Below are positions 1 to 38,554 of a stretch of 38,554 bases of DNA, in pieces; the stretch's first letter is position 1, and each line of letters begins with the position of its first letter. Source of the stretch: Candidatus Nitrosopumilus sp. GTDB taxonomy: Archaea > Thermoproteota > Nitrososphaeria > Nitrososphaerales > Nitrosopumilaceae. The notes beneath the pieces are model-generated. The model worked only from the letters and a program-made list of their open reading frames with translations. It was not told where the DNA came from and did not search any database. The DNA is taken from NCBI GenBank assembly GCA_028279625.1, contig JANQNM010000090.1:1-38554 (forward strand), given 5' to 3'. Made by a program: the position numbers and the translations under genes.

Positions 1-1
1 A

Positions 2-997
2 ACTGGCTATGATTCTATATTTTACATGGACCATACTAATGTCCCACAATGGAAAAATGCCATTGTACTTGATCCATGGGTTATGTTATCTGCAATTGCA
101 GCAGTAACAAATAATGTTGAACTTGGTACATGTGTAACTGATGCAATTAGAAGACATCCATCAAACATTGCATTAGCTGCAATTACACTTGATAGAGTTT
201 CTAAAGGCAGAGCAATTCTTGGAATTGGTGCAGGTGAGGCACAGAATCTAAAAGAATTTTGTATTCCTTTTGAAAAACCTGTTTCAAAATGGGAAGAACA
301 AATTGAAACTATTCACACTTTGTACAAATCTACTCCAGATAATACTGTAGATTATGAAGGAAAGTACTACAAACTAGAAGGCGCATGTTTGCAAGCTCCT
401 CCAATTAGAAAACCTCATCCACCAACTTACATGGCTTCAGGTGGAAAGAGAACATTAGCATTAACTGGTAAATTGGGTGATGGTTGGTTACCAATCGGTT
501 ATACTCCAGAACTTTTTGAAGATCATGCAGCACAAATTAGAAAATCAATGGATGAAAATAATAGAACTCAAGAAGATAAAGACAACTTCCAATATGCACT
601 TGATATTGATGTATACTTTTCTGAAGATGCTGAAGAGTCATGGGCAAGAATGAAAGAAGCAGTAAAGGTAAGTCTATTCAAGCCTGAAGTTTTGAGAGTT
701 CATGACTTGAAAGAAATAGAAGGATTTGATTTTGTCAAATACTTTACAGAATATTCCATGTCTAATCAAGAATGGATTGTAAAGATGCGAGAAGCAGCAA
801 CTAAGATTCCTGAAAAAGTTGCACGTTCCTCAACTGCTGTTGGAACTCCAGATGATATCATTCCAACATTTGAAAGATTCATGGATGCTGGTGTCAACCA
901 CTTTGTAATTAGATTCTGGGGCAAGAACTACTTTGGCTCTATTGATAAATTTGCAAGTCATGTAATGCCTGCTCTTAGAGAAAAAGCCAAACAATAA
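2..997 (+). CDS. LLM-class F420-dependent oxidoreductase (5' end outside window)
   Basis: Flavin/F420-dependent oxidoreductase of the luciferase-like monooxygenase fold, related to methylenetetrahydromethanopterin reductase (Mer). The reading frame is open to the left edge (T-G-Y-D-S-I-F-Y before the first ATG at 26), and these residues fit the family, so the gene starts upstream and only about 331 residues are seen. Family signs: an early segment DPWVMLSAIAAVTNNVELGT, the ASGGKRTLALTGKLGDGWLP region near the middle, and a C-terminal VGTPDDIIPTFERFMDAGVN segment typical of this group. The cofactor is probably F420 in this lineage, but the sequence alone does not fix it or the substrate. Cytoplasmic. 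Confidence 0.85.
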   Translation, partial: TGYDSIFYMDHTNVPQWKNAIVLDPWVMLSAIAAVTNNVELGTCVTDAIRRHPSNIALAAITLDRVSKGRAILGIGAGEAQNLKEFCIPFEKPVSKWEEQIETIHTLYKSTPDNTVDYEGKYYKLEGACLQAPPIRKPHPPTYMASGGKRTLALTGKLGDGWLPIGYTPELFEDHAAQIRKSMDENNRTQEDKDNFQYALDIDVYFSEDAEESWARMKEAVKVSLFKPEVLRVHDLKEIEGFDFVKYFTEYSMSNQEWIVKMREAATKIPEKVARSSTAVGTPDDIIPTFERFMDAGVNHFVIRFWGKNYFGSIDKFASHVMPALREKAKQ

Positions 998-1053
998 GAC
1001 GTATTATTCTAGTACATACAGCAAATCATTTACCATACTGTGTTCTTGATGAT

Positions 1054-1287
1054 ATGATGGATGACGATCTTCCTGAAACAGTAAAAAAATGTCTAGATGT
1101 TCTAGAAGAGAATATAGAGATTCTTGCAAATCTTGAATTAGATTTAGAAGATGAAAAAGAAGATGAGTTAACTCCTGACATGGAACTACATCAATTGTAT
1201 GATATGACAGAAGATGTGGCAGAATCTTCACGACTAAAACGTGCCGAATCAAATTTTGTTAGAAGACAAACTGAAGATTCTTTATGA
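1054..1287 (+). CDS. Small acidic hypothetical protein
   Basis: Unrecognised 77-residue protein, strongly acidic in its first half (many Asp/Glu between residues 3 and 50) and likely helical, ending in a short basic stretch. The frame is open further upstream, and a GTG at 1012 or the second ATG at 1057 could also be the start. Its stop overlaps the end of the convergent minus-strand gene by six bases. No domain or function can be assigned. The antisense frame 1004-1252 is taken as its shadow because its Leu/His-rich product looks unnatural. Confidence 0.55.
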   Translation: MMDDDLPETVKKCLDVLEENIEILANLELDLEDEKEDELTPDMELHQLYDMTEDVAESSRLKRAESNFVRRQTEDSL

Positions 1288-1701
1288 TTTATGTGGTCTT
1301 TTACTTTTTGCTTTTGTAAATGATTTTGCTCGACGCTTGTTGCGTTGTTTTTCTAATCTTTTTCTTGTTCGTTCAGTTGATTTTGTTGCTCCTTGAATGA
1401 TTTTTGTTTTACTTCCGTCTCTTAACATTATTTCTTTACCTTTGAATCTAAATTCCACATCTCTGCATTTGATGTAATATTTTTTCAAGCAAAAAAATAT
1501 CCTGTTATTTGTTCCATGCATATCTTTGATTTCTTTTGATTTTTTTAATTCATTGAGAATATTTCTCAGTAACCCTTTGTCGATATCTGTAATTCTATGA
1601 AGTTCTCTAAACCAGATGAATTTTGATTCAGAACCCCACTCTTCTAAAACATTTAGAACTTGTTGTGTAGCTTCCTCTCTTTCTTCCTCTACCTCAATCA
1701 T
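1282..1701 (-). CDS. Small basic protein with probable winged-helix fold
   Basis: Hypothetical 139-residue protein. Residues about 10-65 look like a helix-turn-helix or winged helix (FRELHRITDIDKGLLRNILNELKKSKEI), followed by beta-like residues and a very basic C-terminal tail (Lys/Arg-rich from about residue 100 on), suggesting nucleic-acid binding. The ATG at 1701 lies about 25 nt downstream of an AT-rich box on the minus strand (around 1721-1731), which fits a leaderless transcript. No catalytic motif is visible. It could be a small transcription factor or an RNA-binding protein. Confidence 0.65.
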   Translation of the reverse strand: MIEVEEEREEATQQVLNVLEEWGSESKFIWFRELHRITDIDKGLLRNILNELKKSKEIKDMHGTNNRIFFCLKKYYIKCRDVEFRFKGKEIMLRDGSKTKIIQGATKSTERTRKRLEKQRNKRRAKSFTKAKSKRPHKS

Positions 1702-1815
1702 GTTTTGTTATGAATGGTGCCTATTTTATCAATTTTCATTGTATGAAAAGTTTGGATGAAAAAAGTCAAGTTTTAGAATGTTGTTCCTTTTTGATAATTT
1801 TTGTAATGTGGTTTT

Positions 1816-1908
1816 ATGAGTACTGAATTTAAAACTGAATGCACAGAACTAGCCTGTAGAATTTTAGAAATCAAAGCAATGGCAAAAGAATTAGACGAAG
1901 AAGACTGA
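1816..1908 (+). CDS. Possible 30-residue small protein
   Basis: Short frame ATG to TGA encoding MSTEFKTECTELACRILEIK followed by ten mostly charged residues ending in DEED. It is amphipathic and contains two cysteines. It sits in the otherwise empty gap between the basic protein (minus strand) and the PPOX gene. A T-rich region precedes it but no clear TATA box or ribosome binding site. No homologue is recognised; it may be a chance frame. Confidence 0.3.
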   Translation: MSTEFKTECTELACRILEIKAMAKELDEED

Positions 1909-1914
1909 TCTGGA

Positions 1915-1923
1915 TTTATAAAA
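1915..1923 (+). promoter_or_regulatory. TATA box for the PPOX-like gene
   Basis: TTTATAAAA centred 26 nt before the TTG at 1945. This is the usual archaeal TATA-to-transcription-start distance, so the mRNA probably begins at or next to the TTG codon (leaderless). It supports the TTG start over a later ATG. Confidence 0.6.
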
Positions 1924-1944
1924 TAAAATATTCTAGAACGGTCA

Positions 1945-2577
1945 TTGCAGTTAGTTGGACGTCTACAAATTCAATCTAAAGAAAAAATTGCTGAATTTCT
2001 GAATCAAGAACATGTTGGAAGAATTGCAACAATTGATTCAAATGGTTATCCTCAAATCATTCCAATGAATTTTGTCTTCTTTAACAATGCAATTTACATG
2101 CATTCTCACACAAAGGGAGAAAAACTTGAGAACATTAAAGCAAACCCAAAATCTGGATTTGAAGTTGACCGTGAATTAGAATTTTTACCTTCATACTTTT
2201 CGAGTCCTACTGATGCTTCTATGGCTGATACATTGTATATCAGCGTAGTAATCAAAGGAGAATCTGTTTTTGTTCAAGACCCTAGAGAAAAAGCTCTTGC
2301 GCTAAATGCTATGATGCAAAAATATCAACCTGAAGGACAATACGAACCCTTACGTCCAGAAATGGATGTTCTAAACTATGTTGCAGTAATCAAAGTCTTA
2401 CCTGATGAAATCAATGGAAAATATAAGATTGGACAACACATGAAGCCAAACTCTAGATTAGACTTAGCTCAAAAAATCTTTCATAGGAATACTCCTACTG
2501 CAGAACAAACTCTGAAAGTTATGGGATTTGAAGTAACTGATGATGGTCTAAAAATGGTCGATGAACCAATCTGGTAA
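1945..2577 (+). CDS. Pyridoxamine 5'-phosphate oxidase-like flavin-binding protein
   Basis: Split-barrel flavoprotein of the PPOX/FMN-binding superfamily, 210 residues. The N-terminal part (HVGRIATIDSNGYPQIIPMN, then FVFFNNAIYMHSHTKGEKLENIK) is the characteristic first half of the barrel, which binds FMN or F420. The start is TTG, chosen because an in-frame stop lies at 1924 and a TATA box is correctly spaced. Substrate unknown; annotated relatives include heme-degrading, nitroimidazole-reducing and F420-dependent enzymes. Cytoplasmic and apparently monocistronic, followed by T-rich tracts. Confidence 0.8.
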   Translation: MQLVGRLQIQSKEKIAEFLNQEHVGRIATIDSNGYPQIIPMNFVFFNNAIYMHSHTKGEKLENIKANPKSGFEVDRELEFLPSYFSSPTDASMADTLYISVVIKGESVFVQDPREKALALNAMMQKYQPEGQYEPLRPEMDVLNYVAVIKVLPDEINGKYKIGQHMKPNSRLDLAQKIFHRNTPTAEQTLKVMGFEVTDDGLKMVDEPIW

Positions 2578-2595
2578 CTTTTTTCTAAATTTTTG
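2578..2595 (+). terminator. U-rich terminator candidate after the PPOX-like gene
   Basis: Two T runs (T6 then T5) start directly after the TAA stop. Archaeal intrinsic termination relies on U-rich tracts with or without a hairpin, so this is a plausible 3' end; no stem-loop is seen. Confidence 0.35.
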
Positions 2596-2604
2596 ATAAT
2601 TTGA

Positions 2605-2748
2605 TTAGGTGCTTTGTGAACTATGCTTGAATTTGTCTTTCTTGCTGGCTTCTTTGAATTTCTCCATTAATTTGTCGGTTTTGAGTTTAAGATCTAACAT
2701 AACTTCTTGCATGGTATCTTTGTATTCTCTATCATGATCATCCTGCAT
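2605..2748 (-). CDS. Small charged helical protein
   Basis: A 47-residue frame from ATG at 2748 (MQDDHDREYKDTMQEVMLDL..., ending KHSSQST); an in-frame TTG at 2784 would add 12 residues (MEDKSDKKAKTP). The product is highly charged with the spacing of an amphipathic helix, much more protein-like than the hydrophobic plus-strand frame 2747-2941 that overlaps it. It lies between the convergent PPOX gene and the divergent uvrB. Function unknown. It may be a real small gene because codon composition resembles its neighbours. Confidence 0.5.
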   Translation of the reverse strand: MQDDHDREYKDTMQEVMLDLKLKTDKLMEKFKEASKKDKFKHSSQST

Positions 2749-2898
2749 GGGAGTTTTTGCTTTTTTATCTGATTTGTCTTCCAAGAATAAAATTTTCCAA
2801 TTTCCATATGTTTTAAGGATTAGTACTTATTTTTCTATACAAATTTCTTATTCACTCCTACTCATAATCAAAAATTCGTTAGCTATAAGTTCAGTTTT

Positions 2899-2903
2899 GG
2901 AGG
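2899..2903 (+). promoter_or_regulatory. Shine-Dalgarno site of uvrB
   Basis: GGAGG seven bases before the ATG at 2911. Most genes here seem leaderless, so a strong Shine-Dalgarno site on the first gene of the uvr operon stands out; it also selects the ATG at 2911 over the TTG at 2905. Confidence 0.7.
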
Positions 2904-2910
2904 ATTGTAC

Positions 2911-4872
2911 ATGTTGGAACAAGTATCAAAATTTGAATTAGCATCTGATTTTAAGCCTACAGGAGACCAACCTCAGGCAATCAATGCCTTGGTTGAAGGT
3001 GTGAACAAAGCCTCTGTTCAAACTTTATTGGGCGTAACTGGAAGCGGTAAGACATTTTCAGTTGCAAACGTTATATCCAAAACTGGAAAAAACACACTGG
3101 TAATTTCTCATAACAAAACATTAGCTGCCCAACTTTATTCTGAATTAAAACAATTTTTTCCAAAAAATAATGTTGGTTACTTTGTTTCTTACTATGACTA
3201 TTATCAACCTGAAAGTTATCTTCCACAAACTGATACCTATATTGAAAAAGACACTCAAGTCAATGAAAAAATTGAAAAGTTGAGACTAGAGGCAACTGCA
3301 ATGCTGCTTTCAGGTGAACCTACAATCATTGTATCTACTGTTTCTTGTATTTACTCTCTTGGAAACCCACAAGACTGGGAGGATTTAGCAATTACAGTTA
3401 ACGTTGGTGATGAAATTAAACGAAATGAACTCATTAGAAAATTTGTTGATGCAAGATATGAGCGAAATAACTCTTCTGAATTTGTAGAGCCTGGAAATTT
3501 TAGAGTCAAAGGAGATACAATAGATATTGTCCCTGCATATTCTGAGGATACTGTTAGAATTTCTATGTTTGGTGATGAAATTGAAAAAATTTCTCTTCTT
3601 GATCATATTTCTTTAAAAGAAAAACGCAAAATTTCACAAATGAAAATTTTCCCTGCAAAACACTATCTTATTGCAAAAGATGTTAGAGAAAAAGCTGTAA
3701 AATCAATTAAGAATGAACTAAAAAAACGTCTCCCGGAATTAAATGAATTAGAAAAACAAAGACTGGAGATGAGAACAAATTATGATTTGGAAATGATTGA
3801 AGAATTGGGATATTGTTCAGGAATTGAAAACTATTCAAGACATTTTGATGGAAGAAAAGCTGGAGAGAAAGCATTTTGTTTGATGGATTTCTTTGGAGAT
3901 GATTATCTTCTGGTAATTGATGAATCCCATGTTACAATTCCTCAACTTCATGGTATGTACAAAGGAGATCATTCAAGAAAAAAAGAACTAGTAACATATG
4001 GTTTTAGATTGCCTAGTGCTTATGATAATAGGCCATTAAAATTTGAAGAATTTGAAAATTACATTCAAAATACTATCTTTGTTTCTGCAACTCCTGCAGA
4101 ATATGAGAGAAAAATCTCCTCAAAAATCGCTGAACAACTAGTAAGGCCTACTGGACTATTAGATCCAGAAACTGAGATTAGGCCTACTGCAAACCAAATG
4201 GATGATTTAATTGAAGAAATTAACAAACGAGCAGCAAATTCTGAGCGTGTTTTAGTGACAACTCTTACCAAAAGAATGGCTGAAGATCTGGCAGAATATC
4301 TGTCAAAAAAACAAGTTCGTGTTAGATACATGCATTCTGAAATTGAGGGATTGCAACGAACAGAACTAATTCGTCAATTACGTTTAGGTGAATTTGATGT
4401 TCTAGTTGGAATAAATCTGCTAAGAGAAGGCTTGGATATTCCTGAAGTCTCTCTTGTTGCAATTTTAGATGCAGACAAAGAAGGGTTTTTGAGGAATTTT
4501 ACTAGCTTAATTCAGACATTTGGCCGTGCTGCAAGAAATGAAAATGGAACTGTAATCATGTATGCTGATTCTGTAACACAATCTATGAAAAATGCAATGG
4601 ATGAAACAAAACGTCGTAGAGTTAAACAAATTCAATACAATAAAGAACACAACATTATTCCAAAAACAATTACCAAATCAGTTCCAGAACAAGTTACAAC
4701 CTTAGATGATTCAAAATTAAAATCCACACATGATCTTGCTGCTGATATTATTGATTTGGAAGCTCAAATGAAAAAATATTCTGAAGATTTGGATTTTGAA
4801 CGAGCAATTGAATGCAGAGATAGGATAAAAAGACTAGAAAAGGAGATTAAATTCAAAGATGACAGAAAATAA
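2911..4872 (+). CDS. uvrB: UvrABC nucleotide excision repair helicase UvrB
   Basis: DNA-damage verification ATPase of bacterial-type nucleotide excision repair; it takes DNA from UvrA and recruits UvrC. From ATG 2911 it is 653 residues, normal for UvrB. Visible: Walker A GVTGSGKT at residues about 41-48, the DNA-clamping beta-hairpin region with YYDYYQPESYLPQTDTYIEKD-like sequence after residue 85, the Walker B-like DESHVTIPQ, helicase motifs REGLDIPEVSLVAILDADKE, the RAARN arginine motif, and a C-terminal UVR domain (DFERAIECRDRIKRLE) that contacts UvrC. It is first in uvrB-uvrA-uvrC and its end overlaps uvrA by 14 bases. Confidence 0.98.
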   Translation: MLEQVSKFELASDFKPTGDQPQAINALVEGVNKASVQTLLGVTGSGKTFSVANVISKTGKNTLVISHNKTLAAQLYSELKQFFPKNNVGYFVSYYDYYQPESYLPQTDTYIEKDTQVNEKIEKLRLEATAMLLSGEPTIIVSTVSCIYSLGNPQDWEDLAITVNVGDEIKRNELIRKFVDARYERNNSSEFVEPGNFRVKGDTIDIVPAYSEDTVRISMFGDEIEKISLLDHISLKEKRKISQMKIFPAKHYLIAKDVREKAVKSIKNELKKRLPELNELEKQRLEMRTNYDLEMIEELGYCSGIENYSRHFDGRKAGEKAFCLMDFFGDDYLLVIDESHVTIPQLHGMYKGDHSRKKELVTYGFRLPSAYDNRPLKFEEFENYIQNTIFVSATPAEYERKISSKIAEQLVRPTGLLDPETEIRPTANQMDDLIEEINKRAANSERVLVTTLTKRMAEDLAEYLSKKQVRVRYMHSEIEGLQRTELIRQLRLGEFDVLVGINLLREGLDIPEVSLVAILDADKEGFLRNFTSLIQTFGRAARNENGTVIMYADSVTQSMKNAMDETKRRRVKQIQYNKEHNIIPKTITKSVPEQVTTLDDSKLKSTHDLAADIIDLEAQMKKYSEDLDFERAIECRDRIKRLEKEIKFKDDRK

Positions 4873-7678
4873 ATTAAAAATTCGTGGTGCTCGTCATCAC
4901 AATTTAAAGAACATTGACGTTGATATTCCAAAAAACAATCTTGTAGTGATTAGTGGGTTGTCTGGTTCTGGAAAGTCTACTTTGGCCTTTGACACAATCT
5001 ATGCTGAAGGACAAAGACGTTATGTTGAATCACTTTCTGCATATGCTCGTCAATTCTTAGAGATGATGGATAAACCTGATGTAGATTCTATTGAAGGACT
5101 ATCTCCTGCAATTTCTATTCAACAAAAAACTACTAGCAAAAATCCCCGTTCAACTGTTGGAACTACTACTGAAATTTATGATTACATGAGATTGCTTTTT
5201 GCAAGAATCGGAATTCCCTATTGTCCTGAATGTGGAAAAAAAATATCTACACAGTCAGTTGAAACAATATGTGATTCTGTTCTCAAAGACTTCAATGGCA
5301 AAAAGATTCTCGTTTTATCCCCAATTATAAAGCGGAAAAAAGGAACATATGAAAAATTATTTGAACAGATCAAGCGTGATGGATACTCTAGAATACGTCT
5401 AAATGGTGAAATTTTGAGCCTAGATGAGGAAATTCCTCCTCTAGACCGCCAAAAATGGCACAATATTGAGATTGTTGTAGATAGAATCACTACTGAAAAG
5501 GCAGAACGCTCTAGATTATTTGAAGCAATTCAAACTGCCATAAAGGCATCAAAAGGAGATGTCATGATCACATCAGAGAAAATCGAAAAAATTTTCTCTC
5601 AAAACAATGCATGTCCTTATTGTGGCTTCACAATAGGTGAACTAGAACCAAGAACATTTTCATTTAATTCTCCTTTTGGCATGTGCAAAGAATGCAATGG
5701 TCTTGGGGTAAAACTTGAATTTGATTCTGAATTGGTAATTCCTGATAAGACAAAGTCTATTCTTGATGGCGCAATTGTCCCTTGGAGTGGAAGATTCTCC
5801 TCTTTTAGAAGACAAGCATTGCGTGCAGTAGGCAAAAAGTTCGGTTTTGATTTGATGACTCCAATTAACAAAATTAAGCCAAAACATCTTGAAATAATTC
5901 TTAATGGAACTGATGATCTAATTGATTTCAAATATCGTTCAAAGTCTGGGGATTCATCTTGGCAATACACTGATGCATTTGAAGGTGTACTGTCTAATCT
6001 TCAACGTGTTTTTATGGAGACTGATTCTGAATCAAAACGTGAATGGCTGAAACAATTCATGAGAGATACTCCTTGTACTGCTTGTGATGGAAACAAACTC
6101 AAAGCTGAATCTCTTGCAGTAAAAATTAACAAAAAAGGAATCATGGATGTTTGTGATATGTCAATTGACCATTGTTATGATTTCTTTTCTACATTGAAAT
6201 TAACTCCAACAGAACAGTACATTGCAAGAGATGTTCTAAAAGAAATCAAAGAACGTCTTGAGTTTTTGATGAATGTCGGACTCAACTATCTCACATTAAA
6301 TAGATTGAGCTCTACTTTGTCTGGAGGTGAATCTCAAAGAATTCGATTAGCTACTCAGATTGGTTCGAATCTAACTGGTGTTTTGTATGTTCTTGATGAG
6401 CCTACTATTGGCTTGCATCAACGTGATAATGAACGACTCATTAAAACGCTAACAAAGCTGCGAAATCTTGGAAATACTGTAATTGTAGTGGAACATGACG
6501 AAGAAGTTATACGAAATTCAGACTGGATGATTGATTTGGGACCTGGTGCTGGAGTTCATGGTGGGAATGTCGTCTTTGAAGGAACAGTTGATCAAATTTT
6601 AAATGGCCACAAATCCGTTACTGGTGATTATCTAAAAGATAACTCTCTAATCAAATTAGATAATAAAATTAGAAATCCTTCAGGCACTCTCAAAATAAAG
6701 AAAGCATCTGAAAATAATCTTAAAGGAATTGATGTTGAAATTCCATTAGGTCTGTTTGTATCAATTACGGGTGTTTCTGGCTCTGGAAAATCTACTCTGA
6801 TCAATGATATCTTGCTCAAATCACTTGAAAATCATTTTTACAAATCAAACAAAAGATCTGGTAATCATAAAGAAATTACAGGTCTAGAAAATATAGATAA
6901 AGTAATTGCAATTGATCAATCTCCTATTGGAAGAACCCCGCGTTCTAATCCTGCAACATACATTGGTGCATTTACTCCGATAAGAGAACTTTATGCAAAT
7001 ACTGAATTATCCAAAGAACGTGGCTATGCACCAGGACAATTTTCATTTAATGTTCCAGATGGAAGATGTTTTTCATGTGATGGAGATGGTGTTAAACAGA
7101 TTGAAATGCAATTTTTATCTGATGTTTATGTAAAATGTGATGAGTGTAATGGTAAGCGATACAATTCAGAAACCTTGTCTGTTTTGTACAAGGGAAAAAA
7201 CATCGCTGATGTTTTAGATATGACAGTTTATGAGGCATTGAACTTTTTTGAAAATATTCCTGCAATCAAAAGAAAACTACAAACAATTTATGATGTAGGA
7301 TTAGGATATATCAAATTAGGACAATCATCTACCACTCTCTCTGGGGGAGAAGCTCAAAGGGTAAAATTAGCCTCAGAATTATCAAAACGAGGTACTGGAA
7401 AGACACTCTATATTCTTGATGAGCCCACAACTGGTCTTCATTTTGCAGACGTTCAAAAATTATTAGATGTTCTAAATAGATTGGCTAACATAGGAAATAC
7501 TATTGTTGTTATCGAGCATAACATGGATGTAATCAAAAATTCTGATTGGATAATTGATCTTGGCCCAGAGGGTGGTGATGAAGGAGGACAAGTAGTTGCT
7601 ACAGGAACCCCTAAAGAAGTTTCAAAAGCACCTGGAAGTTATACTGGAAAATATCTCAAAAAATTATTGAAAAAATGA
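4859..7678 (+). CDS. uvrA: Excinuclease ABC subunit A
   Basis: Damage-recognition ATPase that loads UvrB. 939 residues, full length. Two ABC ATPase modules: Walker [10 protein letters not shown] at about 33-41 and GVSGSGKST at about 638-646; signatures LSGGESQR and LSGGEAQR; Walker B segments [10 protein letters not shown] and [10 protein letters not shown]. Zinc-binding cysteine pairs are present: CPEC early, CPYC...CKEC in the first module, and CFSC...CDEC in the second. The ATG start overlaps the end of uvrB by 14 bases and the stop overlaps uvrC by four, so the three proteins are likely co-translated. The whole set is of bacterial ancestry in archaea. Confidence 0.98.
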
Positions 7679-9261
7679 CTTTTGATATATCTAAAATCAC
7701 AATTCCTACTGATCCTGGAATTTATTTGATGAAAGACTTTGATGAAAAAATTATCTATATTGGAAAAGCAAAGAATCTAAAAAAACGTGTAAAGTCATAT
7801 TTTCTAAAAAACCAAAATTACAAAACACAAAAACTTGTTGAAAAAATTTCTTCAATTGAATTTGTTCTAACTGATAATGAAAGTGAAGCTTTTCTTTTAG
7901 AGTCAAACATGATCAAAAAATATCGTCCACCATTTAATATCGAATTAAAGGATCAGCAAAGATACACGTATCTACGAATTTCTGATGAAAAATATCCTAG
8001 ATTGCTAGTTGCAAGACGAACTAGGGATGGAAAGTTTCTTGGAAAAGGAAAAACTTTTGGGCCTTTCACACAAGGAAGCTCAAAATTGCTTACAATTGGA
8101 ACATTGAGAAAAGCATTTCAAATCCGAATCTGTAAAACCTTACCAAAAAAAGTGTGCTTGGAATATCATTTGGGAAATTGTGAGGGTCCATGTGAGTTTA
8201 AAGATGCTCAGGAAAGATATCCAAAACATGTTGCAGCCCTGGAAGAAGTTCTAAAGGGAAAAAACCAAACAAAAATTTTCACGAAAAAATTAGAAGAAGA
8301 AATGCATCAAGCTGCTCAATTACAGCAATTTGAGCGCGCAAAAGACATTCGTGACACACTCGTCAGGCTGGGAAGTCTTCAAACTAGGCAAAAAATGGAA
8401 TATGTTGAAAACTCTGATGAGGAATACTTTGGAATTGGTTTGCAAGAACAGTCTGCAATTGTAATGAATTTTAGAATGATTAATGGAGTGATTAGGGATA
8501 GTGATAAATTCTTTTTTGATTTAGTTGGCGATAACACTTTTTCAAATTTTCTTTATCAATACTATTCTACACATAAAATTCCAAAATTCATTTTTGTAAG
8601 TGAATTACCTGAACAACAAAAACTACTAGAATCTCTATTGAGTGAGCAGGCAGGATTTTTAGTAAAAATTTCTGTTCCTACTAAAGGCAAGAAAAAAGAC
8701 ATCATAAAATTAATTCAAAAAAATATATCTCTAATTCAATCAAAGGGAGGCGAACCCGGATTAGTTGAACTAAAAGACATTCTAAATCTTCCAGTAATAC
8801 CTAATGTCATTGAATGTTTTGATATCTCTAATCATGGTGAGGATTTTGCTGTTGGTTCCATGGCTAGATTTGTTAATGGAAAACCCCACAAATCCGGATA
8901 TCGAAAATTCAAAATTAAAACTGTATCTGGTAGAGATGACTTTGCAATGATTGAGGAAGTTATCAAACGAAGATACTTTAGACTATTAGAAGAAAATTCT
9001 GAGTTACCTGATCTTGTGGTAATTGATGGTGGCAAAGGACAACTTAGTTCTGCTATGAAATCCTTTGAATCTCTTGGTTTGGAGATTCCTTGTATTTCAT
9101 TGGCTAAAGAAAATGAAGAAGTCTATGTACCTAAACGTAAAAACCCTATTGTTATTGGAAAAGACAAATCTTCATTGAAAATTTTACAACATGCTAGAGA
9201 TGAGACTCATAGATTTGGTGTTGCATACAATAGAACCATAAGAAAAAATCAGATTAAATAA
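7675..9261 (+). CDS. uvrC: Excinuclease ABC subunit C, without the C-terminal HhH domain
   Basis: Nuclease making both incisions around damage. 528 residues, clearly shorter than typical bacterial UvrC (about 600). Order: GIY-YIG nuclease at residues about 13-95 (GIYLMKD, IIYIGKAKNLKKRV), a four-cysteine region (RICKTLPKKVCLEYHLGNCE then GPC), which in E. coli UvrC binds an iron-sulfur cluster, UVR helices at about 205-235, and an RNase H-like nuclease (ECFDISNHGEDF, VVIDGGKGQ, RDETHRF). The protein ends soon after RDETHRFGVAYNR, where bacterial enzymes continue into the tandem helix-hairpin-helix domain. Starts with an ATGA overlap on uvrA. Confidence 0.96.
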   Translation: MTFDISKITIPTDPGIYLMKDFDEKIIYIGKAKNLKKRVKSYFLKNQNYKTQKLVEKISSIEFVLTDNESEAFLLESNMIKKYRPPFNIELKDQQRYTYLRISDEKYPRLLVARRTRDGKFLGKGKTFGPFTQGSSKLLTIGTLRKAFQIRICKTLPKKVCLEYHLGNCEGPCEFKDAQERYPKHVAALEEVLKGKNQTKIFTKKLEEEMHQAAQLQQFERAKDIRDTLVRLGSLQTRQKMEYVENSDEEYFGIGLQEQSAIVMNFRMINGVIRDSDKFFFDLVGDNTFSNFLYQYYSTHKIPKFIFVSELPEQQKLLESLLSEQAGFLVKISVPTKGKKKDIIKLIQKNISLIQSKGGEPGLVELKDILNLPVIPNVIECFDISNHGEDFAVGSMARFVNGKPHKSGYRKFKIKTVSGRDDFAMIEEVIKRRYFRLLEENSELPDLVVIDGGKGQLSSAMKSFESLGLEIPCISLAKENEEVYVPKRKNPIVIGKDKSSLKILQHARDETHRFGVAYNRTIRKNQIK

Positions 9262-9282
9262 GAAAAAAGGAAAAAGTTGTGG

Positions 9283-10227
9283 TTAGTTCACTGTAACACT
9301 GCCAACCATCCAAGGATGTACCATACAGAAGTAATCATAGCTTCCTGCCTCTTCAAAGGTGAACGAATAACTTGCTGCACCCATAACTAGACTGCTATCA
9401 AATACACCAGATGGACCATCAGCTGGGCTACCACCAGTAACTGTATGTGCTGCTGTGTCAGAATTTGTCCATTCGACTGTGTCACCAGCATTGATTGTAA
9501 TGTTTGCTGGAATGTAACACTCGTTGGTTTCTTCACATCCTGGAACTGCAGTACCTGCTGGCATGTCAACGACATGTGTCATTGGACCTGCTGGTTCTTC
9601 CATGGTTTCTTCCATCATAGTTTCTCTCTCTGTGGTTTCTTCCATGGTGATTTCTTCTTCCATAGCTACTTCTTTCTCAGATTCTTCCATCATAGGCTCT
9701 GTTTCAGTAAGGTCTAGGATCTTGTAATCAACTACGAATGTATTGGTGTACATTGTGTGAACTGCTAAAGCATTACCGGAAAATGCCCATTCACCTTTTG
9801 CATTCTCTGGATCAACGAATGTTAATTCAAAGATTGTTTCACCATCTGGGGTCCAAGTTTTTTCTGGGCTTTCATCAGCTCCAATTGGTCCTCTAAGTGT
9901 AACTAGCTGAATATTTTCAGATGCATCATAGAGAAGTGTACCTGAATAGATATTCTCACTTGGTGCTAATAGCACTGCAAGTTGGTGTGATTCATGTCCT
10001 ATACCTGGGTCTTGTACAGATGTGGCTCTCTCCCAACCAGATTTCATTGGTTTTTCAGGAGCTGCCTTTGGTTCATCCATTACTGGCTCAGGTGCTGTAG
10101 ATGTTACAGCTGGAGCTGAAACACTGGGTCCGGCATTTTGAGTTGCATCTCCATATAATGCAAATGCAACTCCTATTGCTACAATTGCGATTGAAAATCC
10201 AATTGCTGCCTTGTCTATACCTGCCAT
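9283..10227 (-). CDS. Membrane-anchored cupredoxin (plastocyanin-like copper protein)
   Basis: 314-residue extracytoplasmic type I copper protein. Residues about 7-27 form one hydrophobic anchor or signal (AAIGFSIAIVAIGVAFALYG). A central domain of about 120 residues (roughly 60-180) is unassigned. Then comes a Glu/Met-rich linker (about 180-215) with repeated MEE motifs. The C-terminal about 95 residues are a cupredoxin: His in AAHTVTGG, and Cys, His and Met in YFCMVHPWMVGS are the copper ligands, with a possible disulfide CEETNEC. Such proteins are expanded in ammonia-oxidising archaea, where copper proteins are thought to carry electrons. A TATA box lies 29 nt upstream of the ATG. Confidence 0.9.
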   Translation of the reverse strand: MAGIDKAAIGFSIAIVAIGVAFALYGDATQNAGPSVSAPAVTSTAPEPVMDEPKAAPEKPMKSGWERATSVQDPGIGHESHQLAVLLAPSENIYSGTLLYDASENIQLVTLRGPIGADESPEKTWTPDGETIFELTFVDPENAKGEWAFSGNALAVHTMYTNTFVVDYKILDLTETEPMMEESEKEVAMEEEITMEETTERETMMEETMEEPAGPMTHVVDMPAGTAVPGCEETNECYIPANITINAGDTVEWTNSDTAAHTVTGGSPADGPSGVFDSSLVMGAASYSFTFEEAGSYDYFCMVHPWMVGSVTVN

Positions 10228-10250
10228 AGTTGATTCTACGGTTTTTGCAT

Positions 10251-10260
10251 CTTAAATAAA
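10251..10260 (-). promoter_or_regulatory. TATA box for the cupredoxin gene
   Basis: On the minus strand the sequence reads TTTATTTAAG, centred about 29 nt before the ATG at 10227; this predicts a leaderless or nearly leaderless mRNA. Confidence 0.55.
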
Positions 10261-10388
10261 CCTAATCTTCATTTTTTCTAAAAATCATAATTTATTCATC
10301 CATGATGAATTCTAAATTCCCTTATTATCAAAAATATACAAAAATCTCAAAAAATTATTGAAAATTTCATATGATCGCTCTAATCGAA

Positions 10389-10406
10389 CATTGACTGTTG
10401 TCAATG
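10389..10406. repeat. Inverted repeat, 7-base arms
   Basis: CATTGAC, TGTT loop, GTCAATG: a perfect stem of seven pairs. It lies in the 3' untranslated side of the 10512-10892 gene and far upstream of the cupredoxin promoter. It may be an operator, an RNA hairpin or part of a small RNA. Confidence 0.55.
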
Positions 10407-10463
10407 ATGTTGGACAATTCTTTCTTTTATCAATCAACCCCATAATAGAATCATAAACGCAAT

Positions 10464-10505
10464 AGAGCTGTCACCAAGTACCTGCCGGTTATGGTCTTAA
10501 GCTCT
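10464..10505 (+). ncRNA. Candidate structured RNA or terminator hairpin
   Basis: Nested complementary arms: AGAGCT (10464-10469) with AGCTCT (10500-10505), ACCA (10473-10476) with TGGT (10492-10495), and ACC (10480-10482) with GGT (10487-10489) around a TGCC loop. On the plus strand TTTT follows directly. It is locally GC-richer than its surroundings. It does not match a tRNA. It may be the end of an unannotated small RNA or a transcript end structure; evidence is structural only. Confidence 0.3.
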
Positions 10506-10511
10506 TTTGCT

Positions 10512-10892
10512 TTAGATATTTTTTGTAGCTAAGTTTTCTTTGGATTTAATTAATTCAAATTCTATTTTTAATTTTCTTTGATGAAATAACTGTTGGATGA
10601 ATTTCATTCTTTTTTCAATAAACTCGTCTTCAATCTTTTTATCAGATGTAAACTGTTCAAACATTTTTTTGTCATCTAATTTGATTTTGATATTATCTTC
10701 ATTTTTTATGATAAAAACTCCAATTCCCCAAAATAACCCAACATTCAAAGCAATGTATTTTGATTGTAAATCACTGACTTTGTCTTTGTACATTTCAACA
10801 TGTTCTCTACTCTGTTCAGCTATGGAATCACCTGTTTGAATCATCCAAGAAATCTTCTTTGCACTTCCATCTGAGTAAAAAACATGGTGCAA
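10512..10892 (-). CDS. Hypothetical protein with one hydrophobic segment
   Basis: 126 residues from a TTG at 10892; an in-frame stop lies just upstream at 10896-10898, so the only later choice is an ATG at residue 17. There is a hydrophobic stretch near residues 47-62 (YIALNVGLFWGIGVFII), possibly one membrane segment, preceded by a charged helical region and followed by a Lys/Glu-rich coiled-coil-like C-terminus. No domain recognised. It is divergent from the 10969 gene. Confidence 0.6.
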   Translation of the reverse strand: MHHVFYSDGSAKKISWMIQTGDSIAEQSREHVEMYKDKVSDLQSKYIALNVGLFWGIGVFIIKNEDNIKIKLDDKKMFEQFTSDKKIEDEFIEKRMKFIQQLFHQRKLKIEFELIKSKENLATKNI

Positions 10893-10968
10893 TTGTCAAC
10901 CAAAAAGGGGTCTTTTGTCTATATATTTTGAATACCTTACTTATGATCATAGATTGAAAGGTGTACTT

Positions 10969-11175
10969 ATGCTTGAGTCACACGCATTCTTCTCAAAGAT
11001 GGTCGATGAACTCGTTGAATTTTCTGAATATGATCCAGAACTAGCTGATGGAATTAAATGGCTAGATGATCAGGCACAGAAAAAAGGTATCACCTTTTAC
11101 GATATGGTTTTTGAAGTGCTATACAAACACGATGTAAATTCTAAAGCAAAAGAATGGCTTAGTACTAGAAACTAA
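10969..11175 (+). CDS. Small acidic hypothetical protein
   Basis: 68 residues from the ATG at 10969, chosen because AAAGGTG lies about six bases upstream as a ribosome binding site and a TATA-like CTATATATTTTG at 10919-10930 precedes it. A longer frame from TTG 10915 would place the start inside that box. The product (SHAFFSKMVDELVEFSEYDP and onward) is acidic and helical with no recognised domain. Its stop overlaps the end of the convergent citrate synthase gene by four bases. Confidence 0.65.
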   Translation: MLESHAFFSKMVDELVEFSEYDPELADGIKWLDDQAQKKGITFYDMVFEVLYKHDVNSKAKEWLSTRN

Positions 11176-12338
11176 TTTTCTCTCAAGTCTAATGTTTTGT
11201 ATTCACAACCTTGTGGTCCGCAATATTTTCCAACATATACTGCCTTTGGTCTATACAAAGCTGGTTTTGGTGCAGCTTCGGCAAATTTCTCTTCTATGAT
11301 ATGTGCTGCCCATCCTGCAACTCTTGAAATGGCAAAAATTGGAGTGTTAAGGTCAACTGGAATCTTTAGCATATAGTAAATTGATGCACTGTACAAATCT
11401 ACATTAGGATAAATGTCTCGTCCTTTCTGTGATTTCATTTCTGAAATTGTAGTCATTTCGACTTTTTCTGTCATGTCAAACCATGGTTCTTTGGTTTTTT
11501 CAGCTAACTTTCTTGATAATTCTTTTAGAACTTGTGCTCTAGGATCATAAGTCTTGTAAACTGCATGTCCCATTCCCATTATTCTTTCACCTTGATTCAT
11601 CTTTTCTTTAATCCATGGTTCAACTTTATCTAAATCTCCAATCTCAAGGAGCATCTTCATCACTTCTGTATTTGCACCTCCGTGAAGTTCTCCACTAAGA
11701 GCCCCTATTGCAGCACTTGAAGCTGAGTACATGTGTGCTCTAGTTGATGCAACTTGTCTTGCAGTAAATGTTGATGCGTTGAAAGTATGGTCTGCATGTA
11801 AAATCAAACAAACATCAAAAATTCTTTCAACTTCTGGATCTGGTTTTTCTCCTGACATCATATAAAGGAAATTTGCTGCATGATTCAGAGATGAATTCGG
11901 ATCTACAATTTCTAATCCATTTCTAATTCTTTGCCAACTTGCAATAATGGTTGGAACTTTTGCAATTAGATTGATTGCTTTATCATAACTTGCTTCTTTG
12001 TTTGCAAACTCTTCATCGTAATATCCTGCTAAAGCAGAAACAAATGCTTGAAGCATATCCATTGGATCAGCATCTTTTCTCCAATTTCCCATGTTTTTTT
12101 GCATTTGTTTTGGAATGTATCTGGCCTCAACCAATTTTGAGTTAAATTCGTCTAATTGTTGTTTAGTTGGTAATTTGTCATATAGCAGCAAATATGCTGT
12201 TTCTTCAAATGTAGAATTTTTTGTAAGATCTAAAATATCATATCCTCTGTAAATCAGCTTGCCTTTTTCCCCATCAATGTTTGAAATCTTGGTATCAGCT
12301 ACCTCAATTCCTCGTAAACCGATGTTTTTGGTCTCCAT
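11172..12338 (-). CDS. gltA: Citrate synthase
   Basis: Condenses acetyl-CoA with oxaloacetate to citrate in the TCA cycle. 388 residues from the ATG at 12338, typical of the short archaeal or Gram-positive-like type. Active-site features: LHGGANTEVMK (first His), MGMGHAVYKTYDPRAQVL (second His and substrate arginine region), and NVDLYSASIYYMLKIP with the catalytic Asp of the Asp-Leu-Tyr motif. The start is chosen over the TTG at 12353 because an AT-rich TATA box at 12362-12372 is centred about 29 nt upstream, giving a leaderless mRNA. A 2-methylcitrate synthase activity cannot be ruled out from sequence. Confidence 0.95.
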   Translation of the reverse strand: METKNIGLRGIEVADTKISNIDGEKGKLIYRGYDILDLTKNSTFEETAYLLLYDKLPTKQQLDEFNSKLVEARYIPKQMQKNMGNWRKDADPMDMLQAFVSALAGYYDEEFANKEASYDKAINLIAKVPTIIASWQRIRNGLEIVDPNSSLNHAANFLYMMSGEKPDPEVERIFDVCLILHADHTFNASTFTARQVASTRAHMYSASSAAIGALSGELHGGANTEVMKMLLEIGDLDKVEPWIKEKMNQGERIMGMGHAVYKTYDPRAQVLKELSRKLAEKTKEPWFDMTEKVEMTTISEMKSQKGRDIYPNVDLYSASIYYMLKIPVDLNTPIFAISRVAGWAAHIIEEKFAEAAPKPALYRPKAVYVGKYCGPQGCEYKTLDLREN

Positions 12339-12361
12339 ACTTGAGCCTAGCAAAATTCTTC

Positions 12362-12372
12362 TATTATATTTT
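12362..12372 (-). promoter_or_regulatory. TATA box for citrate synthase
   Basis: AAAATATAATA on the minus strand, centred 29 nt before the ATG at 12338. It places the shorter start at the expected transcription start. Confidence 0.6.
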
Positions 12373-12432
12373 CGCCAAGATTTTGTCTATGAAGTTTAGT
12401 AATTAGTCTAATATGCCAACTTTCGGTCATAA

Positions 12433-12648
12433 ATGAGAATTTTTAATCAAAAATTAATGAATAGAGAAGAGCGCAAGAATTTGCAAAAACTCGATGATCT
12501 AATTCTTAATGCTTCAGAAAATGAATTAGAAAAAATTCAAGAAATTGATCATCAGACACAACTTGAAGGTGCATCATTATATGATGTCTATATTGATTCT
12601 AGTTCTCTGATTAATCAAAGCATCAAAAAACCATTTAGAGATTCTTGA
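12433..12648 (+). CDS. Small hypothetical protein
   Basis: 71 residues from ATG 12433, or 63 from ATG 12457 (MNREERKNLQKLDDLI). Highly charged and helical, with the segment LDDLILNASENELEKIQEID. No domain recognised. It is divergent from citrate synthase, with 94 bases between the two starts, and ends 47 bases before the DHH gene. Confidence 0.55.
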   Translation: MRIFNQKLMNREERKNLQKLDDLILNASENELEKIQEIDHQTQLEGASLYDVYIDSSSLINQSIKKPFRDS

Positions 12649-12661
12649 CTTTCCATTCTTC

Positions 12662-12669
12662 ATTTAAAT
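12662..12669 (+). promoter_or_regulatory. TATA box for the DHH phosphoesterase gene
   Basis: ATTTAAAT centred about 30 nt before the TTG at 12696. It supports a leaderless TTG start. Confidence 0.55.
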
Positions 12670-12695
12670 GAGGGTTTGTAGATTTCCAAAATATC

Positions 12696-13823
12696 TTGGC
12701 CGTATCTAAAACAAAAAAGACGACTAAAAAAACCACAAAAAAGACCACCAAAAAACCTGCAGTAAAAAAACCTGCAAAAAAGACTGTCAAAAAAACTACT
12801 AAGACAGCAGCCAAAAAAACAACTGCTAAAAAAACAGCAAAACCAAAGAGAACCAAAGTAATTTGTATTTCTCATAAAGAAGATTGTGATGGAATCAGTT
12901 CTGCTGCATTAATTAGACAAGCATTTGGTGGTGATGCCATACTAGTTGATTACCCCGGTCAGATGGAGGCATTGCAACAAGTAGTTTTAGATGAAAAATT
13001 AAAATCATTATACATTTGTGATTTGGGACTCAGCAAAAAAACACAAGATGAATTTTTAGAAATTATGGCTACTTTGAGAAAAAACAAAGTTTCAGTTACC
13101 TATATTGATCATCATGACCTTGATCCTAATGTTGTTAAAGAATTAAAAAAACTCAAAGTCAAAGTCGTACATGATATCAATGAGTGTGCCTCTGTTTTAG
13201 TATACTCTACATTCAAATCAAAACTCAATGATCATGCTTCCTTTATTGCTGCATGTGCTGCAATTACTGACTATATGGAAACTAGGCCAATTGGTGCAAA
13301 ATTACTCCAAATCTATGACCGCCAGTTTGCACTAATTAGCGCCACAGTCTTGACATACAATATTGTTGGCCATCAAAAAGAACCTGATTATCTTTTGTAT
13401 CTTGTAGAAGAATTAGCAGATTCAAAATTCCCACATGAAATCCCAAATACTTTTGAATTTGCACAAATTCAAGTTGGAAAACTAGCTGAAATGATTGCCA
13501 AAGTCAAAAAAGGTATGAAAACCATGAAAAATCTTGGATATATGGAAATTGTTGATGCCGGTGCAAGTGGTGCAGTTAATTTTGTAATGGGATTATCTGG
13601 TAAAGATGTTGGAGTTGCCTACAAAGAAAGAGTTGATCATGGAATCTATGCTGTGTCTGTAAGGGGTTCTAAAGACTGTAAAGTTCACTTGGGAAAAATT
13701 GTTAATGTTTTGGCAACTGACCTTGGTGGCTCTGGTGGTGGCCATGACAAAGCATGTGGTGCAGTAATTCCAAAACCAAAAATAAAAAAATTCATCACAG
13801 AATTAAATAAAAAAATAAAATAA
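12696..13823 (+). CDS. DHH-family phosphoesterase with lysine-rich N-terminal tail
   Basis: Predicted Mn-dependent phosphoesterase of the DHH superfamily (RecJ/NrnA-like nucleases or nucleotide phosphodiesterases), 375 residues. Residues about 4-55 are almost only Lys, Thr, Ala and Pro, in repeated KKTT/KKPA-like units that resemble the C-terminal tails of histone H1. The enzyme follows: HKEDCDGISS at residues 60-69 (first metal motif), the DHH motif at 138-140 (YIDHHD), and a DHHA1-type C-terminal motif GGSGGGHDKACG. The tail could tether the enzyme to DNA or RNA. The start is TTG, supported by a TATA box. Substrate not determinable. Confidence 0.88.
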   Translation: MAVSKTKKTTKKTTKKTTKKPAVKKPAKKTVKKTTKTAAKKTTAKKTAKPKRTKVICISHKEDCDGISSAALIRQAFGGDAILVDYPGQMEALQQVVLDEKLKSLYICDLGLSKKTQDEFLEIMATLRKNKVSVTYIDHHDLDPNVVKELKKLKVKVVHDINECASVLVYSTFKSKLNDHASFIAACAAITDYMETRPIGAKLLQIYDRQFALISATVLTYNIVGHQKEPDYLLYLVEELADSKFPHEIPNTFEFAQIQVGKLAEMIAKVKKGMKTMKNLGYMEIVDAGASGAVNFVMGLSGKDVGVAYKERVDHGIYAVSVRGSKDCKVHLGKIVNVLATDLGGSGGGHDKACGAVIPKPKIKKFITELNKKIK

Positions 13824-14246
13824 TTACTGTAAGAATCTAGGAATCTTTTTTGCAAGATGTGAAATTGATACTCTTCCAGGCCCGGCTACAATTATTGCAA
13901 GAACTGCAGCTAACATAACCAAATCCCATTCCCATCCTCCTTTGGAAACAAAGAAACCATTTTCCCATCTAATGTGAAATATTGCTCCAAGCAAAATCAC
14001 TGCAAAAACTGTGCTCGTAATTCTTGTCAGAACTCCTACTACAAGGAATATTCCTCCAATTAATTCTGCCAGAGCAATTGGCAATTGCATCTCAGGTGGA
14101 ATTCCAATACTAATTAACCACTCTTGCCAACTAGGATCAAATTTCTTCAAACTATGTACAATGAATATCACTCCAATTGAAGCACTAATTCCCCAGTGAG
14201 TAATATCATGCAGGACATTTTCCTTTAGCGAAGCGCTAGTATTCAT
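13824..14246 (-). CDS. DoxX family membrane protein
   Basis: 140 residues from the ATG at 14246, chosen because an AT-rich box on the minus strand (about 14264-14276) lies 25 nt upstream; the longer frame from TTG 14297 would start upstream of that box. Four hydrophobic segments are visible (ISASIGVIFIVHSLKKF, LPIALAELIGGIFLVVGVLTR, STVFAVILLGAIFHIRW, DLVMLAAVLAIIVAGPGR), the DoxX fold. Family members are linked to quinone-coupled thiol or sulfur metabolism and membrane redox complexes, but specific function is unknown. The gene abuts the DHH gene end to end. Confidence 0.85.
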   Translation of the reverse strand: MNTSASLKENVLHDITHWGISASIGVIFIVHSLKKFDPSWQEWLISIGIPPEMQLPIALAELIGGIFLVVGVLTRITSTVFAVILLGAIFHIRWENGFFVSKGGWEWDLVMLAAVLAIIVAGPGRVSISHLAKKIPRFLQ

Positions 14247-14343
14247 GCGTTGAAATTTTTGAAATTTATTAAAAGGCTTTTTCCAAATTAGCCTCAAAAT
14301 TGGAATAATTTTTTAATATTTTCTAGACGTAAATTTTTCAAAA

Positions 14344-15453
14344 TTGAACTTGAAGATACTTGCACCTATTGTTGTAATTGGTGTTGCCCTTGTAGTGCTA
14401 ACTATGGTTCTTCAAGATGATTCTACTGAAGTCACAACGACAACAATGGAACCAGTTTCAATGGATTCTTCTGAATTGAGAATAATGGAAACTGATGGAA
14501 TCAAACACAGTATTCCATTAGATAAGATCAAAGGCGGTGGTCCTCCAAAAGATGGAATTCCCTCAATTGACAATCCTGTTTTTGCAGAAATTTCTGATTC
14601 TCATTTTGTTTCTGATTCCGATACTGTAATTGGATTGGAAATTAACGGAGAAGCAAAAGCTTATCCTCTTTTCATACTTGTTTGGCATGAAATTGTAAAT
14701 GATGAAGTTGGTGGTGTTCCTGTCTCTGTAACTTATTGTCCGCTATGTTATACCAATCAAGTCTTTGAGAGAAAAATTGATGGACAAACTGTAGAATTTG
14801 GAACTTCAGGAAAATTGTACAACAGTAATCTGCTCATGTATGATAGATTAACCGAATCTTATTGGAGTCAGGCACTTGGTGAGGCTGTTAAAGGAGAACT
14901 TACTGGCTACAAACTTGATTTGGTTCCATTTGATGTGATTACATGGGGTGATTGGAAGAAACTCTATCCTGATACTTTGGTATTGACAACTGATACTGGT
15001 CACCTTCGCTCTTATGCTACTGATCCTTATGGAAATTATTACACAGAATCTCGAATAATGTTTCCAGTAGAAAATAAGGATGATAGGATGCATCCTAAAG
15101 AAATCATTCTGGGATTCAATCATAATGATATCTACAAAGCTTACAAACAAAGTGATGTTGAATTAAATATTGTAATTAATGATATAGTTGGGGACACTCC
15201 AATAGTGTTAGTGTCATATTTTTCTGAAAACTCTAGAGCCTTTGATAGAACTGTGAATGAAGACATCTTAGATTTTGAGTTTCGTGATAGTAAAGTAATT
15301 GATGTTAAAACAAATTCTGAATGGAATTATGATGGATTGGCAATATCAGGAACACTTCAAGGAGAACAATTACAAAGATTACCAATGTCTCCTGGGTTCT
15401 GGTTTGAATGGGTTGCATTTCATCCTGAAACTCTAGTTTATGGTGAAACTTGA
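14344..15453 (+). CDS. DUF3179 domain protein, membrane-anchored
   Basis: 369 residues from TTG 14344, with an AT-rich box near 14309-14320 about 30 nt upstream. N-terminal hydrophobic anchor at about residues 4-23 (ILAPIVVIGVALVVLTMVLQ), Thr/Met-rich linker, then an extracytoplasmic DUF3179 domain. Family marks: LVWHEIVNDEVGGVPVSVTY, then CPLC (two cysteines), and FGTSGKLYNSNLLMYDRLTE. The biochemical role of DUF3179 is not established. It shares an overlapping TGATG junction with the next membrane gene, suggesting a two-gene operon. Confidence 0.85.
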   Translation: MNLKILAPIVVIGVALVVLTMVLQDDSTEVTTTTMEPVSMDSSELRIMETDGIKHSIPLDKIKGGGPPKDGIPSIDNPVFAEISDSHFVSDSDTVIGLEINGEAKAYPLFILVWHEIVNDEVGGVPVSVTYCPLCYTNQVFERKIDGQTVEFGTSGKLYNSNLLMYDRLTESYWSQALGEAVKGELTGYKLDLVPFDVITWGDWKKLYPDTLVLTTDTGHLRSYATDPYGNYYTESRIMFPVENKDDRMHPKEIILGFNHNDIYKAYKQSDVELNIVINDIVGDTPIVLVSYFSENSRAFDRTVNEDILDFEFRDSKVIDVKTNSEWNYDGLAISGTLQGEQLQRLPMSPGFWFEWVAFHPETLVYGET

Positions 15454-15938
15454 TGAAACCAATTCAAAAGGCATCCCTTGTTGGTGGAATTACAATTGCT
15501 GTGTATCTTTTTGTTGTTGTTATTACAACTCCTGCATTAGAACCACATGCTGCAATAAGTGCTGCATTTCAGATAAACTCTATTGTAATCATTGGAATGG
15601 GTATTGGAATTGGTTTGCAAGTTTTCTTGTCTGAAAAAAGCAAAATGTTAGGATGTAAACTAGACATCAAGAATAAAACATTTGGTGGAAATTCTGGCAG
15701 TACTGCAGCTACTTCCTTTTTCTCCTTCTTTTCTCTAGTTCCACTCGGTTGTTGTGGTTGGTGGCTCTATGCATTATCATTGCTTCCAAGCGTTGTTGGA
15801 ACTGGAGTTTCTGCCGTACTAATTGAATACAGTCAAGTTTTGGCATATCTGGGATTGGCCATTATCTTTGGATTTGCAGGACTGACTGCATACAAGCTTA
15901 GACGTGAGCAACGATTACAATCACTTAATTCAATTTAA
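15453..15938 (+). CDS. Integral membrane protein with GCCGWW motif
   Basis: 161 residues from ATG 15453, whose A is the last base of the preceding TGA stop (TGATG). About four membrane segments: LVGGITIAVYLFVVVITTP, SIVIIGMGIGIGLQVFL, a third passing through PLGCCGWWLYALSLLPSVVG, and VLAYLGLAIIFGFAGLTAY. The adjacent cysteines GCCGWW inside the third segment suggest metal or redox chemistry. No named family recognised. Coupling with the DUF3179 protein suggests joint function in the membrane. Confidence 0.8.
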   Translation: MKPIQKASLVGGITIAVYLFVVVITTPALEPHAAISAAFQINSIVIIGMGIGIGLQVFLSEKSKMLGCKLDIKNKTFGGNSGSTAATSFFSFFSLVPLGCCGWWLYALSLLPSVVGTGVSAVLIEYSQVLAYLGLAIIFGFAGLTAYKLRREQRLQSLNSI

Positions 15939-16290
15939 TTGAAAATGCCAAGAGTTCTCCCTTGCTTTTACTAAGGAATTTAGCAATTTTAGCCATAAAT
16001 CCATACTTTTTGTCTCTCATTTTTACTGCCTCTTTTGTTCTCTCTTCATCAAGAATTGTAGCAGTTCCTGAATCCCATTCTCCAGTAATACTTCCCTTGA
16101 AAGTACATGTGGCAATTCTCACATTTTGATTATTTCTTAACCGCTTTACTTTTCCTGTTTGATCTCTTGTTACAACTAAAATCAAATCATCTTTAATTAC
16201 AAACCAAACTGGTGTTCTAACTGGTTGTTCGTTTTTTCTGTATGTCTCAAGTGAAATGCATTTTTCTGATTGAATGTCTTTTGGATTCAT
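15925..16290 (-). CDS. PPOX-class F420-dependent oxidoreductase family protein
   Basis: 121-residue split-barrel protein. The pattern RTPVWFVIKDDLILVVTRDQTGKVKRLRNNQNVRIATC is typical of PPOX-class F420-dependent enzymes, including the basic residues that bind the cofactor phosphate. The ATG at 16290 has an AT-rich box about 28 nt upstream on the minus strand. Its 3' end overlaps that of the convergent membrane gene by 14 bases. Substrate unknown. Confidence 0.85.
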   Translation of the reverse strand: MNPKDIQSEKCISLETYRKNEQPVRTPVWFVIKDDLILVVTRDQTGKVKRLRNNQNVRIATCTFKGSITGEWDSGTATILDEERTKEAVKMRDKKYGFMAKIAKFLSKSKGELLAFSIKLN

Positions 16291-16347
16291 GTTTTTTCTA
16301 GTTTTTCATCCTTCAAATAATTTTCTTAATTCATCTATATGATCTGA

Positions 16348-16800
16348 TTATGCAAACTCTACTATTGCATCAATCTCTGTCATTGAATCTAGAGGCAAAC
16401 TAGCAACACCTACTGCAACTCTAGAGTGTTTTCCTTTTTCTCCAAACACATCAAAGAACAAATCTGATGCAGGATTGATAACTTTTGGTTGCATTGTAAA
16501 CTCTGGAACTGAATTTACAAATCCTGATAGTTTTACAATTTTTGTTACTTTTTCAAAATCTCCCAATTCTCTTTTGATTTGAGCTAGTATATTGATTGCA
16601 CATATTTTGGCTGATTTTTGAGCAGTTTCAAGATTCTCATCTGAAACCTTTCCAGTAAATGCTACTTTGCTATCTTGCAGTGGAATTTGGCCAGATATGA
16701 AAAGCAAGTTTCCTGATTTTACTGCTGGTATGTAATTTCCTGCAGGGACTGGTGCTTCTGGAAGAGTAATTCCTAATTCTTTTAGTTTTTCTTCAATCAC
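16348..16800 (-). CDS. RidA/YjgF family protein
   Basis: Predicted imine/enamine deaminase of the RidA family, 150 residues, which clears reactive enamines such as 2-aminoacrylate from PLP enzymes. Visible: SGNLLFISGQIPL, the conserved arginine in KHSRVAVGVASLPL, and a C-terminal TEIDAIVEF with the conserved Glu. It starts at GTG 16800. Length and the EKLKELGITLPEAPVPAGNY start match the longer YjgF subgroup. Neighbour upstream on the same strand is the TrmB regulator, separated by 27 bases, but it probably has its own promoter over that gene's end. Confidence 0.88.
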   Translation of the reverse strand: MIEEKLKELGITLPEAPVPAGNYIPAVKSGNLLFISGQIPLQDSKVAFTGKVSDENLETAQKSAKICAINILAQIKRELGDFEKVTKIVKLSGFVNSVPEFTMQPKVINPASDLFFDVFGEKGKHSRVAVGVASLPLDSMTEIDAIVEFA

Positions 16801-16827
16801 GATAAACGTGCGTACTTTTGGCTGATT

Positions 16828-17988
16828 TTAGTTTTTACTTATTTTGATGTGTACTTTTTCACCCTTGGTAGAGTTGTTTTGAAAGACTGTTCGGGTTTTG
16901 TAACCTTGTTTTTGAAGACATCCATTCAAAATTGACACCCATGGTAAGGAATGTCCGCTATTTAGCTTGGATTCAATTGTAATATTCTTAGAATTTGCTT
17001 CAAAGTTCACATGTCCTGAACAAGTAATCTGCAGTACTGCATCCATTATCTCAATGACCTCATCAAGTGATTTTGATTTTAGGGAAATTCCATTTTTTTC
17101 TAATAGTTTGAACATGTCATTTTCTGGTTTTTTTGATATCATCGTTGAATTTAGTATGTATGATAATCCTGACTCGTTTACAGTTCTAATAATTTTGTAA
17201 ATCTCTTGGGCTTCTGCTTTTGTCATGTCTGCTAATGCTTTTGTTTTTGTTGCATTCTTCCAAATATTGGCAAAAACTTTTTCTTGATTTATTCCAAGAA
17301 TTTCTGTTGATGAAAATATTGCTCCCTTACCATTATCGTTGTTTACCATCAAGAGTTCTGTCTCATCAAATATGAAACAATTTTGTGTTATTTCTGATGC
17401 TCTAATTTCAACACCATCGGGAATTGTTCTATATGCTTCAGAACAAATCTGGGATGCTGGTACAATTACTTTGACATCTAAGTTTCTTCTAACAACTGAT
17501 AATAATTGCTCTTTGCATTCAGCAAGCAATCCTAAACCCCATTGGTCTGCCATGATTTTGATTGATGACTTGGAACCTTCAATCATTGTTTGAAGTTGAG
17601 ATAACACATTGTTTGCACTAAGATGAAAATATCTTTTTTCTTCAGAACCTCTGGATTTTCTGCTTTCTTCACTAGCCTTTTTCAAATTTGAGACTAGAGT
17701 ATTCATTGCATTTACTTTATTGATTTGTTCATGAATGATTCCATCAAAAGCATCTTCAGGTGCAATTGCTGTACACATGATAGGTTTGCTTTTAGAAATA
17801 ATTGCTAGTTTTTTATTTTCAAGTTTGAGTAAAGTTGGGTAAATTTTTGTTCTAGGAATTTCTGAATAATATGCTAATTCACTAGCAGAAATGGTTCCTT
17901 TGGAGATTAATGCGACATATGCCTGTGCTTCGTATTTGCTTAATCCAAATTCTTCTAAACTGACCGTTAATGCGTGCTCATTTACCAT
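16828..17988 (-). CDS. TrmB family transcriptional regulator
   Basis: 386-residue archaeal regulator. Residues about 8-80 form a winged helix-turn-helix (LEEFGLSKYEAQAYVALISK, then ISASELAYYSEIPRTKIYPT). Residues about 120-250 look like the TrmB PLD-like middle domain (IKIMADQWGLGLLAECKEQL). A further C-terminal part of about 115 residues is not recognised and could be a sensor. Normal TrmB regulators respond to sugars, but the ligand here is unknown. It is divergent from the cdvB-like/cdvC run, and the shared intergenic region carries a direct repeat and a palindrome, so it may regulate division genes; that is inference. Confidence 0.88.
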   Translation of the reverse strand: MVNEHALTVSLEEFGLSKYEAQAYVALISKGTISASELAYYSEIPRTKIYPTLLKLENKKLAIISKSKPIMCTAIAPEDAFDGIIHEQINKVNAMNTLVSNLKKASEESRKSRGSEEKRYFHLSANNVLSQLQTMIEGSKSSIKIMADQWGLGLLAECKEQLLSVVRRNLDVKVIVPASQICSEAYRTIPDGVEIRASEITQNCFIFDETELLMVNNDNGKGAIFSSTEILGINQEKVFANIWKNATKTKALADMTKAEAQEIYKIIRTVNESGLSYILNSTMISKKPENDMFKLLEKNGISLKSKSLDEVIEIMDAVLQITCSGHVNFEANSKNITIESKLNSGHSLPWVSILNGCLQKQGYKTRTVFQNNSTKGEKVHIKISKN

Positions 17989-18024
17989 GATTATACTTGA
18001 TTTGTTATTAGGTAAAATTGAGAG

Positions 18025-18043
18025 CTAAATTCCTTTGCACAAG
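18025..18043 (+). repeat. Direct repeat copy 1, TrmB-cdv intergenic region
   Basis: CTAAATTCCTTTGCACAAG. Matches the copy at 18094-18112 at 16 of 19 positions, with the difference confined to three central bases. It lies between the divergent TrmB and cdvB-like genes and could be a regulator binding site or a duplicated promoter element. Confidence 0.55.
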
Positions 18044-18080
18044 TACTCAAAAAAATTCAAAATTGTATCTGCAGATAGGT

Positions 18081-18094
18081 GTAACTGTGGTTAC
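18081..18094. promoter_or_regulatory. Palindromic operator candidate
   Basis: GTAAC, TGTG, GTTAC: perfect inverted repeat with five-base arms, just upstream of the cdvB-like gene and touching direct repeat copy 2. Dyad symmetry is expected for binding sites of dimeric winged-helix regulators such as TrmB. Assignment is inference. Confidence 0.4.
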
Positions 18095-18112
18095 TAAATT
18101 CCTTGATACAAG
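18094..18112 (+). repeat. Direct repeat copy 2, TrmB-cdv intergenic region
   Basis: CTAAATTCCTTGATACAAG, 69 bases downstream of copy 1. It overlaps the TTG at 18103, which makes that codon less attractive as the translation start and favours ATG 18148. Confidence 0.55.
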
Positions 18113-18711
18113 GCCCTCATATACAAAATCTTGATCAAAAAATTGGTATGTTGGTCAAATACAATATTGATGACATTGAATGTGGGAATATCTCTCATTC
18201 TGTAACACTTGTTCCTAGATTAGAATATTCTGTAGATCTCTTAGATGAAATTGTAGATGTTTTAGGTAAAGAACGAGTCAATTTAAAAAACTCTAACAAA
18301 CAACTGGCAAGTGATTTTGATGAATCCGATAAAACCCATCATGAAGCATTACAATTAGAAAGAACAATCACCTTTTCATTTGAAATACTAACTCAAATTC
18401 AAAAACAAACAAAAAGAATCTCTGGCATTACCAGTATTCCTGAAGTTTTACCCTCATCAATTCCTATGATTAGGACAATTAGTGCTCAATTATTTGACAT
18501 TGCTCCAAATTGTAGTCAAAAATTATCTGAATTATCTGTACATCTGGGAAGTATCGTACTTGATTCTGCCGCATTAACAAAGGCCAGATTTGATTTTAGT
18601 CAATCTAATGAAGAGTCCTCAACTCTGCTTGATGAAGTAAAATTGATGGTGGACTCTAAAATTAGTAAGCAGTACCCTAATCTTGATTTTTTTAAATTAT
18701 GTAACACTTGA
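18103..18711 (+). CDS. CdvB-like ESCRT-III family protein
   Basis: 202 residues from TTG 18103, or 187 from ATG 18148 (MLVKYNIDDIECGN). It is all-helical with the layout of the Snf7/ESCRT-III core: paired long helices (about residues 35-115), then PMIRTISAQLFDIAPNCSQK, LSELSVHLGSIVLDSA, and a final acidic NEESSTLLDEVKLMVDSKIS with a KQYPNL end. This pattern matches archaeal CdvB proteins, which polymerise at the division site and are removed by CdvC. It lacks a clear C-terminal winged-helix or MIM tail, so it is a paralogue rather than main CdvB. It is first of three genes ending in cdvC, overlapping the next by four bases. Confidence 0.7.
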   Translation: MIQGPHIQNLDQKIGMLVKYNIDDIECGNISHSVTLVPRLEYSVDLLDEIVDVLGKERVNLKNSNKQLASDFDESDKTHHEALQLERTITFSFEILTQIQKQTKRISGITSIPEVLPSSIPMIRTISAQLFDIAPNCSQKLSELSVHLGSIVLDSAALTKARFDFSQSNEESSTLLDEVKLMVDSKISKQYPNLDFFKLCNT

Positions 18712-19199
18712 ACATGATTAACAGTAAACGTGATTTTTCAAAGGATTTAGAACGAATAAAATCAATTTCATCAAAACTAGACAAGAAAATTTCTGAAGCA
18801 AAACCTTCTGATGAGAGCAAAATTGACAAACTGTCTCTTGAAGAACTTCAAGATTTAGATAAAATTGTAGGATTGGCTAATTTCATGCTCACCAAATATC
18901 AAGACAAAAAAGAGATGCGCTCAATTCTCAAGGGGTTTGTTGAGATTATCTCTGATTCTGCAAAATCTCTTGAAGATATTGATGATGAGGTTTCAGAATT
19001 AATTCTAGAGGCTGAAGATTCTATAGGTAAGGTCAAAGACATGCATGTGCATATCTCTGATAAATCTGATTTTAAGAAGAAATATCATAATGGCCCTGAT
19101 TATGATGAACATGAAACAAGTGCAATTAATTTAACCAATATTGCGAGAGAGATTAACACCGTAGAATACCAACAAAATTCTCAAGGACATACTGCGTAG
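18708..19199 (+). CDS. Unknown helical protein between CdvB-like and CdvC
   Basis: 163 residues from TTG 18708 (TTGA overlap with the previous stop) or 161 from ATG 18714. Almost fully helical and charged: DLERIKSISSKLDKKISEAK, then SLEELQDLDKIVGLANFMLT, then SLEDIDDEVSELILEAEDSI. There is a His/Asp-rich segment near residues 115-135. No domain recognised. Position inside a tight run, nine bases before cdvC, suggests a role in the ESCRT division or membrane-remodelling machinery, perhaps as an adaptor. Translationally coupled to the upstream gene. Confidence 0.8.
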   Translation: MNMINSKRDFSKDLERIKSISSKLDKKISEAKPSDESKIDKLSLEELQDLDKIVGLANFMLTKYQDKKEMRSILKGFVEIISDSAKSLEDIDDEVSELILEAEDSIGKVKDMHVHISDKSDFKKKYHNGPDYDEHETSAINLTNIAREINTVEYQQNSQGHTA

Positions 19200-19208
19200 G
19201 TAAGAAAG

Positions 19209-20402
19209 ATGAGTTTAGCCCCCCAAGAATTAGAAAATACTGCTAGCAAATATGCTTCTGAAGCAATCAAGTTTGATTCTCAAGGAGCACGAGGCATGGC
19301 AATTACGCACTATCAACACGCAATAGACTCCCTTGTAAAATTACTACAACTATATCCTAACAGCAAACTTAATCCAATTTACAAAGAAAGATGTAACTCT
19401 TATCATCATAGAATTGAAGCACTGCAACAGGCACATGGTGTTGAGCCTGCAGTAGATCCTAAAGCCTCTGCTGAAGAGCAAAAAAAATCTGTTCAAAGAC
19501 AAGAGGCAGAAAATGACTTTGAAGACCTTGTAATGAAAGAAAAACCTGATGTTACATGGGACCAGGTTATTGGCTTAGAAGATGCAAAATCAGCTTTACG
19601 TGAATCAATTGTTTATCCAACTAAAAGACCAGACTTGTTTCCACTTGGATGGCCAAAAGGAATGCTGCTTTATGGACCACCAGGAACTGGAAAGACCATG
19701 CTTGCAGCTGCAACTGCAAACGAAATGGATGGTTATTTCATCAATGTAGATGCATCATCTATGATGAGCAAATGGCTAGGTGAAGCAGAAAAGAATGTTT
19801 CAAAATTATTTGATATGGCAAGACATTATGCTGAAAAAGAAGGCAAACCAGTAATCTTGTTTGTAGACGAAGTTGACTCTCTTCTAGGTTCTAGAAATAG
19901 TGAGGTTGGCGGAGAAGTAAGAACCAAAAATCAATTCTTAACTGAAATGGATGGAGTTAATGGAAAAGGAAAAGATTTGATGCTTTATGTAATTGGGGCA
20001 ACAAACAAGCCTTGGAGTCTTGATTGGCCATTTTTGAGAAGATTCCAAAAGAGAATCTATGTTTCATTACCAACACAAGAAGCAAGAGAGAACTTGTTCC
20101 AGCAATACACTGCTCCTCTTAGAAAAGATTACAGAGTAAATACTGCAGATTTGGCAAAATTATTTGATGGATACAGCGCAAGTGATATCAAAGACATCTG
20201 TCAAGCAGCACAAATCAAAACAGTTCATGAAATTTTCAATTCTCCAGATTATCACGAACCAGTAGAGGGTGAAGAACCAGTTCAACCAAGAGAACTCACT
20301 ACAGCTGATTTCAAAGAAATCATGGCAAGAAGAAAACCAAGTGTTTCAGTTGAAATGATTCGTGCATATCATAAATGGAGCGAAGAATTCCAAGCACTTT
20401 AG
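19209..20402 (+). CDS. cdvC: CdvC, Vps4-like AAA ATPase
   Basis: ESCRT-disassembling ATPase used in cell division of Thaumarchaeota and Sulfolobales. 397 residues. N-terminal MIT domain about 1-75 (YASEAIKFDSQGARGMAITH, then YQHAIDSLVKLLQLYP), which binds CdvB tails; a charged Gln/Lys/Ala linker at about 80-105; and an AAA domain with Walker A GPPGTGKT at 156-163, Walker B VILFVDEVDSLLG, and the second region of homology with LRRFQKRIYV. The C-terminal helix ends VEMIRAYHKWSEEF, as in Vps4. It is last of the three-gene run with the CdvB-like gene. Confidence 0.95.
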   Translation: MSLAPQELENTASKYASEAIKFDSQGARGMAITHYQHAIDSLVKLLQLYPNSKLNPIYKERCNSYHHRIEALQQAHGVEPAVDPKASAEEQKKSVQRQEAENDFEDLVMKEKPDVTWDQVIGLEDAKSALRESIVYPTKRPDLFPLGWPKGMLLYGPPGTGKTMLAAATANEMDGYFINVDASSMMSKWLGEAEKNVSKLFDMARHYAEKEGKPVILFVDEVDSLLGSRNSEVGGEVRTKNQFLTEMDGVNGKGKDLMLYVIGATNKPWSLDWPFLRRFQKRIYVSLPTQEARENLFQQYTAPLRKDYRVNTADLAKLFDGYSASDIKDICQAAQIKTVHEIFNSPDYHEPVEGEEPVQPRELTTADFKEIMARRKPSVSVEMIRAYHKWSEEFQAL

Positions 20403-20443
20403 AATTCAGCGATCAGATTTTTAAAATTTCATTTCTCCAAAAA

Positions 20444-20451
20444 CTTAAATT
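20444..20451 (+). promoter_or_regulatory. TATA box for carA
   Basis: CTTAAATT. A leaderless transcript would begin around 20473-20477, well upstream of the first ATG at 20611, which shows the gene starts earlier than that ATG. Confidence 0.5.
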
Positions 20452-20481
20452 CACATTCTTGCGGACTTTACGAGGGTCACT

Positions 20482-21621
20482 ATAACTACAAAGAAATCAA
20501 TCCACGCAAACAAGCATGGAAAGCTGATCTTTGATGATGGTACTGTTCTTGATGGCGAAGGTTTTGGTTATTCAACAACTGTTTTTGGTGAAATTGTATT
20601 CAATACTGGAATGGTAGGGTATACTGAAGCACTAACTGATCCATCTTACAAAGGTCAAATTCTTACACTAACTTATCCTCTAGTTGGCAATTATGGTGTT
20701 CCCGATCCAAAAATTGTTGATGAAGATAGTATTCCAAAATACTTTGAGGCAGATAAGATTCAAGCTAGAGGTCTTGTAGTCCATGAACTATCTCATACTG
20801 CAAGTCATTGGAATCTATCAATGACTTTAGATGAATGGATGTATAATGAAAAAATTCCTGGAATCGCTGGAATTGATACTAGATCAGTAACTAAAAAACT
20901 TCGAAGCAGTGGCGTCATGATGGCTGCCCTTGTTGTTTCAGATGAAGAAATTGATGTTGAAAAAGTGAAAAAGGAACTTTCTGAGGCTACAAATTACAAT
21001 TCAGAGCAGTTTATGGATTCAGTTTCAACCAAAGAAGAGAAAATCTATGGCAGTGATGAGCCAACAGTAGTTGTTATTGATACTGGTGCAAAGTTTGCAA
21101 TTTTACGAAATGTACGAGATATTGGTTACAAGGCAGTCCTAGTTCCATGGGATACTTCATATGAAAAAATAATGTCTTATAATCCAAAAGGAATTGTTCT
21201 AAGCAGTGGACCTGGTGATCCACAAAACTGTCCTGCAACAATTGAGACAACTAAAAAATTAATTGAAAATGATATTCCTACACTTGGAATTTGTTTAGGA
21301 GCTCAAATTATTGGCATTGCAGGAAAAACTGAAACTTACAAACTAAAATATGGACACAGAGGACAAAACAAACCTTGTGTTAACTTGGAAAATAATCAAG
21401 TTTATGTTACAAGTCAGAATCATGGTTATGGAATAAAACCTGAATCACTTGAAAAATCTGATTTTAATTTATGGTTTACAAATGCTGATGACAAAACAGT
21501 AGAAGGAATAAAACACAAATCAAAAAAATGTATTGCAGTTCAATTTCATCCTGAAGCTGCACCAGGTCCTTATGATTGCAAATTTGTCTTTGAAGAACTA
21601 AAACAACTAATGGAGAAATAA
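20482..21621 (+). CDS. carA: Carbamoyl-phosphate synthase small (glutaminase) subunit
   Basis: Hydrolyses glutamine and channels ammonia to CarB for carbamoyl phosphate (pyrimidines and arginine). The conserved N-terminal sequence GKLIFDDGTVLDGEGFG is encoded from 20518, yet from the in-frame stop at 20446 to ATG 20611 there is no ATG, GTG or TTG in frame. I place the start at ATA 20482 (379 residues, normal length); ATC, ATT, GTC or CTG are alternatives, as is a sequencing error. Class I amidotransferase domain: nucleophile Cys at 21292-21294 in LGICLGAQ (usually GHQ), and QFHPEAAPGP with the His and Glu. It overlaps nothing and is two bases before carB. Confidence 0.9.
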   Translation: MTTKKSIHANKHGKLIFDDGTVLDGEGFGYSTTVFGEIVFNTGMVGYTEALTDPSYKGQILTLTYPLVGNYGVPDPKIVDEDSIPKYFEADKIQARGLVVHELSHTASHWNLSMTLDEWMYNEKIPGIAGIDTRSVTKKLRSSGVMMAALVVSDEEIDVEKVKKELSEATNYNSEQFMDSVSTKEEKIYGSDEPTVVVIDTGAKFAILRNVRDIGYKAVLVPWDTSYEKIMSYNPKGIVLSSGPGDPQNCPATIETTKKLIENDIPTLGICLGAQIIGIAGKTETYKLKYGHRGQNKPCVNLENNQVYVTSQNHGYGIKPESLEKSDFNLWFTNADDKTVEGIKHKSKKCIAVQFHPEAAPGPYDCKFVFEELKQLMEK

Positions 21622-21623
21622 AA

Positions 21624-24600
21624 ATGCCAAAAAACGAATCACTAAACAAAATTCTTGTCCTTGGTAGTGGCGCCATAAAAATTGGTGAAGCTGGTGAGTT
21701 TGATTATTCTGGAAGTCAATGTCTAAAAGCAATTCATGAAGATGGACTCAAAAGTGTCTTGATAAATCCAAACATTGCAACTATACAAACTGATACAAGA
21801 TTTGCTGACCAAGTGTATCTTCTCCCAGTAAATCCACAATACGTTGAATCCATTGTTGAAAAAGAAAGACCTGATGGAATCATGTTGGCATATGGTGGTC
21901 AGACTGCACTGAATTGTGGTGTCAAACTAGAAGAAGCTGGAATTTTGCAAAAATATGGTGTCAAAGTTCTTGGAACTCAGGTTCAAGGCATCAAAAACAC
22001 TGAGGATAGGCAGCTCTTCAAAGACCAAATGACTGAGGCAGGCGTACCTGTTCTCAAGAGCAAAACTGTGACTAATTTTGATGATGCAAAGAAGACCGCC
22101 GAAGAACTAGGCTATCCTGTCATCATTAGAGTGGCATATACTCTGGGTGGTAGAGGTGGAGGAATTGCTCACAATGAGATTGAATTACATGAAATTGTTG
22201 AACGTGGTCTTAACGCAAGTCTTGTTGGCCAAGTCCTAATTGAGGAATACATTGGCCATTGGAAACAAATCGAATATGAAGTAATGCAAGATTATGATGG
22301 CAACAACGTAATTGTTTGTAATATGGAAAATGTTCTTTCAATGAAGGTACATACTGGTGATAATATTGTAGTTGCACCATCTCAGACAATTAACAATCAT
22401 GAATATCACATGTTGCGTTCAGCAGCTTTGCGTGCAACAAAACATGTTGGAATTGTTGGTGAATGTAATATTCAATATGCATTAGATGCAGATTCAGATA
22501 GATATGTGGCAATAGAAATTAATCCGCGCCTTTCTCGCTCTTCTGCTCTTGCAAGTAAAGCAACAGGTTATCCCCTTGCATACATGTCTGCAAAGATTGG
22601 ATTGGGTTATAGTTTACCTGAACTTGTAAATAGAATTACAAAAAGCACAACTGCTTGTTTTGAACCCTCACTTGATTACATTGTTTGTAAACATCCAAGA
22701 TGGGACTTTTCAAAGTTTGATCAAGTTAATCGAAAACTTGGAGTAACAATGAAATCTGTTGGAGAAGTCATGGCAGTTGGACGAACATTTGAAGAATCAT
22801 TACAAAAAGCAATCAGAATGCTTGACATCGGAAACGATGGACTTGTGCTAAATCGTTCAAACGGTAAAAAATACAATGAAGAAGAGATTGAAGAAAAACT
22901 CTCACACCATGATGATCAAATTCTATACAATGTAGCAATTGCCCTAAAAATGGGAATCTCATCTGATAGAATTTACAAACTTTCATCAATAGATCCTTGG
23001 TTCATTCAAAAGATACAAAACATTGTTGATGCTGAAGCAAAACTCAAAGAATCAGAGTTGAATGAATCTCTGATGTGGGAAACCAAAAAACTTGGATTCT
23101 CAGATAAACAGATTGCTCGTGTAAAGGAGAAAACTCCTGATGAAATACGTGAAATACGCAAGAAATTAGGCGTGATTCCCTCTGTCAAGCAGATTGATAC
23201 TCTTGCAGCCGAATGGCCAGCAGTAACAAATTATCTGTATCTGACATATGGTGGATATTCTCATGATATTGAAATCCCAAAAGATGACCAGGGAATTGTA
23301 GTAGTTGGTGCTGGCCCTTACAGAATAGGAAGTAGTGTCGAGTTTGATTGGGGAACTGTAAACATGGTTTGGGGTCTGCAAGAAAATGGTGAAAAGAATG
23401 TCTCAGTCGTCAATTGCAATCCTGAAACAGTATCAACTGATTATGATATTTGTACAAGACTATACTTTGAGGAACTAACCCAAGAAAGATTACTTGACAT
23501 TACAGACTTTGAGAATCCAAAAGGTGTCATTACTTGCGTTGGAGGACAAACTGCAAACAATTTGACTCCTGGACTAGCTGAACGTGGAATCAATATTTTG
23601 GGAACATCAGCTCATGATGTAGATAGAGCTGAAGACCGTTCAAAATTTAGTGCTGAATTAGATAAACTACACATTGGTCAACCAAGATGGCAAGCATTCT
23701 CTAATCTTAATGAGGCAAAATCATTTGCACAAGAAGTTGGTTTCCCAGTTATAGTTAGACCATCTTATGTTTTGTCTGGAGCTGCAATGAAAGTTGTATG
23801 GTCTCAAGATGAACTAAAAACATATGTTAAAGAGGCAACTGATGTATCGCCTGATCATCCAGTTGTAATCTCAAAATTCATGTTAAATTCTCTAGAAGTT
23901 GATGTTGATGGAATTAGTAATGGCAAAGAAGTAATTATTGGAGCAATTGTTGAGCACATTGATAGTGCAGGCGTTCACTCTGGTGATGCAATGATGTGTA
24001 TTCCTCCATGGAGATTAAGCAACAAAATAATTGAGACAATTACTGATTATACTAAACGAATAGCTTTGACCTTTAATGTCAAAGGACCATTTAATCTACA
24101 GTTCCTGATTAATGATGACCATGTCTATGTCATAGAGCTTAACATCCGTGCATCACGTTCAATGCCTTTTGTCTCAAAACTGGTTAAAACCAACTTGATT
24201 TCCTTGGCATCCAAGGCTATTTTGGACAAACCCCTGCCTAAAATCCCAGAAAACAAGTGGCAGAAAATCCATAATTACGGAATCAAGGTTCCGCAATTTT
24301 CATTCATGCAGTTAGATGGTGCAGACATTGCATTGGGAGTTGAGATGCAATCAACGGGTGAAGCTGCTTGCTTTGGTACTAGCTTCTATGATGCACTATC
24401 AAAGGGACTGACTTCAGTTGGATACAAACTACCTAAAACAGGAACTGCTGTAGTTACTGTTGGAGGAACAGAGAACAAAGAGAAGTTGTTATCCTCTATT
24501 GCAAAACTAAAACAACTTGGTTTCAAGATTATGGCAACAGAGCATACTGCAGAATTCTTTGAAGAAAAACTTGGAGGAATAGAAATTGTTCACAAGATTT

Positions 24601-24866
24601 CAGAACCTGGGCGTCAACCAAACATTGCTGATTTGCTTTATGAAAGAAAGATTGACTTTATCATAAACATTCCAAGTACTTCTACAATAGAAAAGTACGT
24701 TGGAATGCTTGATGATGAATATCAAATTAGAAGAAAAGCAATTGAGCTTGGAATTCCTGTTTTGACTACACTAGAGCTTGCTGACTCATTTGTCAAGACA
24801 TTAGAGTGGCGTAAAAACAATCAAACTACAACTGACCCAATAGAGCCATACGATAAGATAGAATAA
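21624..24866 (+). CDS. carB: Carbamoyl-phosphate synthase large subunit
   Basis: Makes carbamoyl phosphate from bicarbonate, ammonia and two ATP. 1080 residues, full length. Two homologous ATP-grasp halves: first about 1-400 (GSGAIKIGEAGEFDYSGSQ, TLGGRGGGIAHN, EINPRLSRSSALASKATGYP), second about 555-930 (GAGPYRIGSSVEFDWGTVN, PSYVLSGAAMKVV, ELNIRASRSMPFVSK). The C-terminal about 140 residues form the allosteric MGS-like domain (AVVTVGGTENKEKL, NIPSTSTIEK). It directly follows carA and so is translated with it. Confidence 0.98.
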   Translation: MPKNESLNKILVLGSGAIKIGEAGEFDYSGSQCLKAIHEDGLKSVLINPNIATIQTDTRFADQVYLLPVNPQYVESIVEKERPDGIMLAYGGQTALNCGVKLEEAGILQKYGVKVLGTQVQGIKNTEDRQLFKDQMTEAGVPVLKSKTVTNFDDAKKTAEELGYPVIIRVAYTLGGRGGGIAHNEIELHEIVERGLNASLVGQVLIEEYIGHWKQIEYEVMQDYDGNNVIVCNMENVLSMKVHTGDNIVVAPSQTINNHEYHMLRSAALRATKHVGIVGECNIQYALDADSDRYVAIEINPRLSRSSALASKATGYPLAYMSAKIGLGYSLPELVNRITKSTTACFEPSLDYIVCKHPRWDFSKFDQVNRKLGVTMKSVGEVMAVGRTFEESLQKAIRMLDIGNDGLVLNRSNGKKYNEEEIEEKLSHHDDQILYNVAIALKMGISSDRIYKLSSIDPWFIQKIQNIVDAEAKLKESELNESLMWETKKLGFSDKQIARVKEKTPDEIREIRKKLGVIPSVKQIDTLAAEWPAVTNYLYLTYGGYSHDIEIPKDDQGIVVVGAGPYRIGSSVEFDWGTVNMVWGLQENGEKNVSVVNCNPETVSTDYDICTRLYFEELTQERLLDITDFENPKGVITCVGGQTANNLTPGLAERGINILGTSAHDVDRAEDRSKFSAELDKLHIGQPRWQAFSNLNEAKSFAQEVGFPVIVRPSYVLSGAAMKVVWSQDELKTYVKEATDVSPDHPVVISKFMLNSLEVDVDGISNGKEVIIGAIVEHIDSAGVHSGDAMMCIPPWRLSNKIIETITDYTKRIALTFNVKGPFNLQFLINDDHVYVIELNIRASRSMPFVSKLVKTNLISLASKAILDKPLPKIPENKWQKIHNYGIKVPQFSFMQLDGADIALGVEMQSTGEAACFGTSFYDALSKGLTSVGYKLPKTGTAVVTVGGTENKEKLLSSIAKLKQLGFKIMATEHTAEFFEEKLGGIEIVHKISEPGRQPNIADLLYERKIDFIINIPSTSTIEKYVGMLDDEYQIRRKAIELGIPVLTTLELADSFVKTLEWRKNNQTTTDPIEPYDKIE

Positions 24867-24905
24867 TTCTAAAAAACATAAACGATACCATCTGAATTAA
24901 AAATT

Positions 24906-25355
24906 ATGGCAAAAAAGTTCTCTGATGATGAACTAGATGAGATTCTAAATAGAATTGACAAGTTTGAAACAGATGGTATACGCTATGTCTATCTCAAAGA
25001 CGAAGTAAAGAAGAATTTTATTAAAATCAAGATTGCCGAATTCAAACTCAAAGATATTCTGGTATTTTTAGATGAAAACAGTCTCGTTCAGAGAATTCCT
25101 TTTGATGACAAGCCTGGATTTCATGATCTGACTTTGTATCGAATAACTGAGAAAGGAAAAGAACTCTTGGAGAATTTTACTAGGACTCCTGATGATGATT
25201 GGAAGAAGAACAGTTATCCTGCAACTGTGATTTGTCAGAACTGTGGATATTCCTATTCTGTTAGAATTGCGTATTCAGAAACTGTAAAGACTTGGGCAAA
25301 ATCCCAGAGATGCCCCAACTGTGCACAGAAAGGCACTTTTGTCACCTTGATGTAA
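24906..25355 (+). CDS. Winged-helix and zinc-ribbon protein
   Basis: 149 residues. The N-terminal about 85 residues look like a winged helix (ELDEILNRIDKFETDGIRYV... LYRITEKGKELLENF). The C-terminal part is a zinc ribbon with CQNC and CPNC pairs about 33 residues apart. This is a common archaeal DNA- or RNA-binding layout; a transcription factor is likely but targets are unknown. It lies 39 bases after carB with an AT-rich spacer, so it may be co-transcribed or have its own promoter. Confidence 0.75.
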   Translation: MAKKFSDDELDEILNRIDKFETDGIRYVYLKDEVKKNFIKIKIAEFKLKDILVFLDENSLVQRIPFDDKPGFHDLTLYRITEKGKELLENFTRTPDDDWKKNSYPATVICQNCGYSYSVRIAYSETVKTWAKSQRCPNCAQKGTFVTLM

Positions 25356-25390
25356 TTGTCAAAAACCCTGATGATACTCAATTGTGCATT

Positions 25391-26140
25391 TTAGAGAACT
25401 TGATCAATAATTGACTCATTTCCAATAATTGTTCCATCTAGTGTTACAATTCTAGCTGATGCAACTGATTTGATTCTGTCAATTATTGGTGAGATTGATT
25501 TTTTGTATCTTCTTCTATGTGTTGCATAAAAGTACTTGTTAAATGATGGAATGATTGTAATTTCCAACTCTCCTGATTTGTTTGGAAATATTTTTTCTTT
25601 TTCTGTTTTAAGTGAAACCCAGACTCTTTGTCCATTAATTATGGAGTCCTCATCAAAGAAAACCGGATGGACATGGCCCATGATGATTTTATCTACATGT
25701 GAGAAATTCTCTGATGGCATTGTATGTCCATGTGTTAGTAAAACATTTTCTTCAACCATTCCAGTTGAACTGATCATTGAGATGTTATCGGGAACCAATC
25801 TCTGAATGTTTGCGTCATGATTTCCAGGAACCAAAGTTACATCACATCTCTTTGAAATCTCTTCAAAGAACTTTGGAACCTCATCCCACTCGCTTTTTGC
25901 AATACTCTTGACACTGGACTTTACATCTCCAAGCAAAATTACGGTATCTGGTTTTTCTGAATCAATTATTTGTGATATCTCTGAGATGGTCTCATTTATC
26001 GTAGAGTTTTTACCAATGAAAATCTCATTTGCTGACATTGAGCTCTCAAAACCAATGTGTATATCAGTAATGACTAGATTCTTTTTTTCTCCTTCTAGGA
26101 TTAACGCAGGTTTTGAAGGAATTATTCTTGTTTGCAGCAT
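25391..26140 (-). CDS. Metallophosphoesterase
   Basis: Calcineurin-like phosphoesterase of the archaeal COG1407-type group, 249 residues from ATG 26140. Metal-binding motifs in order: TDIHIGFE (Asp, His), LLGDVKSS, VPGNHDAN, LTHGHTMPSE and MGHVHPVF. Substrate not known; relatives are predicted phosphodiesterases often near DNA-repair helicases. The ATG is preferred over TTG 26143 because a TATA-like ATTTAA on the minus strand (26165-26170) is 27 nt upstream. Divergent from the SWIM-like gene with start codons only 34 bases apart. Confidence 0.9.
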   Translation of the reverse strand: MLQTRIIPSKPALILEGEKKNLVITDIHIGFESSMSANEIFIGKNSTINETISEISQIIDSEKPDTVILLGDVKSSVKSIAKSEWDEVPKFFEEISKRCDVTLVPGNHDANIQRLVPDNISMISSTGMVEENVLLTHGHTMPSENFSHVDKIIMGHVHPVFFDEDSIINGQRVWVSLKTEKEKIFPNKSGELEITIIPSFNKYFYATHRRRYKKSISPIIDRIKSVASARIVTLDGTIIGNESIIDQVL

Positions 26141-26145
26141 CAAGG

Positions 26146-26170
26146 TTATACTCTAGATATCTGATTAAAT
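26146..26170. promoter_or_regulatory. Interleaved divergent promoters
   Basis: A plus-strand TTATAC at 26146-26151 lies 27 nt before the ATG at 26175, and a minus-strand ATTTAA at 26165-26170 lies 27 nt before the ATG at 26140. The palindrome AGATATCT (26155-26162) sits between them. The two preinitiation complexes would overlap, so the genes may compete. Confidence 0.5.
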
Positions 26171-26174
26171 CCTT

Positions 26175-26477
26175 ATGAAACAAGACCCAGACAGAGTAGA
26201 GACGCTAGTATCTGAAGGACGTGTAAAACAGCATGTTTTTGAGCCCAGCGGACGCAAAATCTGGACTGTTGTTGGCAAAGGAAAGGAATATTGGATTGAT
26301 CCTCAAGGAAAGTATTGTTCCTGTCCTGGATTTTACTTTGGGAAACTAAATTCTAAAAAATCATGTTATTGTCTGGATTCAGCACAGCTTGCAATCAAGG
26401 AAAAGAAATTTGAGAGAATAGTGTTTTCAGATGAAGAATTTTCTGATTTTGTATCAGGATTAGTGTCTGATCTGTAA
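26175..26477 (+). CDS. SWIM-like zinc-binding protein
   Basis: 100 residues. The central motif CSCPGFYF followed by KKSCYCLDSAQLAI resembles the SWIM zinc finger (CxC then CxH), with cysteine in place of the final histidine. The preceding HVFEPSGRKIWTVVGKGKEYW matches the beta-strands that lead into SWIM domains. SWIM domains bind DNA or protein partners such as recombination mediators. The exact partner is unknown. Leaderless ATG by promoter spacing. Confidence 0.75.
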   Translation: MKQDPDRVETLVSEGRVKQHVFEPSGRKIWTVVGKGKEYWIDPQGKYCSCPGFYFGKLNSKKSCYCLDSAQLAIKEKKFERIVFSDEEFSDFVSGLVSDL

Positions 26478-26480
26478 GAA

Positions 26481-26487
26481 TTTTTTT
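26481..26487 (+). terminator. U-tract terminator candidate
   Basis: T7 run four bases after the TAA of the SWIM-like gene, in a short gap before the next gene. No stem-loop; consistent with U-tract termination in archaea. Confidence 0.35.
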
Positions 26488-26527
26488 ATTCGAACTTGTT
26501 ATTTACTAGAAATTCCAATATTCTATT

Positions 26528-26779
26528 ATGAATGACGACCAACGTAATGCCCAAATAGAAAAAATAGCAAATGAGATGCTACATGATAATCTCTCAGTTG
26601 ATGAAGAAGATGAATCAAAGTTTGTAAAATACAAAGACCAAGTAAAGCAGGACTGTGGGCTTAATGACGAAGATTCAATGAAACTAGTCTATGAGGCATT
26701 ATTGTATCGTAAAATGAAGACAACTAGCTCTCATGATTATTTAGAAAAAGGCAATGAGTTTGGTGCTGGATTCAGCTAA
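26528..26779 (+). CDS. Small acidic hypothetical protein
   Basis: 83 residues, acidic in the middle (NLSVDEEDESKFVKYKDQ), probably helical, with DCGLNDEDSMKLVYEALLYR. No recognised domain. A TTATTTACTAG box about 28 nt upstream of the ATG supports it as a real leaderless gene. It converges with the next minus-strand gene, four bases apart. Confidence 0.65.
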   Translation: MNDDQRNAQIEKIANEMLHDNLSVDEEDESKFVKYKDQVKQDCGLNDEDSMKLVYEALLYRKMKTTSSHDYLEKGNEFGAGFS

Positions 26780-26783
26780 AACT

Positions 26784-27083
26784 CTAAAGTGGAATAGATT
26801 CTATATCGTCTTTTGAAACGCCTTTCCACAAACCAATCATTCCTTCTGGTTCAACCTCTTCTACTTTGGTAATCTGTTGAATCTTGATTTGATTTGGTGC
26901 TGGTCCTGGTGGCCATAATTGAACCATGTAATCTCCCACATTGCCAACTTTGGTTGGTATTCCCATGGTGATCTTTGCCTCAGAACATCCTTTTGCAATC
27001 AAGGCATCAGTTGCTTTTTGTTTGAGATCCATTTTTCCATGCAAGAAAAGAAAAAAATCCCTTTCAGTATCAATTTCTGTCAT
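26784..27083 (-). CDS. Conserved-looking hypothetical protein
   Basis: 99 residues. Mixed alpha/beta composition with MDLKQKATDALIAKGCSEAK and a Pro-rich LWPPGPAPNQIKIQQ segment. No family recognised. The ATG has a minus-strand TTTAAAAAATTAG box about 20 nt upstream. Cytoplasmic by composition. Confidence 0.65.
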   Translation of the reverse strand: MTEIDTERDFFLFLHGKMDLKQKATDALIAKGCSEAKITMGIPTKVGNVGDYMVQLWPPGPAPNQIKIQQITKVEEVEPEGMIGLWKGVSKDDIESIPL

Positions 27084-27140
27084 GAAAATACTAATTTTTT
27101 AAACTAAATCAACCTTTCTTGAACTACTCTCCAAAAACGG

Positions 27141-27148
27141 TTAAATTA
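27141..27148 (+). promoter_or_regulatory. TATA box for atpF
   Basis: TTAAATTA centred about 26 nt before the GTG at 27170. It selects this GTG over the ATG-like start at 27119. Confidence 0.55.
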
Positions 27149-27169
27149 CAATATGAGAGAGTTGCAATT

Positions 27170-27463
27170 GTGAAGATCTACACTGTAGGAAGCAAATCCT
27201 TTGTAACAAGCTTTCAGCTAGCAGGAGTTCCAGGTAAAATTACTGAAACTCCTCAAAAAGCATTAGATGAAATCAGAACATTGACTGATGACTCTGATGT
27301 TGGTCTAATTTTAGTAAGTGATGATATCACAGAATCAATTAATGATGAATTGACTGCACTTAGAGCAGAAAAATCAACTCTGGTATTTGCATTGCCAGCA
27401 ACTGGTAGTGAGAAATCTGAAGTTGACTATAGAGTTATGCTCAAGAAGATTCTAGGCGTATAG
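27170..27463 (+). CDS. atpF: A-type ATP synthase subunit F
   Basis: Small stalk subunit of the archaeal A/V-type ATP synthase, 97 residues from GTG 27170 (MKIYTVGSKSFVTSFQLAGV), which matches the family's beginning. Typical features: ALDEIRTLTDDSDVGLILVS, DDITESINDELTALR, and a nucleotide-like Rossmann layout. The start is supported by TATA spacing; a longer frame from 27119 would start before the transcription start. No other ATP synthase gene lies in this window, so it is outside its operon here. A paralogue cannot be excluded. Confidence 0.85.
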   Translation: MKIYTVGSKSFVTSFQLAGVPGKITETPQKALDEIRTLTDDSDVGLILVSDDITESINDELTALRAEKSTLVFALPATGSEKSEVDYRVMLKKILGV

Positions 27464-27491
27464 TTCAATCTACTTATAGTTCTATTTTCTA

Positions 27492-28529
27492 ATGCCTTTG
27501 ATGAAAACTGCATCAGTAAAAGAACCATCTGTAATTTCAGTTGATGATACTCAAAAACCAACTTTGAAGTCCGGTGAAATAATGGTTCAAATGTATGCAT
27601 GTGGAATATGCGGTTCTGATTTAGAAAAAGTGTATGGACAATATGGACAACCATCAATGAGATTAGGACATGAACCTGCTGGTGTAGTTGTTGAAGTCGG
27701 TTCTGGTGTTACTGAATTTGCTAAAGGAGACCGTGTCTTTACACATCATCATGTTCCATGTTATGATTGTCATTTATGCAGTCACGGAAATGAAACAATG
27801 TGCCAAAAATATTCAGAGACAAATCTCACTCCTTGTGGACTGTCCGAAGAATATGTTGTTCCCGCATGGAATGTTGCACACGGTGGTGTTTTGAAAATTT
27901 CTGACTCTCTTAGTTTTGAAGAAGCTGCCATGATTGAACCATTAGCATGCTGTGTTAGAGCTTGGAACAAGTACAGCTACCAAGAAGGAGATTCTGTTGC
28001 AATTTACGGAGTAGGTCCAACTGGAATGATGCATGTAATGCTAGCTCAAACAAAAAAGTTTGATAAAATATTTTGTTTTGATGTAAATGAATTCAGATTA
28101 GACTTTGCAAAAAAATTCAACATTACAGACGCAATGCATTCTACTTATGAGAATAGAAAACAAAAAGTTCTAGATGAAACCGAGAATAGAGGCGTAGATG
28201 TGGCAATTGTGGCTACAAGCAGTCTCAAAGCACTTGAAGATGCAATTGATATGGTTAGAAAAGGCGGTGCTGTAATGATGTTTGGAGTCCCAACAAAGGG
28301 CGCAACAATGAATCTTGATATGAGCAAAGTTTACTCTAAGGAAATCACTTTGGTTACAAGTTATGCAGCTTCGGATGCTGACACCAAAGAAGCATTGGAA
28401 CTAATTGAATCAGGAAATATTCCAGTAAAACAGCTAATCACTCACACCTATCCTATTGATGATACCCAAAAGGCATTTGATCATGCTAGAACAGGAGACA
28501 ATGCCATGAAGATAATCGTTACAAAATAA
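27492..28529 (+). CDS. Zinc-dependent alcohol dehydrogenase family protein
   Basis: Medium-chain dehydrogenase, 345 residues from ATG 27492 or 342 from ATG 27501, the latter at the expected distance from a TTATAG box near 27470. Catalytic zinc: Cys in CGICGSD, His-Glu in GHEPAG; structural zinc cysteines in PCYDCHLCSHGNETMC. NAD(P)-binding Rossmann motif VAIYGVGPTGMM. Substrate may be a polyol or sugar alcohol (threonine or sorbitol dehydrogenase-like), but this is not fixed. Neighbouring downstream aldolase suggests a carbohydrate or alcohol pathway. Confidence 0.9.
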   Translation: MPLMKTASVKEPSVISVDDTQKPTLKSGEIMVQMYACGICGSDLEKVYGQYGQPSMRLGHEPAGVVVEVGSGVTEFAKGDRVFTHHHVPCYDCHLCSHGNETMCQKYSETNLTPCGLSEEYVVPAWNVAHGGVLKISDSLSFEEAAMIEPLACCVRAWNKYSYQEGDSVAIYGVGPTGMMHVMLAQTKKFDKIFCFDVNEFRLDFAKKFNITDAMHSTYENRKQKVLDETENRGVDVAIVATSSLKALEDAIDMVRKGGAVMMFGVPTKGATMNLDMSKVYSKEITLVTSYAASDADTKEALELIESGNIPVKQLITHTYPIDDTQKAFDHARTGDNAMKIIVTK

Positions 28530-28573
28530 GAAAGGCTTAAGAATAGCCAGAAATTTTTCGTATTCGAAGACAA

Positions 28574-29587
28574 ATGGATTGGGGATTAAAAAACAGACTA
28601 GCACAAATTATCAAACCTCAAAATAATCGTGCACTAATGTTAGCAGTTGATCACGGATACTTTCTTGGTCCAACTGAAAAATTAGAAAATCCAAAAAAAG
28701 TAATTGCTCCACTTTTGAAACACTGTGACTCTTTGATGTTGACACGTGGTGTTCAAAGAACATCAGTTGACGCAAACACAGACACTCCTATGGTTTTGAG
28801 AGTTTCAGGTGGTTCTAGTATTATTGGAGATGACTTATCTCAAGAAGACATTACAGTATCAATTCAAGATGCAATTAGACTCAATGCAAGCGCACTTGCA
28901 ATGTCTATCTTTGTTGGTTCAAAATATGAATACCAAACAATTGTCAATCTTGGAAAACTAGTTTCTGAAGCAGAACAATACGGAATTCCTGTATTGGCAG
29001 TAACTGCAGTAGGAAAAGAGCTTGGAAAAGATGCAAGATATCTTTCACTTGCATGCAGAGTAGCAGCAGAACAAGGCGCTCACATTGTCAAGACTTACTA
29101 TTGTGAAAATTTCGAAAAAGTTGTTCAATCATGCCCAGTTCCAATCATAGTTGCTGGTGGAAAGAAGATTCCTGAACGCGATGCAATGCAGTTAACATAC
29201 AATGCAATCAAAGGTGGTGCCGTTGGAGTTGATATGGGTAGAAACATCTGGCAATCTGAACATCCTGTTGCTATGATTAAAGCAGTAAAAGCAATTGTTC
29301 ATCAAAATTACAACGTCGACCAAGCATACAAGATGTATCAAAAATTGGTTGCTGAAGAATCAAAAAGGACACCAAAATCAAAAGGTAACAAACCAAATCA
29401 GAAAAAATCAAAGAAACAAAATAATCAGAAAAAGCAAAACAATCAGAATAAACCACAACAAAAGAAATCAAAGAAACAAAACAATCAGAAAAAATCAAAC
29501 AAACAAAACAAACCAAATCAAAACAACCCAAAACAAAATAAACCTAATCAAAACAACTCAAACAAACCAAATCCTGCAAAGAAATAA
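28574..29587 (+). CDS. DhnA/LsrF-type class I aldolase with low-complexity tail
   Basis: 337 residues. Residues about 1-260 form the aldolase domain of the archaeal fructose-bisphosphate aldolase/LsrF/ADH synthase family: LAVDHGYFLGP (metal-independent class I active-site start), LTRGVQRT, Schiff-base Lys in HIVKTYYCENF, and IIVAGGKK, GAVGVDMGRNIWQ. Which substrate (fructose-bisphosphate, a thiolase-like intermediate or amino-dideoxy-hexulosonate) is uncertain. The last about 75 residues (from about 29357) are almost only Lys, Asn, Gln and Pro and contain a 60-base DNA repeat. The tail is absent from ordinary family members. Confidence 0.88.
   Translation: MDWGLKNRLAQIIKPQNNRALMLAVDHGYFLGPTEKLENPKKVIAPLLKHCDSLMLTRGVQRTSVDANTDTPMVLRVSGGSSIIGDDLSQEDITVSIQDAIRLNASALAMSIFVGSKYEYQTIVNLGKLVSEAEQYGIPVLAVTAVGKELGKDARYLSLACRVAAEQGAHIVKTYYCENFEKVVQSCPVPIIVAGGKKIPERDAMQLTYNAIKGGAVGVDMGRNIWQSEHPVAMIKAVKAIVHQNYNVDQAYKMYQKLVAEESKRTPKSKGNKPNQKKSKKQNNQKKQNNQNKPQQKKSKKQNNQKKSNKQNKPNQNNPKQNKPNQNNSNKPNPAKK
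29406..29494 (+). repeat. 60-base period repeat in aldolase tail
   Basis: The segments 29406-29434 and 29466-29494 are the same apart from one base (T/C at the middle), 60 bases apart. They encode the K-S-K-K-Q-N-N-Q-K-K unit twice and show recent internal expansion. Confidence 0.7.
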
Positions 29588-30001
29588 TCATCCTTCAATC
29601 TTTGAAAGATGAATGTGTGCAATCTTCCATGTTGGTTGTTTAACTAAAACAAATGTTGCTCTTCCCTTAATTGCCATATGTTCACCAGTGTAAGCTTTGG
29701 TATCTACTAACATTCCTTTCTGAATTAACTCCATTGCAACCACTGCTGCATCTCCAAAGATACTGATCTTAGGATTCTTGATCTCGTAACTATAGTCTGA
29801 AATACTAACAAATCTTAGTTCTTCAAGTTCTATAGTTGTTTGATAGTCTTTGAGGTCGTATGGTGGCAAATCACTAAAGCTTGAAAATTTTGGATCATTT
29901 AGATGAATGTCTCTTAATGGTGTAGTGTCTTTAGTAATTCCTGCCTGAAACAATGTCTCTATAACTTTGATAATTTCTTCGCTATCTGACAAAATGACCA
30001 A
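29588..30001 (-). CDS. NTF2-like (SnoaL-type) protein
   Basis: 137 residues from TTG 30001. Layout suits an NTF2/SnoaL-like fold: N-terminal helices (SEEIIKVIETLFQAGITKD), a middle with LRDIHLNDPKFSSFSDLPPY, and paired beta-strands (ISIFGDAAVVAMELIQKGML, RATFVLVKQPTWKIAHIHLS) with the typical final HIH. A minus-strand ACTTAAACTG box sits about 25 nt upstream. Could be an enzyme or a ligand-binding protein. Convergent and back-to-back with the aldolase stop. Confidence 0.7.
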   Translation of the reverse strand: MVILSDSEEIIKVIETLFQAGITKDTTPLRDIHLNDPKFSSFSDLPPYDLKDYQTTIELEELRFVSISDYSYEIKNPKISIFGDAAVVAMELIQKGMLVDTKAYTGEHMAIKGRATFVLVKQPTWKIAHIHLSKIEG

Positions 30002-30067
30002 CTTGCAATATGGAAATTATCAGTTTAAGTCTTCTGGAGACAGCTCACGATTATTTTTCTGAGAATC

Positions 30068-30080
30068 TTTATTAATTATT
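30068..30080 (+). promoter_or_regulatory. TATA box of the ilvB leader
   Basis: TTTATTAATTATT, about 28-30 nt before ATG 30104. By the spacing seen at other genes in the window, transcription should begin at the ATG of the leader ORF rather than at ilvB. Confidence 0.5.
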
Positions 30081-30103
30081 GATTGGTTTGATTTTTGATT
30101 TCA

Positions 30104-30157
30104 ATGAGTACATTAAATGAAGCCCTTAGCAATGAATTGCTAGTCGTTCTACTGTAA
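30104..30157 (+). CDS. Candidate leader peptide for the ilvB-ilvN-leuA operon
   Basis: 17-codon ORF encoding MSTLNEALSNELLVVLL. Six of the last six residues are Leu or Val, using codons TTG, CTA, GTC, GTT, CTA, CTG; total six Leu and two Val of 17. These are the end products of the downstream genes, as in leader peptides of bacterial ilv and leu operons. Its ATG lies at the predicted transcription start of a TATA box. It ends 46 bases before ATG 30204 of ilvB, with inverted repeats overlapping and following it. Product function is probably only to sense charged tRNA; this is inference. Confidence 0.5.
   Translation: MSTLNEALSNELLVVLL
30127..30142. repeat. Inverted repeat inside the leader ORF
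   Basis: TAGCAATGAATTGCTA: seven-base perfect arms around GA. Overlaps codons 8-13 of the leader ORF, so a ribosome over the Leu/Val codons would cover its 3' arm. Could also be a DNA operator. Confidence 0.55.
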
Positions 30158-30168
30158 AGTGTGCTCAA

Positions 30169-30188
30169 AATTTTAACACATTAAAATT
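30169..30188. repeat. Inverted repeat at the ilvB start
   Basis: AATTTTAACACATTAAAATT: perfect eight-base arms around CACA, ending one base before ATG 30189 and just before GGAG (30191-30194). All stem pairs are A/T. It may mask translation start signals, or contain a second TATA-like element. Confidence 0.55.
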
Positions 30189-30203
30189 ATGGAGATTGAG
30201 TTG

Positions 30204-31904
30204 ATGAGTAAAATGGAAAATATGATTGGTGCAAAGGCCCTGATGACTGCCATGGAAAAAGAAGGCGTCAAAGAAGTATTTGGCTTACCGGGAGGTGCAA
30301 ATCTTCCAATGTATGATGAATTTGCTAGATGTAATATTAGACATATCTTGACAAGACATGAACAGTCAGCAGCACATATGGCTGATGGCTTTGGAAGAGT
30401 TAGCAGAAAACCAGGTGTATGTTTTGCAACATCAGGACCTGGTGCTACAAACATCTTAACAGGAATTGCAACAGCTCAAGCTGACTCTGCACCAATGGTA
30501 GCAGTTACTGGACAAGTTCCTACTCCAATGATTGGTAAAGATGCATTTCAAGAAAGTGACATCATTGGAATGGCAAATCCAGTTGTAAAATATGCATTTC
30601 AACCTAGACAGGCTTCAGAAATACCTGAAGTTGTAAAAAAAGGATTTTTCATTGCAGAGACTGGAAGACCTGGACCTGTTTTGATTGACATTCCAAAAGA
30701 TGTACAACAAAACGAAGCTGAAATGGTATTTCCAGATGAATTTAAAATCCAAGGATATCATCCATGGACTGATCCTGATATTGTTGCAGTAGAAAAAGCA
30801 ATCGATATGTTACTTCATTCTCAAAAACCAGTAATCTTGGCAGGTGGTGGAACAATCATTTCATCAGCTTTTGCTGAATTACAAGCTGTTGCTGAAGCAT
30901 TAATGCTTCCTGTAGTGACCACCTTTAAAGGAAAAGGAGCATTCCCTGAAAACCATCCTTTGTCATTAGGTCCTATTGGAATGCATGGACATGCAGAGGC
31001 AAACAAAATCATGTCTGAGGCTGATTGTGTTTTAGCAATAGGAACTAGATTCTCTGATAGATCTGTTGGAACTTTTGAAGAATTTGAGAGAGGTCTTAAG
31101 ATTATTCACATGGATGTTGATCCTGCTGAGATTGGCAAAAACCAAACAGCACAACTTGCAGTTGTTGGTGATGTACAGATGAATCTCAGAATAATGGTAA
31201 AATTACTTTTGCAAAAAGCAATCAAAAAGACTGAAGAGACTCCTTGGCTCAAACACGTCAAAGAAACTAAAGCCTACTGGAAAGAAAACTTGAAACTTCA
31301 TCCAGGTGAAATGGGAGCAGCTAAAATCTTACGTAAACTTCGTGAAATCTTACCTAAAGAATCAATCATTACAACTGAAGTAGGACAACATCAAATGTGG
31401 GCTTCATTATTTTACGATGTAATTCAACCTGGAACTTTCTTTAGCTCTACTGGACTTGGTACAATGGGTTGGGGATTCCCAGCTTCAATTGGTGCCAAAG
31501 TAGCAAAGCCTGATGTTCCTGTTGTAGATATTGCTGGAGATGGAAGTTTTGCAATGACTGAAAACTCTCTTGCAACTGCAGTTTTAGAAGACATTCCAGT
31601 AATTGTATTTGTATTAAACAACTTTACATTGGGAATGGTAGCTCAATGGCAAAGAACATTTTATGATAGAAGAATGATTGGTGTAGACCAAGGAAAATAC
31701 TGTCCTGATTATGTTAAATTAGCAAAATCTTACGGCGCACAAGGAATACGTGCACAATCAATGGATGAGCTTGACAAAGCAATCAAAGATGCATTAAGCA
31801 GCAATGTTGCAACAGTAATTGATATTCCAATTGATCCTGAAGAAGATGTATTGCCATTTGTTGCACCTGGAACTTCGCTTAAGGATATGATTTTACCATC
31901 ATAG
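30204..31904 (+). CDS. ilvB: Acetolactate synthase large subunit
   Basis: Catalytic, thiamine-diphosphate-dependent subunit joining pyruvate with pyruvate or 2-ketobutyrate, first step to valine, leucine and isoleucine. 566 residues from ATG 30204; ATG 30189 is an alternative but GGAG at 30191-30194 suits the later one as ribosome binding site. Features: GLPGGANLPMYDEF, catalytic Glu in TRHEQSAAHMADG, FAD-related central domain, and the ThDP/Mg motif GDGSFAMTENSLATAVLEDI then VLNN. Expression likely controlled by the leader upstream. Followed by ilvN. Confidence 0.96.
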   Translation: MSKMENMIGAKALMTAMEKEGVKEVFGLPGGANLPMYDEFARCNIRHILTRHEQSAAHMADGFGRVSRKPGVCFATSGPGATNILTGIATAQADSAPMVAVTGQVPTPMIGKDAFQESDIIGMANPVVKYAFQPRQASEIPEVVKKGFFIAETGRPGPVLIDIPKDVQQNEAEMVFPDEFKIQGYHPWTDPDIVAVEKAIDMLLHSQKPVILAGGGTIISSAFAELQAVAEALMLPVVTTFKGKGAFPENHPLSLGPIGMHGHAEANKIMSEADCVLAIGTRFSDRSVGTFEEFERGLKIIHMDVDPAEIGKNQTAQLAVVGDVQMNLRIMVKLLLQKAIKKTEETPWLKHVKETKAYWKENLKLHPGEMGAAKILRKLREILPKESIITTEVGQHQMWASLFYDVIQPGTFFSSTGLGTMGWGFPASIGAKVAKPDVPVVDIAGDGSFAMTENSLATAVLEDIPVIVFVLNNFTLGMVAQWQRTFYDRRMIGVDQGKYCPDYVKLAKSYGAQGIRAQSMDELDKAIKDALSSNVATVIDIPIDPEEDVLPFVAPGTSLKDMILPS

Positions 31905-31913
31905 TGATTGATC

Positions 31914-32399
31914 ATGTGGGCAATTCTTTCTATTTTAGTTGAAAACAAACCTGGAATCTTGTTCAAAGTAACCCATCTCTTTCGTGCAAGAGATTTCAAT
32001 ATTGATAGTATATCTGTAGGTGTAACTGAAAATCCTGAATATTCCAAAATGACAATCACTACTGTTGGCGATGAAAAGCAGATAGACCAGATTGTAAAGC
32101 AACTCGATAAAATGATTGATACTGTAAAAGTTGAGCGTTTAGATGAGCACAAAACTGTCTACAGAGAACTTAGTATTTTTAAGATTAAACTAAGTAATGC
32201 TAATGATAGTATGGAGATTAACAAATTAGCCAATGCATATGGTGGCAAAGTCCATGATGTGAAAAAAGACTCTATTATGGTAGAACTTACTGCCACTCCT
32301 GATCAAATCAAAGCATTTGAGGAATTAGCAAAACCATTCGGAATCCTTGATGTTGCAAGAACTGGTGTTGCAGCTTTGCAAAGGAGTGGAGCAGAATGA
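31914..32399 (+). CDS. ilvN: Acetolactate synthase small (regulatory) subunit
   Basis: 161 residues from ATG 31914 (TTG 31908 possible). The N-terminal ACT domain (WAILSILVENKPGILFKVTH, then LFRARDFNIDSISVG) binds valine for feedback inhibition; the C-terminal domain (ELSIFKIKLSNANDSMEINK... RTGVAALQR) completes the usual IlvN layout. GTGAT at 31905-31910 may act as a ribosome binding site. Nine bases after ilvB, and its stop overlaps leuA by four bases. Confidence 0.95.
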   Translation: MWAILSILVENKPGILFKVTHLFRARDFNIDSISVGVTENPEYSKMTITTVGDEKQIDQIVKQLDKMIDTVKVERLDEHKTVYRELSIFKIKLSNANDSMEINKLANAYGGKVHDVKKDSIMVELTATPDQIKAFEELAKPFGILDVARTGVAALQRSGAE

Positions 32400-33913
32400 C
32401 AAATGTTAGAATATTTGATACTACTTTAAGAGATGGGGAACAAACAATTGGTGTTTCATTATCCCCAGATCAAAAATTAACAATTGCAAAAAAACTTGAT
32501 GAACTTGGAGTAGATGCAATTGAAGCTGGCTTTCCAGTAATTTCTGAAGGAGAATCCAAAGCAGTCAAAATGATTACTTCGGCAGGATTATCTTGTGAAA
32601 TTGCAGGATTGACAAGAACTATCAAAAAAGACATTGATGCTGCAATTGATGCAGGATTAAAGTATATTCACACATTCATTGCAACTTCTGATATTCACTT
32701 GGAACATAAACTCCAAATGACCCGAGAACAAGCACTTGAAAAAGCAATTGAAGCAGTTGAATATGGGAAATCACATGGTCTTCAAGTAGAGTTTTCAGCT
32801 GAAGATGCTTCAAGAACTGATAGAGAATTTTTGAAAAAAGTTTTCGGCGAAGTAGCAAAAGCTGGAGCTGATAGAGTAAACATTCCTGATACTGTAGGCT
32901 ATTCTACTCCTGAATATATGGCAGAAATCACTAAAGATACAATTGCTGCAACTAATTTACCAGTAAGTGTCCATTGTCACAATGATTTTGGCTTAGCTGT
33001 TGCAAACTCTTTGGCTGGAATTCATGCAGGTGCTGCATGTGCTCATGTTACAATTAATGGAATTGGTGAACGTGCAGGAAATGCTTCACTAGAAGAACTT
33101 TCTATGGCTTTGAAATGTTTGCCTTATGAACAAAAATATGAGACTAACATCAACTCTGAATTAATTTACGAAACATCACGATTTATCTCAAAGACTGTAG
33201 GGATTATTGTTCAACCAAACAAAGCAATTGTTGGTGCAAATGCATTTGGACATGAATCAGGTATTCACACTCATGGTGTTCTTAGCAATCCTCTCACTTA
33301 CGAACCAATTAGTCCTGAATTAGTTGGTAGAAAGAGATGGTTACAAGTAGGAAAACATGCTGGAGTTCATGGAATGAATGCAATGCTTGCAGAATACGGT
33401 GTAAAACCAACTGATGAGCAAGCAAAACAAATCTTAGATAAAGTCAAAATAATTGGTGATCAAGGAAAGCAACTCACCGATGTTGAATTGTTATCCATTG
33501 CAAGTGATGTAATGGGTGAAAAAGATCTTAAACGAATTGTTCAATTAACTGGATTTTCTGTATCAACTGGAATTGGAACAATGCCATATGCATTTGTAAA
33601 ATTAAATGTAGATGGAGAAGATCATGTTGGAACTGATTATGGTGTTGGACCAGTTGACGCAGCATTAAATGCAATTCAAAAAATTACTGGGAAACTCTCT
33701 GAGATTAGAATCAAAGATTATGGATTGGCTTCCATTTCTGGTGGTTCTAGTGCATTATGTGAAGTTACAGTAAAAGTTGAAGATGCAAGAGGCAACAAAG
33801 TATCTGCAAAATCAGTTGGTGAGGATATCGTAACTACTTCTGTCAAAGCAGTCATTGATGCCATTAATCGAATAATGCTCAAGAAAATGCTTCAAGAAAA
33901 ACAGGTCAACTAG
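32396..33913 (+). CDS. leuA: 2-isopropylmalate synthase
   Basis: First committed step of leucine synthesis: acetyl-CoA plus 2-ketoisovalerate. 505 residues. HMGL-like TIM barrel at about 1-270 with FDTTLRDGEQTIGVSLS and metal motif VSVHCHNDFGLA, SGIHTHGVL, then a C-terminal LeuA regulatory domain at about 370-500 (VSTGIGTMPYAFVKLNVDG, DYGVGPVDAALNAI). Relatives with the same layout act as citramalate synthases, which would supply isoleucine, so specificity is not certain. ATGA overlap with ilvN shows co-translation. Confidence 0.92.
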   Translation: MTNVRIFDTTLRDGEQTIGVSLSPDQKLTIAKKLDELGVDAIEAGFPVISEGESKAVKMITSAGLSCEIAGLTRTIKKDIDAAIDAGLKYIHTFIATSDIHLEHKLQMTREQALEKAIEAVEYGKSHGLQVEFSAEDASRTDREFLKKVFGEVAKAGADRVNIPDTVGYSTPEYMAEITKDTIAATNLPVSVHCHNDFGLAVANSLAGIHAGAACAHVTINGIGERAGNASLEELSMALKCLPYEQKYETNINSELIYETSRFISKTVGIIVQPNKAIVGANAFGHESGIHTHGVLSNPLTYEPISPELVGRKRWLQVGKHAGVHGMNAMLAEYGVKPTDEQAKQILDKVKIIGDQGKQLTDVELLSIASDVMGEKDLKRIVQLTGFSVSTGIGTMPYAFVKLNVDGEDHVGTDYGVGPVDAALNAIQKITGKLSEIRIKDYGLASISGGSSALCEVTVKVEDARGNKVSAKSVGEDIVTTSVKAVIDAINRIMLKKMLQEKQVN

Positions 33914-33924
33914 GCTCAATTTTG

Positions 33925-33956
33925 ACCAAAGTTTGGTGTTTACGCTAATATTTTTT
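33925..33956 (+). terminator. Terminator candidate after leuA
   Basis: The palindrome ACCAAAGTTTGGT (33925-33937) lies 11 bases after the leuA stop and is followed at 33951-33956 by T6. It could end the ilvB-ilvN-leuA transcript. The U tract is separated from the stem by 13 bases, so this is only suggestive. Confidence 0.35.
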
Positions 33957-33994
33957 AGCCGAATCAATTTAGATGAAAAATTTTACCAAATTTT

Positions 33995-35623
33995 ATGAAA
34001 AAATTACCATTGGCGTCTTGGGGAATTCTAGGCATTTCTCTGATTTTGACATCTGTTATTTTTGTAGGATATTGGAATGAATTAAACAAAAATCAATATC
34101 ATGATTTTGAAATTGAATCCATCTTCATTACTGACTCTATTTTAGACAGATTATCACAATATGAACAAGTTCTAGTAGGTGGTCAAGCACTTTTTGCTGC
34201 ATCAGAAAAAGTGACATTACAAGAATGGAAAACTTTTGTAGTTTCTCAAAACATTGAAGAGCGATTCCCTGGAATTCAAGGTGTTGGATACATCCAGTCT
34301 GTATCTCCTGAAAATCGTGAAGACTTTATCAACGAAATGAGAGATTATGGTGTTGATGAATATGAGATAAAGCCTTCTGGAGAAAGAGGTGAATATTGTC
34401 CTGTAAAATTTTTAGAACCATTAGATCTTCGCAACCAACAAGCCATTGGATATGATGTTTATTCTGAAGAAACAAGAAAAACTGCTATAGATATAGCTAA
34501 ACAAACTGGTAAAACAACAATTACTGGAAAGATTATTCTTGTGCAAGAAATTGATAAGGACATTCAAAATGGTTTCTTGATGCTTGTTCCTTCCTATAAT
34601 GAATCAGGATCTATACACGGAATGGTTTATGCTGTTTTTAGAATGAATGATTTTCTTAGTGGCACTGTAAATCAGGAACCTTTTGAGCGAATTCATCTGA
34701 AAATTTATGATGATTTTGTTTCTGATGAAAATCTATTTTTTGATTCAAGTGTTCTTTCTGGAAACTTTGCTTCTTCTTCAGATTATTCATCAACACTTCC
34801 TGTTTCAATAAATAATAGAAACTGGGTTTTTGTTTATGATGAAATTTCTCATTTTACGGGTATTGAAGAATCTATAATTCTAACCGCAATTCCTCTTGTT
34901 GGATATTCAATGAGTTTCTTGTTGTTTTACATATTTAGATTGATTTCTAAAAACTTGAGTTTGACGAGAGCCTCAATTAGAAATGAAAGGATTACTGCAA
35001 TAGGAACAATGGCATCAAGAATGTCTCATGATCTGAGAAATCCTTTGACAGTTGCTAAAAGCAATTTTGAATTACTTAAAATGCATTTGGGAGAGGGCGT
35101 TGATGATAAAACCAAAAAATACGAAGACAGAATTGATGAATCTGTCAAAGCAATTTCTGATATTATAGAAGATGCTTTAGAGTTTACAAAAACATCAGAA
35201 CTTAAAAAAGAAAAAACTACAATTAATACCATTTTAGAAAATACAGTTTCAAACATTAATGTTCCAGAAAATGTTCAAATCAATTTACCTGAAAATGATT
35301 TTGAATTGAGATGTGACAAAAACAAAATGGAATCTGTTTTTGCAAATATGATTACAAACTCTATTCAATCTATGGAAGATGAAGGTATCATCACAATCTC
35401 TACGAAAAAAGATTATGAAAATCTGGAAATTTCTATTGTAGACTCTGGGCCTGGAATCCCTTCAGAAAATATACGTGACATCTTTGAGCCATTATTTACA
35501 ACCAAACACAAAGGAACCGGTTTGGGTTTGAGTATTTGTAAAGATGTTCTAGAACAACATGGCGGCAGTATTTCAGTAAAAAACAAACCTACTACATTTA
35601 CTCTTAGAATTCCAATATCTTGA
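33995..35623 (+). CDS. CHASE-domain sensor histidine kinase
   Basis: Membrane-bound two-component sensor, 542 residues. First membrane segment about 8-26 (SWGILGISLILTSVIFVGY), extracytoplasmic CHASE ligand-binding domain about 40-230 (RFPGIQGVGYIQSV... QQAIGYDVYSEE... TTITGKIILVQE), second membrane segment about 288-312 (AIPLVGYSMSFLLFYIF), HisKA with phospho-acceptor His345 in MSHDLRNPLTVAKSNF, and ATPase motifs NMITNSIQSM (N), DSGPGIPSENI (G1), GTGLGLSICKDVL (G2). Ligand unknown. No response regulator is seen nearby. Its start has an ATTTAG box 27 nt upstream. Confidence 0.95.
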   Translation: MKKLPLASWGILGISLILTSVIFVGYWNELNKNQYHDFEIESIFITDSILDRLSQYEQVLVGGQALFAASEKVTLQEWKTFVVSQNIEERFPGIQGVGYIQSVSPENREDFINEMRDYGVDEYEIKPSGERGEYCPVKFLEPLDLRNQQAIGYDVYSEETRKTAIDIAKQTGKTTITGKIILVQEIDKDIQNGFLMLVPSYNESGSIHGMVYAVFRMNDFLSGTVNQEPFERIHLKIYDDFVSDENLFFDSSVLSGNFASSSDYSSTLPVSINNRNWVFVYDEISHFTGIEESIILTAIPLVGYSMSFLLFYIFRLISKNLSLTRASIRNERITAIGTMASRMSHDLRNPLTVAKSNFELLKMHLGEGVDDKTKKYEDRIDESVKAISDIIEDALEFTKTSELKKEKTTINTILENTVSNINVPENVQINLPENDFELRCDKNKMESVFANMITNSIQSMEDEGIITISTKKDYENLEISIVDSGPGIPSENIRDIFEPLFTTKHKGTGLGLSICKDVLEQHGGSISVKNKPTTFTLRIPIS

Positions 35624-35673
35624 TGAAAATGATGCTAAGATGCCATTATATTCCCTTGATGTGATGTAATATC

Positions 35674-36687
35674 ATGTACAAAATCTCATTGATTACTGGA
35701 GATGGAATTGGACCCGAGTTGTCTGAATCTGCAGTATCTGTACTTGAAACAATAAATGATAAACTTGATTTGAAATTTGATATTACAAAATTATCTGCCG
35801 GCGACAAGGCATTATCTGAAATTGGAAAAGCTCTTCCTGATGAAACAGTAGACGTAATCAAAAAATCTGATGCGTGTATGAAGGCACCTGTTGGGGAAAG
35901 TGCTGCTGATGTCATTGTAGTTTTGAGAAGAATGCTTGATCTTTATGCCAATATAAGACCTGCAAAATCATATCCACACATGCCTGCATTACGTGATGAT
36001 ATTGACATGGTAATTGTTAGAGAGAACACTGAGGATCTTTACACTGGAAAAGAATTCAGCTTGGGAGATTCTGCAGTTGCATTAAGAATAATCTCTGAGA
36101 ATGCCTCAAAAAGAATTGCAAAATATGCATTTGAAGCTGCAAAACAAAGAAATTCTAAGAAAAAAGTAACTTGTGTCCATAAATCAAATGTCATGAGAGT
36201 TACAGATGGATTATTTGCAAAAGCATGCACCAAAGTCTCTAAGGACTATCCTGATATTTCATTTGAACAGATGTATGTTGATGCATGTGCAATGAACTTG
36301 ATTCGACAACCACAAGAGTTTGATGTTGTTGTTACTACAAACTTGTTTGGCGATATTTTATCCGATGAATCTTCTCAAGTTGTAGGAGGATTGGGTATGG
36401 CACCTGCTGCAAACATTGGTGATAATTTTGCCTTGTTTGAGCCTGTTCATGGTGCAGCATTTGATATTGCAGGACAAAATATTGCAAATCCTTCATCATT
36501 TTTGCTTTCAATTAAAATGATGTTAGATTGGCTTGGAACAAAACATAATGATTCAAAATGCTTTGATGTAGGTCAGAAATTAGAATCCACAATATTTGAT
36601 TTAGTAAAATCTGGAATCAAAACAAAAGATATTGGTGGAGATAAGACCACTGTAGAATTTACCAAACAAATCACAGATAATCTCTAG
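35674..36687 (+). CDS. leuB: Isopropylmalate/isocitrate dehydrogenase family protein, probable LeuB
   Basis: NAD(P)-dependent decarboxylating dehydrogenase, 337 residues. LITGDGIGPELSES start, substrate loop VVLRRMLDLYANIRPAKS, catalytic Lys and Asp regions (KSNVMRVTDGLF, VTTNLFGDILSDESS), and the EPVHGAAFDIAGQNIANP motif. Location near leuA makes 3-isopropylmalate dehydrogenase the best guess, though the substrate loop also resembles NAD isocitrate dehydrogenases. A TTATATTCC box about 27 nt before the ATG indicates its own leaderless transcript rather than inclusion with the kinase. Confidence 0.85.
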   Translation: MYKISLITGDGIGPELSESAVSVLETINDKLDLKFDITKLSAGDKALSEIGKALPDETVDVIKKSDACMKAPVGESAADVIVVLRRMLDLYANIRPAKSYPHMPALRDDIDMVIVRENTEDLYTGKEFSLGDSAVALRIISENASKRIAKYAFEAAKQRNSKKKVTCVHKSNVMRVTDGLFAKACTKVSKDYPDISFEQMYVDACAMNLIRQPQEFDVVVTTNLFGDILSDESSQVVGGLGMAPAANIGDNFALFEPVHGAAFDIAGQNIANPSSFLLSIKMMLDWLGTKHNDSKCFDVGQKLESTIFDLVKSGIKTKDIGGDKTTVEFTKQITDNL

Positions 36688-36692
36688 ATGAG

Positions 36693-36698
36693 TTTTTT
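36693..36698 (+). terminator. U-tract terminator candidate
   Basis: T6 run five bases after the leuB-like stop and before the end of the convergent small gene. Suggests the plus-strand transcript ends here. Confidence 0.35.
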
Positions 36699-36721
36699 CT
36701 AAAATTTAATTTTCCAGATGT

Positions 36722-36862
36722 CTATTTTACGTATTCATTTCCAGTGTCGCCATCTGGATTCATGGCTAATTTTCTTTTCATTGCCTTTTCTTTGATCTCT
36801 TGAATAATCTTATCCTGTTCTTCTCTTAGAAGTTCTGCAGGTGATTTCTCTACTTCTCCCAA
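36722..36862 (-). CDS. Small charged protein with leaderless TTG start
   Basis: 46 residues: begins MGEVEKSPAELLREEQDKII, ends NPDGDTGNEYVK. It is helical and charged with a flexible acidic tail, well-formed codons, and a minus-strand TATA box (TTTATTAATT at 36885-36894) 28 nt before the TTG. It occupies most of the stretch after the leuB-like gene. No domain recognised. Confidence 0.65.
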   Translation of the reverse strand: MGEVEKSPAELLREEQDKIIQEIKEKAMKRKLAMNPDGDTGNEYVK

Positions 36863-36881
36863 CCTATAGCTTTTATCAATT

Positions 36882-36895
36882 CTTAATTAATAAAT
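36882..36895. promoter_or_regulatory. Shared bidirectional TATA region
   Basis: CTTAATTAATAAAT. Minus strand gives TTTATTAATT, 28 nt before TTG 36862; plus strand gives TTAATTAA, about 26 nt before GTG 36912. The two promoters overlap, so only one complex could bind at a time. Confidence 0.5.
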
Positions 36896-36911
36896 CAAAT
36901 CTCTATAGATT

Positions 36912-37127
36912 GTGAATTTTCTCTCAAAAAAGGTACTTGAATACCAACAAAAGAAACTATCTGAAGCAGAAAATAATCTACAATATCATATCTCAAAAAA
37001 AGAACAACTTGAAGGATTGTCTTCTACTGACAAAAATACAATAGAGAATGAAGAAAAACTAATCAAAATTTGGACGAAAAATGTTGAGAAATTAAAAAAA
37101 GAGATTAAGAAAATCGAAGAAAAATAA
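36912..37127 (+). CDS. Small coiled-coil protein
   Basis: 71 residues from GTG 36912. Almost entirely Lys/Glu-rich helix with heptad-like spacing (QKKLSEAENNLQYHISKKEQ, NVEKLKKEIKKIEEK), so a coiled coil is likely. No domain recognised. Promoter spacing supports the GTG. It precedes another short helical gene at 37179. Confidence 0.65.
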   Translation: MNFLSKKVLEYQQKKLSEAENNLQYHISKKEQLEGLSSTDKNTIENEEKLIKIWTKNVEKLKKEIKKIEEK

Positions 37128-37178
37128 TCATTTTGCCTCCCCTGAAATTCTTAAATTTAAAAATCACGTATAATATTC

Positions 37179-37376
37179 ATGGCAACTAGTGAGGATCTTA
37201 GAAATGATATCCGCAAAGCCACTAAAGAACAACAAAGACTGATGGAATTGAGAAAACCCTTGCTTGGTTCAAAAGACAATGAGGATCAAATGAATGCGTT
37301 TTGCATAACGACTCAGATAATGAAATATGAAGACTTTATTCGAGACACTGAAAAACAACTCAGAACAATGAACTAA
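37179..37376 (+). CDS. Small helical hypothetical protein
   Basis: 65 residues, helical and charged: ATSEDLRNDIRKATKEQQRL, then TQIMKYEDFIRDTEKQLRTM. One Cys. No recognised domain. TTAAATTTAA (37151-37160) lies about 23 nt before the ATG. Possibly functionally linked with the coiled-coil gene just upstream. Confidence 0.65.
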   Translation: MATSEDLRNDIRKATKEQQRLMELRKPLLGSKDNEDQMNAFCITTQIMKYEDFIRDTEKQLRTMN

Positions 37377-37435
37377 CCCAAATGTGATATTATTTGACAT
37401 ACTTTACTTAATATGCTCATACGTTAATCTTGAGC

Positions 37436-38554
37436 ATGCAATTTGGGAAATTCTCCTTTCTACTGATGGGTGTATTTCTGATTTTTATTTTTGTACATGA
37501 TGAAGCATTTGCTCAAACAGTTCCTGATAGAGTTACTGGTCTTTCAGCAACCGCAATTAGTCCATATCAAATTGATTTATCCTGGACTACTCCTGGTGAT
37601 GGTGGTTCACCAATCACTGGTTATGAAATAGAACGTAAGAAAGGCTCTGATCCGTGGATTGTTCATATTGCAGATACTGGTAACACAAACACATCGTTTT
37701 CTGATCAAGGACTAGAACCTGATACTCGATACCGTTACCGTGTTAGTGCAATCAATGCAATCGGCATTGGTCAAGCATCATCTGCTGATGCTGCAAGAAC
37801 TCTAGACATTACAGTTTCTGATAGAGTTACTGGTCTTTCAGCTACTGCCATTAGTCCAAACCAAATTGATTTGTCATGGGATGAACCTTACGATGGCGAG
37901 TCACCCATTACCGGTTATCAAATTGAACGTAAGAAAGGTGCAGAAGATTGGGTAATTTACATTGCAGATACTGGTAACACAAACACATCTTACTCTGATC
38001 AGAGATTAGACTCTGACACAGTTTATCGTTACAAGGTTAGCGCAATTAATGCAATTGGAACAGGCAATTCATCAACTGCCAAATCTGCAAGAACTTTAGA
38101 CATTACAGTTCCAGATAGAGTTACTGGTCTTTCAGCTACTGCTATTAGTCCAAACCAAATTGATTTGTCATGGGATGAACCTTACGATGGCGAGTCATCA
38201 ATCACAGGATACCAGATTGAAAGAAGAAAAACTGGAGATTCATGGTTGATTCATGTTGCCGACACTGGTAACACAAGCACAACATATTCTGATTTGGGGT
38301 TAATTTCTGGAACCGAGTACTCTTACCGTGTTAGTGCAATCAATGCAATAGGAATGGGTTCTGCCTCTACTGTTGCTACCACTACGACACTAGGGCCTAC
38401 CCAGACCGAACCTGATAGAGTTACTGGTCTTTCAGCAACCGCAATTAGTCCAAACCAAATTGATTTGTCATGGGATGAACCTTACGATGGTGAGTCACCA
38501 ATCACAGGATATCAGATTGAGCGTAGGTATGCATCGGATCCTTGGGTAATTTAC
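37436..38554 (+). CDS. Secreted fibronectin type III repeat protein (3' end outside window)
   Basis: Frame open from ATG 37436 to the window edge, 373 codons so far (TTG 37430 in frame is an alternative start). Residues 1-26 are a signal peptide (FSFLLMGVFLIFIFVHDE, then AFA before QT). Fibronectin type III units follow, with starts at 37526, 37820, 38114 and 38414: each has VTGLSATAIS, IDLSW, ITGYEIERK/ITGYQIER, DTGNTNTS and YRVSAINAIG. The last unit is cut by the edge. Such units act in adhesion or surface structure. A CTTAATAT box lies 26 nt upstream of the ATG. Confidence 0.9.
   Translation, partial: MQFGKFSFLLMGVFLIFIFVHDEAFAQTVPDRVTGLSATAISPYQIDLSWTTPGDGGSPITGYEIERKKGSDPWIVHIADTGNTNTSFSDQGLEPDTRYRYRVSAINAIGIGQASSADAARTLDITVSDRVTGLSATAISPNQIDLSWDEPYDGESPITGYQIERKKGAEDWVIYIADTGNTNTSYSDQRLDSDTVYRYKVSAINAIGTGNSSTAKSARTLDITVPDRVTGLSATAISPNQIDLSWDEPYDGESSITGYQIERRKTGDSWLIHVADTGNTSTTYSDLGLISGTEYSYRVSAINAIGMGSASTVATTTTLGPTQTEPDRVTGLSATAISPNQIDLSWDEPYDGESPITGYQIERRYASDPWVIY
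37526..38554 (+). repeat. Tandem FN3-coding repeats
   Basis: Units begin at 37526, 37820, 38114 and 38414, giving periods of 294, 294 and 300 bases. Units 2, 3 and 4 share an uninterrupted stretch around ATTGATTTGTCATGGGATGA with almost no silent changes, which suggests recent duplication or gene conversion. Confidence 0.85.

Follow-up and report, generated by a model that had tools for sequence, protein, structure and literature searches.

The window, the whole stretch of 38,554 nt from Candidatus Nitrosopumilus sp. analysed here, carries on its plus strand a cluster of three genes whose products were assigned with Pfam. The first is ilvB, encoding the acetolactate synthase large subunit with its TPP_enzyme N, M and C domains (30213 to 31904, ATG30213 being the most likely start). 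It is followed by ilvN for the small subunit (31908 to 32399; ALS_ss_C and ACT_AHAS_ss) and by a leuA-like gene of the 2-isopropylmalate synthase family (32396 to 33913; HMGL-like and LeuA_dimer). The region of interest sits between a convergent SnoaL-like ORF on the minus strand (29588 to 30001) and ilvB-ilvN-leuA. The relatives named in a search with the IlvB protein belong to Nitrosopumilus and other Nitrososphaerales. Upstream of the SnoaL-like ORF, 28574 to 29587 encodes a DeoC/LacD-family aldolase with a long, low-complexity C-terminal tail rich in Asn, Lys, Gln and Pro. At the far end, 37440 to 38554 encodes the beginning of a protein that contains fibronectin-III-like repeats in tandem (DRVTGLSATAISP... 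units) and continues past the window end.

The sequence ahead of ilvB probably controls the branched-chain amino acid operon in this ammonia-oxidising archaeon, and all its elements lie on the plus strand. The TATA box TTTATTAATT (30068 to 30077), whose first T stands 36 nt upstream of the ATG of a short upstream ORF (uORF), would act as the distal promoter for the leader, with the transcript predicted to start near 30097 to 30104. The near-leaderless uORF of 17 codons, recognised by its conserved position and tail, extends from 30104 to 30157 (ATG30104 to TAA30157) and specifies the peptide MSTLNEALSNELLVVLL. Its last six codons, TTG CTA GTC GTT CTA CTG (LLVVLL; 30137 to 30154), directly precede the stop and are the presumed control codons, marked out by their codon bias. 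Two RNA stems found through covariation are superimposed on this ORF. P1 joins the uORF start, about codons 1-4 (30105 to 30114), to the bases immediately 3′ of the stop codon (30158 to 30167). The P2 hairpin has a 5′ arm at 30126 to 30132 and a 3′ arm at 30137 to 30143, the latter lying across the two Leu codons that open the tail. Closer to ilvB, TTAAAATT (30181 to 30188) is probably the TATA box of a proximal promoter for leaderless ilvB mRNA, as its invariance and persistence among relatives suggest. The functions of ilvB, ilvN and leuA, all downstream of the Leu/Val uORF, fit the composition of its tail.

The uORF is not peculiar to this genome. Upstream regions numbering 207 were collected across Nitrososphaerales, mostly from Nitrosopumilaceae with additional Nitrososphaeraceae and smaller families; many of the assemblies are MAGs and coverage in depth is of this one order. 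An automatic rule, asking for a TATA box 20-60 nt upstream and at least four Leu, Val or Ile among the last eight codons, identified a uORF with a Leu/Val/Ile-rich tail in 155 of the 207; a few wrong picks were dropped, and some uORFs that the rule overlooked were recognised by eye (e.g., L114, L187, L201 and L211). The distance from TATA box to ATG is 36-37 nt in 110 of the 155 leaders. Peptides from across the order include MSTRLTITFGKELPVVLTL, MTKVDSTSISSILLLVELVL, MTIYSSTAPTVLLLVELVL, MPHTGSERSRHKVKILVLLLLA and MLSTYSETTSLPVGLLLLVVLLD, and what stays constant between clades is the Leu/Val tail before the stop, the N-terminal halves being unrelated. In 39 hand-chosen representatives the last eight codons hold on average 5.9 Leu, Val or Ile, compared with 2.2 in composition shuffles of the same uORFs, a difference that lends support and is not to be read as a probability since each uORF was picked partly by its tail, which biases the test upward. 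The enrichment in these representatives runs from position -8 up to the stop. The leader is found through most of Nitrososphaerales and is therefore probably ancestral to the order.

The choice of synonymous codons adds to this picture. TTA makes up 11% of the Leu codons in Nitrosopumilus tails and 28% in the window genes (p about 6e-6), CTA and CTG being raised in the tails, although the sequences behind this count and behind those of uORF conservation are related and not phylogenetically independent. In the first half of the Nitrosopumilus leader peptides TTA provides 80% of the Leu codons. Bacterial attenuators typically use rare control codons. By its sequence, the leader thus appears as a short ORF upstream of a biosynthetic operon that is enriched in codons for the amino acids that are the end products of that operon.

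The original prediction had drawn attention to two inverted repeats in the leader, and both are present exactly as claimed. The first, TAGCAATGAATTGCTA at 30127 to 30142, does overlap Leu/Val codons: its 5′ half is included in the 5′ arm of P2, and the 3′ arm of that hairpin is composed of Leu codons. The second, AATTTTAA-CACA-TTAAAATT, occupies 30169 to 30188 with 8-base arms. Each of them alone is at chance level for the AT-rich window, which contains 14 repeats with 6-bp arms and a 4-nt loop against 19.5 expected and two with 8-bp arms and the same loop against 1.2 expected. The significance of the region comes from comparison only, and the evidence must therefore be sought in relatives.

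In an alignment of 51 Nitrosopumilus sequences (A1), P1 has eight conserved pairs, plus two in the window, and is paired in 86% of cells with 35 two-sided compensatory cells. P2 is paired in 78% of cells with 13 two-sided cells and five parsimony events; to judge from the alignment, this hairpin is real but loosely kept. The two stems together have 48 two-sided cells, where 20.5 were expected and none of 500 shuffles reached as high, and the RNAalifold consensus recovers P1 unprompted. By parsimony on a 30-species ilvB tree, P1 has undergone 13 two-sided and 10 one-sided changes that kept the pairing, set against 29 breaks, while pairings slid along the alignment as a control gave 0-8 two-sided events. 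Neighbouring genera maintain P1 with other sequences, such as GACCACA/TGTGGTC and GACTGA/TCAGTC; Nitrosotalea lacks it and has a different stem instead. In a second alignment (A2) of Nitrosotalea, Nitrosotenuis and allies, a P2-like helix is paired at 89% and a 7-bp stem that spans the uORF stop at 93%; two-sided cells number only six there, as the sequence is nearly invariant. The remaining clades have different stems 3′ of the stop, and a stop-adjacent stem, as predicted from these sequences, appears repeatedly in the order in varying forms. Rfam covariance models gave no match at the gathering threshold in the window and none at E<=1 within 30000-30300, and no known riboswitch, T-box or leader family was recognised in this way.

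The proposal that the arms of the two repeats should covary was borne out in part, with some compensation in the first and none in the second. The stem at 30169-30188 has zero two-sided changes in A1; its 5′ arm decays and is often shortened, and its 3′ arm together with the following ATGG, TTAAAATTATGG, is invariant in 51 of 51 sequences. The 3′ arm also survives in genomes that lack the uORF, and the second repeat was abandoned as a regulatory, ribosome-responsive hairpin. The partner structure that would respond to the position of the ribosome is P1, a stem absent from the original prediction. TTAAAATT or its variant TTTTAAAT is kept in relatives without the uORF and its promoter (L128, L133, L135, L149 and L155) and in GC-rich genomes (L158, L182 and L196), standing in these relatives 27-34 nt before an ilvB ATG. 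Because genomes that have lost the uORF still carry it, TTAAAATT is better read as a TATA box, most likely that of a proximal promoter producing a leaderless ilvB mRNA. The GGAG at 30191-30194 and the ilvB start codons do follow the second repeat as predicted, but the upstream ATG is not a dependable start. In L031, L037, L149, L155 and G106-G109 the frame of the ATG30189 equivalent is either interrupted by a stop or out of phase, which makes ATG30189, with GGAG as its ribosome site, unlikely, and ATG30213 is compatible with all relatives compared. Judged by this comparison, ilvB probably starts at ATG30213 and not at 30189.

The best explanation of the uORF, its tail, the codon bias, P1, P2 and the persistence of TTAAAATT, all established by comparison, is leader-peptide control via ribosome delay on the terminal Leu/Val codons, with a probability of roughly two in three. 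The distal promoter would give an mRNA starting almost at the AUG of the 17-codon uORF, which would then be translated through its six terminal codons Leu-Leu-Val-Val-Leu-Leu. When charged Leu and Val tRNAs are plentiful, the ribosome would complete the uORF and depart, upon which the post-stop bases could pair with the uORF start to form P1 with P2 inside, closing the leader and lowering downstream output. When either charged tRNA is scarce, the ribosome would dwell on the terminal codons and cover both 3′ arms (P2 and P1), presumably leaving ilvB-ilvN-leuA on. The footprint of a ribosome reaches about 15 nt ahead, so that one standing on the last codons would mask the P1 3′ arm. Modelling of the stall footprint agrees, in that the 14 nt that follow the stop are predicted to become less paired in every clade (e.g., from 0.61 to 0.44). 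The conserved stems P1 and P2 thus overlap the control codons and the region that the ribosome would cover, their dependence on the ribosome being a modelled one. The sensor part of the leader is well supported by this body of comparison. That ribosome position within a Leu/Val leader may control ilvB, the core of the original prediction, likewise draws strong support from the order-wide uORF, the codon-biased tail and the covarying stems. Read-through control from the distal promoter is favoured, combined with basal ilvB expression probably supplied by the proximal leaderless promoter at TTAAAATT. Somewhat more cautiously, the leader can be described as an archaeal amino-acid-sensing leader-peptide attenuator, in which dwell time on the terminal Leu/Val codons would decide the fate of the stop-adjoining stem and control ilvBN-leuA through termination or translation.

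Two sub-cases of leader-peptide control differ in this output step. Transcription attenuation, in which a ribosome-free leader terminates early, through a stem and short U-run or through aCPSF1/FttA acting on untranslated RNA, and in which a stalled ribosome prevents termination as in bacterial attenuators or TnaC, is a possibility held with rather less than even confidence. A stem at or after the uORF stop is followed by TTTT to TTTTTT in many Nitrosotalea, Nitrosotenuis and other leaders, and L004 carries CTGTactaaaACAG then TTTTTGTTTT. However, many leaders have no U-run: TTTT occurs within 40 nt of the stop in 23 of 51 Nitrosopumilus, 15 of 24 Nitrosotalea and 6 of 7 Nitrosotenuis leaders. 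A conserved intrinsic terminator was not found in Nitrosopumilus, nor a canonical terminator in the window. Control of translation on the erm pattern, with leader structure hindering 30S loading at the ilvB start until a stalled ribosome relieves it, is less likely. An SD-like GGAG or GGTGA close behind the stem in Nitrosotalea and Nitrosotenuis and a short gap between uORF stop and ilvB (median 29-54 nt by clade) would suit it, but neither P1 nor P2 contains the ilvB start, and the modelled accessibility of that start barely differs between the free and stalled leader in any clade (0.49 to 0.56), with a slight fall in Nitrosotalea. The near-constant accessibility and the non-universal U-runs therefore leave neither output model clearly favoured.

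Explanations that dispense with the sensing ribosome fare worse. If the product of the uORF were a small peptide with a function of its own, and the RNA stems secondary, a conserved reading frame and tail would be expected, as is seen; yet only the Leu/Val tail is kept, the tails themselves vary widely (LPVVLTL, LLLVELVL and IVPLLVP), and they favour less common synonymous codons, so that a peptide function appears improbable. Lrp-type regulators of amino-acid genes exist in archaea, and this precedent, together with the near-palindromic form of the first repeat, lies behind the suggestion that the repeats are DNA operators for an Lrp-like protein and the uORF incidental. The suggestion is hardly tenable for a region in which pairing is kept while the sequence drifts between species and in which the P1 arms, about 43 nt apart, track the start and stop of the uORF. 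The search for a shared 16-base palindrome, carried out within the window, returned no second copy at up to three mismatches, and the palindrome is not conserved between species, leaving its role as an Lrp operator unsupported.

Leader-peptide control of the kind proposed would resemble the bacterial ilv and leu attenuators (E. coli ivbL and leuL, Corynebacterium ilvBNC) in its short ORF with many codons for the regulated amino acids, its biased control codons, its alternative RNA pairing and its position upstream of ilvB or leu genes. It differs from them in its archaeal host and promoter, in a uORF almost at the mRNA 5′ end, in control codons that reach the stop, in a stem made of the uORF start and post-stop bases, and in having no conserved intrinsic terminator. 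As in the E. coli tna leader TnaC, a ribosome held on the final codons of the leader would mask the RNA after the stop; in contrast to TnaC, the archaeal tail tolerates swaps among Leu, Val and Ile, which suggests sensing of tRNA charging and not a specific arrest peptide, and Rho is not known from archaea. ErmC-type translational attenuation likewise relies on a ribosome stalled on a leader ORF to rearrange the RNA ahead of the main gene, although the archaeal signal would be amino acid supply and the ilvB start is, in the models, not clearly sequestered. Short translated ORFs also lie upstream of archaeal genes in the 5′ UTRs of Methanosarcina mazei, but the accessible part of that report presents a general class located by Ribo-seq and describes no amino-acid-specific leader (PMC11456600). 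Transcription attenuation or antitermination was stated in 2021 not to be known in archaea (PMC8448881), and attenuation by uORFs in archaea has been mentioned in general terms only (PMC10219788). A literature search, with most subscription journals outside its coverage, found no leader peptide of an archaeal amino-acid operon. If confirmed, the leader would bring archaea, and among them key organisms of the marine nitrogen cycle, into the range of ribosome-sensing leaders and offer a natural test of transcription-translation coupling with archaeal RNA polymerase.

The uORF and its promoter have been lost in small-genome and GC-rich lineages (L128, L133, L135, L149-L156, L158-L160, L182, L196, L246, L267 and L269), most of which retain a TTAAAATT-like box before ilvB; the small-genome lineages reduced to the proximal promoter constitute a ready-made evolutionary experiment. 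The uORF at locus L004 of genome G006, MINPVAASSILLLEVLY, is Leu-rich but not homologous to the others; it has a separate CTGT/ACAG stem close to its stop and the U-run TTTTTGTTTT, and may reflect replacement or reinvention of the architecture in this genome. Comparable leaders were not seen before ilvC, ilvD, hisG, pheA (PDT) and hom in 12-14 genomes. Relatives outside Nitrososphaerales (Methanosarcinales and bacteria) gave no clear case of a Leu/Val leader before ilvB among those examined, background tails there usually reaching 3-5 Leu/Val/Ile of eight. At the trpE loci L301-L314, from several Nitrosopumilaceae and the deeper-branching G302, a conserved ATG lies about 30 nt after a TTTAAATA box. 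This ATG opens a short ORF, MGG[HRLY]LW.., which holds a Trp codon and overlaps the start of trpE out of frame, the trpE frame beginning with GTG 4 nt later and imposing part of the conservation seen.
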